From Carex sylvatica (lineage: Eukaryota > Streptophyta > Magnoliopsida > Poales > Cyperaceae): a DNA stretch of 64,000 nt. The DNA lies in NCBI GenBank assembly GCA_964058845.1, contig CAXKVR010000042.1, positions 1 to 64,000 of the forward strand. The letters are read 5' to 3'. How positions within the stretch are numbered: position 1 is the stretch's first letter; each line of letters starts with the position of its first letter. The notes below the pieces were generated by a model, which saw only the letters and a program-made list of their open reading frames with translations, was not told where the DNA came from and ran no database searches. Made by a program: the position numbers and the translations under genes. Below, piece after piece: positions 1 to 64,000 of this stretch.

Positions 1-1251
1 CCCCTCGGACTCAATGATCCATTTTACTTTAGCTTCTAATTCATCTGCCTGCACGAAACCTTCATCATACCCCTTCAATTCAATGCCGATCTTCATTTCT
101 TCTACCAAGAACACCTTATTCATCTTCTGCTCTGCATACAATGGCAAGCATATCATCGGTACACCAAAACTCACTGCCTCCAGTGTGGAGTTCCAACCAC
201 AGTGACTCACAAAACCACCAACTGCCTCATGTTTTAGAACCTCAACCTGTGGAGCCCACTGTTTTATAATCATGCCCCGATCTTTGGTTCTATCCAAGAA
301 TCCTTCTGGCAACAGTATATCGAGATCAGGCTCAGGCTCAGTGGTTGGCTTGAAGATTTTGGCCGGGTCATGATTTGGTGGGTTCCGCACAACCCAGAGG
401 AATCTCTGGCCACTATTCTCCAACCCAATTGCAATCTCCTTGAGTTGCTCCCTGGAGAAAGAACCCATGCTGCCGAAGCAGAGAAATACCATGCTTTTCT
501 TTGGCTGAGCATCCAACCATGATATACAGCGATGCTGCTCTTGTTTTTTTGTTACACCAGAAATTAACGGGCCGATGAAGTAAATAGATGGTGTGGAATG
601 GTTTGGAAAACAAAGCCCATCTTTCAGGGCCATGACAGCTCGAGGCTCCAACGACTCAAATGAGTTAACAAGTATCCCCTTTCCCTCTGTTAATCTATCA
701 AAGAGGTTATTATGCTGCTCTGTTTCAGGGTCGATAGCTTCTTCTGGGATATGTGATGGTGGCAATGGTGGAACACCAACGAAGACTAGCGGGGTTTTAA
801 TTTTTGCATTGTCCTTTATAACTTCAATAGGGAGCGTGGCCAAATATGTCGAAAGTTGGGGAACTACAGCCAAGGTTGCAGCACCACATGTGAAGAAAAA
901 ATAGGCAGGAATGCCAAGCTCAGAAGTCACATCTAGTGCATCGACACAAAACATGTCAAGAACTACACATGAGATTGGTGAGCTCTCAGACTGCTCTATG
1001 AGAAACGAGCGGAGACTGTCATTGCTGAGTTTCAGCATGTTGATTAAATTTACAAATGGTATCGGGTGTGGGCTTGTGGTCAGAGGAGTTTGTGGGAGGA
1101 TGTGGAACCAAATGTTTGGATTGGAATTGCAAATTTCTGAGACAAAATCTGTAGCTGGTCCAACAGTCATCACCGGTATGGTGACAGAGATGCCGTGACG
1201 AACAAACTGCTTGGCTAGTTCTACCATTGGCACAAGGTGGCCTACGCCCAT
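1..1251 (-). CDS. UDP-glycosyltransferase (family 1, UGT72/88-like), 3' end outside window
   Basis: Transfers a sugar from a UDP-sugar to a small acceptor such as a phenylpropanoid or flavonoid, normally in the cytosol. I read one uninterrupted frame from about position 1314 to the window edge, some 417 codons to the first upstream in-frame Met; 50-60 residues of the usual 470-480 are missing at the C terminus. The N-terminal GVGHLVPMVELAK block holds the expected catalytic His. The plant PSPG box is complete and begins WAPQVEVLKHEAVGG, followed by HCGWNS and ending near LYAEQ. No intron is needed. The first in-frame ATG is at 1249-1251, but family similarity (VVLYPS) continues six residues upstream of it and the only upstream frame boundary is a stop at 1315-1317, so the true start is unclear. 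Family assignment is firm; the UGT72/88 subgroup is inferred from the EAVGGFVSHCGWNSTLEA style and the substrate is unknown. Confidence 0.93.
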   Translation of the reverse strand, partial: MGVGHLVPMVELAKQFVRHGISVTIPVMTVGPATDFVSEICNSNPNIWFHILPQTPLTTSPHPIPFVNLINMLKLSNDSLRSFLIEQSESSPISCVVLDMFCVDALDVTSELGIPAYFFFTCGAATLAVVPQLSTYLATLPIEVIKDNAKIKTPLVFVGVPPLPPSHIPEEAIDPETEQHNNLFDRLTEGKGILVNSFESLEPRAVMALKDGLCFPNHSTPSIYFIGPLISGVTKKQEQHRCISWLDAQPKKSMVFLCFGSMGSFSREQLKEIAIGLENSGQRFLWVVRNPPNHDPAKIFKPTTEPEPDLDILLPEGFLDRTKDRGMIIKQWAPQVEVLKHEAVGGFVSHCGWNSTLEAVSFGVPMICLPLYAEQKMNKVFLVEEMKIGIELKGYDEGFVQADELEAKVKWIIESEG

Positions 1252-1317
1252 GGATGGATACAAAACCACCTTCTTGCTTTTCCTCTTTGTTTGATTGATA
1301 TATTTTTTGTGTAATTA

Positions 1318-3041
1318 TATGGTTTGAGAAGCTAGAAAGTCTTGGGCTCCTCTTATAATAATTTTGCTTTGGCCAAGAATTTGTTTCCGTCAGCGCCTCA
1401 GCGGAAAGAAGCCGAGTGTATCAACTAGCAGAGCCGCAAAAAAATATCAAGCGTATCAATTTAATATTTTCGTGCATGCTTTCAATATTTTCTACGTATA
1501 ATTTCCTGAAGTAATACTACTGTATAATAAGCCGAGTCATGTATTAACTGCAGAAGATTATATTTCCTTTTAAGATGAGATTACAATAGTTGGATTATAA
1601 ATTCTGTTTTTGGATGTACATGGAAGTGGAATTGCTATTTAATCTTCTTCATTTTTATTCTTTATTTTAATTTGTTGAAGTAGCAATCTTCACTTGATTT
1701 AGTCCCTTAATTATAAATAAAGAGAAAAGGTTATCATCTATTACCTTTTGTCCACTATCTGTCAACTGCATTATTCGGTTCTCACTTTTTAACGGTTTTT
1801 AACAGTCTCCTCTGCTCTATTTAAATACGTCGTAACTTTCCGAATTTTATTTCTCAGATTTCCAATCATATTTCATTTTTTGATTCTCTCTCTTTCTTTT
1901 TTCCTTGCTCACTGTCTCCCGCTACCCCATCTCCCGCTACCCCATCTAAACTCTAAGATCCCAACCTTTTCTCTATCAGATCTACTTTCGATCTCTCCAT
2001 TACTCAACTTCTCCGCCTTGCTCAAGTATCCCGTGCTGCTCCAATCAACGTCGCCCTCGACATCATCGAAGGTAGCGGATCACTGGCCGCAGCGCTCCGC
2101 CATGCTTTGAACACTACTGTCCTGACGACCAGCAGCGCCAAACGAGCGATAGCGACAGAGTACGAGTGTACGACTACTCGTCAGTGCTTTCTTCTCTGAG
2201 AGAGGTGATGGAGTACGAGAGTACAAACGTACGACGATCTAAGAGAGGCGATCTGGTGAAGAGAGATGAGAGTGAGGCGATCTGGAGAAGAGAGATAAGA
2301 GCGAGACAATCTGGAGCATAATCAGGTTATTTTACAATATTCACTTTGTAGTTTTACAATATGCATCTTGTGGTTTTACAGTATTAAAAATAACTTGTTT
2401 ATTTACTAATCAATTTAAGTTTCGTTCTTTCTATTGATTTGAATTGATAATCATGATTTCCTTGCTTCTATTGAAGTTTCATTTGAATTGATGTAGTCTC
2501 AGGCGTGTATACATTATATGAACATTGATTTGAATTTTAATTGTATCACTTATTGTTCAATAATGGATCTCACATTATCTCATAATTATTTCTTTATTTC
2601 TGTTGAATTTTGATATGGAGGAGATATGAGGAGATGATCTGAGAGATGCGACATGGATGAGAGATGATAGAGATGCGATATGGAGTATTGATATGTTAAT
2701 TTTACAGTATTCATCTTGTGAAAATCTGGAGAAAAGAGATGATAGAGAGGCCATATGGAGTATTGATACTGGTAGGTTCAAAGTTTCATTTAACAATGTG
2801 GTTGTGAATATTTGACTGTATTGATCTTATCTATGGGCACACATATAAATATAGTTCATTATATGCAGTAACAGATCTAGCATTTTAACAGAGATTTTAT
2901 TTGAATATTATTTGTATGTTGTTATTGCATTTGATTGTGTATTCACTATTTTTTACAGTACATATATATCTAAATTACAAGATATATGTAATATTTTACA
3001 GGATATGACACATTAAATTTGTACTGGTAGTTTCAAAGTTT
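1318..3041. other. Intergenic, AT-rich; possible decayed leader
   Basis: No supportable gene. At 1811-1825 there is a TATA-like CTATTTAAATA followed by a pyrimidine-rich stretch (1880-2000) with a short direct duplication of CCCGCTACCCCATCT, which looks like a plant promoter and 5' leader but leads to no recognisable protein. From 2200 to 2770 diverged purine-rich copies of GAGAGATGATAGAGATGCGATATGGAG recur. The rest is AT-rich. Confidence 0.5.
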
Positions 3042-3730
3042 CTGGATGTTTGAAAATTTTAATTATATTTTTTGTAAGATGTGTTATATAAATTACAGCA
3101 TTGAGTTAGTAATTTTACAGGATTGACGCAAGTCAAATAAAAATTTTGCTGGATATTTGAAAATGATAATTACGTTTTTATATTATTTGCTACATAAGTT
3201 ACATCATGGAGTTAGTAATTTTACAGGATTGATGCAAGTCTAATGACAGTGTTCCTGGATGGTTGAAAATGATAATTATGTTTTTATAATATTTGTTACA
3301 TAAGTTACAGCATTGATTTAGTAATTTTACAGAATTGGCGCAAGTAAATTTTACAGCATTGATTTTGCAGTATTGAAATTTACAGTGAGAGCCTGAAGGA
3401 AAAAATTATGAAATTTAAAAAAAATTAAAATTTATAATTTTGCGAAAAATAATATTTTTATGTTTTAGAAATTTTTGTAAAATTACCATTAACCGCAAAT
3501 AACTGTCATTAATCGCAAATAACTGTCATTAATCGTTAGTAAGAAAAGTACAGTTAGTTGTCAAGTAATCCTGCACGAAATAAGTTTGCCAAGTTTGCCA
3601 AGCTACAAACCGTTAATGAAAGTTTCTGGATGTTTGAAATTTTTTATTACGTTTTTTATAAGATTGCTTTTACAAGTTACAGCATTGAATTATTAAATTT
3701 AGAGGATTAGCGTAGATCAAATGACTATTT
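3042..3730. repeat. Diverged tandem repeat, about 106-bp unit
   Basis: Units begin CTGGATGTTTGAAAAT and end near TTTTACAGGATTGACGCAAG. Copies start at 3042, 3149 and 3255 (spacing 107 and 106 bp), with a fourth at 3626 after a 260-bp interruption that itself contains a small repeat of AACTGTCATTAATCGCAAAT (3480-3540). No coding potential. It may be part of a degraded transposon; I could not find termini. Confidence 0.75.
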
Positions 3731-3859
3731 TTTTGTGGACAAATGGTGAACAAATGTCTGTGGACAATTAGACTCTTCCATAAATAAAAATCAAATAATA
3801 GTCTCAATTAGGCCTGCAAACGAACCGAACCAAACCGAACCTGCCCAAGTTTGAATTTG

Positions 3860-5888
3860 TGTCACACCCCGCGGCCCCACGAGGCGCGACAGGTGCCTCC
3901 TGCCGTAGACATACGGTTGCCCGTATGCCTACAAGGCAATTACGATATAATAGAAAGTAAAACACAACCAAACAAAACAAACAAATAACTAAGAAAAACA
4001 GTTCAAAAATCCCAACTGGTCAGGTAATATCATCCAAAACCCGTATCTCGATGGATACGCATCACAAAATGACATAGAGAATATATATATACAATCAAAA
4101 CATAAATATATACATGTCTCTAATGTCCAAAATACCAGACAACTAAGCAGCGGTGAAAACCAGGCCTACCGACCTCGTGTCTCTCTCGGATCCGCCGAAC
4201 CGGTACCTGAAAAATTAACCCAAAAGAGGGGGTGAGAATTGAATTCTCAGTGCGATAAATTGCCACAAATCGTTCCTGGACTTGCAATCACAGATTATAT
4301 TCAAAAAGTAAACACAAATAAAGCTCAAATCAGTTTATAATCATATATAAACATGAATGCACAAACCCGACAACATTTATCCAAATGAAATCACAATTCA
4401 GGAATTTCCAAGATGAAATTCAAGCACACAATATTTGGTTTAACTCGATTTCAGAATATCTGGTAGTAACTACAGATGTTTCACCAAACTGGACCCCAAT
4501 TCGTTCCCACTCATTTGTAGGGTTACACACACCTACAGACGGCTATGCCAGGTAAAACATTTTCTCATGACACTCATCTGTAGTTACAGGCTTAACTGTT
4601 TAATTAAAAGTCTGGTTCCAATTCATATCCGGAAAATCCATATAAATCCAATTGACCATCCAAACGCGTTACCCCCTGGGTAATGCCTCCGATACACAGT
4701 CACCCATAACCAAAATCATAATACAAAGTCACTTACCCCTCGTCCCAACCGGTACTGGGAACTGCCGAGGGCCAGACGATCTAAAGCTTTAGAATACTGG
4801 GCGTCAAAGTCCATGCATAGACTTTGACAAATCTGGATTCACCCCCTGGGTGACGTCATCACGGTGGATGACAATAATACCATATCCACCAACCGATAGT
4901 GATATAAAGCACGGTGACTTTAATTCCAAAATCAGATCATTCAGATCAACACAAATAATAACCATACCAGCATGCAAATCAATCAGATAAAACAAATCGA
5001 GTTTCACTTTATTTGGGCAATGCAATGCATATGAATCGAAACACAGTTTAATTTCTGAATATAAAATATCAGACAAGTCCAGAAACCCCGCACCTGAGTA
5101 ATAGCGCGCTCGACTAAGGCTCAGGCGTCTCGAACGACCCAAAAATCCTTTGCCTCGTATGATTATCACCTATTGCATACATTGATTCGATTAACGCGTT
5201 CGATTAATATCTGATAAGTTAACTCGATTAATTCCCGAATTTCACACACAAAATATCACAATTCATTTTCCTTACGACCCAACCCCAAAACCCTGGTTCA
5301 ATTCCAAATTCCACAAGCAAATCAATCCGATTATCGAGTTATAACATTTCAAATCAAATTCGAATTCGAATTTCACCAAAAATATAACAAATCAATTGAA
5401 TTAGGGTTTCCAAGAGAAAAGGAAGACAAATCATATCAACTATCACAAATTGACCACTAATCGAGCTAGAACTCGATTACGAAACCCTAATTACAAATTT
5501 CAACCGAAATCATGACAAATCGAATAAATCGAATAAATTAGGGTTTTCAAGAAATTACAAGGGAGGAAGATATACCAAATTGAAGCTTTATAATCGATCA
5601 AGGATCGTCAATTCAGCTCGAATCTCGATTTTCCGACAAGTTCGATCAGTTTCCGCGCTCGATTTCTCTCTCTCTCTCTCTTTCCCTTTTTAGTTCGGCC
5701 AACCCTAACCTCACGAATTCCTCTCAAATGTTTCGGTGAAATGAAAGAAGAAGAAGAAGGGAATTTAATTAATAATTGGAATTTTGCACATATACCCCTC
5801 CATTTTCTTAATATTACCAAACTTTGATAATTTCACAAATAAGCCCTTATGTAAATATTTTATTTATTATATTATTCATAATGTCACA
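3860..5888 (-). repeat. Tekay-like element 3' LTR
   Basis: 2029 bp, starting TGTCACACCCCGCGG and ending CATAATGTCACA on the plus strand. It holds a 29-bp segment around 3900-3930 absent from the other LTR; this segment contains a hairpin-capable dyad CATACGG-ttgc-CCGTATG. It ends against the polypurine tract, as expected for a 3' LTR of a minus-strand element. A CT microsatellite lies at 5666-5690. Confidence 0.96.
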
Positions 5889-5903
5889 TTTCTCCCCCCC
5901 TTA
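5889..5903 (-). other. Polypurine tract of the Tekay-like element
   Basis: On the minus strand the sequence AAGGGGGGGAGAAA abuts the 3' LTR directly. This is the usual plus-strand primer of LTR retrotransposons. Confidence 0.9.
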
Positions 5904-5939
5904 AAATGAAGTTCAGTCCGCTGAACTTGATTTCGTACC

Positions 5940-7121
5940 TTAATTGTCGAATAACTCCGGATACTTTTCTCGGATGCTCTCTTCGAGCTCCCACGTCGCT
6001 TCCTTATCGGAATGGCGTCCCCATTTTACCAACACGAGCCGGATCACTTTGCTTCGTAGCCGTTGCTCTTTTCGGTCCAATATCTGTATTGGTTCTTCTT
6101 GATATGTCAGATCATCTTGTACGTGTAAACCCGAGTGATCAATACAATGCGACGGATCTCGCACATATCTGCGTAACTGTGATACATGGAATACCGGATG
6201 AACCCGGTCCAGCGCTGGTGGTAGCGCAAGCTCGTATGCAACCGGTCCAACTCGTCGCAAAATCTGGAACGGCCCAATATATCGGGGACTTAGCTTGCCC
6301 GAAACACCAAATCGATGCACGCCTCTGACAGGCGAAACTCGAAGCCATACGTGATCACTTTCTTGAAATTCCAACAGTTTTCGGTGAACATCCGCATATT
6401 TCTTTTGCCTTTCTTGAGCCGACTTGAGCCGACTCAGAACCATCTTCATTTTCTCAGCAATTTCTTCTAACATTTGCGGCCCTGTAGGTGGATATGTACC
6501 CGCTGGTCCCCACCACAGTGGAGTACGGCACTGCTGCCCTGTCAGCGCCTCTTGCGGTGACATACCAATACTTGAATGATAACTGTTGTTATACGCAAAC
6601 TCCACCAGATACAAATGATCAACCCACGAATCTTGTAAACTTAGCGCGCAGGAGCGCAACATGTCTTCCAGCGTCTGAATGGTGCGCTCAGACTGACCGT
6701 CAGTCTGCGGATGGTGCGCGGTGCTGAATCTCAACTTGGTACCCATTGTTTCTTGAAAACTCTCCCAGAAATGAGAAGTGAACCGTGGATCTCGGTCAGA
6801 AATAATATTGCGCGAGCAACCATGGTACTTAAACTGATATTTCAGGAACAATTCCGCCAATTCTTGCCCAGATGTCTCAATTCGAAGCGGAATGAAATGC
6901 GCTATCTTCGTTAATCGATCCACAATCACCCAAACTGCATTATACCTTCCGACAGTTCTCGGAAATCCACTTACGAAATCCATTGTGATTGATTCAAATT
7001 TCCTTGTAGGTATTTCCAGCGGTCTTAGCAATCCTGCTTTTCTCTGCCGATCCGCTTTAACTTGCTGACATATTTGACACTTTTCAACGTACCTTTGTAC
7101 TTCCTTTTTCATCTTTGGCAC
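5940..7121 (-). pseudogene. Tekay-like pol: integrase core and chromodomain
   Basis: Third surviving block of the chromovirus polyprotein. It begins within the integrase zinc-binding domain (CQICQQVK supplies the two Cys), continues with the DDE core (TMDFVSGFPRTVG for the first Asp, SDRDPRFTSHFW for the second, DGQSERTIQTLEDML for the Glu) and ends with a chromodomain (VLVKWGRHSDKEATWELEESIREKYPELF), whose role in the family is binding modified histones to steer integration. About 393 codons are open. It is out of frame with the block upstream because of the lesion near 7121. Confidence 0.92.
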
Positions 7122-8308
7122 TAAAAATACTTCTTTAGATCTTGATACATTTTTACCTCTCCCGGATGGATAGCGTATCCCGAATTGTGTGCCTCTGACA
7201 AAATCAGATCTTTTAACTCCGAATTACTTGGTACACAAATGCGATCGTGAAACCGCAAGATGCCATCTCCTTGAACTTGAAACGGTGAATCTGCGTTTGA
7301 CTCATAGTCCAGTTTGAATTTCTGACATCTCGGATCATTCTGTTGCTCTGCACGAATCTGCTCGTGTAATTCCGATCGGATTTCAACCGCTGCTAGCACA
7401 ACCGACGCAATTGTAGTTGCGCTAGTCCCAACCTCACTTCTATTACATTTAGATGCAACTTCCAACGCTAATTCGCGTGACGCGCCAACATGTATTTCCA
7501 TTCTGCGCATTTCCTCAAGAAGATGTGTTTCACTTGTAATCACCGACGCCAGGTTTACCTGACTCTTTCTGCTCAACGCATCTGCTACACTGTTCGCTTT
7601 TCCTGCATGATACTGGATATCCAAGTCATAGTCTTTCATTAATTCTAACCACCGCCTTTGTCTCAAATTTAACTCCTTTTGCGTGAAGATGTATTTCAGA
7701 CTTTGATGATCAGTATAGATTCGGCATTTCACGCCATACAAGTAATGCCGCCAAATCTTCAGCGCAAATATCACCGCCGCTAACTCCAAATCATGCGTCG
7801 GGTAGTTTTGCTCGTGCGGTCGCAATTGCCGAGATGCGTAGGCAATTACATGATCATCTTGCATCAATACGCAACCCAAACCCAATCGAGATGCATCGGT
7901 GTAAACCGTGTACTCTTTATCAGCAGTCGGCATAGCAAGGACTGGCACAGATACCAGCCAACTCTTCAATTCCTCAAAACTTTTATCTTGCGCGGTATCC
8001 CAATCAAATTTCACACCTTTGTGCAACAATTTTGTAAGTGGCGCAGCTAACCGCGAAAACCCGAGTACAAATCTCCTGTAGTACCCGGCTAACCCCAGAA
8101 AGCTGCGAATTTCAGTAACTGTCTCCGGCCTTTTCCAATCTGTCACAGCCCGAATCTTTTCGAGATCCACCGCTAACCCTTTTCCAGAAACCACATGCCC
8201 CAAAAATGTAACTTCCTCCAACCAAAATTCACATTTCGACAACTTTGCGAATAACTGATGTTCGCGCAATCTTTGCAATACAATTCTAAGATGTACCTCA
8301 TGTTCTTC
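7121..8308 (-). pseudogene. Tekay-like pol: RT thumb, RNase H, start of integrase
   Basis: Second pol block. It opens with the RT connection ([11 protein letters not shown]), then RNase H with [13 protein letters not shown], the Glu-containing [13 protein letters not shown] and [11 protein letters not shown], and a typical SVADALSRK tail, and reaches the integrase zinc-finger histidines ([13 protein letters not shown]). It ends at a TAG at 7121-7123 where a Trp-Trp pair is expected; compared with the family pattern one base is also missing, so a nonsense change and a -1 frameshift coincide here. Confidence 0.92.
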
Positions 8309-9472
8309 TCACGAACGCGAATACACCAGTATATCATCAATGAACACCACAACTGTAGAATCCAACAGATCGTGAAACACACGGTGCATCAAGTCCATGA
8401 ACGCTGCCGGTGCGTTCGTCAGCCCAAACGGCATAACCAAGTATTCATAATGCCTGTACCTTGTACGGAACGCTGTCTTATCCACATCGCTCGGCCATAT
8501 TCTCAGCTGGTGATACCCTGTTCTCAGATCAATCTTTGAATATATTGAGGATCCCTGCAACTGATCAAACAGATCGTCAATCCGAGGTAACGGATATTTA
8601 TTTTTCACAGTTACCTTGTTCAACTCGCGGTAATCAATGCATAACCGCAATGTTCCATCTTTCTTCTTGACAAACAATACTGGCACGCCCCATGGCGACG
8701 TGCTAGGTTTGATAAATCCACTCTCCAACATATCTTCCAACTGCGCCTTGAGTTCTTTCAGTTCTGTCGGTGCCATTCGATACGGCGCCTTTGAAATCGG
8801 TGTTGTGCCCGGTACCAGTTCGATACCGAACTCCACTTCTCGCTCAAGTGGCAACCCTACAATCTCTTCCGGAAATACATCCACAAATTCTGAAACCACC
8901 GGAATGGTGCTGATCTCTGGAACTGCCGCAGGCGCATAAACCACGGCCGCCAAGTAAGCATCACACCCTGATTCTAATAAATGTTTCATCTCTACAGCCG
9001 AAATACACGGTGTTAGTTTCCCAATTTCTCTACAATTGAGTATGCAAGACATACCTCTTGAATTCGCGAAATGGATCCGACGATGCGGACAATCAATAGT
9101 AGCAGCGTGTCTCGTCAACCAGTCTATACCCAATAATACGTCGTAACCGGTAATCTCCATCACCAACAAGTCCGCCTCGAACTCCCTCCCATCTATCTTA
9201 ATCTTTCGGTTTCGGCATAAGGTGATTTCTTGATCAGTTGAACCAAACGGGATTTGAACATTTAAAACTTGATTACACGTCTCAATTGGCCAACCCCCTT
9301 TTTCTACCAATTCCCTCGACACAATAGAATGGCTGCACCCCGTATCAATCAAACAATACGCATCATGATCAGATATAGAGAGTATACCTGTCATGACGTC
9401 AGTCTGGCCATCTCCCAGCGCAGTTGCAGCGTTGCGCGAAGTTCCAGCGATGTTAAGCGCATGCGCCGCCGC
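8309..9472 (-). pseudogene. Tekay-like pol: protease and reverse transcriptase
   Basis: First pol block. The aspartic protease active site is DTGCSHS, followed by a linker and RT with [48 protein letters not shown] and the catalytic FIDDILVYS. Three residues later a TGA (8309-8311) replaces the Arg expected there; CGA to TGA fits deamination of a methylated CpG. The frame runs back without a stop to the target site of the nested element at 9473, and matches the frame of the gag fragment on the far side, so gag and pol were one ORF before the insertion. Confidence 0.92.
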
Positions 9473-9646
9473 CCTGCTGATATCTCCATATTATATCTGA
9501 ATTATGGCCCTAATTTACAATGAAACCTGTGCTTTAAAACCTATTAATGTGGACTTTTTACTTATATTTCGATGAAATGTGGTACTGCTATGTTTTGTTT
9601 GGTATTTTGCAGGAAAAAGGGCGAAAAACTGGTTCTGACAACTTTT

Positions 9647-9782
9647 CATACGGCCCGTATGATATTCTGTGCGGGCCGTACAAGAACTGCCCAACCACAC
9701 AGAAGGATCCACAACAGAGGCACAAAGTCTCCAAGTCAAAGCCCAGGCATACGGGCCGTACGGGATCCTGTACGGGCCGTAC
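9647..9782. repeat. Palindrome pairs 1 and 2 (5' LTR)
   Basis: Pair 1: CATACGGCCCGTATG at 9647-9661 and GTGCGGGCCGTAC at 9669-9681. Pair 2: CATACGGGCCGTACG at 9748-9762 and GTACGGGCCGTAC at 9770-9782. Starts within each pair are 21 bp apart when aligned. The 3' LTR carries the same copies. Confidence 0.9.
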
Positions 9783-10592
9783 AAAGCTGATTCGGAAAAT
9801 CCAGCTGGAATCTGAATTGAGCACAATTTGAGGAGCCGAAAAGGAAACCCCTGGAGGCGTGATCTGGGCATTAAAGGAGATATTCCACAGCAGGAAAGGG
9901 GATTAATAGCTAATCAATCAATAACTTTCCTATCATTCATTCTATCATTCGATTCTTTCTAGGTTTTCGGACAAGGGGAAAAGAGGAGGAGAAGGGGAGA
10001 ACGCGAGTTTTCCACGGATCTTCAGATTTTCCACTGTTTTATCATGAACTCTTTTATTTCTTGTTATTCGTGTTATCTCATGAACATGAGTAGCTAATTT
10101 TATTTGTTTCTAGGGGTAAGATGTAGTTTCTAGTTTAGTTTTGCTTGTATGCTACTATGATTTTGTGTTGAACGCTTGGTTTTTACTTTGTTATGTAGTA
10201 TTTTTATTGCTCTATTTGTGCTTGCTTGAATCTGATTAGTCATCCCGTTAGATGAATGCGCACATCTAAGTGTGGAGCCAAGTCTATGAAATTCATTCCA
10301 ACCGAATAAAGTATATGAAGTAGGGTGAAACCAAGGAGTACCCGAAAGGCGAAACTTTCCTTGAGGCGAAAGTCCTTGGATACTTTTAGCAAACTAACAA
10401 ATAACTTAGATAAATTAGGCCAAAATGCGAAAGTTGAGGTTTAACGCATCTAAGAGGGAAGTACTTGAGTCCGGTAATCGAGTATCAGGCCAAAATGCGA
10501 AAGTTGAGGTTAGGTATCTAGATCTGGTCAAAAGAAACCCTAAACACAGTATCAACACAGGAAACAGTAGCTGCAGCATTAACTTGAGGTGC

Positions 10593-10627
10593 CATACGGA
10601 CCGTACGGGAACCTGTACGGGCCGTAC
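10593..10627. repeat. Palindrome pair 3 (5' LTR)
   Basis: CATACGGACCGTAC at 10593-10606 and GTACGGGCCGTAC at 10615-10627; aligned spacing 21 bp. Confidence 0.9.
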
Positions 10628-10950
10628 GCCTTGAGACTGAACAGAAATGAAATCTGAACCCTGGAAACGCCCTTTTATCAATTGAAAACAACTTTAATTA
10701 TCTCTTATTGTCTTTTAATCAGTAGAATTGTTAGAACTAAAACCAAACCAAATTCTTCTCACTTCTAGAATCTTAAGTGATTTTAGGATAAGTCTAGTGT
10801 TTTTATTCCGTCCCTGTGGATCGATACCTGAGCATACTCAACGACAGGATAGTGCACTTGCTATCTGAATTGACAGAGTATAACAAAGGTTTAAAAAGTA
10901 TAGCTTGCTATACTGAGACTTTTTGGCATATTCTCGTGCGATCAAGTTTT

Positions 10951-10968
10951 TGGCGCCGTTGCCGGGGA
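10951..10968 (+). other. Primer binding site, tRNA-Asp type
   Basis: TGGCGCCGTTGCCGGGGA starts six bases after the LTR end. It is the complement of the tRNA-Asp 3' end used by plant Athila-group elements. Confidence 0.92.
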
Positions 10969-11155
10969 ACTGGCAACTAAAATACTGTACTTTTTCTTAT
11001 TTTTGCTTGATTCTAGATTTTAATTTTAATTTTTCGTATTTCATCTTTGCAGGAACATACTGGAAGAGTCACTGCCCAAAAACCACTACCATCTCAGAAG
11101 CAAAGGGCAAACCTCCAACACATTTGTTCCAGCGCCACCACATCTGTCACCTCTC

Positions 11156-11189
11156 CGTACGGCCCGTACAAAATTCATACAGGTCGTAC
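11156..11189. repeat. Palindrome pair 4 (gag leader)
   Basis: CGTACGGCCCGTAC at 11156-11169 and the diverged CATACAGGTCGTAC at 11176-11189; spacing 20 bp. It lies in the untranslated leader 42 bp before the gag-pol ATG. Confidence 0.85.
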
Positions 11190-11230
11190 AAACCGACAAC
11201 AGAGGCCAGACAGATCCAGAACAAAGCGAA

Positions 11231-14200
11231 ATGAACAACCACGGTGCTGAACAAGATCCACTCAACGAGGGTACTGGACAAGGTCAACCCAACGAGGATC
11301 AATACTCTGATGACGAAGGAGCAAACTATGCGCCAAGGACGTTGCGAGAGTTCAATGTCCCGCGAGCTGGAGATGTTAGAGGAGCAATCCGATTGCCAAG
11401 GATTGTAGGCAACCAACCCAACTTCAATCCGGGCGTTGTCAACATCGTGCAGCAAAACACATTCCATGGCATGGATCATGAGGATCCGCATGCCCATGTT
11501 CAAACTTTCCTTGAATGCTGTGCCACCATTAAAATTAATGGCGCAACAGCTGATTATATTAGACTTGCTTTATTTCCTTTTACTCTTAGGGATAAAGCCA
11601 AGAAATGGTTAGGGTCATTACCAAGGGATTCAATCACCACTTGGAGGGAATTGTCCAAACTGTTTTTGACCAGATTTTTCCCCCATAAAAGAACTGCCAA
11701 GGTTAGGACCCAACTGACCAGTTTCAAACAAAGGTCTGATGAACCACTGAATGAGGCCTGGGAAAGGTTTAGGGAATTGCAATACTCTTGCCCACATCAT
11801 GGTATTCCCGAATGGTTACTTATTCAATCCTTTTATGCTGGTTTAACTGATACCACTCGTACTTCTGTAGATGCAGTTGCAGGTGGAGCTCTCATGGATC
11901 GAGACGCTACTGAAGCAATGAACTTAATCGACAATATGGCGACTAACCAACAGTGGTCCGGCCGAGAGGGCAATCGAGCTACTGGAGGAGGCCGACTTGA
12001 GCTCGATCAGATCACAGCTCTCACCGCCAAGTTTGACGCCATGCAGAAGGCTTTTGACAAGATGAGTGTCAAAGCACTCGGTAATCAGCAACCACAACCT
12101 TGTGTTATGTGTGGAGACGAGGGGCACGAGTATGAGAATTGCCCGCTTGCGCAAAGGGATGAAGGGCCCGAGCAAGTTAACTCTCTCAACAGTGAACCAT
12201 CCTACTTCCCAAAACCTCCTTTCAGCCGAACCTATTCCAAGGATCCGATTGAACAACAGAATTGGAGGTGGAAGCAAAACAATCCCACACAATTCAACAA
12301 CAACCCTTCTGGCAGCAACAACAACAACAACCGCAACTTCTACAACAATGCTGCATTCAATAACTCAAACAACCGACCACCATATTCTGGACCATCTAAG
12401 CCCTATGTTGCCCCTGCAGTAGAAAACTTCATGCATGAACAAGGGAAGATGAATCAAATGCTTTTCGAACAGATGCAAACGATCAGTGCTCAATTGGCAA
12501 GTTTGGCCCAAAACAAACCTCAAAGTGGGAGCCAAACTGCACCACCACAACCTGGGATGCTACCAAGCCAACCAGAGATTAACCCTAGGGGAGAGGCCAA
12601 AGCGGTAACATTGCGAAGTGGGACACAGTACCAAGGACCAGCCATACCTGTCGAGCCAGAAGCCGACCATACGGTCCGTACAAATCCCATACGGCCCGTA
12701 CCAACACTCCCTGCGATTTCTGAACAGTCAAAGCCTGATCCGATTGAGGTTGTGACTGAGACAACAGACCATACGGTCCGTACAAATCCCGTACGGCCCG
12801 TACCGAATGAAACTGATAAACAGAAAAAGAAGGTGACCGAGAAACCACCGCCCTACCGGCCACCAGTACCATTTCCACAGAGACTAGTCGAAACCCGACT
12901 CAATGAACAGTTCTCAAACTTTCTTGAAGTTCTCAAGCAATTGCACATTACCATCCCATTCACCGAGGCTTTGACCCAAATGCCAACCTATGCTAAGTTT
13001 CTCAAAGATATCCTATCCAATAAACGAAGCTTGGGGGGGCATGAGACGGTGAAATTGACTGAACAGTGCAGTGCTATCCTGAGAAATGAACTTCCACCGA
13101 AATTAGGAGATCCGGGTAAATTTTCCATTCCATGCACAATTGGCAAAGCAACCATCCGACAAGCTTTATGTGATTTGGGGGCTAGTGTGAGTCTCATGCC
13201 GCGAACTATCTTCGAACGAATGGGTGTAGGCGAGCTTAGACCTACACGGATGACTTTACAACTTGCGGATTCTTCGGTGAGACTACCACTTGGCATAGTG
13301 GAGGATGTACCGGTTCGAGTCGGTAAGTTCTATGTGCCCGGTGATTTTGTTGTGATGGAAATGGAGGAAGACAAGGAGGTCCCTATTATTCTAGGACGGC
13401 CGTTTTTGAGAACCGCCGGGGCGCTAATCGATGTGAAAAATGGGACTTTAACCTTGAACATTGGAGATGAGAAAGTTCACTTTCAAATCGACCGAGCAAT
13501 GAAGTATCCCGCTCAACCCGAATCGTGTTATATGGTCGATGTGATTGATGAATTAGTTGAAGAGAAGTTAATGGAGCAAATCAACAACTCTCTAAGGTAT
13601 CATTCTGATTTTTTATCTGATTTGCAGGCTGAAACAGGCGATCTTGAGAGAATTTGCGCAGCAGACATGACACCTGTCTGTCTGGAAGATTTTCCGTACG
13701 GGCCGTACACAGATCATACGGACCGTACAACAGACGAATTTAAAACAGAGAAGCTGGAGATTGAGAAGGAACCAAAAGGCCAGTCTGAAGCTGAGGCATA
13801 CGGTCCGCACGAAATCCATACGGCCCGTACAACAAGCCAGACAGCACAGACCACTCCCGAATTAAAACCTCTCCCAGCCACTCTCAGGTACGAATTCCTT
13901 GACTCAGAAAAGACATGTCCTGTCATTGTGAATGCAGGGTTGACCCCTGACCAGACCGCCAAGCTCATGGAGAAGTTGAGAACCCACAAAAGCGCGATTG
14001 GGTATTCTATCAATGACTTGAAGGGGATCGATCCAACCACTTGCACACACAGGATCTTGCTAGAAGACGACCACAAGCCTTCAGTTGAACACCAAAGACG
14101 GCTCAACCCGAATCTAAAAGAGGTAGTAAAGAAAGAAATTTTAAAACTTTATGAAGCAGGTATCATCTACCCGATTTCTGACAGCAAATGGGTGAGTCCC

Positions 14201-16879
14201 GTCCATGTGGTTCCCAAGAAAGGAGGAGCAACAGTGGTGAAAAATGAGAAAGAAGAGATGATTCAAACGCGCGTTGCAACCGGTTGGAGGATGTGCATAG
14301 ATTATCGGAAGCTCAACGCGGCTACACGCAAGGATCACTTTCCCTTGCCATTTGTTGATCAACTCCTTGAAAGGCTTGCTAACCACTCATATTTTTGTTA
14401 TCTTGATGGTTATTCAGGTTTCTTTCAGATTCCCATTCACCCGCAGGATCAAGAGAAGACCACATTCACATGTCCATACGGTACCTACGCATACCGTAGG
14501 ATGCCTTTCGGTCTTTGCAATGCACCTGCGACTTTTCAGAGAACCATGATGGCTATTTTTTCTGACTTTATTGAAAAAGAAGTTGAAATTTTTATGGATG
14601 ATTTTTCTGTATACGGTACTTCTTTCGATTCTTGTTTGGCTAATTTGTGTAAAATTTTGCAGAGATGTGAAGAAGTTAATTTAGTCCTCAATTGGGAAAA
14701 ATGTCATTTCATGGTCCAAGAAGGAATTGTCTTGGGACATGTTATCACCTCTAGAGGTATAGAGGTTGATAAAGCAAAAATTGAGGTGATCGAGAAACTC
14801 AAAATCCCAACAAATGTCAAGGGGGTTCGAAGTTTTCTTGGACATGCCGGCTTTTATCGCCGTTTCATAAAAGACTTCTCAAAAATTGCCAAACCTTTGA
14901 CCAATTTACTTATTAAAGATTCTGATTTTATTTTCACTGATGATTGTGTCAAGTCTTTTTGCAGTTTAAAGGAAGCTCTTATCTCTGCACCTATCTTACA
15001 ACCGCCAGATTGGTCACTACCGTTTGAGTTGATGTGCGATGCAAGCGACTATGCAGTCGGAGCAGTTCTGGGACAACGGAAAGACAAGAAGCCGTGCGTT
15101 ATTTACTATGCTAGCAAGGTGCTAGATCCGGCCCAAATGAACTACACCACAACCGAAAAGGAGCTCCTCGCCATCGTATTTGCTCTCGATAAATTCAGAT
15201 CATATTTGGTGGGCTCGAAGATAGTGGTCTACACAGATCATGCCGCACTAAGGTACCTTTTAAGTAAAAAAGATGCAAAACCAAGACTGATTAGATGGAT
15301 TCTTCTTTTGCAGGAGTTCGATCTTGAGATAAGAGATACGAAAGGAGTCGAAAATTCTGTAGCAGACCATCTGTCACGTCTTCATTGGGAAGAAGATACC
15401 ACAACTAAGCTCCCAATCAATGACTCATTCCCCGATGAACAACTCCTTGCAATCAGTTCTGATCTGGACGACAACCATACGGGCCGTACAGAAGTTCATA
15501 CGGCCTGCACAATCCACCATACGGACCGTACACAAACTCATACGGACCGTATAAGTACCAACCAGTCCAAACAGCAGACTCCCTGGTATGCCGACATTGC
15601 GAATTACCTGGTCTCTGGAGTTTTGCCCGCCACAATGTCCCAACAACAGAAGAAGAAACTAAGGTCAGATTCCAAGTACTACTTTTGGGACGAGCCCTAT
15701 CTCTTCAAGGTTGGAGTTGATGGCGTATTCCGACGCTGTGTTCCATTCGAGGAAACAGATTCTATTCTTGCACATTGCCACTCGTCCGCTTATGGAGGAC
15801 ACTCTTCATTCTCTAAGACCACTGCCAAGGTATTACAATCTGGTTTCTTTTGGCCTTCTCTTTTTAAAGATGCAAGATCTTTTGTTATAGCTTGTGACAG
15901 GTGCCAAAGAACCGGAAACATGACAAGACGAAGTGAGATGCCTCTCAATTTTATCCTTGAGGTTGAGATTTTTGATGTTTGGGGCATCGATTTCATGGGT
16001 CCATTCCCCTCTTCTCAAGGGAATGAGTATATTTTGGTGGCAGTCGACTATGTATCAAAGTGGGTTGAGGCCATGGCGTGCCGCAAGGCTGACTCGAATT
16101 CGGTAAGAAAGTTTTTCAATGAGATCATTTTCCCTCGTTTTGGTGTGCCTCGAGCTGTCATCAGTGACGGAGGCAAGCACTTCATCAATCGACAATTCGC
16201 GAAACTCTTGAGTCGACATGGGGTGACTCACAAGGTATCCACTTCTTATCACCCTCAAACTAATGGCCAAGCTGAGATTTCTAACAGGGAAATCAAGTCG
16301 ATTTTAGAGAAAACAGTCGCAAGGACGAGGAAGGATTGGGCTTTCAAGCTGCATGATGCACTCTGGGCCTACCGCACCGCCTTCAAGACACCGATTGGCA
16401 TGAGCCCTTACAAGCTGGTGTATGGGAAGTCGTGCCACCTTCCCGTTGAAATTGAGCACAAGGCATTCTGGGCCACAAGAGCGATCAACATGGACCTGCT
16501 TGCAGCTGGAGAAAAGCGTGTCCTCGACTTGCATGAGCTAGAGGAAATGAGGTTGCATGCGTATGAGAATGCGAAGTTTTACAAGGAAAAGACGAAGCGC
16601 TTGCACGACCAACGCATCTCACCTCGCCAGTTCAAAGAGGGAGATCTTGTACTTTTATTTAATGCTAGATTGAGAATTTTTCCAGGTAAACTCAAATCAA
16701 GATGGTCAGGCCCATTTCAGGTAGAGAAAGTGTACCCTTTTGGAGCAGTTGATATCTGGAGCAAAGAAAGTGGTACCTTCAAGGTAAATGGTCAGCGTCT
16801 CAAGCACTACGTTGCTGACCACTTGATGGATGAGCGGAATGTTCAGTTTCTTTCTGACCCCGCTCAGATAGCAGTTTAA
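11231..16879 (+). CDS. Athila-like gag-pol polyprotein, intact
   Basis: A single 1882-residue frame. Approximate residues: capsid-type gag 60-240 ([27 protein letters not shown]); CCHC zinc knuckle near 291-304 ([14 protein letters not shown]); aspartic protease near 645 with DLGAS, an Asp-Leu-Gly in place of the usual Asp-Thr-Gly, a form I recall as common in this lineage; reverse transcriptase 940-1200 with [19 protein letters not shown] and catalytic FMDDFSVYG near 1122; RNase H 1260-1380 ([37 protein letters not shown]); integrase zinc finger 1515-1560 ([15 protein letters not shown]) and DDE core ([24 protein letters not shown]). There is no chromodomain. Linkers between domains are rich in HTVRT, IRPVP and YGPY strings encoded by the palindrome pairs. 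The first ATG after the leader is taken as the start. No frameshift or stop was seen. Confidence 0.96.
12668..12803. repeat. Palindrome pairs 5 and 6 (gag-protease linker)
   Basis: CATACGGTCCGTAC at 12668 and CATACGGCCCGTAC at 12688; CATACGGTCCGTAC at 12770 and GTACGGCCCGTAC at 12791 (aligned start 12790). Spacing is 20 bp in both, so the first copy is read as HTVRT and the second, shifted by two, as IRPVP or VRPVP. The pairs are 102 bp apart and share the spacer AAATCC, so they look like duplicates. Confidence 0.92.
13695..13830. repeat. Palindrome pairs 7 and 8 (protease-RT linker)
   Basis: CGTACGGGCCGTAC at 13695 and CATACGGACCGTAC at 13715; CATACGGTCCGCAC at 13797 and CATACGGCCCGTAC at 13817. 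Spacing 20 bp; pairs are again 102 bp apart. First copies read YGPY or YGPH, second copies HTDRT and HTART. Confidence 0.92.
15476..15552. repeat. Four-copy palindrome array (RNase H-integrase linker)
   Basis: CATACGGGCCGTAC 15476, CATACGGCCTGCAC 15497, CATACGGACCGTAC 15518 and CATACGGACCGTAT 15539. Spacing is exactly 21 bp throughout, so all four are read in one codon phase as HTGRT, HTACT, HTDRT and HTDRI. Confidence 0.93.
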
Positions 16880-17095
16880 GTTGAAAGGTGGTCTAGCTAA
16901 AGACCTTAAATGAGCGCTTCTTGGGAGGCAACCCAAGCATTTTTAAAAAAAATTATTTTGTTTAGTCATTTCTCTTATTGTTATTACTTTAGTTTCTGAA
17001 TATTTAATTTACTATTAGTTTTAATTTGGATTTTTCATTTTTGTAGTTGTCTTTCAATTCTGATCAGATAGGAGAAGAAATCATTTCTGGGAGTT

Positions 17096-17130
17096 GGTAC
17101 GGTCCGTACTATATTTCATACGGGCCGTAT
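17096..17130. repeat. Palindrome pair 9 (after pol)
   Basis: GGTACGGTCCGTAC at 17096 and CATACGGGCCGTAT at 17117; spacing 21 bp, untranslated. Confidence 0.88.
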
Positions 17131-17670
17131 GGGAACCATTCGGCGCAGAGCCTCAAGGGGCGCGGCAGAACCTCAAAGGGCACGACCTTTTCTCTTCACA
17201 TCCCTTCGACTTAACTCCCGTCCTTTCGGTTAGACCCTCTTCCCTTTTAAACCCGACCCCCCCCGACAGACTCTACCCCACACCACCTCCTTTTTGTCGT
17301 TTTCTTCCTACGGACCGAACACCACCCCGTATAACCAAAACCCTAGCCGCCGCAACTTCTCCTCCGCCGCTCTCCACCTCTAGCTACCCACCGGCCGCCC
17401 ACTCTCCGCCACCTTTCTATCCGCCTCTAGCGGATCGCTGCCACCTCACCTCCGCACCAACCTTCTCTTTTCCACTGGTCACCGATCTTCTCTAGCACCT
17501 CACCACCACCGGTCACCATCTCTAGCAGCGCACCACCGCCCTCGTTCGCTGCTACACCCTCGTGATTCCTTCCAAGCCGCACTACAAATTCCTCGCCGCC
17601 GACAACTTTTCTACCAAGACACCGACCAAACCCTACCAGCCGCCTCCTTCCCCTCTGAGCACACACCAGC

Positions 17671-17748
17671 CCTACGGCCCGCACAGACTCCCCATCCAGG
17701 CCGTACCAACCACCGTCCGACCCGTACAAATCCCTCTCCGGGCCGTAC
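17671..17748. repeat. Degenerate four-copy palindrome array before second ORF
   Basis: CCTACGGCCCGCAC 17671, CATCCAGGCCGTAC 17693, CGTCCGACCCGTAC 17714 and TCTCCGGGCCGTAC 17735. Spacings are 22, 21 and 21 bp. The left half-sites have decayed while the CCGTAC right halves are mostly kept. It ends 19 bp before the second ORF. Confidence 0.75.
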
Positions 17749-17766
17749 CACTTCCTACTGACAGCT

Positions 17767-19074
17767 ATGTCTGGTGAGCGCCGTCAAAAGCGGCGCCAAG
17801 ACCGCTCCCCCACACCACCCCGTCATCCCTCACCAGAGCCCTATGACTCCGGCTCTAACCGCACTTCCTCTGGTGAATACACCGACCGCGCCGACCGCTT
17901 CGCGGCACGGTACTTTGAAATGCCCACTCGTCGGATGTACGAGAACTTCATCTCTTTACAACGGCGAGTATTCGAGAACACCGCCATGGTTCACTTCGAC
18001 ACACTCCACGCTCTTGGAGTCGAGGATGATTTCAGCCCAGATTTCTGGAACATTCGCAACCCCGCCTACGAGATGGACACCAAGGAATTCCTCTCCTCTC
18101 TCGAGCTGAAGTTGGACAACCACGATGTCCTCTTCATCAAATTCCGGCTCTGTAATCAAACCCATCGCGTCTATCTCTCCTCTCTACGCGAGTGGTTCGG
18201 TTTCCATCGCGAGCCCACTACTGACACTCTCAGTTTCCGACCTGGGTGGGATCGAGATACCTTCTGGGCCATGATCACCGGCTGCCCTCGCTCCGCCAAT
18301 GCATCATACCGAGCACGCTACATCCCTCACCCGGTTCTTCGTATCATCCAGCGCGCCCTTGCTTCTACCATCTTTGCGCGCGGTGAGACTCAGAACCGCG
18401 CCAACACCGTCGACCTCATGCTCATGGATACCATGCTCCGTGCCGACTCCGAGTATCCAGACTTGGCCCTTCTCATGGTCCAGCACTGGATTGGGCAGCA
18501 GTCCAAAACCAGGCACGGTGGCAAGATCAAAATTGGGGCTTATGTCGAGGTCATTAAGCAACGCCTTGGCTTGGGTGAGTATCCAGGTCGAGACCCCTGT
18601 CCGGGCCCCACTCTGATGGACCTTGAGAGCTACCGCCAGGCTCTTTTCCTCACTATCTCCCGTGGCCCGGCCGGTCACTCTGACTACTATGAGTGGCGCT
18701 TTGCCGATGGCTCTTCCCGCCGCCTACCATTTGGACCATCCATCACCATGGACGACCCCTCCACCTGGTTGGTCTCCGCTACTCCACCTCCTGCCTCTGA
18801 CATCCCCAGTACCTCCTTCCAGCCCCCCACATCTGCGTATGCCCGCCCTTGCCCAGCTAACCCCTCTCTTAGGGATCTCTACTCCCTCATGACTGATATC
18901 CGGGCCACTCAGCTGCAGCAGGACCGTGACATCACCGCCATCCAGCAGCAGACGGCCATTCACACCACTCGACTGGATGAGATTAGTGGCTGCATGTTTG
19001 ACTATGCCGAGCGTCTTGGTGACATCGAGGACCAGTTTCGCGACTGGCGCTTCGACCCCTCTTCTGACTACTGA
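17767..19074 (+). CDS. ATHILA ORF-1-type protein (second ORF)
   Basis: 435 residues. The stretch MVHFDTLHALGVEDD followed by EMDTKEFLSSLEL, IKFRLCNQTHRVYLSSL and REWFGFHREP matches the plant ATHILA ORF-1 family, which sits 3' of pol in Athila-group elements, the position of env in retroviruses. I see no signal peptide, hydrophobic segment or furin-like site, so calling it an envelope protein is not supported by this copy. An Arg/Ser/Pro-rich N terminus (1-40) could bind nucleic acid (inference), and residues 375-425 (LQQDRDITAIQQQTAIHTT) may form a coiled coil. The frame is intact. None of the palindromes fall inside it. The molecular role is unknown. Confidence 0.85.
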   Translation: MSGERRQKRRQDRSPTPPRHPSPEPYDSGSNRTSSGEYTDRADRFAARYFEMPTRRMYENFISLQRRVFENTAMVHFDTLHALGVEDDFSPDFWNIRNPAYEMDTKEFLSSLELKLDNHDVLFIKFRLCNQTHRVYLSSLREWFGFHREPTTDTLSFRPGWDRDTFWAMITGCPRSANASYRARYIPHPVLRIIQRALASTIFARGETQNRANTVDLMLMDTMLRADSEYPDLALLMVQHWIGQQSKTRHGGKIKIGAYVEVIKQRLGLGEYPGRDPCPGPTLMDLESYRQALFLTISRGPAGHSDYYEWRFADGSSRRLPFGPSITMDDPSTWLVSATPPPASDIPSTSFQPPTSAYARPCPANPSLRDLYSLMTDIRATQLQQDRDITAIQQQTAIHTTRLDEISGCMFDYAERLGDIEDQFRDWRFDPSSDY

Positions 19075-19590
19075 TCAGGTTTCTTTGTCCCTACCCTAGC
19101 TTATTTATTTTTCCCATTACATATCCTGAAGCATTGAGGACAATGCTCGGACTAAGCTTGGGGGGTGATTAGTTATTTTCTTTATTTTGCATTTAGTTTG
19201 TCTTAGTTTGTTTCTGTGTTTGCATGTTTTGAGGATTAAATCTGTGTGAATTGCGTGAATTAGGGTTCAATTTGAAAAATTTTGGTTGTGAAATTGGTTG
19301 AATTAGGGAAATTGGAAATAACCACACGTTTGGTTGAAAGAACTGTATACGATAGTCTGTTTTGGGACTTTGTGGGATTGAATTGAATTGTGTCAAGAAA
19401 GCATTTGAAACCGGAATATGCCTTGTAAAAATAGAAAAATGGGATTTCAAAGTAATAGAAAGATTAGGACATCCATTGGTATGAATGAATATCATTGGAT
19501 GTGTGTATTCATGATGCATATGAAGGGAAAAGATGGAGAATATAAGAGTACTGGCAATAAGCCGTGTTAGGCGCCTTTGAGCTCGTCTCC

Positions 19591-19624
19591 CATACGGACC
19601 GTACCCAGATCATACGGACCGTAC
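19591..19624. repeat. Palindrome pair 12 (3' noncoding)
   Basis: Two identical copies of CATACGGACCGTAC at 19591-19604 and 19611-19624; spacing 20 bp. Confidence 0.92.
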
Positions 19625-19639
19625 ACCTATAAAAAAAAA

Positions 19640-19652
19640 TGGTATCAGAGCC
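19640..19652 (+). other. Internal tRNA-iMet primer-site-like motif
   Basis: TGGTATCAGAGCC follows an A tract. It is the exact motif used as primer site by many plant elements including the surrounding chromovirus, but this element primes with the tRNA-Asp-type site at 10951. It may be a relic of recombination or chance. Confidence 0.5.
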
Positions 19653-20015
19653 TTTACAAACATCAACACACGAAGTCCGTGACTTTCTGACCTAAGCTTG
19701 TTCCAAGCTTGGGGGAATTTCCAACCACAAATGAGGGCATAAATTTGGTAAAGAATGAACTATTGATACGTTTGATTGCTTAATTCTTACAAATAGCATT
19801 ACATTCTTGAAGTTAGGGTTTGATCAATTGAGTTGTGGGGTGAATTAAATTGACCAAAGGAAACCAAGTTACTATCCAAAATGACTCTAATGGATTTCTA
19901 ACGAACGCAAGATCATGCACATTTTTCCTCTTAGTAGATTAAGTTGCATTTAGGTAAGTCCAACAACCCGAACCACACCTAAGTTAGAATTTTTGCTTGA
20001 GGACAAGCAAAGTTC

Positions 20016-20030
20016 AAGCTTGGGGGAATT
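20016..20030 (+). other. Polypurine tract of the Athila-like element
   Basis: CAAGCTTGGGGGAATT directly abuts the 3' LTR; the AGCTTGGGGGAATT form is typical of the Athila/Tat branch. Confidence 0.88.
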
Positions 20031-21498
20031 TGATATCTCCATATTATATCTGAATTATGGCCCTAATTTACAATGAAACCTGTGCTTTAAAGCCTATTAA
20101 TGTGGACTTTTTACTTATATTTCGATGAAATGTGGTACTGCTATGTTTTGTTTGGTATTTTGCAGGAAAAAGGGCGAAAAACTGGTTCTGACAACTTTTC
20201 ATACGGCCCGTATGATATTCTGTGCGGGCCGTACAAGAACTGCCCAACCACACAGAAGGATCCACAACAGAGGCACAAAGTCTCCAAGTCAAAGCCCAGG
20301 CATACGGGCCGTACGGGATCCTGTACGGGCCGTACAAAGCTGATTCGGAAAATCCAGCTGGAATCTGAATTGAGCACAATTTGAGGAGCCGAAAAGGAAA
20401 CCCCTGGAGGCGTGATCTGGGGCATTAAAGGAGATATTCCACAGCAGGAAAGGGGATTAATAGCTAATCAATCAATAACTTTCCTATCATTCATTCTATC
20501 ATTCGATTCTTTCTAGGTTTTCGGACAAGGGGAAAAGAGGAGGAGAAGGGGAGAACGCGAGTTTTCCACGGATCTTCAGATTTTCCACTGTTTTATCATG
20601 AACTCTTTTATTTCTTGTTATTCGTGTTATCTCATGAACATGAGTAGCTAATTTTATTTGTTTCTAGGGGTAAGATGTAGTTTCTAGTTTAGTTTTGCTT
20701 GTATGCTACTATGATTTTGTGTTGAACGCTTGGTTTTTACTTTGTTATGTAGTATTTTTATTGCTCTATTTGTGCTTGCTTGAATCTGATTAGTCATCCC
20801 GTTAGATGAATGCGCACATCTAAGTGTGGAGCCAAGTCTATGAAATTCATTCCAACCGAATAAAGTATATGAAGTAGGGTGAAACCAAGGAGTACCCGAA
20901 AGGCAAAACTTTCCTTGAGGCGAAAGTCCTTGGATACTTTTAGTAAACTAACAAATAACTTAGATAAATTAGGCCAAAATGCGAAAGTTGAGGTTTAACG
21001 CATCTAAGAGGGAAGTACTTGAGTCCGGTAATCGGGTATCAGGCCAAAATGCGAAAGTTGAGGTTAGGTATCTAGATCTGGTCAAAATAAACCCTAAACA
21101 CAGTATCAACACAGGAAACAGTAGCTGCAGCATTAACTTGAGGTGCCATACGGACCGTACGGGAACTTGTACGGGCCGTACGCCTTGAGACTGAACAGAA
21201 ATGAAATCTGAACCCTGGAAACGCCCTTTTATCAATTGAAAACAACTTTAATTATCTCTTATTGTCTTTTAATCAGTAGAATTGTTAGAACTAAAACCAA
21301 ACCAAATTCTTCTCACTTCTAGAATCTTAAGTGATTTTAGGATAAGTCTAGTGTTTTTATTCCGTCCCTGTGGATCGATACCTGAGCATACTCAACGACA
21401 GGATAGTGCACTTGCTATCTGAATTGACAGAGTATAACAAAGGTTTAAAAAGTATAGCTTGCTATACTGAGACTTTTTGGCATATTCTCGTGCGATCA
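20031..21498 (+). repeat. Athila-like 3' LTR
   Basis: 1468 bp, about seven differences from the 5' copy by eye (six substitutions and one 1-bp indel). It repeats palindrome pairs 1-3 at about 20200-20335 and 21147-21181. Confidence 0.96.
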
Positions 21499-21503
21499 CC
21501 TGC

Positions 21504-22725
21504 CGTCATTCCTGCCGGCGCTGCCAGCGCCGCTAACCTTGCCGACGCTACCGACGCTGCTAGCCCCGCTAGTTTGAGATGCGCCACGTCCGCGCCACGT
21601 CCGCGCGCCGCGCCCAACGCTAGCGGACCCTCCTGCGCTACTAGTGCCTCGCATCCTCATAAGCGCATTCAGGCACTCCCTCGCCCAATGTCCCGCGCTA
21701 CCACATACGAAACAAGTGCTAGTCTTGCGCCTACACTCAACCTCATCGTGCGCTTGATTGCACGATCGGCACCATTGCGAAGGAATCACCGGTCTAAAAC
21801 CCGGCATAGAGATCTGTCTAAACGGGGGTCTCGGCACCATATTCGACCGAGGGGGTCTAGCAAATGATGGCCCTCCCCTCGACCTCGACATTTGCCCACT
21901 CTGAGCATCCTTCTGTTTTACATTTCTCTCAGTCAATTGCTCTTTCCTCCGCTTACCATGCATCTCTACCTGCTCCGCATGATCCATCATAGATTGCAAC
22001 TCCGTAACAGTCGGAGTATCAACAATCATCGATATATTTCCATCTAACCCATCCAAATAGTGCCTGTGATACCTTGCGGCGTCATTCTGAATATCTGATG
22101 CATAACGCGACAACGCCAGAAACTCACTATTGTAAACCCCTACCGGACGCCCATCTTGCCTCAATTCCAAAAACTTCCTCCGCAGCGCTTCACGTTGAAT
22201 ATTGCTCAGAAACCTCCGGTTGAACTGCTGTTCAAACCATTCCCACGGAATTCTCGCTTCTTCCCCGACATAACTGCGTCGGGCCCCGTCCCACCAGAAC
22301 CTTGCGTCACCCTCCAATTGTTGCTCAGTTAACTCTACTTTGTCATCCTCAGGTGCGCGGCATAAATTCAGCTTTGCATTTATCTGCGCCAGCCATTCCT
22401 CGGCTGCCGCATACCCGCCGGTTCCATCATAGCGCGGCGGATTCAAGCGCAGAAACGAATCATACAGCCTTCTAAACTCTTCGGGTGCACCACCGCGAAC
22501 CACCGGTGCTGCATCCCGCATCTCTGCTTGGCGACCTCTCTCGTAGGCCGCAATCAGCCGGTCATCTATGTCCCGGTCTCTACCTGGCGCTCCTCCAGCG
22601 CCACCAGCTCCCCCAGCACCAGCTGGACCAGCCCCAGCCTGATCCGCAGCTGGCTCGATAATCAACTCCGGACTTGGTTCCGGATTCCTCCGAGGTCTGC
22701 CTCTACCTCGGTGTGGTGTTTCCAT
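21504..22725 (-). pseudogene. Tekay-like gag, cut off by the nested element
   Basis: Starts METPHRGRGRPRRN and runs about 407 codons to the target site. A retrotransposon gag core lies at about residues 100-230 (EEWLAQINAKLNLCRAPEDD, DARFWWDGARRSY, FLELRQDGRPVGVY). Two cysteine clusters follow near 315-350: CRSCNQAHDEVEC, with unusual spacing, and a canonical CCHC CFVCGSAGHWAREC. The Gly/Ser/Arg-rich tail enters the Athila-like LTR at its C-terminal end. The remainder of the polyprotein resumes in the same frame at 9472. Confidence 0.92.
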
Positions 22726-22861
22726 TTTCTGAATAAATAAAGTTAGTTTATAACATTCGATATTCCTTACTTATCATACGAAATTCGTATAGTCGCGACG
22801 ACCCCATTAATACGTATACCACTCTCGTATCCAAACAAGTCTGGTTCAGGTTCTAAACCAT

Positions 22862-22873
22862 GCTCTGATACCA
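22862..22873 (-). other. Primer binding site, tRNA-iMet, of the Tekay-like element
   Basis: On the minus strand TGGTATCAGAGC lies 15 bases after the 5' LTR end. It complements the 3' end of initiator tRNA-Met, standard for chromoviruses. Confidence 0.9.
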
Positions 22874-22888
22874 CCCGGGGAAGTGACC

Positions 22889-24888
22889 TGTCACACCCCA
22901 CGGCCCCACGAGGCGCGACAGGTGCCCCCTACAAGGCAATTACGATATAATAGAAAGTAAAACACAACCAAACAAAACAAACAAATAACTAAGAAAAACA
23001 GTTCAAAAATCCCAACTGGTCAGGTAATATCATCCAAAACCCGTATCTCGATGGATACGCATCACAAAATGACATAGAGAATATATATATACAATCAAAA
23101 CATAAATATATACATGTCTCTAATGTCCAAAATACCAGACAACTAAGCAGCGGTGAAAACCAGGCCTACCGACCTCGTGTCTCTCTCGGATCCGCCGAAC
23201 CGGTACCTGAAAAATTAACCCAAAAGAGGGGGTGAGAATTGAATTCTCAATGCGATAAATTGCCACAAATCGTTCCTGGACTTGCAATCACAGATTATAT
23301 TCAAAAAGTAAACACAAATAAAGCTCAAATCAGTTTATAATCATATATAAACATGAATGCACAAACCCGACAATATTTATCCAAATGAAATCACAATTCA
23401 GGAATTTCTAAGATGAAATTCAAGCACACAATATTTGGTTTAACTCGATTTCAGAATATCTGGTAGTAACTACAGATGTTTCACCAAACTGGACCCCAAT
23501 TCGTTCCCACTCATTTGTAGGGTTACAGACACCTACAGACGGCTATGCCAGGTAAAACATTTTCTCATGACACTCATCTGTAGTTACAGGCTTAACTGTT
23601 TAATTAAAAGTCTGGTTCCAATTCATATCCGGAAAATCCATATAAATCCAATTGACCATCCAAACGCGTTACCCCCTGGGTAATGCCTCCGATACACAGT
23701 CACCCATAACCAAAATCATAATACAAAGTCACTTACCCCTCGTCCCAACCGGTACTGGGAACTGCCGAGGGCCAGACGATCTAAAGCTTTAGAATACTGG
23801 GCGTCAAAGTCCATGCATAGACTTTGACAAATCTGGATTCACCTCCTGGGTGACGTCATCACGGTGGATGACAATAATACCATATCCACCAACCGATAGT
23901 GATATAAAGCACGGTGACTTTAATTCCAAAATCAGATCATTCAGATCAACACAAATAATAACCATACCAGCATGCAAATCAATCAGATAAAACAAATCGA
24001 GTTTCACTTTATTTGGGCAATGCAATGCATATGAATCGAAACACAGTTTAATTTCTGAATATAAAATATCAGACAAGTCCAGAAACCCCGCACCTGAGTA
24101 ATAGCGCGCTCGACTAAGGCTCAGGCGTCTCGAACGACCCAAAAATCCTTTGCCTTGTATGATTATCACCTATTGCATACATTGATTCGATTAACGCGTT
24201 CGATTAATATCTGATAAGTTAACTCGATTAATTCCCGAATTTCACACACAAAATATCACAATTCATTTTCCTTACGACCCAACCCCAAAACCCTGGTTCA
24301 ATTCCAAATTCGACAAGCAAATCAATCCGATTATCGAGTTATAACGTTTCAAATCAAATTCGAATTCGAATTTCACCAAAAATATAACAAATCAATTGAA
24401 TTAGGGTTTCCAAGAGAAAAGGAAGACAAATCATATCAACTATCACAAATTGACCACTAATCGAGCTAGAACTCGATTACGAAACCCTAATTACAAATTT
24501 CAACCGAAATCATGACAAATCGAATAAATCGAATAAATTAGGGTTTTCAAGAAATTACAAGGGAGGAAGATATACCAAATTGAAGCTTTATAATCGATCA
24601 AGGATCGTCAATTCAGCTCGAATCTCGATTTTCCGACAAGTTCAATCAGTTTCCGCGCTCGATTTCTCTCTCTCTCTCTCTTTCCCTTTTTGGTTCGGCC
24701 AACCCTAACCTCACGAATTCCTCTCAAATGTTTCGGTGAAATGAAAGAAGAAGAAGAAGGGAATTTAATTAATAATTGAAATTTTGCACATATATCCCTC
24801 CATTTTCTTAATATTACCAAACTTTGATAATTTCACAAATAAGCCCTTATGTAAATGTTTTATTTATTATATTATTCATAATGTCACA
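22889..24888 (-). repeat. Tekay-like element 5' LTR
   Basis: 2000 bp. Nearly identical to the 3' LTR, but lacks the 29-bp dyad-containing segment. Confidence 0.96.
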
Positions 24889-24893
24889 ATTTG

Positions 24894-26911
24894 AATTCAA
24901 AATTAATTCGAATTGAATTGGGTTCGAAATTGAAATGATTTCAAAGTTCAAATTCAATTCGGTAAAATTCGAACTGGTTCGATTCGAATTCGATATTGGT
25001 TCAAAATTGAGACAGAGATAACCAATTTTCAGTAATTTTCTGTTAAAATAAAATTTCCGGTTAAGATATAAGTAATTTCTCTCCAATTTTCAGTAATTTG
25101 GTTAAACATGACAAGATCAACATGGTCCACATGAAAATATATCATATAATTAAAATATGGAAATGTACACAAAACATAATAATTAAATGCTAAACATGAC
25201 AAGATCGACATGGAAATGTAATTAAAATGACAAGATCGACATGGTACTGCTAAACAAAAATAATTAAATGCTAAACAGTAATTTGGCTAAACATGACAAG
25301 ATCGACATGGAAATGTACCAGTCACATAAAACAGAATAATCTTACAAATATTACAAAACATTACAATCTTGCAAATATAATTAAAATGACCCCCAAATAT
25401 TACAATCTTGCAAATATTACAATCTTTTCTCACTGCAGCTGTCGATATCTATAGCTTCATCTTCTTCCACCTCATTAGTGGGAGTATGAGAAGATTCAGT
25501 CAGTGACATTCTATAACAACAAGTGGTATTGTTAATGTTACGGTCCATATTTCATATTCCAAATGAGTGAACATGAAAGAAAAAAAAAAGTACTCTTTAA
25601 GTAATAAAGGTATCACTTCTGCTGATCTGAAATTAGATCAATTCAAATTTCAACATGAAATTGAACATGTTACACTCTTGACAGAAACGCCTCTCTTGAC
25701 TAGATTTCAAACTCCAAATTTTTCCAAACAAATACTAATATTTTTGGAAGCTTTGAATAGTAAAAAGAGACAGACAAGAAAACACAACCAACCTTTGCCT
25801 TGATTCAGATTGCTTCCCTGCTTTCAAAGCTTGATGGTTCTCCTCCAACTTTTGGTAAAACTAAATCAATACAACTATAATGTTTGTAAATGAGAGGACA
25901 TATTTGCATAAAACCATGACAAAAACTGCCTATATTGTATAAAATGGGATATACTAGTTCACAGCTGTTGCAACGTGCAACCTTACAATACCTGAGAATC
26001 TTATTTGCATAATTTAAATTACACAGGAATGATACATAAAATAAATATACATAAACTTAAGAAAAATGTACCTAACCAGCAGTTGGTGAATATACCTAAC
26101 CAGCAGCTTCGTAACAGAGAGGCATAACCAGCAGCTTCGTAACAGAGAGGCGTAACCAGCAGCTTTACCAGTAAACCAACAGTTAGTGAATAACGGAGGA
26201 GAAGAGAAAAGAGAAGCGCCAGTCGAAGGAGGAGAAGAGAGAAGCGTCAATCAAAATTCACTAACTGTGGATGAAACAAAAAAAATTGTAGTGGTTTTGT
26301 TGTTATTGAATAGAAAAGAGAGAATTAAAATGAATCTAAAAATGTAGAAACGTGGAGTTCATAAACTTAATCATGATTATAACTTAAAACAGTTGACGAA
26401 CCTACCTGTGTTAAATTTAACAACACTATTGCAATGCACTTTGCAGTGCATCAAGTATCTCATAATTGATAACATTAGGCTATTGATCAACATAACTTTA
26501 ATGGAATAGATATTGTTTCTACCTTCTATAAATTGTATTCATTGAATATACTACTAGTTAAATAACAGTACAAACCAGTACATACTAACGGTTTTTAATT
26601 GATGACAATTATAATGCGGCCAAAATAAAGACAGTATCTGTTCAAGCAATTCAGCAAACACCTTGCAAAAAAAAAAGTTGAAGCGTCAATTTAATCACTA
26701 GAACTTACTAAAAGTATCTTTGTTGGACTCCCATTAAGATTTGAACAGTCTTGCTTGCAGCTTAAACACCTAAAATTCCCAAATATAAAAGAAAAATAAA
26801 TAGTCACATTTCAGCGCTAGAATCTGAAATTCGAACCAAACTTTGAGAAATTACAAACAATGGCATAAAGGGCAAAAAAATGTAATTTTTTTTTAGAATT
26901 GACAAACCTAC
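24894..26911. other. Right arm of the split hAT-like element; tandem repeats, exon-like blocks
   Basis: No intact gene. 25100-25330 repeats GACAAGATCGACATGGAAATG; 25340-25430 repeats TTACAATCTTGCAAATAT; 26090-26170 holds three copies of a 31-bp unit AACCAGCAGCTTCGTAACAG. On the minus strand two blocks look like exons: 25802-25855 (LEENHQALKAG, flanked by AG and GT) and 25434-25533 (SSHTPTNEVEEDEAIDID ending in a stop). I cannot name their source genes. Confidence 0.5.
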
Positions 26912-27052
26912 CTGAGTAGAGATGAGCATGACGGTGGTGACCTTGATCTCTCTCAGCCTATTCAAGGCGTCGATGCACCGATCCGCCTCCGGAGAAGCGC
27001 CGCCGTCCTCAGACACAGCGTCAGCCGCCGTCTTGGTCGTCAGCGTCAGCAT
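26912..27052 (-). pseudogene. Captured exon fragment of TFIIS (N-terminal LW domain)
   Basis: The minus-strand peptide ASPEADRCIDALNRLREIK followed by VTTVMLISTQ matches the first half of the TFIIS N-terminal domain, where plant proteins read xPExxxCIDALxxLxxxxVTxxxLxxTQVG. The exon ends CTCAG|GTAGGT, a canonical donor just after STQ, so the copy came from genomic DNA rather than mRNA. Upstream the sequence decays into GCTGAC-type hexamer repeats (27030-27115). No second TFIIS exon follows, so no functional factor is made. It lies inside the hAT-like element, 400 bp from its right end. Confidence 0.72.
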
Positions 27053-27118
27053 CAGCCACCGTTGTCAGCGTCAGCGTCAGCCGCAGTCCTCAGCGTCAGC
27101 GTCAGCCGCCGTCTCTCA
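27030..27118. repeat. GTCAGC hexamer-rich microsatellite
   Basis: Imperfect repeats of GTCAGC interrupted by CGCC units, at the 5' edge of the captured TFIIS exon. It probably expanded from Ala-Asp-Ala codons. Confidence 0.7.
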
Positions 27119-27446
27119 GGAGAAGCACCAATCCGCCGAATGTCTCTTAGGAGATTGAGAGAAGTCGGCTAGGTTAACATCGGAACTGAGAGTGAGAGTG
27201 AGAGGGAGAAATAATATCGGAGAGTGTGTGAGAGTGTAAATTAAATGGACGGTTCAGATTAATATCGGAGATTCGAACCTTACCAGATTCGCTATTCTAT
27301 CGAATCGAACCATCTCCGGTTCGAATTCGAATTGAATTAATTTCGAATCGAACCGGTTTGAATTAATTTCAAATCGAATTTTTTTTGAACTTTTTCAAAT
27401 CGAACTCGAATCGAATCACAAATCTCGAATTTTTTGTGCAACCCTG

Positions 27447-28204
27447 GGACTCTCAATGCTAGTTAAAAGTAAGATATTTCGGTGTTTGACAAGCCCCTTA
27501 AGTGTACTTAAGGCTCTTTAACAATTTTTTAGTCTCTGGTCTCATAATTTAATTTATTGAACAATATTTTATTTATCCGGATTAAGTTTTATTCATTTTA
27601 TCTGGATTAAGTCTCCTTATAGCTTCTTAAGTTCGAATTCATAAAACATCAATTTTATTAAATTAAACCTTACATTTTCTTACCTTGTTAATTATTATAT
27701 TTTCTTAATCCCGACTCTAATATAAAATTCAGTTTTTCACACTCTGCTGATAGGAAGTTGTGGAGCGTTAATTGATTGATGCATTGATAAAATTTATTAG
27801 GTGCCAATTTCATGTTTACCTCTTAAGAACTTGAAAATTTTGTATTTCCGTCTGAAGTTGATAATATGAGATTTACCCTTCTAAATTACAATAACTCACA
27901 CATTTAACTATTTTATTGTCTTTTTTGAATTAAAACTTATTTTAAATTTATAAAGTATTCATTTTACCATTCATTAAGAAGAAAAAAAAATATGTAGCAT
28001 GTTTCAAAAAAAATGTTAGTCTTCTAATTGATCAGTTTTTTTAGAGCAAATGAGTTATTTTTTTATACTTTTGACGCTTACACAAGTATATATCAAAATA
28101 TCAGTGTGTATGTATCATAAATAGAGAAATGACTCATTTTCTGAAACATACAACACTTTTTTTTTTGCCAAATATATACACACACACACAGAGGCTACAA
28201 TATT
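27447..28204. other. AT-rich intergenic
   Basis: No gene or clear repeat; ends with a TATACACACACAC microsatellite at 28175-28190. Confidence 0.6.
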
Positions 28205-29194
28205 CAGGGGCGGAACTCAATTTTGAGTATAGGAGAGGCTTACAGGCTAAATATCATATTTTTTTAATAAAAAAAAATAAAAAATAAAATCTATATATCA
28301 CAAGACAATATAATTCTATATTTAATTACATAATAAATACAATAAATAACTAACACCAATAAAATGCCATATTTTTACTTTGAAATAAGTCCAAAGTTTT
28401 TTCTATTAAACACAATTTTTAACCATGAACTAATTATACACGAAAAATTAAATAATCTCTTCTATAATTCCATACACAAATCATGTTGGACATAATTTAA
28501 TTTCTTATGTAAAAAAATAAAATCTAAAAGACATCACAAATAGAGGAATATAATAATAACAATTTCATATGAAAGTAAAATATTAAAATTAACTTCATCT
28601 AAAAATTACAATGAATAACAATTTAATCATTTGTAAATAGTCAATTAATAAAAAAAAACTCATTTAAAAAAAAAATGTATGTCCAGTCCTTCGCACCAAT
28701 TTAAATTTCAGCTTTATTATCTTGATTTTTTTCTCTAAATTTTCTGTCTTCTAATCAATTTCTTTGTTTTCTTTTCAATAACCTTCTTTTTCGATAATTG
28801 TGGCTTCTAATTTTTTTTCCAATAACTATATTTTTCTTTTTTCCTTAATCATACATTCTAAAATACTTAAAATGCTCCGCTATTTCTTTCCCATTTTGTT
28901 GTTCTCGATTTCACCCTTTCATATTTCAACATCTTTCCAAACTTCAGTGATTGTTTTAAATTTTTTATTTGTTTCACACGGTAAATGCGGTAGGGTTGGG
29001 AAAATGAAAGTGCAATGAAATTATGAAGGGACATATCATTCTTACATTCAAACCCTTCACTTTTCTTGTATTTTACATACCTAATACATATAAAATAAAA
29101 AAACTTTAGTTATATTTACATATACATGATACAAAATTTAGGGAATTATTGGGGTGGCTTAGCCACCCATACTATGACTTACCTTCCGCCCCTA
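28205..29194. mobile_element. Nonautonomous hAT-like element, 990 bp
   Basis: Termini CAGGGGCGGAA and, inverted, TAGGGGCGGAA. Flanks are ACAATATT (28197-28204) and ACTATATT (29195-29202), an 8-bp duplication with one mismatch. The interior is AT-rich without transposase. Confidence 0.82.
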
Positions 29195-29243
29195 ACTATA
29201 TTTTGCAAATTAAAACACCCATTTTAATTTGCAAAGCATGATA

Positions 29244-29287
29244 GCCTCTCTCTCTCTCTCTCTCTATATCTATATATATATATATAT
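29244..29287. repeat. CT/TA microsatellite
   Basis: (CT)n followed by (TA)n. A matching tract in the same orientation lies at 29683-29725, on the other side of a foldback element. Confidence 0.85.
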
Positions 29288-29682
29288 GGGCTATGGTACA
29301 TTGCAATGTATAGCATTATTTGTACATTCCACTATAAATCACGTGATTCAAAATTCAAATAACAAATCCAAACTGTTCATCTTGTTATCCATATTAATGT
29401 GTTTGGAGACCAAATTTTATATTTTTTGAAATTTTTTTACTATTTTTTTAGATTTATTGAAAATCGCTGTTTTTATATGGTCCAGATTTGTCTGAAAACA
29501 GTGATTTTCAATAAATCTAAAAAAATAGTAAACAAATTTAAAAAAATGTAAAATTTGGTTTCCAAACACATATTAATATGGACAACAAGATGAACGGTTT
29601 GAATCAGTTATTTGGACTTTGAATCACATGATTTATAGTTCAATGTACAAAGAAGGCTATACATTGCAATGTACCATAGCCC
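29288..29682. mobile_element. Long foldback MITE, 395 bp
   Basis: The whole element is an imperfect inverted repeat with arms of about 190 bp. Ends are GGGCTATGGTACATTGCAAT and its inverse; arms include a matching CCATATTAAT...GTTTGGAGACCAAATTTTA segment. The transcript would form one long hairpin. The superfamily is uncertain because the target duplication is hidden in flanking microsatellites. Confidence 0.88.
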
Positions 29683-29683
29683 G

Positions 29684-29724
<41 letters not shown>

Positions 29725-29725
29725 T

Positions 29726-31835
29726 GGTTGAAAGCCCGTAGGCAATTGCATTGATAGAAAGAGTTACAAACTAGTTGTTACATTATATGAGGCAACGGGT
29801 GTCTATGAAAAAATACATTTGTAAACACACTAAAAACGCACATGGATATGTGCATCATGTGGACACAAATTTGATATTCTTGCTTGATTGTATGATAGCA
29901 GTCCAGAGATTATTTCGCTGTGCGCATTGGCAGCCAAAAAGGCACTGAATCAAAACCAGACCGAAAACTGAATCAATCAGACCAGGACAGTTACCAGGCA
30001 ACTAAGGCACTATATTAAACTGGATCGGGACTGAATCAAGCAGCACATGACAGTCACCACTAAAAGAAGGAGAGTACAAAGGAGAGCAGTTTGACATCAT
30101 TGTCATCGGCAACAACCATAAAAATACGTACCATTATTCATCAAACAAAGAAAAAACAAAAAAATATAATAACTAATTTATAAGATGGAAGCTACCTGAG
30201 CAGCACAACCCAAGACGAGATAGAGGAGCAACAAGGCAAGTGAAGGAACGGCGACTAGACCTGAACTCTAGACATAGCTTGGCCACTCTTTCTTCCATTG
30301 TCGAAGAAGAGAAGAAAAGTGTACGCTTGAGGCGGAAATGTCGGTTCAGTAAAGACAAGGATGTGGAGAGAAGTGATGGAGAGGGGAGTGAGAAGAAGTT
30401 AGCATCGTCTGCTCAAAGTGGAGAGGGAGAGTTGGAGGGATGGCAATAGCTTCCTGCGACTCTCAAAGCGGCAAGCAGCAAGAGGATAATATCGAAAAGT
30501 ATAGAATGGATCAAATATATATATATTTTTTAATAAAGGGTAAAAGGGGTACTTATTTGAAATCAATTTTTATATCTAAAAACAATAAAATGGATAATGT
30601 TGTGATATTTTAAATTTAAAAGGGTAAATACGATAATAAAATGGATAATGTTGTGATATTTTGTACAAAGGCACGAACTGTGTACAAAGGCACGAACCCT
30701 ATACAAAAATTATATAGGATCAAATGAGAGATTGAGAAAATTGTCCCCCTAAATCTCATTGGAAAATAGTTGGCCAAACAGACCATAAAATTTTGGTGGA
30801 CGCCGTAAAAGAGTAGTGTTCTTAAAAAATTTGTGGACGCTAGGAAAAAAAAAAAAAAACTTATCTTTAGAAATTAACAAACAGACCCTTTATAATTCGT
30901 AGCGCGCGTCCAACTCAAAACTTCGAAATTATTTCTAAATACGGCAGGTGTTCATACATTAATATAATTCACATGTCTCGCATCGTACTCATTATCTTCT
31001 ATAAATAGATCTTAATTGTATACATGTCCATTAGTCAACTAACTTAGTCGCATCATCACGTGCGTGCTTCAATAATAATAATAATAATTAAAAGAAAAAC
31101 AGAGAAAGAGAGAGAACAAAAATTAAGAAGGCATTAATTGTCATCTGTCTAAGAGACTGCAAATCTGAATACAATATTTTTTATTACAAAAATTGAGTCA
31201 TAACAGAATAATTAATGTTGATGTTATTTTTTTAATAAAAGTGGATATACCTACTGATTTCTGTTAAAGATCAGAAAGAGTCAAGTGAAAATATGATATC
31301 AAGCTGATACCCCTCCACAAGACAAGTATTACATCACAGTACACTTATTACATATAACCATAGATTATTTTTGTTATGTGCATCTAAAATTTATTTATAC
31401 GAAAAATTGGATATATTGACTGCAACTTATAACTGTTATACAGCTATAACCTTACATGATTACAATGGAAAGGAAAGCTCGCAATAAAATATTCTGCTTG
31501 CATATATAACATTCGAACCAAATCAGCCGCGTCAAGTATCAATGAAAAATCCAAGAGCACTTTATATATATATGGCAGTTTAAAGCGACAAATCAACAAT
31601 TAATACATAAGAAAAAGGTTCATATATATTTATTCAATATTCATAGGGGAACAGTACGCTCATGCATAACTATCAAATTATCAACAGCATCGACCTTGTA
31701 AAACAACCCATAAATATATATATATGTTCCATGAATCGTTCACCACTCTGCCTTAAACATTATTATTAATAATTATATCTTGATTATATAGATTTTTCAT
31801 CATGGCTTCATATATAAATATGTAGTCGATGCTGG
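29726..31835. other. Intergenic, nothing recognised
   Basis: AT-rich. An open stretch on the minus strand at 30173-30305 (MEERVAKLCLEFRSSRRSF) ends before a plausible donor but resembles nothing I know. A 45-bp duplication AATAAAATGGATAATGTTGTGATATTTT occurs at 30587 and 30634. Confidence 0.5.
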
Positions 31836-32686
31836 CTAGTTGCTTTGGAGAGCATCTAGATCATTGAAAGTTTTAACAACTGCCTCTTTAATTGCCTGGA
31901 GATGGGCATCTAGACCATTGAAAGTTTTAACAGCTGCCTCTTTAATTGCCTCCGGCTCGGGGACCTCATCGCTCGCCTTATCATACTGGAGAATCCATTT
32001 GATCAAACTCCCCTCGCCCTTCGGAGTAATGCTCAGAGTTGCCCTGAAGTTCTTGTACAAGCTGAGAATCTCGCCATCTATTACGCTGTACGATACCAGC
32101 TTGTTCTCCTCCTCCACTGCCTCCACCTTCTCCTTTGCGAATGTCACCATTAACGGTGTCGCTGCAATCAACCCAATTATATATTCAATCATGGTTCGTA
32201 AATTTAATTAGATTCAGCCTACTTGTTTCTGTACTTATTTTTTATTTTCTACATATATATATATGGATTCATTCTCATCATTTACATCGCGAAAGTATTG
32301 TAGTGTGTAAATTAACCTAATAAAAAGACAGCACTTTGTTGCCAGATTTTGAATTAATTATTATTTCATTGTTGAGTGCAATCTTTATTACTATATCTAG
32401 CTAGGAGGAAAAAAAAAAAAAAAATTCGTTCAAAATTAGATGTCCTTATTAGATAATAATTAATTTATTCTTATGAAATTAATTGAACAGGCAAATAATT
32501 AATACCTAGGGTATAATTGACTAGGCGTACGGATCCAACGCTCTTGCCGTCGCCCTCCAAAATGTCGATGCTCTTGTATTGCTCAGGGAAGACCTTGGGG
32601 AACAAGTCGGTGGAGCTGCGTATCGCTTCCCAGAACTTCCCCGGAGCAGACTTCACCTCCACTTCCACCTCACTCTTTGCTGCCAT
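31836..32686 (-). CDS. MLP-like protein (Bet v 1/PR-10 superfamily)
   Basis: Two exons on the minus strand, 32506-32686 and 31836-32161, give 168 residues. Major latex protein-like members have the Bet v 1 fold, a small cytosolic beta-barrel around a hydrophobic ligand pocket; roles in ligand transport and defence are proposed for the family. Exon 1 carries KFWEAIRSS, LFPKVFPEQYKSI and the glycine-rich loop LEGDGKSVGSVRL. Exon 2 carries FAKEKVEAVEEENKLVSYSV, IDGEILSLYKNFRATLSITP and the start of the C-terminal helix. The intron sits after NYTL with phase 1, as is usual in this family. The protein is 18 residues longer than the typical 150 because the helix segment QAIKEA-VKTFN-LDA is tandemly duplicated in frame. 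Confidence 0.93.
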
Positions 32687-32812
32687 TTCAATTACTAGAC
32701 TAAAGAGTGCTAGCTAGCTGATTTATCAATAATTAATTAAGGCTTTCTCTCTCTTTCTCTAGGGAAGACTGAAGACTGAAGAATGAATAGAGGAGATTGG
32801 CTGAGGATCGAG

Positions 32813-32822
32813 TTCTTATAGA
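32813..32822 (-). promoter_or_regulatory. TATA box candidate of the MLP-like gene
   Basis: CTATAAGA on the minus strand, about 130 bp upstream of the ATG, followed by a CT-rich leader. Position and sequence fit a plant core promoter. Confidence 0.5.
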
Positions 32823-33827
32823 GCTCGAAATTAATTAATTCGGATCTGAATTTTGATGTGGTGGTCCCTTTTGGAGCTAGAGGTAGCAACTAGCAATTAC
32901 GACATACAATTAATAGGATATGGCATCAACGAGCAAGTCTATAGCTAATTAATTCCGAAAATTTTATAAATTCCCAAAAATATAATAAAATTACGAAATC
33001 TACTTATTTTTTAAATGTATTTCGATTTATACTTCTTCCGGTTACTGGGCAACTGGATTTGAATTAATTTTCTGGTCACTGGGTATCCGCATACATACAA
33101 TTTGTTGAGTTACTGGGTAAGCGAAAAAAGACAAAATGTTGGGTCACTGGGTAAGCGGAAAGAAGGTTCGGTTCAGTAATTAGAAAGAGTTTTTGTTTTT
33201 TTTGAAAACTTCCGAAATTGTCTCTGTTGGTCCGTGATAGCGAGAGGGGGAAGGGAAGGTGATAGCGAAAGAAAGAAAAGGAAGATAGCGAGAGGGAGAA
33301 GGAAAGAAAGGGTGATAGCGAAAGAGAGAAAGGAAGAGAAGAGAGCCTCTCGGCAGCATCAGATTTTTTTTTTATTATTTAATCTTCATTTTTATTTTAT
33401 TTGTAGAATATTAGAATAGTTTTGATTAGAATTGTTTGGAATATTGTTTAGATTGTTTAGAATTTATAATATTGTTTAGATTGAGATTATTAGTTCAATA
33501 ATTTATAATAGTTTAGATTTTTTTTCGAATAATTTAGAAAATTTCAAAACAGTTTAGATTATTGTCAAAATAGTTTTGATAATTTTGAAATAATTTAGAT
33601 TATTGTCAAAATAGTTTTGATAATTTTGAAATAATTTAAATTAGTTTAGAAAGTTCTAAAAAGATTTAGAAAATTTTAAAATAGTATAGAAATGGTTTAG
33701 ATTAATTGTTATACTCACTTTAAATTTACAGATTGCTCTGAGTGGATTCCATGTGACTTAATTATACGGATATATATATTAATTCATTCTGAATATTATA
33801 AGAACTAAGATGTCAATCAGTACCTTG
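32823..33827. other. Intergenic; purine tract and small tandem repeat
   Basis: 33234-33345 is a purine-rich GAGAGGGAGAAGGAAAG tract. 33540-33690 repeats a unit of about 48 bp containing AAAATAGTTTTGATAATTTT. No gene seen. Confidence 0.6.
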
Positions 33828-34872
33828 TAGTGTATTGCTAAGGGATACGGGCTGGGCGGTCCGGTTATACCCAGGGTCGGGCACGGTTACGGGTTGGGTA
33901 CGGGTATCACGGGTTTTTTTTTTAAATCCGTGCCCTCCCGTCTTATACCCGTGTCCTGCCCGTCTTATACCCGTGCCCGTGGTACATTGACGGGCAGGGC
34001 AGTCCGGGTATGGGGACCGGGCGGTCCGGATAGGGGCCGGTCCGGTCCGGTTTTTTTTTTTTCTCTGTTTTTCTTTTCTTTTTTCTCTGTTTTTTTTATG
34101 TTTTTTTATGTTTTTTTTTCGGTGTTGTACGAATATCATTACATGTTTATAATTCGACTTTTAAAATCATAATAGTTCAATATCAAATAGTGTATATAAA
34201 TAAATAAAATTTGTAACTTATATATAAAAATTATTCATGCGAAAATTTATATATTTATTCAGCTAAATACAAATGTATTTATTTATTTCTTTACACGAGT
34301 CATTTTATTTTATTTTCAAATTCTCATTCTAATTATATAGTTTCATAATTTATTTATATCTATAATATATTTTCTAAACGTTTATTTATTTTTAATAGGT
34401 TAAATAAAATATAAATAAAAAATATAATTAAATCAGAAACTTTAAAAAATAAAATTTTTCTTAAATCAATTACTTTTAAAATAATTATGAATTATTTAAA
34501 AACAATAGATTAAAAAATAAAAGTTACCCTCCTTCTTAATTCTGGGCTTGGGACCGACTATGTAAAATAACATAGACGGAGTTCTAACTTTTTTTTTTTA
34601 GTAATTCTTCTTTAAAATAAATAATTTAAAAACTAATTAAAATGTTTAGAAATTTATAATTTAAAAATAACCATAAAGATTAAAAGATGTTAGAAATTTA
34701 TACCAACACTACCTATCTAGTAGTTTGGATTTATATACCATTATTCACTCTCTTTGGCACTGTCTGAATCCGAATTAGCCTCATGCCGCGCCTCGGTACC
34801 GCTTTCTTCAGTGTCGACTTCAGATGATGATGGTTGTTGAGGCACATGTTGCCTGCGCTCTTCAGCAGTAAT

Positions 34873-36175
34873 TCAATCTTTCAAGCACACAAGTCTCTCA
34901 AAAATATGTGCACCAAACTTACTTCGTTTATCGAAGAGAATCTTGTTCGTCGAACTGAAACAACTTTCGGAAGGGATGGTTGATACGAGCACAGCAAATA
35001 CGTCGCGGGCCATCATCGTCAGCGTTGGTAAGGAACGTTGATGCCTTCTCCACCATGCCATGACGTCAAGTCCATGTTCACTTTCGTTGAGCATCGATAT
35101 ATAGCCCAATAACTCATTTGTGGATGTCTGCGGTTCGTTCTTCGTCTGAAAATTTGCTAATAATCCACCACTGCTAGTGCTCCTAGAAGTGAAACTATTA
35201 AACAATTAAAAAAATTAGTGGAAAAATAATGTAGATATTGTAAAACAGAAAGATTAAAAACACATGTATATTTATATTCACGGGACGAAGCTGGGTTTTG
35301 GTTGTCACTCATTCTTGAGTGGTATATGTTAAACATCTCATCGAACTTCAAATTTTTGTAAATGTAAATTCTGTTTGTACCTCTCATCGAACTTCGAATT
35401 TATATTCATCGGTTGAGTCTAAATGTAAATTCTGTTTGTACCTCTCAACTACTTTGATCGTGTAAAACTTCTTGTATGCCGGGTTGAGACAGTTTGCAAT
35501 AATGGCCAGGAGGGGTACATCTTCCCAATAGTTTAGGAATTTTTGTTTCATGGCATCTACAATCGGCATGAGAGATGCATCATAGGTTTCAGCTTGTTCT
35601 AATTTGCAATACACTTTGGAGATGTCATAGAGATGTCTTAGCAACTCAAACGATGTCGGTGAGTACGAGCATGATAGTTGGACGGTTGCAGTAAAAAAGA
35701 TCCCTATGAATTTGCTAAGCCTTTGTAGTTTATCCTATTCTTCGTCAATGAGTTCCAATTGCAATGCCTCGGGGGTGGAGCTTCTCAAAAACTCCCCTAT
35801 ATCAGCTTTGTAAAGAATGCATCGATTCAACAACCTATATGTTGAGTTCCAACGGGTATCTATATCCCAAGGTACCTTCAACTTGCTCAATCTATAGCTG
35901 ACACATAATTCAGCAAACTGTTGTTTTCTTTCTTGGTTTGAAACAATGTGGTTGAGGGCATTCTTAAATTTAATTATCAATAGTTTTACGGCTTTTGTTT
36001 TTAGACCCACTTTCACGACGAGGTTAAGAACGTGACAAACACACTTTTGGTAAAATATTTCACCATTCATGATCGGGTTTAGTGACCGTTTAAAAATCTC
36101 AATGAAAGCAATTTTATTCAAAACAAATCTAATTACTTCACATATCCAAAAAATAAAACTAACCAATTTTTTCAC
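34873..36175 (-). pseudogene. hAT transposase remnant
   Basis: Three blocks in order. 36175-35735 has CHVLNLVVKVGLK and DTRWNSTYRLLNR of the RNase H-like fold. After an in-frame TAG at about 35733, reading resumes through LSKFIGIFFTATVQ, LLRHLYDISKVYCKLEQAE and MKQKFLNYWEDVPLLAIIAN to 35384, where a local duplication breaks the frame. 35205-34873 has the C-terminal dimerisation domain (DVMAWWRRHQRSLPTLTMMA, STIPSESCFSSTNKIL). The N-terminal BED zinc finger is not found; the DNA where it should lie is AT-rich tandem repeat. Certainly nonfunctional. Confidence 0.9.
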
Positions 36176-36600
36176 ATATTAAAAATAAATCTAACAATTT
36201 GAAAAATAAAATCTAACATATTCAAAACAAATATAATTACTTCACATATTCAAATCTATAAAACTAACCAATTTTTTTAACCTATTAAAAATAAATCCGA
36301 ATTTTGAAAAATAAATCTAACATATTCAAAACAAATCTAATTACTTCACATATTCAAATCTATAAACCTAACCAAATTTTTTAACCTATTAAAAATAAAT
36401 CCGAATTTTGAAAAATAAATCTAACATATTCAAAACAAATCTAATTACTTCACATATTCAAATCTATAAAACTAACCTATTTTTTTCATATATTAAAAAT
36501 AAATCTAACAATTTGAAAAATAAAATCTAACATATTCAAAACAAATATAATTACTTCACATATTCAAATCTAACATAAACTAAATAAATCTAACATATTC
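36107..36600. repeat. AT-rich tandem repeat, about 106-bp unit, inside the hAT
   Basis: About four to five diverged copies of a unit containing ATATTCAAAACAAATCTAATTA, then CTTCACATATTCAAATCTAT, then TATTAAAAATAAATC. The first copy overlaps the start of the transposase remnant. Confidence 0.85.
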
Positions 36601-37346
36601 AATAAATCTAACAAATCCAATTACTTAATAAATTTAACAAATCTAACAAATCTAATTACTTAATATTCAATAAATCTAGCATAAACTAAATGTACTCTAC
36701 AAAAATAAATTAATCTAGAATGAAATAAATGTTACCTTTAAATCTCGCAAAAAAATCTTGCGGGAGGTGCCGAACTTCGTAATTTCGATACCTTCGTAAT
36801 TCCGTTTGCGGATTTGTAGAATGAATTAAATTTACAACTGTATTTTTTTTTAAACAATAAATTAAATAATTGAGATTGAGATAATGAGAGATAAGAGAAT
36901 GAGAGTGTGAATTTTTAGAGAGGAAGAGGGGGTATTTAAAGAAAATATTGGAGAGGGAATAAAATTTGAAAAAAAAAAAATCGACGGGACGGTGGGTCTG
37001 GCCGGTCCGAGTTTGATTAAACCGGTCCGGGCCCAGTTGAAACGGCGGGATTCCGAAATTTCAAAAAAAAATATATTTTTTTGAAATTTTTAATGGGTAC
37101 GGGTAGGGTACGAGTTCGGGTGTAGGTATGGGTCGGGTACGTGGCCGTTCGGTCGTCGGGTCAGGCGGGTACGGGCATAATTCGGGCCGGATATGCTCGG
37201 ATATTGAACCAAATAATCGTACCCTACCCGTGTACCCGTTTACCCGACCTATACCCGGACTCGGACACGGGTACTCCGGGTACCGAGCACGGATGGGTCG
37301 GGTACGGATAGCCCGGGTCGGGTTATTGCAACCCTCTGGTACCTTG

Positions 37347-37956
37347 TAACACGTTTGGTGATCTCCACTTGCCATAGAGGATCCTCATATATAATTTTTT
37401 TATTTTCTTAATAATACCTTATAAAAAAATTCACTTTTAAACAGCAGAATAAGTAGCTTCCAATTTTCAAGCACCCCAAAAAAAATTATAATAAATTATC
37501 ATGTCGGGTAAGTTAAGGAACAAACTTCGACACAAGCTTGAATGTTTCATCTACTTCCAGCTTCCCACCTTGTATAACTTCAATGCGTCGGTGGATAGAC
37601 AATTTTGTCTTAAGGCACTACACCACTTGGCACATCTCAAAATAAATTTAGTCGGTGCGAAAGAAGTATCCAAAAACATAATCAAGAAAATAAAATTACA
37701 AAATATTAAACAATTCACAGATAAATCAAAGGACACCAACAATTCCGAAAAACATCCTTCCCTCCCTAATTTATTGAATATGAAATAGAATAATTACAGG
37801 AGGCACTCAATAGCCATTTTGTTATGTTCTTTTTGTAAAATCATATTCTAAAGAATAACGACAGGTGTTTTTTATCATCTTAGCACACAGCTAAATTTAG
37901 AATATACAATCAACACAATAATTTACTTCTACAAATACAAATAATATGAAGACATG
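37347..37956. other. Intergenic or left LTR remnant, unresolved
   Basis: AT-rich. The open frame at 37501-37788 (+) has no family similarity that I recognise and no promoter context. Part of 37790-37956 may belong to the 3' LTR of the copia element that follows. Confidence 0.4.
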
Positions 37957-38028
37957 CAAGATTTCCAATATCACGCAAGTACCAATTATGGAGGAGCCGA
38001 TCTTCTGTGGCAATTTCTACACTCTCCC

Positions 38029-41000
38029 TCAAGTTGATCCAAATATATCATCGGAGGTCAACTTGTCGACTATTTCTTGAAACTTCCCTTTTGTTAGAGC
38101 TTTGGTGAACACATCGGCTAGTTGATATTCACTACGGATATAGGGAGTTTCTATGGTTCGATTCAGTACATTCTCACGGATATAGTGACAGCTCACTTCA
38201 ATGTGCTTTGTCCGTTCATGAAAAACTGGATTTGATGCTATATGAATAGCTGCTTGATTGTCACAAAAAAGCTTGGTAGGGTTGTCAAGACTAGGACATC
38301 CCAACTCGTGAAGCAACAGGCGTAGCCACACGATTTCACTTGTAGCAGTCACCATGGCTCGATATTCTGATTCTGCACTTGACCTTGTAACCACTGGTTG
38401 TTTTTTACTTTGCCAGGTAACCAAGTTACCTCCAATGAATGCACATAACCCGGATGTAGATCTCCTATCCAGTGGGTTCCCGGCCTAATCTGCGTCCATA
38501 TACACTGTCAAGTAGGGGTGTAAACGGATCGAATAATATCCAATTTCGTCTGAATCCAAATCTGAAAAAGTACTTAAATTATCCGAGACTATCCATATCC
38601 GTATCCAAAAAATTATAACAGATGCAGATACGGTCTTACTATCTGTATCCAACCGTTTACACTTTAAACCACAACAAATGTGATATATGTTCTTAAATTG
38701 ATTTATTAAATTACATATTGGACGAATAATTAATTAAATTGCATATAGATATATATATTTTGATGAACAATATAACACTATGACATAATTAGTGACTAAT
38801 ATTTTAATAATATAATAGATGTTTTGCAACTAACAAGCTAATTATGAAAAATATCTGTATCCGTCCGATATTCGATCCGTTTCCGTAACATTTAATATCC
38901 GATCCATATCTGTATTCGTATTTGTATTTGAAAAATTATAATGGATACGGATATGGTAAGACCACTATCTGATCTGTATATGATCGTTTACACCCCTACT
39001 GTCTAAGGTGGTGTGCCCCTGGTTCTTCATAAGAATTCCTTTGCCTGGTGTCGACTTCATATATTGCAGAATTTGATCAATAAGTTCCATGTGCCCTTTG
39101 GTTGGTCTCTGCATAAACTGGCTAACAAAACTAACAGCATAAGAAATGTTAGGTCTAATAATAGTAAGATAAATTAATTTTCCTACCAGACGTTGAAACC
39201 TACTGATGTCATTTAGCACTTTCTCATCTTTAACAACCTTATTGTTGTAATCCATCGGGGTTGTAGCTAGTTTTGCGCTTAGTTTGCCTATCTCTTTTAG
39301 TAAATCTAGAGTATATTTCCTTTGACACAAGAATAATCCTTTGTGAGATAGGACAATCTCAATTCTGAGAAAATATCTTGACTTACCCAAATCTTTAATA
39401 TCGAATTCCAATCTCAGATGCTCCTTGAGAGCATCTATCCCAATTTGGTCACTTCCTGTGATCACAAGGTCATCAACATAAATGAGGATAACAACTATAC
39501 CTCTTTCTGTCACTTGAGTGAATAGAGATGAATCTGCTGCACTTCTTTTGTACCTGATTTTAAACAGAGCAATACTCAATCGGCCATACTATGCTCTTGG
39601 AGACTTTTTAGTCCGTAGATGGCCTTTTTGAGATGGCATACCATTTTGTTTTCTTATGGTACATGTAAACCTGGAGGAATTTCCATGTAAACTTATTCTT
39701 CTAAATCACCCTGAAGAAATGCATTTTTTATATCCATTTGGAATAATGGTCATTCATGAATAACAGCAATAGATATTAGAATACGCACGGTGTTCATTTT
39801 GGCTACTGGTGCAAAGGTCTCCTTGTAATCTAAGCCATAGGTTTGAGTGTACCCTTTGGCAACCAATCTGGCTTTGTATCGTTCTATTGTTCCGTCACTA
39901 TAAACTTAATTTTGTAAATCCATCTACAACCAACCGGTTTCTTCCCTTCAGGTAATGGTACAATATCTCATGTGTGATTTTTATTCATGCCATTTAGTTC
40001 TTCACTCATAGCTTTAACCCAGATTTCAAATTTGTTGGCCTCTTCAAAAGATGCAGGTTCAGTAGGCTTTTTAATACGGGTTAAAAAGGTAAAAATATCT
40101 TTTGAGATTTTATTATACCTTACTTGATCTTCAATAGGATATTCTACAGAGTATGTAATAAAATCATTTAACCTTATTGAAGGTTGAAAGGTTCTGGGGG
40201 ACCTTCTCAGCAATTGACGAGATGCATTGTCTTCTATTTCATGCTGCCTTTCGTTCAGCCCAGCTTGTTCGTGTTGCCCAGTTGCTTCATTCGGCCTAAG
40301 GTTTTGTATATGTAGTTCGCTAGATGCAAGCTGCTCTTCAGGGTTTGAAAGTATGAATTCATTGTACACGCTATGCTCCCCCTGTTTGATATTATCAGAT
40401 CCAAAAAACATTTTATTTTCATTAAATGTCACATCGCGGGAGATGAAGGTCCTTCTTGTATCAAGTTCAAAACATGTGTAACCCTTTTTTTTCAAATGAG
40501 TATTTAACGAGAATACATTTGTGGGCTCTTGGATCCAATTTGTTTCCTTCTTGAGAATGTACATAATATATACATCCAAATACTCTTAAATGGGATATGT
40601 TAATTTTTCGATTGTAAAGTATTTGTAGTGGACTTTTACACCCTAATATGCGACTTGGAAGTCGATTAATTAAGTAACAACTCGTACGAAGTGCAACAGC
40701 CCAATATTCTTTTGGCAAGTTCGCAAAAAAAAAAAGCAAAGCCCTGGTAATTTCTAATAGGTGTCTGTTTTTTCTTTCTGCAACTCCGTTCTGCTGAGGT
40801 GTTCCTACACACGAAGTTTAATGAGAAATACCTTTACTCTATAGAAAGATTCGCAAATCATTGTTAATATATTATGTTCTGTTATCGGATCTGAGTACTT
40901 TAATAGTGGTACCAAATTGATTTTTTACCATGTTGTAAAAATTCTTAAAAATTGTTGGTACTTCTTTTTTGAATTTTAAAAGATACAACCAAGTAGCACG

Positions 41001-42300
41001 AGATTTGTCATCTATAAAAGTGACAAAGTATTTAAAACCTTCCTTAGAATCAACCAGGGCATTTCCCCAAGTATCAAAATGAATTAAATAAAACAAATTT
41101 TCTGCTTTATCAAGACGGTCTGAAAAAGGCAGTCTATGCTTTTTGCATAATGGCAAGAATCACAATCAACAGAATTTAAAGTAATGCCTAATAACTTTAT
41201 TACATGATCAAAAGGATGCCCTAAATGGCTATGCCATAAATTAGGTAAAACAGAGTGAGGATTTATTGCGGCCATTGCAGATGGTATGGAATCTACCACA
41301 TAAAGTCCTCCAAATAACTTCCCTTCACCAAACATCTTTCTCGAAACCCTGTCCTGAAACAGTACTTTCTGTGGAGTGAAAATGACATTACAATTACAGT
41401 TATTTGTACATTTGCTAACAGATAGTAGATTAGACTTGAGGTCGGATACCACAATAACATCTATTTTCTTTTTAAAGATGTTAAGTTTTCCCTTGCCTTT
41501 TGTGGGAACTTTCTGACCGTTTGCAACTAACACATGAGAGTATGCACAATTGTTGTCCATTTGAACCAATCCGGTATCACTATAAACCATATTATCGGAG
41601 ACCCCAGAGTCTATAACCAATTTAAACTGAGTATTGAGATTTAAAGGATTACCATTGATTTTTATGGCATTGACTGTTTTCGGACTAGATGTGGTTCTCT
41701 GTGCATGAAGAAGTGCTTGAACTTGTTAAGTCAAATTGTTTAGCCTAGCTTCCATTGTCGAATTGCCATCAGCACCTTTAGGATCAGCTTTTGTTGCACT
41801 TTCTACTGGTCCATATAAATTTACTTCTTGTGGTTTGGATCTGTTGGGCCGCATGTGAGGGTGTAGAACCTAGCACCTTTCTCTTGAGTGCCCGTCTTGC
41901 CGGCAGTGATCGCAGTGGAATTTAGAATTCCTTTTTTCCATTTCCTTTGACCCAGCGATCTCTATCTTTTGAAACAATATTAAGAGTTGAATTTTCAGTA
42001 GGTTCAGATATTACCTTGTGTTCTGTGGACATAACCCAGCTTCTGTCTTCTTCGCTCTGAATGATGGAACATACCATGCTAAAGGATGGTAGTTCGGGCC
42101 TTAAGAGGACACAACGTCTTGCTTCTTCAAATTCAGAGCCTAAACTTGCTAAAAACAGAATAATTCGATCTTGTTCCTCTCTTTAGATGTAGTCATTGAC
42201 TTGGAATGAGATCGGTTAGTATAACCGGAGTTCTTTCCATTGTTTTTTCATCTTCCTGAGATGTTCTGTGACAGATTGGTTAGATCCCTTTTTGCACTTA
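38029..42300 (-). pseudogene. Copia gag-pol remnant
   Basis: From the 5' side: gag (TEHLRKMKKQWKELRLY, SLGSEFEEARRCVLLRPELP), CCHC knuckle CDHCRQDGHSRERC near 41900, protease VIDSGVSDNMV at 41620, pre-integrase HSHLGHPFDHVIKLL, integrase HFDTWG...FVTFIDDKSRATWLYLLK near 41000, RT with YVDDLVITGSD near 39480, and RNase H (QPVVTRSSAESEYRAM, DNQAAIHIASNPVFHERTKH) ending at 38029. Multiple frameshifts and stops break it, and a 486-bp hAT MITE splits the RT-RNase H connection. Not functional. Confidence 0.9.
38513..38998. mobile_element. hAT MITE in the copia pol
   Basis: Perfect 14-bp inverted ends TAGGGGTGTAAACG. Flanks CTGTCAAG (38505-38512) and CTGTCTAA (38999-39006) are a diverged 8-bp duplication. 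The interior has repeated ATCCGTATCC-type subterminal motifs. Confidence 0.88.
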
Positions 42301-42582
42301 GTTAGGGTTTAGGGCAAAATTTCCAATATCACGCATAGTACGGAGGAGCCGATCTCCTGTGGCAATTTCTACACAAAATAATGTCAAAATAAAAATTACA
42401 CTGCATCATAATCATAAAGGATCTCATGTACAAGAAAAAAAAAATTGTTTGAATTATTGTTTTATTAATCATAAAAAAAAAAATCTAAATACGGGCTAAG
42501 AAAATAATAGGTTTGAATAAATCAAATGCAAAATTTCCGAAAGGCCTTGCTTCAGAATTTCCTAAAGAGCCGCCTTGCTGTT

Positions 42583-45500
42583 TCATCTCCGGCCCAATAA
42601 CTTGAAGGCCTCGTCAAGGAGCAAGTCAAGACTGACTTGATGCTTGCTCAGCCAACTACCGGAGAAAATGTTACAGCATTCTAGCTCTGATGTTGTATCT
42701 GTCACATGACTCAGTTCTCTAGCAATTCCAGCATCTTTGAACAACTTCACATACTTCCTATTAATTGTCATCATCTCCACTGTAAGCTCAATAGCATACC
42801 GCCTAATTCGCGGTGCTTTGATAGACGGTTTCCTGTAGGTTGCTAATATTCCGACCAACTTTTTTACGAGATCATCATCTGAGATGCAAGCTCTACGAAG
42901 CTGCTCAGTGAATTTATGAGGGCTCATTTTAAGCATCTGAGTAGCGAGGCCAAGAGATACCTCTAGCAAGTGCACACTTCTCCTTTCCTCCATGATAGCA
43001 ATCCAGACCTGACCAAAAAAAATAATACAGTATTATTTGTACTAACAATTCGGAAAGATGAGTAGATATATATATGGAATTGAAAATTTAAATTTACCTG
43101 AGTAAAGCCAGTAATGACTCCGATCAACTGCGTAGACCACTCAGGCCCTGCGAAAGTGAACAAGTTGTGCAAAATCCGAGAGGAACTGACAGAGAGCAAG
43201 GGATCCTGGAGACCCTCCGTAAGTCTCTCCATGGTTCTCTCATGTTTGAGTAGTTTACTACAGTTGTCTTTGTTTTCTAGAATGAGAATGACCAATGCCT
43301 CACCGGCCTCTACTCTCAACATATTTTGGTCGCATGCCTTTCCTGGCAGCGTGAACAGTCCAAACAACTCATTCACTATCCCACCTATGCTTCCAATTCG
43401 CGCTCGTGCCTCTCCATCCATTGCCAATTTTGTAAGTACCTAAAACAAATCAAATTAATAATTCATTCAAAACAGTTAGGGGTTAATTATTTAATACGTA
43501 TCACTATTACTCACGGTAATATCCGCAAGAATAATGACACTGTTAAGCACTTTTATTTACGTTGATAAAACAGATTCTTCAAGTGATGTATGTATGCAGA
43601 CAAACATGTACCTCCAAGGCTAGCCTCTGAAGTCCCAGAAGGTGTCCTCCATGACGAAGAATGTCCCTGATATTGCTGATGGTGAACCCAGACTCTGATA
43701 TCTCTCGTCGGAACAGCAAGCCTGTGTTACCCCTTGTGCCGGCAAGCATCTTCAATATTTTTAGCGACCTCTTCACGGCCTTCAGGTTGATACCTTGGCA
43801 GATGCTTGTGAAGTCAATTATCTTGCCGAGCAGGCCACAGGTGTTGCCCATTTTCACACAGTTGTCATGGTCTTTTGCAAGCTTCTTTAGTATGAAAAGC
43901 CCTAGCAAATTAAAAACCAAGAAATCATGCGTATCACCATGGGTCGTGGGACTCAAATACAATAAAGAGGAAATCGACTCCATCGCTGCAGGGATTCCCG
44001 CTATACGCAGTGCATATTGCTTCTTATTAACTAATTTCGATACAATCATAGCTGCTGAGTATCTGATCTCCACTTCAGACGGGTTGTTTTCCCAACTTAA
44101 CATCTCAATCAGCCGCTCAATCACAACCGTTGATGCTCCGATCTTACGAAGTGCAGCATCAGACAAGTGTTCATGGGTCAAGAGTGCCAGCAAAATCCTT
44201 GCGCCCATCAATTGTTCGCTGCCGAAGCTTGAAAAAAGGAGCTCTTCCGCAAAGCTGACAAGATTCATTTTGAGCCCATCAAAAATGCTCCCACTCACGC
44301 ACTTAGAGTACGCATCATAGAAGAACCTCTTAATTGAGACCATGCCAGATGGGCCGAGTCGGCACTCGGCATTCACTTTCTCAAGCAACCCGCAGTAACT
44401 CACCTTCCATTCCCAAAACACCTTCTCAGCAAGGAACACCAGTGCATCTGTGAGTGCCAGGGCATAAAACGCATTTAAAGCAAAGTCCCGGTTTGACTTA
44501 TCTGCCTCTTCCGTTTGGCCGAAATCCTGTGAGGCTATCCGCATCATAGAGAGAACAACACAAGCCATGGCAGAGATGAGCTGGAGCCAGTAGAAAAGCC
44601 CGCTAATGAAACGAATCGGGAGCGGCAACTGTTGCATGTTATGTGAGTGCCACATGTTCCTCCCGGACCCTGAGCTGTGGTTGCAGGGTTCAAGTGCTCG
44701 ACTGCTATCGTTAAGCATGTTATTTTCTAATCTCGAGCTGTTGGCCGAGAAGGGTGCAAAGATGAATTTCAGAGATTCGACAAGAAACCGAGACCTTGAT
44801 TTGATTGCATGGAAGCTGGACTGACTAGCCTCAGTTAAAGTCCTGAAATTTTGACAAGCAAAACGTCAGCCACTAGACAGATGTGTAATTAATTATTAAT
44901 AATTCATTGAAGTTAAATTTGAAAGAGCTGCACCAACATTTTACCGAAAAAGTCTCGCATAGAATCTAAACGAATAAATCAAATAGTTCAAATGTTTCAA
45001 GATTGAAAATTTGTACAGACCAGCAAGACGTTAATTTCTTTTGTTTCTTGGGGTATCCTCAGGATAATGCTAAAATATATATTACATATGTGCACTCCAG
45101 AAAATTAACTTTATATATTAACAAGTTCTCTTTCCCTTTTTGTGTGTATCGGTATACGTTTTACCCCTGACTCTGAGCTAGTAAACTTTAGCATGCACGT
45201 ACAGTAGCTATAAGGACTTGAGGGGTAATTGGTAACTCATCAGCTTGTGTGTTATAAATTAAACACAAATCAAAAAATGAATACACAAATAAGAGAGCAG
45301 GACGTACTGAAATGTCTCATAGTGATTTTGTACCCATCTAGCAAATAGTAAACAAAAATTAAAAATATATAACTTTGATCTTCAAGTACATATTAATAGG
45401 GAGTTCACACTGAACAGTTCGAATTGACTATTGAACTTTAAAATTGTAAATAAAAATGTGAAGTACGGTTGATTGAGGTACAGACACAATAAAAGATTTT

Positions 45501-46048
45501 AATCTTAGTTATATATGACTTGAAATAATTGAAAAAAATATTTCTTTTAAAGCAAGATTTTATTAAGTTATTTTTTATAATTTTTATATGTAAATGCAGT
45601 ACTTGTCAAATAGTTTGAATTTAACGAGTAATTAATTTCAAGCAAATAGTCATATCTATGAACTTATATTGTATATATACCAAGTAGCTTGGCGGCGCAA
45701 TTCAAGCTCGTGGCTGCGGCCGAAGATGCGGGTGCCTTCTATGAGCAACGTCACAGTGACGAAGCCAAAATCCTTCCATTGCAGCGTGATCGCGAACCCA
45801 CCCAGCAACACCACCGTTGCCCACACAAAACCTAGCGTTCCCAATCCGCTAGCTGCCTTCTCTAGCACGGCCAGCTGGAGCGCGCACAACGTCAGCTCCT
45901 TCTCCGGTGCTACTATGTCACTGGAACTTGCTTGGGCATGATCACCAGTCGATGCGGGGCATGATGAATCCCGATGCATGCTGGTGATGCTTCGTTGGTC
46001 TGCAATAGGTACTTGGATGTATGCGCCTTCGTCATCATGATGCACCAT
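42583..46048 (-). CDS. Plant membrane-anchored ARM-repeat protein
   Basis: Four exons on the minus strand: 45681-46048, 43612-44842, 43098-43439 and 42583-43008, all with GT-AG introns and consistent phase, giving 788 residues. The N terminus is polar; hydrophobic segments follow at about 70-95 (LGTLGFVWATVVLLGGFAITL), 98-113, 175-205 (FISGLFYWLQLISAMACVVL) and 220-245, so the N-terminal third is membrane-embedded. The rest is alpha-helical with ARM/HEAT-like repeats (SAMIVSKLVNKKQYALRIAG, LRVEAGEALVILILENKDNC). It resembles the plant-only group represented by Arabidopsis At5g18980 and At3g06210 (from memory), whose function is unknown to me. Intron 1 is 838 bp. No lesion seen. Confidence 0.88.
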
Positions 46049-46238
46049 ACTTAACAAATATTGAATTAGTTCTTTGAGAATCAGTTTTTAATCTAGTGAC
46101 AAAGACAATATTTTTCGAATAAAAAATTATAGATTAGATCAAACTCGAAAAAAACAATCTTTTATGATATTAAATAGTTGAATGACTTACCTCCAACCTC
46201 TACTCAAAAGGAAAAAAATTAGCTCTCGAGATCGCCCA

Positions 46239-46247
46239 ATATATAGT
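46239..46247 (-). promoter_or_regulatory. TATA box candidate of the ARM-repeat gene
   Basis: CTATATATT on the minus strand, 190 bp upstream of the ATG. Placed on sequence and distance alone. Confidence 0.4.
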
Positions 46248-46259
46248 CGCTTAACTGAG

Positions 46260-48750
46260 GTTGCTTGGGAGCGTACTAATTTCTAATATTTGTTTGTGGA
46301 CTTCAGGAGGGATATATATACTTGTAGCTAATTTAACTTTCCTTATTTTCTCGATGACTAAAAATAGTGCCGCTATTTTGATATCAAAATTTAGATTAAT
46401 GACAACTAAGCGAAACTTTTATCTCTTAATGTCTAATTTATCCCTATTTAATGCTATTCTATATATGGTTTGAAATTAAATATATATAAAAAAAAAACTA
46501 TTAAAGAGATCCAAAATAAATTATTTCACATGTTGCCTTTTTTATTTGCTTTTGAAATTACTACATATCTAAGCAACAATTAAATTAACATCTGCCACTA
46601 AATATATACTCATTAAATGGTTTATACTAATAAAATTTCTGTTTACAGTTTTATATTAGAACCAACCATTGAATTCATAAGAACCAAATAGTTATACGTA
46701 ATGCTTTTGTTCTTCATTACAAAATTTGAAACATAAAAAAGCCTTTTTCAACTAAACAAAACCTACTCCCAAATAATATTGAGACCTATTTCAAAACGGA
46801 AGAAATAAAAAACTTCTATTTGCATTCAACATTAAATTAGAATCATAAAATTAATACATCATATTTATCTTTACGTACATGGCTTTCTATGATAAATTTT
46901 ACCCCGTATTTACTGTTAGTCCGCATCCTCTAAGGTAACAAAATATTTGAGTTTAGATTCGGACCATTCGATCAGAATTCATATCAATATTCAGCCATAT
47001 GCATGTGCAGAATTATATCGGACGATCCGTATATAAACTCCAAATTTGACCCGAAATTTTTATTAATATTAAAAAAAATCAAATTTAACAATCTACACCC
47101 GTTTTCAATTTATTTCCAATTCTGATTGATCTGGAGAATTATTTTTCGAATCTAGCGTCTCTTTCCGGAAAATAATTCTATGGATTCAAAAGTTCACTTT
47201 TCGAAAACTTATTCTCTAAATTAAATTTTTTTTATTAAATAGAAAATGTTATGATTAGTTGATTACTCATTCCCAAGAATAAAAAAGTATCCAAAAAATC
47301 AATTTCTTTAATAAAGTTAATAATTCTAACTCCATTTTTTTATCGGACTAGCATTCTTTTTTGTCAGTTCTGTAATGAAACTTTAAGAGAGACCAGGATC
47401 AAATAATTTTTTTACTAGTAAGTCTTGGGTAAAAATTACATTGTATCTTTTAACATTAATGTATATATAAATAGTACGCATCTCCTGCTACTTCACAATT
47501 GAAGAAGGGCCGTGCTATTCTAAGCGCACAAAATAAGGCATTTAGAATCAATATCACTTTCTCACTAAATGCCAGTTTTGCCCCTACTTTCTTTCTTCGA
47601 CTTTAATTAAGAAACAAAACGACTAAATAAGAAACGGAGTTAATGAAGTAAGTAAGCCTTTCGAGAGAGAAAAATATACTTTCATTAGATTCAGTCTCTA
47701 AATCTCATACGTCTCACTTCTTCAAATCTTCTCTCTCCTTTGGAAATCGTTCTTCATTTTGTACACAAGAATGAAAACGAATAGATTGTAGAATTAATCG
47801 GAGAGAATCAAAATGAAATCAATTTTGTGATATTGATTCTAAGTTCCTCAATCAGTAGCAAAAAATTAAATCCTACTAGGATCACCAGATAGTTGGTCGT
47901 TGACTGAGGATTAATTGAGATATCTAATTTGAGATCATACTACATTTTTTGAGCAAAACAACATTCAGTTTTTTTTACTCTGAAATTGTTTACGCAAGCA
48001 CACTTAAAAGATTCTGAATACAAAGAGAACAAGAAAAAGAGGTTATTAAATTGCCCATCTTATTATTGAATTCAACTCATAAATAATATATTTATCTCTT
48101 ATCTCTAAAAATTCATAAAATAAAATGATTAGCTGTATGTTAAGGAACATGTTAATTCCTTGTATATGAAGTATGAACTATGCAAAGCTACCAATATATA
48201 GTTGAATGCCATTAAGGTGTTTGATGAATTACTTCAAATAAAAGCTAAGAAAAAATTATTGAGGATTCTGTGAGTATGACTTCTAAAATTATGAATGAGA
48301 AGCCGTGGTTCGTGTCGGGCTTGATTATTGATATTGGTTTTTTTACTAGTTTGTTTTACTTGAATTATGATTACTTCTACAATAAATTATGATTGGATAA
48401 GCTTAAAGGTGTCCCATGATTTCTTAAACCAAAAAAGTTACTATCAATTATTGAGTGTTCAAATCCGTCAATTACTAAATCAACATGTATAGACTATAGA
48501 GACTAAACCACTTGATTACGGAACCAACATGATACTGTACCGACTAAACTTGTGCAGGTGGTAGACTGGTAGCTAGGGTACACTTGCTCTGAATGACCTG
48601 CCAAATAACCTGATCATTATTAAAAAATAAACAACCTGAGCTCAAAACTAAAATTGATCATTATGAAAACTACCTGGAGTAAGCTGGTCCCCTTTTTTCC
48701 AAATCTCTCAAGAACAGGTTCAGGACTCTGACTGAAAACAGTGACGTTGG
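46260..48750. other. AT-rich intergenic, nothing recognised
   Basis: No gene, terminal repeat or tandem array that I can support. 47480-47860 has a loosely inverted AGAATCAATATCAC motif that could be a worn MITE. Confidence 0.5.
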
Positions 48751-49277
48751 ACAGCTATGGGAAATTTTACCACTGCATCGGCCTATAGGATCCTACATGA
48801 TAAAGGTGTCATATGCGCACATCATGGCCTCTTATGGAGTCTCAAAATACCTTTGAAGGTCAGACCTTCCTCTGCACTAGTCTGGTACTATACCAGTAAG
48901 CAATACCTTACCAATAACCGGTACTGTACCAGTAACTGGTACTAGTACGTCTAGTTCTGCACTCAACTTCCTCCAGAAAATTCTTTCATAGGTACCCGAT
49001 CCCAGTATATGGTCCCTAGTCTCCTCCTTTTGATGCAAGAATTTTCTGGAGGAAGTTGAGTGCAGAACTAGACGTACTAGTACCAGTTACTGGTACAGTA
49101 CCGGTTATTGGTACGGTATTGCTTACTGGTATAGTACCAGTCATCACGACATGGTATCCAAACCAAACATTGGTCTCGGCAGATATCAGGTGGCCTCTGT
49201 ATACCCTTTTTTGGCAGCAGGAGCATTGGCCTTATGGCACGAGAGGAACAGACGACTTTTTTTAAATGAAAACAAAC
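48751..49277 (+). pseudogene. LINE-type reverse transcriptase C-terminal remnant
   Basis: 48757-48870 encodes GNFTTASAYRILHDKG and LLWSLKIPLKVR, the start of the zinc-binding domain at the end of plant LINE reverse transcriptases. After a hairpin insertion, 49211-49277 encodes ALALWHERNRRLF, the usual end of that domain. The two parts are separated and not in a usable frame. Confidence 0.72.
48882..49140. mobile_element. Near-perfect 108-bp inverted repeat (hairpin MITE)
   Basis: Arms 48882-48989 and 49033-49140 match at all but a few bases, with a 43-bp loop. Arms themselves are built of short GGTAC-centred dyads (GGTACTATACCAG, CCGGTACTGTACCAG). It interrupts the LINE remnant, so it is an insertion. 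Target duplication not clear. Confidence 0.85.
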
Positions 49278-49991
49278 CGTTCGCATTGCTGACGTGAGAG
49301 ACTGCATCACAAGTATGTCAGTGGATGGTGCTGCTATGAGTAGAAGGAATAGAGAAATAGAGGAGATTTATTTTGCAATATATTTCTTTCTGGTTACCTT
49401 GTAGTGGTGTTGTATACTGGTTAGCCTTAGAGTTGTACAAAATGTTTATTTCTTAATAAAAAAACTGTTGGAGAGCTAATTTTGAAAGAAAATAATCATT
49501 CTAGTAATTAGTCTAAGTTTGGAAATTTAATAAAAAGAACTAATTTTACCAAATACTATAATATGATCATAAGATGAGGAGTGACAAAATATGATATTCG
49601 TTAATAGCAATTGCACATACACAGCAGTTGTGTATCAAATATCTTCTATAATAGATGCATTGTAATATTTAGACAAAGAACTTTTAATGAAGGACAAACT
49701 AGACATATATAAAAAATATATCTCTCTGCGTTCAAAATTGTAATTTATACGCTGAATATAGCACTAATTATTAAAGAAATATACAAAAAAAAAAAAAAAG
49801 GAAAAGAACGCTAAGAATATTACATAAATAACAAATAACTCAGGTTTTGAATTACGATAATTAACCAACGCCACATACAAAATTACAAATCCACTTGGGC
49901 GGGACCTTTTAAAAGAGCATGTTACATAATAAGCCACAAAAACAATGTCACAGACATTGCGTCCATATTCCCAAAAGTACTCCAAATTTTG
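49278..49991. other. AT-rich intergenic, nothing recognised
   Basis: Downstream tail of the LINE remnant followed by low-complexity AT-rich sequence with an A tract at 49785-49800. No gene. Confidence 0.5.
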
Positions 49992-50151
49992 GGAATCAAC
50001 TCCGTTGCTCTTCAAATAGGAGAGCAGGACTCTTGTTATTCTAAATCAAACTGTTCATCTGTGTTGAAATCCGTGTATGAAAAAATTCAACGGTCCGATT
50101 TTGAATAACATGGTCCTGCTTTCTTATTTGGAGAGCAGCGGAGTCGGATCC
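49992..50151. mobile_element. Foldback MITE, 160 bp, 9-bp target duplication
   Basis: Ends GGAATCAACTCCGTTGCTCT and, inverted, GGATCCGACTCCGCTGCTCT. Target duplication CAAATTTTG is perfect (49983-49991 and 50152-50160), the length typical of Mutator-like elements. A relative lies at 57432-57602. Confidence 0.85.
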
Positions 50152-50209
50152 CAAATTTTGAGCTTTCATACGAACCGTACGATCATAATTCGATCCGAGG
50201 TAGGAATGT

Positions 50210-50614
50210 TAGTGTGGAAAAAACGTGTCGTGCCGTGACTAACACGCCGTGACTTTGGTCACGTGCCGTGCTGTGCCGTGACCAAGTTAATTTTTCACGT
50301 GCCGTGCTGTGACTTGCGTGCCGTGACCAAGTCATGCCGTGACTCGCGTACCGTGATCAAGTCGTGTCGTGACCAAATCGATGCTTCTAGTCTCCTACCT
50401 TCTCCCGTTTCGTGCCGTGTTCCGTGCCGTGCCGTATCGTGACGAAGGTAATTTCCGTGCCATGCCGTGCCGTGTCTTCTTTGCTAACAATTGGTCACGG
50501 CACGCGAATGGTCACGACACGGGACACGCGAGACACGGCACGTATCTGACATCCGTGCCGTGCCGTTCCGTTCTATGACGGAACCGGCTCCGGCGTGCCA
50601 TTTTTCCCACTCTA
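50210..50614. mobile_element. hAT-like MITE packed with CGTGCCGTG repeats
   Basis: Ends TAGTGTGGAAAAA and, inverted, TAGAGTGGGAAAAA; flanks GGTAGGAATG and GGTAGAATG suggest an imperfect duplication. The interior is GC-rich with over a dozen GCCGTG or CACGGC motifs in both orientations, including two CACGTG G-box cores. It lies about 120 bp upstream of the 5' leader of the KASH gene. Confidence 0.78.
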
Positions 50615-50734
50615 GGTAGAATGCCTGTGACCCTTTAATGTTCGTGTCAAAACCAATCCCACGGTCGAGATTTAAATTCAAAATTTGGGGGAGGATATCC
50701 GAATCCACAGAATCGGCACCTACAATTGAATACA

Positions 50735-50943
50735 TTCCTTGAAAGAGCGCCTCCTTTGCGAATTCATCTCTCCTTCTGCTCGATTGCTCTTAAACCCTCT
50801 TCGTTTCTCTTCACAGAACCCTAGAAAGGACAAGATCTCTATATCACTCTCTCTCTTACCAACGCACACAACACTGAATACACAGTCGCACATGCGCGCG
50901 ATCGCAAAGCGAAGTAAGGATTTGATCGCGAAAAACTCAAGAA
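50735..50943 (+). other. Probable 5' untranslated exon of the KASH gene
   Basis: CT-rich leader ending CAAGAAG|GTTTGA, followed by a 580-bp intron whose acceptor TTTCAG is at 51524, eight bases before the ATG. It contains an upstream ATG at 50892. Limits are inferred from sequence only. Confidence 0.45.
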
Positions 50944-51532
50944 GGTTTGATCTCTGATAAATTTCTCTTCGTTTCTGATCTACTCTGTTTAGTAGCGTTC
51001 TTGGTAGAAATTATCTTATTCTTTGTTGGAAAATTTATGTTACTCTTTGCTAAAGTAAGTTCTTGGTTAGTTGGTTGGAAAATGTATGTTATTACTTATT
51101 AATATTAAGTTCTTGATTGGATTTAAGTAATGGATAGCTGTCCCTTGCTCGTCCTTGTGGAAGTTTTGATTTGTTATTTTTCCTGGATTTTCTTAATTTG
51201 AGTTTCGATTAGGTTTTCCAAAAGGCCCCTAATTTGCTAGGTGCCAGAAATTAGTGCAAATTTGATAGTGAGCAGCTATGTTCTGAGTAGTATGTGTAAA
51301 CTAAGGCTCTTTTGCACTGTTATTATAGTTTCTTGATTACATATTTGTTTGTATTAAATGAATTGGACTAATTTGAGTAACTAATTTCATGCACAAATGA
51401 ATTGGACTAAACATATGTTTAGTGATCTATTTTTTTTAATTAAATAAATATACGTCAATGTTAATTTTTAACTCACTTGCGTTCTGAATTTCACAATTTT
51501 TTTGTTCTAAACTTCTAATTTCAGCACATACA

Positions 51533-54117
51533 ATGGCTAAAGCTGCTAGCCCAAGCTTTCAAAGGCAACTACAAAATTCCCAAAATGTCTCAATTGAAGC
51601 TACAATGTGTCAGATCGAAAAACTAAATCCCAAAGAAATCCCCATGTTTCTGTCCCATCTCTCAAATGCAAAAGACTGCAAAAATTTTAACGGATATCAG
51701 AAGTTATCCATATTAAATGCCCTTGTCAGAATTCAACGCCAGAATATCATACCATATATAAGCCCAATCATGTCTGTACTTATTCAAGCCTTAGAATTCA
51801 GTCATGTGCATTCTACCTCTTCTCTTCACGAGATATGTGCTAGTTTGACATGTGCAATTGCTCAATACGGGATTGACCCCTTGGTACCAGAGAGTGAAAA
51901 GATCGAGATTATTAGCTCTCTTTGCAGGCCTCTTTCAGATTTCTTAATGAGCCCTCAAAAGAATGTTGCCTCGGTTTGTGCATTTTGTATAAAGGCCCTT
52001 GTTGAAAGCAATAACTGGAAGTACTCCTCCAGTGAGCTGGTAAATCAGATTTGCTTAAAAGTTGTGGGTGCTCTTGAAGAAGAGGTTGGCCGTGCCGGGA
52101 CTGGTTCACACTTGGGTTTGGCTATATCTCTGGTGAAGCAAAACCCATACGTAATAGAACCCTATGCAAGGTCTCTCTTAACATCAGGGTTGTTTTTCTT
52201 GACTGATGGTGGGCCCCAATTGAAGGTGCTTTCTGTGGAGATGATCCTGTCAATTATCAAATGTGTCAACCCGAGAGCTATCTCTTCTGAAATCCGAAAT
52301 GTCATCAATGTACTTGAGAATTTGGCAGATGATTCTTTACCGGGTGTCAGTGGTGCGGTTTTTGAGGTGCTTGAGACAGCTAAGATGGTAGAGGCCAGAA
52401 GAAGAAGTGTTGGGTTGGAGAACAGCTGGAGCCCAGTTGCGGGTCTGGTTTTGAGCTCCAAAATGGGTAATGGTTGCAATTATGGATCATATGGAGAGGT
52501 TGATAGTAATTGGGAGACAATGTCGGCCAAAGATACACGCTCCTTCAAGTCCACTGGTGGGCAGGTTAGCGGGTTTGGTTATGCGGGTTCAGGATCCAGA
52601 GAGCATTATCCAATGGAGACCTCTCATTCTGGCGATATTGTTGAATCGGGTAGTGATGGATGGGGAATAACAAGGTGCATGACGCATGATAGGGGTGACA
52701 GGTGTATGTTTGAGAAAACCCCCAACCATCTTCATCAGGTACAAAAAAAATTGTTCTAGACCCTTAATTTGGTTATTACTTTATTTTTTAACATATCATG
52801 GATTCAGATGGTAATTATTTGTTTGGCTAAGTGCGGTTCAAAGTGCCCTACAAAAACCTTCCAAAGTCAGTACCATACTGATATTGCTACTTATTCTAGA
52901 TTTCTAGTGCCATTGACTAGTACCAATACTCAAAACAGTTGACTACTGTTTTGATTTACCACACAGCATGGCCATGAAACCTTCACCATGTCCTGATCGA
53001 TTAGTACCAGCAACTTACTATCACCACTTAACCAGTGTACCAGTGCACTAGGTGTCATTTAAATGCAGGTCTGGTAACATTACCAACTAAAATTCTTAAT
53101 ACATGCACACAGAGAAGTTAGCATTTTTATTTTTTGTTTATCCTTTCCCCCGCCATAAAATATATGATTGTGTTTTGTTGTGTTGATTTTAGAGAATCAG
53201 TCGGCACAATTCTGTGGACAACTTGACGCTATTGTCAACTCCACAAAAAAGTTGTTCTACCCCTGACCATCTTCATCAGGTACACATTTTTTGTTCTAGA
53301 CCTTGTAATTTGGTTATTCCTTTATTTGTTAACTTATCATGGATTCGGATGGTATTTTTTTGCTAAGTGCTGTTCAATTGAGGTTCAAAGTGATCGTAAA
53401 CCTAAATTAAATAGAAAATTGTGAAGTGCCCAACAAAAACCTTCCAAAGCCGGTACCATACTGTTTTGATTTACAACACAACATGGCCATGAAACCTGCA
53501 CCACATTCTCATCCATTAATACCAGTAACTTACTATCACCACTTAAGCAGTGTACCAGTGTACTAAGTTTCATTTAAATGCAGGTCTGGTAGCATTACCA
53601 ACTAAAATATTTAATACATGCACGCAGATAAGTTAGCATTTTATTTTCCTTTATCCTCCATGCGCCAAAAAAGATATAATTGTGTTTTGTTGTGTTGATC
53701 CAGAGAATCAGCCGGCGCAATTCTGTGGACGACTTGAGGAGGTTATATTTGTCAACTCCAAAAAGTTATTCTACCTCTGATCAGAAGCTGCAGAGTCAGT
53801 TCTCTCTTAGTTCAAAATTCTTGCACAGACAGGGCCCACTCGTCAGTCCCGAATCAGCACAACACAGAGTAAACCTTCTCCGTGGTAACAGCTCTGAAAC
53901 GGAACAGAGAAAGACGGGTGGTGGCAACTTTGATGGGACCCACATGCCATCTTGCAAAGCTTGTGGCGAATGGAAGAGACGAGAAATAATGAGCAGAGGA
54001 GAACGCAGTTTTGGGGTTTTTAATCTGGTTTTGGGAGCTTTGACTGTCATGTTTGCAATTATTTTTGGGGTTTGGTTGATGGATGATGATCAAGGGTGTC
54101 AGTTAGTTCCTACTTAA
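51533..54117 (+). CDS. SINE1/SINE2-like KASH nuclear-envelope protein
   Basis: Coding exons 51533-52738, 53193-53279 and 53704-54117, all phase 0 with GT-AG introns, give 568 residues. The N-terminal 290 residues form ARM-type helices (IEATMCQIEKLNPKEIPMFL onward). A polar Ser-rich linker carries the motif ISR-NSVD-L, and the C terminus has one hydrophobic helix (FNLVLGALTVMFAIIFGVWL) followed by a short luminal tail ending LVPT. A C-terminal VPT after a tail-anchor helix is the plant KASH signature that binds SUN proteins across the nuclear envelope; SINE proteins link it to actin and nuclear positioning. Length agrees with Arabidopsis SINE1 and SINE2 (about 555-560). The 87-bp middle exon is a tandem duplicate of the start of the last exon. 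Confidence 0.88.
52726..53760 (+). repeat. Tandem duplication inside the KASH gene
   Basis: Introns 1 (52739-53192) and 2 (53280-53703) are clearly homologous along their length (for example ATGGCCATGAAACCT, ACTTACTATCACCACTTAA, CATTTAAATGCAGGTCTGGT in both). Donor sites are 541 bp apart and acceptors 511 bp apart. The repeat runs from the end of exon 1 into the first 60-70 bases of the last exon. Confidence 0.9.
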
Positions 54118-56153
54118 CAATTTTTCTTCTTGTTTTCTTTCTTGTTGTTTGTTGTAAATGTAGTTCATTTAGCTCTTAGTTAGATCAAAAGAGAAAATAA
54201 CCCATTAAAATAGCTGCTGGAGGGTATAATAAATGTAGTTACTCTTTTTAATGGATAGAAAACCTCTTTCTTTGGTTAATGCTGTTATTTTCATGCTATT
54301 TGTTCTGCTAATGAAAAGTTCGTAAACTCTTAAAATATTCCAAATAAATTATGACATTTTTTTTTTATTGTGCGTTAGACGTATTGACTATTGAGAAACA
54401 TTAACTATGTAAAGACTTCATTATTTATGTTTTAGTTTCTCAAACAACTGCATTCAACAAAACATTGAAAATAACAATTAAACAGTATATTTTTATGAAG
54501 AGGTGATAAGGATTGCAGTGGATTATATTTTCTCCATTGGTCAGATGTTGTGCACTAAAGATTACTAGAAGATTAGGAATATAATACTTAATCGAAAGAG
54601 TATCACTTTTTGCACGAATCTCTCAAAATATATACTTGAAAATAGATGGAATATTTTGAATAAAAAGCATACAAGTTGTCGTTTCGTATATGAAATATGA
54701 TAGGTAAGTTACTACTGATATTGAAAATTGATAGAATACTATATGAAATACAGAATCATACATTACTAATTGAAATAATATCACTTTTTTGCACGAATCT
54801 CTCAAAATTAAAAGAATTGCGCAATTAAGGTCTCTCAAAAAAAAATCCTGCCCGCATGCCGTTACAGAGTTGTATTTCAGAATTCCTTGCATCATCTAAA
54901 AAAAAAAAAAAAATCCTTTGCAAAAGACACAGATAATTTATAGAAAGAAAAATTTCACAAATACCCTTCAAAAAATTTGAAATTATGTATTTCCCATCAA
55001 AGATTCATAACATCGTATATACTCTTTTAAATTTGAAATACTCAACCTTCAAAAAAAAATTGAAATACTCACAAATTTATCCAATTCATTATCTTTTCTA
55101 TTAGAACTCATTTTAAATTTATAAAGTTTTCATTTTACCCTCTATTAAAAAAATAAAAATAGGTAAGCATGTGCAAGAGAAATATTTGTTCTTATAATTT
55201 GCCGGTTTGTGAAAAAAAAAATAGTTTATTATTTTACTTGTGATGTACACATAAACGTATGCTAAAATATCAATGTGTGCATCATAAATAGCTAAATAAA
55301 TCATTTGCCCTCACAAATAAGTCAATAAGAAGACTGAATATTTAATGTTACACGAGTTAAATATTTTTTATTTTTTTAATAATAAAGTATAAAATGGGAA
55401 CTCTATAAAATGAGTTTAATAAAATTAATAAAATGGATATTATTTTATTTTCTTAATTTTAAAAAGATAAATATTATATTATAAATTTTAGAAGGAGAAA
55501 ATACGTAACTTTAATGTCTTTTAAAAATATACATAAAAATCCTCCCAAATTAAATCATGGACCTTCTGATCAAGATCGCATCACATGCTCCCAAAACAAA
55601 CTCTGCACAGATATGCAGAGAGTGCCGATCGACATTTGTGAGAACAAAATAGAGAGAGAAAAAAAAAAAAGCCAGACTGATCGGACGATTCAAAACTTTT
55701 GCTGCTCTCCAATAGAATTGATCTGACGGTCAGACACGTGTAAGAAAAGCCACTTGTCGCAGTCTCAATGGACTGGATGAAAGATACTAGCGCGGGGCCC
55801 GCTATGCTTGGACGCGCTTTCTTTTTCTGATCTTATACGTCCTTTTTGTTTTCAAAATGCAAGACTCACTAATCACTATTCAGTAAAGATCAAAATATCC
55901 GCCCATGAAGACTTTATAATATCCTGCCGCGCTCTTGGTCTCAGAGATTGTGACGCAAAAATATTCTATAAAGTTCTAGAAGAATCTAATCTCGCCGTCC
56001 AGTATAATTGATCAGACGGTGTATATCACGTCCTTTGGTTCGATGCTATGCCACGCGGCATCTTGCTAAATGCTAATGGTCTCAATGTTGGGCCCTCCAT
56101 GTGCGGCGATTTCTTTCTCCATTGTTTCGCTAAGCTTATCCTCTGTGTTTCCA
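54118..56153. other. 3' flank of KASH gene and AT-rich intergenic
   Basis: An AATAAA at about 54227 may serve polyadenylation. 54600-54800 repeats TCACTTTTTTGCACGAATCTCTCAAAAT. 55540-56030 has several ATTGATCNGACGGT motifs in both orientations that may be MITE debris, without clear ends. No gene. Confidence 0.5.
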
Positions 56154-56370
56154 CAGTCCACATCGTCTGCATTAACGCAAAAGATAATCTTTTGAGTTAA
56201 TAGATATGGACCGTCCGATTGTAAACGGAGCCCATCCGGCCCCGTCTAAACCATAGGGGTCTTTAATATTAGTGAGGATTTAATTTGCACAAATCTAAAA
56301 GCTGATCGAACGGGACAGATGTATTAACTCAAATGATTCCTGTTTGCGTTAATGCACAGGATACGGATTC
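56154..56370. mobile_element. Foldback MITE, 217 bp, 9-bp target duplication
   Basis: Arms of about 65 bp share TGCATTAACGCAAA and TTTGAGTTAATA in inverted orientation. Flanking GTGTTTCCA is perfect (56145-56153 and 56371-56379), fitting a Mutator-like MITE. Confidence 0.85.
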
Positions 56371-56473
56371 GTGTTTCCAACACCCGAAAAAAAGTAGATT
56401 AGACAACTCCCCGGGAAAAGGCCCAAAATTCGATTTACTGGCAACCGTTTAATCTTAATCTATCAGTATCATT

Positions 56474-57329
56474 TAGGGGTGACAACGAATCCATGGAAAT
56501 TACGCTAGGTTTGAATTTGATTTGAATAATATTCGAATCGAATCTGATTTAATTATTTTTGAATTAAATCTATTTCGAATCGAATTAATTACGAACTATA
56601 CATTTTTCGAATCGAATCCGAATCAAATCACAAACTAAATTATTTTTAACAGCTCTAGTTATATCGGTAGTTTATACATTAATTTTTTTTCGCAAGACAA
56701 AATTTACAAGACTTCCTTTTACCGGTATGAAATGAGTGTTTTTAAGTTCAAAAATTATTCATAAAAAAATATATCACAACAAATAATCGTAAAGAGAGTA
56801 TTAAGTACAAGAACTAAAATATGCAGTAAAACAAGTAATTGTATCTCGAGTGCTCACTCGATCAAACCCTCGATCGGACCATTTAATGAAGTGAGAATCC
56901 AAAAGGTAGAGAAGGCGAAGGAGAGACGACCGAAGAGAGAGGAGAGACAGCCGAAGAGGCCGGAGAGACAGCCAGTCGTCGAGAGTGTCGGCTATGTTTT
57001 ATAGTGAGAGGGAGAGCGAGTTAGGGAGAGGCGGAGAGAGAACTAGGTTATTGAGATTTGAGAGCGATGGAGCGTCGACTAAGTTAAATTATGACTCTCT
57101 ATCTTGGGTTTTAATTTCATCAAGTAAATGAACGGTCGATGTTATTATGAGATTCGAACCATAAAAGTTTGCGAACCAGGCTAGGTTTGAGTTTGGTTTG
57201 AATAAATTTCGAACCGAACCTAGTTTGGTTCGTTTTAATTCGAACTCATTTTGAATCGAATTAAACTCGAATCAAATCCGAATCAAACCCGAATTGAATT
57301 ACGAACTACGAATTTTTTTGCCAGCCCTA
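56474..57329. mobile_element. Nonautonomous hAT element, 856 bp
   Basis: Ends TAGGGGTGACAACGAA and, inverted, TAGGGCTGGCAAAAAAA. Target duplication GTATCATT is perfect (56466-56473 and 57330-57337). GAATCGAATT-rich subterminal zones match those of the element that hosts the LTR nest. The middle has GAGAGACAGCCGAAGAG repeats. No transposase. Confidence 0.93.
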
Positions 57330-57431
57330 GTATCATTGTATCACCGAGCCAAAAAAAAAAAATCGGACTGCCATGGACCAAAGTAGGAGAGCGCTTTCAA
57401 TTTATGCAATTCCTCCCATGACAAGAATTTG

Positions 57432-57602
57432 GGATCCAAATGAGGATCTGACTCTGCTGCTTTTCAAATAGGAGGGCAAAGTTCTGCTATTCAAAATTTA
57501 ACTGTTAATTTTTTTCATACATGAATCTCAACACAGATGAACGGTTAAGTTTAGAATAATAGAATCATGCTCTCCTATTTGGAGAGCAGCGGAGTTGGTT
57601 CC
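57432..57602. mobile_element. Foldback MITE, relative of 49992-50151
   Basis: Shares GCTCTCCTATTTGGAGAGCA and GGTTAAGTTTAGAATAATAG-like blocks with the other copy, in inverted arrangement. Target duplication is not visible. Confidence 0.72.
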
Positions 57603-58030
57603 TCCAACTGAAGAGATTCCAAATAAGATTTGTGGATAATTCATATTTGAATTGTTGACGAATTAATATGTATAATATTTAGTTTTTTTATTTTATGAAT
57701 AATTTTTGAATTATTTGTGAACTATTCGCGAATTTATGATAATTCATACTTGATTCCGCCCCTAGCCATGCTGCTATGAAGTTTGATTGAGGTCTGAGGA
57801 GGCAGGCCAACCTTAGTCCAAGAAGGCGGTTGTCAAATTGTTGATACCAGCAAGATTGAAAAACAATTGTATATTTGTATGGGCAATAGGTGAAAGTAGC
57901 ATACAAGTTTTCTTTTCATTTATTTAATAAAATTGTTGGTTGGTTGGCAATCGAACCTTACCGTAAAAGTCTTGCATAATTATACTATCACCAAACTTTG
58001 AACATTTATGCATTGAAAATGACATTGACT
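57603..58030. other. AT-rich spacer
   Basis: No gene or repeat recognised. Confidence 0.5.
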
Positions 58031-58719
58031 GAGGGGTGGAAACGAATACGGATAATTCACTCCGTATTCCCTCTGTATTCAGAAATTAACTGAATTCAGA
58101 TTAAACAGATATAGATAATTGCAGATACATAATTTTTTTTTTATATATATAGTAAAATAATGACGGATACAAATACAGATAGGTTCATAAAGGTGTAAAC
58201 GGAGTGGATATTCAGATTTGAAATTGCTCTCAATCAGCTTCGACTTTACTGCTCCAGATAGAAATTGTTATACAATTATTTCATATTCATTTCAGTCTTA
58301 GTTGTCGGATAAATAATGATATGATTCGATTTTCAATTTAACATCTTTTTCACTGGTGATGGTGCTACAATAGCGCTATTTTATTTCCTTTTTACCTCCA
58401 TTTCTTCACTCTTCATTCTTTTTTTATTGAAGACTTTAGTACGTGACTGTAGTCAACTTTTAGCTTCTGTTAAGCCCTTGTTTCAAGACAATAACAAGAC
58501 ACTCTTTTGTCTTTATATTATTTTTTTATTAGGTAATTATAACTTTTTATTTATATCTTAAAGTGTATAACTCAATTATCCAATAATTATTCGTTTCGTA
58601 TCTATAATTAAATCCGTATCCGTAGATTATTTTCTCTGTATCCGTATTTGTGTCCATATTAGCTTTGAAAGGCGGATATGAATGTGGTATTAGCATTATC
58701 CGCTCCGTTTTCACCCCTA
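58031..58719. mobile_element. hAT MITE, 689 bp
   Basis: Ends GAGGGGTGGAAACG and, inverted, TAGGGGTGAAAACGGAGCGG; flanks CATTGACT and CATTGAAT differ by one base. Same family as the neighbour 39 bp to the right. Confidence 0.85.
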
Positions 58720-58757
58720 CATTGAATTCTCCAAGAAAAGTAAAAAAGATGTACATC

Positions 58758-59404
58758 TAGGGGTGTAAACGGATACGGATAATCCGCTCCGTATTCGATC
58801 CATATCCGGAGATTATCCGTATCCGGATTAAACGGATACGGATAATTGCGGATACGGATACGGATAATTTCATGAATGTGAATATCCGTATCCGTATCCG
58901 CAATTATCCAGATTCGAAATTACTCCCAACCAACTTTAACTTTACTGCTCCGGATAGAAGTTGTTATATATTATTTCATATTCATTTCAGTCTTAGTTGT
59001 GGTATAAATGATAATACAATATGGTTTTCAATTTAATCTCTTTTTTGCTGGTGATAGTGCTACAATAATCCAATTTCATTTTCTTTTTACCTCTATTTCT
59101 TCATTCTCTATTCTTTTCCATTTAAGACTTTAGTCCGTGAATGTAGTATGCTTTTAGTCTCTGCTAAATTAGTTTTAGTCATTGTTTTAAGACAACAACA
59201 AGTCACTTTTTTATATCTTACAATGCATAACTTAATTATCTAACAATTATTCACTCCGTATCCGTATCCGTTTAAGACGGATATGGTTTTAAATTTTGAT
59301 ATCCATTTACTATCCGTATCCGTATCCGTATCCGCTCATTGAAAAATGAATACGGATATGGTATTAGCATTATCCGCTCCGAATCCGCTCCGTTTACACC
59401 CCTA
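58758..59404. mobile_element. hAT MITE, 647 bp
   Basis: Perfect inverted ends TAGGGGTGTAAACGGA and perfect 8-bp duplication TGTACATC (58750-58757 and 59405-59412). Subterminal zones are runs of CGGATACGGATA; the middle (TTTCATATTCATTTCAGTCT) is shared with the neighbour. Confidence 0.94.
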
Positions 59405-59412
59405 TGTACATC

Positions 59413-60120
59413 ACCAAAACATTGAATAATTTGTACCACTAATGGCTTCAAAATCAATCGTTAACCTAAACATTTTTTGGACCCAAAATAACACCTATCC
59501 AATCCTGATCAAACTTCATTTTCACCCATAAAATTACTAATCAGTAAATCACAAATACACATAAAATGCTGCAAAGTGGAAACATAGACATACTAAAGGT
59601 GCTTGTACCAAACTACCCTCAGAGTGGCCCACAGGCCACAGGTGTTTGTGCGCTTCAATTCCGAAATAACAAATGTTTCCCGGCCTAATGTTTCTCCATG
59701 CTTAAAGACAAAAAAAGGTCAAACAACAGCTGTAGAGACCTCGACTCCACCTTTTTTTTCCCCTCTTTTTTGCCCCTTTATTTGGGCCAGTTGTCCCTCG
59801 AAACGCCAAAAACTATACATAATTTCTTTTTTAATTTTTCAACGACATAACCTGTATGCCTATAGGTACATTTACATTAGTATTTCTTTTGTTTGTTTTC
59901 TTTTTAAATGGTGAAGAAGGCTCCATTTCCTCGTCCTGTCTTCGACCAAGTACTTTAGTCTTTTTCTCTTTGCTTTTCTTCGTCGTCCCTCGAATCTCAA
60001 ACAAAGTATAAAGACAAATCACCTCTCCTATACTATTATAGTGCACATTTTTAATTATGGACAACAAAACTAAACAAAATAAATAGTAAATTTTATGAAG
60101 TTATGTACGTGCAGATTTGC
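59413..60120. other. Intergenic between MITEs and RBOH 3' end
   Basis: No gene recognised. It should include the RBOH 3' untranslated region on the minus strand, but I see no clear poly(A) signal. Confidence 0.5.
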
Positions 60121-63100
60121 TCAAAAATGCTCCTTGTGGAACTCAAAACGGGTCACACCTCTTTGGTTGAACTCAAAGCAGAGTCTGCTTAGTTCTTGGG
60201 CCAGTAGTGGGACCCCACAGTAAAACACTCCTGCATAAACATAATATTACACAATGACCTCAAGAAAATGCAATATTATACTTTAAAAAGTACTTTGTGT
60301 GCAACTAAAGGTTGTTTCTTCAATTTGGTGTATGTTTGGACGTTTGTTTATCATAATCATGGTTATACAGTAATACTGGAAAAAGTTAATGCTAGTATTG
60401 TACTTGATTTACACAATTTAGGACTAGTGAGTATAATTGAGGCAAATTTGGAAAATAAACATATAATATTTGGCTGGTTCCTTGTGACACCACTACTATT
60501 TGAGTGAATCCGTAGAGAAATTATGACCAAATTTTCAACTGCTTTCACATCAAGCATTATACAGTAGGTATATCTGAACAGACCAGCAGGTATGGTATTA
60601 GTATTCCCAGGTAATTATTCCTATGCCAGTCTGTTAATGTAACGAACCAGCTGATCCAGTATCTAAATCTCCAAGAATATTTGTGCTTTTCTGGTTAAAA
60701 AATAATCGCTGTAATTGAAATTACCTATTTTGGCATAAGGATGCTTGGAACCAATTTTAGACAAAACCTTCTTCCAATTTGGTTTCGCAAAATGGGTTCG
60801 AACCTACAACACAGAAAGAAATAAAGGTGTCATCACCATGGTTTTGTCATTGAATTCAAATAAGAAGGAAAAAAATGCAATGAATTGATAAGAGGGAACA
60901 ATGCTCATACTCTGGTTCCAGAGACCACATCTACACCATTCTTGGCATGGTTTAGTGCTTGGAGCATTGTAATAAGGGCTGACCTGGCATCACCTTCCTC
61001 ATAAACACTTGTCAGGTAATTGTGCATCTCAATTATACCCTAAAAGTATAATTATTAGGTTAGAATTCTCGATGGGTACCAAATATACAGAGTTTCTCTT
61101 TTCTTATATCTTATTCTTAAGTTTGAATGATCGAGCATGATGAGTAAAATGTACCCTTTGGTCTAGCTCAGCAACCTCGTTCATGACACCCTTGAACCAA
61201 TCAAAGGAACCCTGTTCACGTGTGACCCAATAGAAATATGCATTTGTCGTTTTGAACAATCTTTTTGGTCGAGATGATATTCTCATTAGCGTTCCCAAGT
61301 CAACATGCGCACGGTTTATGGGGAGTGGCGGATACAGATCTTCAAATGCTTCCTTTAGGATAAAAAGGGAGAGACATTAGATAAGTAGTTAAAGGTCTGT
61401 AAAAGCCGTGAAATACAATAATATAATACAGAAGCCCGTAATCCAATACTAAGCAAAGAAGGGTTACTTCGCAAATAATCCATCCTAAATACTGTTGTAA
61501 TAAAATGCAACTACATATAGGATGCAAGTAAATATTATGTTCTCATTTTCCATTTTGTCCACAATTGACAGGGATAGCTAGCATGAGTGAGCATCTAGCA
61601 GTAACTAAATCATGGTTACTAACACAATAACAAGAAAACTTACATCTTCTTCCTCCATTTTCACGATATTGTTGAGTAGATCTTTCAAAATACTAATAAA
61701 TGGTGTTGCCCCAATCCCTAATCCAACAAGCAACAACACATCATAGTTTTTGTAATCTTGTGCGGGTGAACCATAAGGCCCATCAATCAAAAGCTTTGGC
61801 AAGCTGCAGTTAAAAATTACGTCAATGAAAAAGTTTTTAAAAAATAGAATGTTTAACTTCTATGATTTTCAAGAAGAGTTAAGAAAATTGCAACATTTTC
61901 TGACAAACAACCTCACTTTAACTCTTTGGATCAACCACCAAATTACTTTTTGACTTCCTAACTGAACAGACCCAATAAATTACAAATATACGGATTTTTT
62001 TTATTTTTGTGCTTTATATCTCCATCTGGAGCGAAGAAGAATTTGAAGTTCAAGTTTTTGTCATCATAAATTCATAATAACTTATTATCTCTTCCGACAA
62101 ACAACCTAAAAAATGGAATATAAATATACCTCTTTTTAGTATTTTCATCTGCTCTGAGGAGGCCGCTTTTACCAGCAACAGGAGGCTCACAAGCCAATGA
62201 AAAGACTCTCTTAAGCTCTCTTGTCCAGTCACCAAGTTGCCTCACATGAATGCTTAAAAAGTCATCCCCAGGTGCTGAAGTAATTGAAAAGGGATGCCTA
62301 ATAAAAATGTAACCAGGAATGGTTGAGACAATATACAAATTCATATGACAAATGTCAGTTTTAACTCAAAAATTTCATTCACACATTTGAAGTTGAATTT
62401 TAAACTGTTCAAAAGCATTTCAAATCTGAATATCTATTTAGTAGTAAAGCAAAACGTTTTTGGAACTTATAGAGTTATTGAAAAAAATCGACTTTAAATG
62501 CAATACTTCCAGCAAAGAGAACAAGCTTTAATGCAGTTGAATGTTTGGAGTATGAAAATAGCAAACATGATTATCATAAATATGAAGTTTTCAATTGTGA
62601 GGCCTGTTTGCACCTTATCAAATAATATGAAATAAAAAGAAATGTACCATTCAAAGGGAGAAACAGCCGGGCATTGAACAAACATGTATTGGCCACTCTT
62701 GTATCTGAAAGTTGGCGGCTTTGACATTTGTAGTGTTAGAACATTACCAGGGTAAATGGCAACCTACATAACACAACTATAATGTTATAATGGAATGGAC
62801 ATCCTAGGGGAACGTTATGCCAAAAGGGTCTTTATTATACACACCTTTAGCAACCTGACAGAGTAGTAACCAGATCTGAGCACTCGTAGTGTCCGCTCAC
62901 CTCCATATATTAAAACTGGAACAGCTAAATACATCCATGTCTGTATCACCACCAACAAAACTCATAAGGAGAAAGAAAAAGAAAAGCGTTTGCTATTAGT
63001 AAAACTTACATAAGAAGGCTAGGACGTAGTTTGGTTTCAATTAGTAAAAAACATCTGGTATATAAAACTAAACTACAAACCAAAAACTTAGACAAATGCA

Positions 63101-63502
63101 AAACATAACAAAGCTTACCGTCTTTTTGTACCATGTGTGGATCAGGTACAAGCATTCGCCATGCACCACCAAGCAGACATAAACAATTGCCAACAAATGG
63201 TGAGAGTACCAAAATGCATTAAACCCAGTTAGTTTGTCAAAAGGTTTTGGCAACTTAACAAGGCTCCTTCTGAACCAATGGGTTGCAAGTGTGAATGCAA
63301 TAACCATGCAAATTACCATGATAATCCCAGTGATGCCCTCAGCACCACGCACCAATGTCATATATGTCGGTTTTGTTTCTCCGAAATAGGGTTTTAATGG
63401 AGCGTATTCTTCTTCTGATGCATTTATCAGGCGAGGGAAGTCACATGCTAGATGGTTGCCAGCATGGAGGATTACACCTACCACAATTGCTGCTGCTATA
63501 GT
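60121..63502 (-). CDS. Respiratory burst oxidase (NADPH oxidase), C-terminal half
   Basis: Nine minus-strand exons: 63119-63502, 62845-62940, 62648-62763, 62130-62297, 61644-61803, 61155-61352, 60911-61039, 60725-60803 and 60121-60230; 479 residues plus stop, phase consistent throughout. Plasma-membrane RBOH enzymes move electrons from NADPH through FAD and two hemes to apoplastic oxygen, making superoxide. Seen here: ferric-reductase membrane helices with heme-ligand histidines ([21 protein letters not shown]), FAD-binding [17 protein letters not shown]-binding [22 protein letters not shown] and [17 protein letters not shown], and the C-terminal VFYCG and [10 protein letters not shown]-hands and the N-terminal regulatory region lie beyond the window. 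[20 protein letters not shown] suggests the RBOHE subgroup (inference). No lesion was found. Confidence 0.94.
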
Positions 63503-64000
63503 CTGTTACAAGAACGAGTTTAAAATATACATTAGCTGACAGTCCATAATTCAGACTTCTATTGAAGCATTTTGTACACATTGTTGCAATGGCAGAGTAT
63601 GGCTCAGAAGCGACAACTGCCACGTAGGCCTTGTGCTTCAATTTGAAGTCAACTTACAATTCAGTCCCACAATTTTACAGGAAAATCTTGCAAAGATCCA
63701 AATTAACAAATATTGGTACAAAATTGATGCCTATAAAGTAGCCTAGTGATGCTGAGGTGTGAACAAATTAAAAGAAGTAATTATCTATTGAAAAGAATCT
63801 CAACTAACTGGAATAGCCTAAGCTTATTTTTCTGTGGAAAGCTCTTTTATTTATACAAGGATAAAAGAATATTCCTTGTAAAAGCTGTTCTTAAAAAAGA
63901 GTAAAGGAAAGAGTGAGGGGATACGTTCAGCACCACAATTATTTTAGCAATTAAATAAGTACTTCTAAACAATCCAGGGACTAAATTGCAAAATTTAACT
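63503..64000 (-). other. Intron of the RBOH gene
   Basis: The acceptor (minus strand TGTAACAG) is just right of the 63119-63502 exon. No further RBOH exon is visible up to the window edge. Confidence 0.7.

Follow-up and report, generated by a model that had tools for sequence, protein, structure and literature searches.

An Athila-type Ty3/gypsy retrotransposon in our window, the stretch of 64,000 nucleotides of Carex sylvatica DNA analyzed here, carries a short odd palindrome in phased pairs along its length. This layout, with other palindromes at some of the places in related families of the genome, points to a DNA-binding protein specific to each family, which may help the element to resist silencing. 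Judging from sequence comparisons, the paired palindromes are probably sequence-specific double-stranded DNA sites with a family-specific reader. That reader would be either the element's own ORF2 product, working like the VANC proteins of VANDAL transposons, or a host factor.

The complete element occupies positions 9478-21498 of the forward strand, as defined by LTR alignment and by a 5-bp target duplication, CCTGC, on both sides. Its LTRs (5', 9478..10944; 3', 20031..21498; both +) run from TGATATC to GATCA, and aligning them to each other gave 1461 identical columns out of 1467, with 6 substitutions and 1 indel. ORF1 (11231..16879, +), an open frame of 1882 aa in the ORF list, encodes gag-PR-RT-RNaseH-IN by Pfam, with a protease that falls under the Pfam cut-off with two of three models and slightly above it with one. 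ORF2 (17767..19074, +; 435 aa) matches PF03078, the ATHILA ORF-1 family (E 3.4e-15, 56.3 bits against a cut-off of 20.2), in keeping with the Athila-like identity given in the original prediction. The TG...CA LTRs, the target duplication, the domain order, and the PF03078 ORF2 identify the element as Athila-type Ty3/gypsy; domain order, ORF2, and LTR layout are those of the Athila lineage. No chromodomain was found inside the element; among 120 matches in the assembly, the sole one in the window lies outside it, at 5946-6086. A scan of IMG/VR for Athila RT found no relative.

A motif scan identified 34 palindrome sites on the + strand of the element, six per LTR and 22 internal, identical to the number predicted. 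Each LTR holds three pairs, which in the 5' LTR are spaced by 21 bp (9647..9681, 9748..9782, and 10593..10627) and in the 3' LTR lie at 20200-20234, 20301-20335, and 21147-21181. The leader contains one 20-bp pair with a decayed second copy (11156..11189; covered by only 2 loci in our comparison of copies). The gag-PR linker (12668..12803) and the PR-RT linker (13695..13830) each have four sites, arranged as two 20-bp pairs 102 bp apart, and the RNaseH-IN linker has four copies 21 bp apart (15476..15552). A 21-bp pair follows pol in noncoding sequence (17096..17130), a decayed four-copy array with spacings of 22, 21, and 21 directly precedes ORF2 (17671..17748), and a 20-bp pair lies in the 3' noncoding region (19591..19624). 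The scan thus refound every location that had been named. The predicted range, 9647..21181, describes the outermost sites but not the element itself. Successive spacings of up to 60 bp, with both LTRs counted, were 21 bp (12), 20 bp (6), and 22 bp (1), as expected from the claimed pairing at two helical turns. Weak extra matches at 14477 (in RT) and 17309 are unpaired and chance-like. Distances between pairs show a weak periodicity of 10.25-10.5 bp (17 distances, Rayleigh p 0.025), which is no more than suggestive, because these distances had been picked by hand from existing lists and were known before the test.

The proposed shuffled control left the motif far in excess: with up to three mismatches and both strands included, the window contains 73 matches, compared with a mean of 4.76 and a maximum of 10 in 100 dinucleotide shuffles. 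All 13 exact matches in the window are on the + strand of the element, making this a short motif arrayed in a single orientation. The exact 14-mer occurs 363 times forward and 279 times reverse in the host assembly, and its reversed control 0 and 0 times. A wider search took in every odd palindrome with arms of 5 bases that recurs at a distance of 12-60 bp, leaving out arms of one or two letters. Inside the element, 11 of 11 such pairs were TACGG, at 20, 21, or 42 bp; the remaining 52 kb of the window yielded 2 pairs of different sequence. A general count of palindromes is weak evidence alone, since the window outside the element likewise has more of them than its shuffles (73 vs 40.9).

The palindrome is constrained across copies. 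At 57 loci, we compared substitutions in the core (the ten symmetric positions), the centre base, and the flanks. Over all places, substitutions were found in 142/5974 core cells (2.4%), 91/596 centre cells (15.3%), and 1088/14424 flank cells (7.5%). By place, the core and flank counts were 22/1110 vs 112/3215 in the LTR, 8/580 vs 109/1667 in the gag-PR linker, 11/1056 vs 150/3072 in the PR-RT linker, 22/1009 vs 118/1706 in the RNaseH-IN linker, 7/505 vs 238/1417 at the post-pol pair, 55/1024 vs 208/1712 in the decayed pre-ORF2 array, and 15/666 vs 151/1551 at the 3' noncoding pair. Within the coding linkers, the core rate (41/2645, 1.6%) resembles that of gag-pol codon positions 1 and 2 (1.8% and 1.6%) and the flank rate (377/6445, 5.8%) approaches that of position 3 (7.2%); the codon-position rates count one copy twice, through two overlapping loci, and the core and flank rates are without that duplicate.

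None of the 12 gag-pol sites falls within the six Pfam domain stretches checked, which agrees with the claim that conserved domains are free of the motif. Because these sites lie outside Pfam domains and are spread over three reading frames (8, 2, and 2 sites), selection acts on the nucleic acid rather than on the peptide. The coding copies do sit in linkers between gag, PR, RT-RNaseH, and IN, where a repeated polyprotein peptide such as a protease cleavage site or linker could be expected, but given the mixed frames and the 22 of 34 sites outside ORF1, we regard this explanation as barely credible. As a general cause, peptide-level selection is ruled out by the three frames and the noncoding copies.

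Three other Athila families carry different palindromes, CACGGNCCGTG, CCGCANTGCGG, and TGCGGNCCGCA, at some or most of the places used by the window element and again mostly with 20-22 bp spacing. These palindromes are not visible from the window alone. Related copies had been expected to keep the motif at the same linker positions; close copies do, but more distant families have, in place of its sequence, a different palindrome in some or most of those positions. Three of the four families share the form (T/C)(A/G)CGG-N-CCG, and the fourth has everted half-sites, CCGCA-N-TGCGG.

In the family with CACGGNCCGTG (type B), sites present in at least one of three copies lie at RT-1468/-1448, -534/-514, -421, and +1229/+1250/+1292, compared with -1468/-1448, -543/-523, -441/-421, and +1238/+1259/+1280/+1301 in the window element. 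The places are alike despite saturation at synonymous sites of RT (dS 1.8 and 2.7, one undefined). Position -5 changes from T (28/28) to C (19/25) in type B and position +5 from A (28/28) to G (16/25). The switch is incomplete, with the left T kept in 6/25 and the right A in 9/25. One type B copy, C157, has a six-copy array spaced 21/19/21/19/21, and the 4.5 kb upstream of its gag-PR lack type B sites and show no resemblance to the window element. The site at RT-421 is unpaired. The CCGCANTGCGG and TGCGGNCCGCA Athila families have sites in the PR-RT linker and, counted from the start of RT, 2.7-2.8 kb downstream. When spacings of 14-44 bp were admitted, each of the 50 listed places with TGCGGNCCGCA, of 82, had a pair spaced by 21-22 bp. 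For CCGCANTGCGG, the 50 listed places, of 71, comprised 36 with a spacing of 20-22 bp and 12 with one of 42 bp; reversed controls gave 0 for both. Family C is only partly alike: its copy C723 has palindrome copies in the PR-RT linker and none, at up to two mismatches, in the RNaseH-IN, post-pol, and 3' pieces read, and none of the scanned palindromes was found in the 231 bases read of C703 (RT 78%). Among 254 homologous proteins outside the assembly, P0003 encodes 21-bp pairs directly before ORF2 and P0019 encodes, in the PR-RT linker, a 20-bp pair that resembles type B; the other 252 have no motif-encoded pair.

These comparisons also bear on whether a 20-21 bp unit was neutrally duplicated in tandem and scattered by recombination, without function. 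Tandem arrays such as the four RNaseH-IN copies and the six of C157 are what duplication would leave. However, the palindrome recurs while spacers and flanks mostly differ from place to place, substitutions in the core are about one third as frequent as in the flanks despite its two CpGs, and the positions are kept across saturated synonymous divergence. We therefore consider functionless duplication very unlikely.

A further explanation, that the pairs are RNA hairpins serving packaging of genomic RNA or small-RNA production, starts from a property that the original prediction had missed. Each pair can fold: seven of seven folded stretches formed pair hairpins, with stems of 9-13 bp, loops of 4-10 nt, and z-scores of -1.9 to -5.4, and small-RNA hotspots are described at maize Sirevirus LTR palindromes in an excerpt of PMC5311732. 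The arms, however, are themselves palindromic, a symmetry that a hairpin could do without. Watson-Crick matches between the two centre bases occur in 18/99 distinct type A pairs vs 26.9 expected and G-U matches in 21/99 vs 15.5 expected; in type B, Watson-Crick matches occur in 1/14 pairs vs 4.0 expected. The 156 type A pairs contain 214 deviating letters, of which the partner motif restores 0 and the motif's own other half likewise 0. In type B, complementarity to the partner hardly differs from that to the own half (15 vs 13 and 15 vs 15 of 28), so this comparison does not decide. The unpaired type B site and the three-copy arrays of chromoviruses also fit poorly with pair hairpins. Taken together, we find a hairpin function unlikely, and protein-read DNA sites remain our preferred interpretation.

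The question of which protein reads the sites is complicated by the chromoviruses. Chromovirus polymerases, too, are flanked by CCGCANTGCGG and TGCGGNCCGCA, located in inferred LTRs, and chromoviruses also have three-copy arrays. Sharing of these two palindromes with chromoviruses favours a host factor or use in trans, and it keeps a host reader in play. Host transcription or chromatin factors could bind the motif as an enhancer array with no element-encoded reader, the Athila families fitting different members of one CGG-N-CCG-reading host family. Consistent with this, two of four palindromes are common to Athila families and chromoviruses, groups with an RT identity of only 42%, and the excerpt of PMC2829016 describes CGG-CCG-core Sirevirus palindromes in several plants. 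On the other hand, the LTR alone would suffice for a host enhancer, yet coding linkers and the 3' part hold sites, and the palindrome varies between families at shared linker positions. A literature text search with the exact site strings returned only titles on fungi or fungal regulators, and we know of no plant factor with a CGG-N-CCG-type consensus. We set aside SPL-type (CCGTAC/GTAC core) and TCP-type (GGNCC) host factors, whose sites presumably resemble the motif; palindromes of the other Athila families no longer have the GTAC core. We consider a host reader a serious candidate, somewhat short of an even chance.

ORF2 is the candidate reader encoded by the element, and on sequence grounds we give it a comparable standing, plausible but not quite probable. 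Its N-terminus is basic and a long C-terminal helix is predicted (368-428). It is under purifying selection, with dN/dS of 0.15-0.26 among the 11 copies that diverged most in a comparison of 22. Identity to the ORF2 of the window is 46-47% in C157 and C298 (type B), 30-33% in C1 and C31, and 27-28% in C281 and C412, and no match for C723 or C140 is among the matches listed. The structure model is poor (mean pLDDT 50.4), and Foldseek with this model returned nothing at E 0.001. PF03078 is the only Pfam family in common among 15 ORF2 homologues. DUF1985, which we take to be a VANC domain, is absent from their listed families. Pfam, the homologue families, a profile search, and Foldseek gave no match to a known DNA-binding family. 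Similarity of the ORF2 profile to papillomavirus E2 was not significant (E 0.55 to 0.56).

A literature search by title and abstract start found no report of a paired palindrome in Athila. The statement that no described system has this layout was too strong, as excerpts of two papers describe comparable ones: the repeated-motif (RM) palindromes of Sireviruses (PMC2829016) and the VANDAL/VANC motifs (PMC5735166). Sirevirus palindromes number 8-32 copies per element, 12 of the 13 listed have a CGG-CCG core, and they are often element-specific; they lie in LTRs and cluster immediately upstream of the env-like ORF, and the excerpt reports them as Sirevirus-specific. The window element likewise has a CGG-CCG-core palindrome in at least eight copies, LTR copies (three pairs), and an array (17671-17748) before ORF2 at 17767, although ORF2 is env-like only putatively. 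Sireviruses, in contrast, are Ty1/copia, whereas the window element is Ty3/gypsy Athila by domain order, and its sites, in pairs 20-22 bp apart, are found in the leader, the gag-pol linkers, and the 3' region as well; spacing is absent from the Sirevirus section compared.

The VANC proteins of VANDAL transposons bind arrayed motifs that are specific to their own family (PMC5735166). In the excerpts available, a short motif is arrayed in one orientation and differs between related families with different encoded proteins (PMC5735166, PMC10398659), and the Athila families studied here similarly combine differing motifs with diverged candidate cognate proteins. As to confinement to the cognate family, CCGCANTGCGG and TGCGGNCCGCA also occur in chromoviruses, and a VANC6 motif likewise occurs in the unrelated repeat AT9TSD1 (PMC5735166, same excerpt). 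VANDAL elements differ in being MULE-type DNA transposons with non-palindromic motifs of 8-9 bases, mainly in noncoding sequence and with binding shown (PMC5735166, PMC10398659), whereas the window element is an LTR retrotransposon with an odd palindrome in fixed pairs, coding linkers included, for which binding is inferred. Other known elements pair family-specific repeats with an extra ORF of possible DNA binding; as far as the excerpts describe them, the repeat units are 8-100 bp, mostly in the 3' region, and are not presented as element-wide phased palindromes.

In our proposed mechanism, a dimeric protein would read the CGG half-site and two flanking bases on double-stranded DNA. Two dimers, possibly as a tetramer, would sit side by side on one helix face two turns apart, and the pair would therefore form a cooperative unit. 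Units would be placed where the element tolerates them, namely the LTR, leader, polyprotein linkers, and noncoding 3' part. Since each Athila family has its own palindrome, altered at many sites, the site set and its reader would evolve together. As reader we favour ORF2, which would act on element chromatin along its full length as an anti-silencing or self-activation system, working like VANC on VANDAL transposons. An anti-silencing role is possible but tentative. Somewhat less likely is the full analogy of an LTR-retrotransposon counterpart of VANC, in which each family's ORF2 dimer would read its own phased CGG pairs, linkers included, to open or protect its own chromatin, family specificity would change by concerted site change, and chromoviruses would free-ride on the Athila protein through the same LTR palindromes.

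Collectively, our results extend arrayed palindromes of the Sirevirus kind to another LTR-retrotransposon superfamily and give them a rule: pairs 20-22 bp apart, a free centre base, and conserved CGG half-sites. With different palindromes at shared places in related families, each Athila family provides one candidate reader and one candidate code, which makes the role of the Athila extra ORF directly testable.

The Athila element occupies 9478-21498 of the window and is bounded by a CCTGC target duplication. Its 5' and 3' LTRs (9478-10944 and 20031-21498), which align to each other, differ by 6 substitutions and one indel over 1467 columns, which implies a young insertion, dating to about 0.16 million years ago if substitutions accumulate at 1.3e-8 per site per year. 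ORF1 (11231-16879) encodes gag, protease, RT, RNase H and integrase in gypsy order, and ORF2 (17767-19074) encodes a PF03078 protein. The host of the insertion is a minus-strand chromovirus-type gypsy element (chromodomain at 5946-6086) whose ORFs are interrupted; its outer LTR parts, at 4845-5155 and 23845-24155, are identical over 311 bp.

The original prediction of about 34 copies of the 14-bp palindrome CATACGGNCCGTAC (type A) was confirmed: there are 34 sites, of which each LTR holds 6 and the internal region 22, and a motif scan matched all of the locations it gave. With up to three mismatches on both strands, the window contained 73 matches, compared with a mean of 4.76 and a maximum of 10 in 100 shuffles. 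The predicted pairing also held, with successive spacings of 21 bp (12), 20 bp (6), and 22 bp (1). All 13 exact matches in the window lie on the element's coding strand. We also searched without a preset sequence for odd palindromes that have 5-base arms and recur within 12-60 bp, dropping low-complexity arms. Within the element this search recovered 11 pairs, every one of them TACGG and spaced by 20, 21, or 42 bp; the remaining 52 kb contained 2. None of the 12 ORF1 sites falls within the six Pfam stretches checked, and these sites are spread over the three reading frames (8, 2, and 2).

Judged by its sequence, the paired feature is real and conserved. We aligned 57 of 68 loci to the window piece by piece, leaving out three loci with a variant palindrome (type B), two of the window itself, and six overlapping stretches from a single copy. 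Substitutions affected 142 of 5974 cells (2.4%) at the ten symmetric positions, 91 of 596 (15.3%) at the centre base, and 1088 of 14424 (7.5%) in flanks of ~30 bp; these cells are not independent because the copies share ancestry. In the coding linkers, the core was substituted in 41/2645 cells (1.6%) versus 377/6445 (5.8%) for the flanks, and gag-pol codon positions 1, 2, and 3 were substituted at 1.8%, 1.6%, and 7.2%. The post-pol pair gave 7/505 for the core versus 238/1417 for the flank. Constraint was weaker in the decayed array before ORF2 (55/1024 versus 208/1712), as was the contrast at LTR sites (22/1110 versus 112/3215); the two leader sites (2/24 versus 2/84, from 2 loci only) are too few to inform.

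Close Athila copies in the host assembly have RTs mostly 94-100% identical to that of the window element. A second group (including the copies in C157, C298, and C878) shows 84-89% identity in RT and 37-50% in ORF2, and more distant copies show 65-80% and 27-36%. The second group carries type B, a CACGGNCCGTG-like palindrome with C at -5 in 19 and G at +5 in 16 of 25 sites (counted in C157 and in the gag-PR pair of C298); the window palindrome has T and A at these positions in 28/28. Relative to the RT start, the window sites lie at -1468/-1448, -543/-523, -441/-421, and +1238/+1259/+1280/+1301. Second-group sites lie at -1468/-1448 in C298 (only -1471 in C878), at -534/-514 in all three copies, at -421 in C157 and C298, and at +1229/+1250/+1292 in C157 and C298 or +1235/+1256/+1298 in C878. 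These shared positions do not reflect recent descent, since RT synonymous divergence between the groups is saturated (dS 2.7 and 1.8, the third comparison being undefined). C157 has 17 more sites downstream of pol, in stretches partly matching the window LTR and 3' part; its 4.5 kb upstream has no sites and no similarity to the window element. Arrays of ACACGGNCCGTGT with a 40-bp period (C3:485783-485875, C7:80298-80390, C38:273185, and C40:67286) resemble an array of six type B copies in C157. At C43:221055-227610, pairs identified by their spacer sequences are ordered LTR, leader, gag-PR linker, 3' region, LTR within 6.6 kb, apparently an internally deleted copy retaining its sites.

More distant families carry other palindromes. 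C723 (RT 78%) has no type A site at 0 or 1 mismatch in the 5.8 kb read; its PR-RT linker has CCGCANTGCGG at RT-564 (2 mismatches), -544, and -467, with a degenerate copy at -1462, and the stretches read from its RNaseH-IN, post-pol, and 3' parts have none. CCGCACTGCGGATG has 71 occurrences in the assembly (control 0); C140 and C281 carry it at RT-544, -467, +2719, and +2801, C283 at three of these positions, and C412 at +2719 and +2801. The PR-RT linkers of C1 (RT 80%) and C31 (RT 79%) contain TGCGGNCCGCA copies 21 bp apart, and that of C1 has an additional pair at 22 bp with a degenerate second copy. CGGNCCG pairs in C1 (RT-4575 to -4421, -671 to -527, +2661 to +3265, and +6497 to +6580) apparently occupy the LTRs, PR-RT linker, and post-pol region, with none in the gag-PR and RNaseH-IN linkers among the matches listed. 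A scan of the 231 bases read in C703 (RT 78%) for three of the palindromes, allowing up to 2 mismatches, found none. In this PR-RT linker (C703:16310-16540), ACACGGCC...GGCCGTGT...GGCCGTGT replaces the N-centred palindrome, perhaps a fifth code of different geometry.

Outside the assembly, two of 254 homologous proteins contain motif-encoded pairs, with shuffled sequences giving 0.00-0.06 per spacing. P0019 has a type-B-like pair at 20 bp in the PR-RT linker (HGPHNSHTGRV), and P0003 has pairs at 21 bp directly before the ORF2 start (IRPVHQPIRTV and YGPHKLSYGPY) and one cross pair between them at 50 bp. The other 252 have no pair at 12-60 bp, so the paired motif is not general in Athila at the search sensitivity used, 240 of the 254 having been chosen by RT or RNaseH-IN similarity and not all spanning a linker. 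Two plant-type Athila polyprotein fragments, P0100 and P0107, are labelled Candidatus Nitrosocosmicus and Snodgrassella and are probably plant DNA within archaeal or bacterial assemblies.

Allowing start-to-start spacings of 14-44 bp, we found pairs of ACGGNCCGT at 541 places in the assembly, of CCGCANTGCGG at 71, and of TGCGGNCCGCA at 82 (control 0 for each), and any CGGNCCG pair at 1619 (control 76). The 50 places listed for each are the earliest in contig order and are not independent, since some are copies of a single element; among them, CCGCANTGCGG spacings were 20-22 bp in 36, 42 bp in 12, and 24 and 36 bp in one each; TGCGGNCCGCA spacings were 22 bp in 45 and 21 bp in 5; and 40 CGGNCCG spacings were 20-22 bp. 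At eight places (C1, C40, C87, C99, C104, C140, C148, and C188), CCGCANTGCGG arrays 7.05-7.10 kb apart flank RT matches of only 42% identity, with a chromodomain between the arrays in all eight. Pairs of TGCGGNCCGCA ~8 kb apart likewise flank chromovirus RTs at C99:22359 and C167:72177. From the array distances, we infer that these chromovirus sites are located in LTRs; the outer chromovirus of the window yielded no such pair. The palindrome core also occurs in an unrelated dispersed repeat, possibly a small inverted-repeat element, in which a poly-A/T core separates ACGGTCCGTCCGGTCT from its complement ~40 bp away (C6:18243, C6:19249, C10:57328, C15:491300, and C1:628404).

That two palindromes are common to Athila and chromoviruses is the main evidence that a host factor may bind them. 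Among host factors, the SPL-type (CCGTAC/GTAC core) and TCP-type (GGNCC) consensus forms resemble the palindrome; the other families lack the GTAC core. The sharing is also compatible with chromoviruses free-riding on an Athila protein, which would fit because a VANC6 motif is likewise present in an unrelated repeat (PMC5735166).

Constrained half-sites, a free centre, family-specific arms, and pairing at two turns (the DNA helical repeat is 10.5 bp) suggest a dimeric dsDNA-binding protein that would recognise each palindrome and bind cooperatively to pairs two helix turns apart. A tandem palindrome doubles as an inverted repeat, which makes an RNA hairpin formed by each motif pair the natural alternative. 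This hairpin formed in 7 of 7 stretches folded (z -1.9 to -5.4). However, only 18 of 99 type A centres pair versus 26.9 expected (G-U 21 versus 15.5 expected), as does 1 of 14 type B centres versus 4.0 expected, and not one of 214 deviating letters is matched by a compensating change in the partner motif. Compensation is absent within single motifs too; therefore, the test favours recognition of the sequence generally, not of DNA specifically.

For the dimeric protein, ORF2 is a candidate. Selection maintains ORF2: of 22 comparisons, the 11 most diverged gave dN/dS of 0.15-0.26, and the 11 closest, where changes are few, spanned 0.21-0.97. A long predicted C-terminal helix (368-428) could act as a dimerisation element. 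The structure model was poor (mean pLDDT 50.4), a fold search with it gave no match, and ORF2 homologues had no common Pfam family besides PF03078. Among the matches listed, ORF2 was present for C157, C298, C1, C31, C281, and C412 and absent for C723 and C140.

Bousios et al. reportedly described palindromes in maize Sirevirus LTRs in 2016, and DUF1985 is a domain of VANC, the anti-silencing proteins of VANDAL transposons. Published work treats Sirevirus palindromes (PMC2829016), Sirevirus LTR palindromes with small RNAs (PMC5311732), VANDAL/VANC motif comparison (PMC5735166, PMC10398659), VANC alongside sunflower LTR retrotransposons and Athila clades with distinct methylation (PMC12844716), and family-specific repeats beside an extra ORF (PMC11963269). 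Further sources are PMC11728184 and PMC12859917. In titles and abstract beginnings, with subscription papers mostly outside coverage, we found no report of paired palindromes in Athila or of a VANC-like system in LTR retrotransposons. The paired feature belongs to a known kind, that of Sirevirus-type palindromes and VANC-type family-specific motifs; its lineage and geometry are new. The sequence pattern points to the palindrome pairs as sites of a dimeric, cooperatively binding dsDNA protein.
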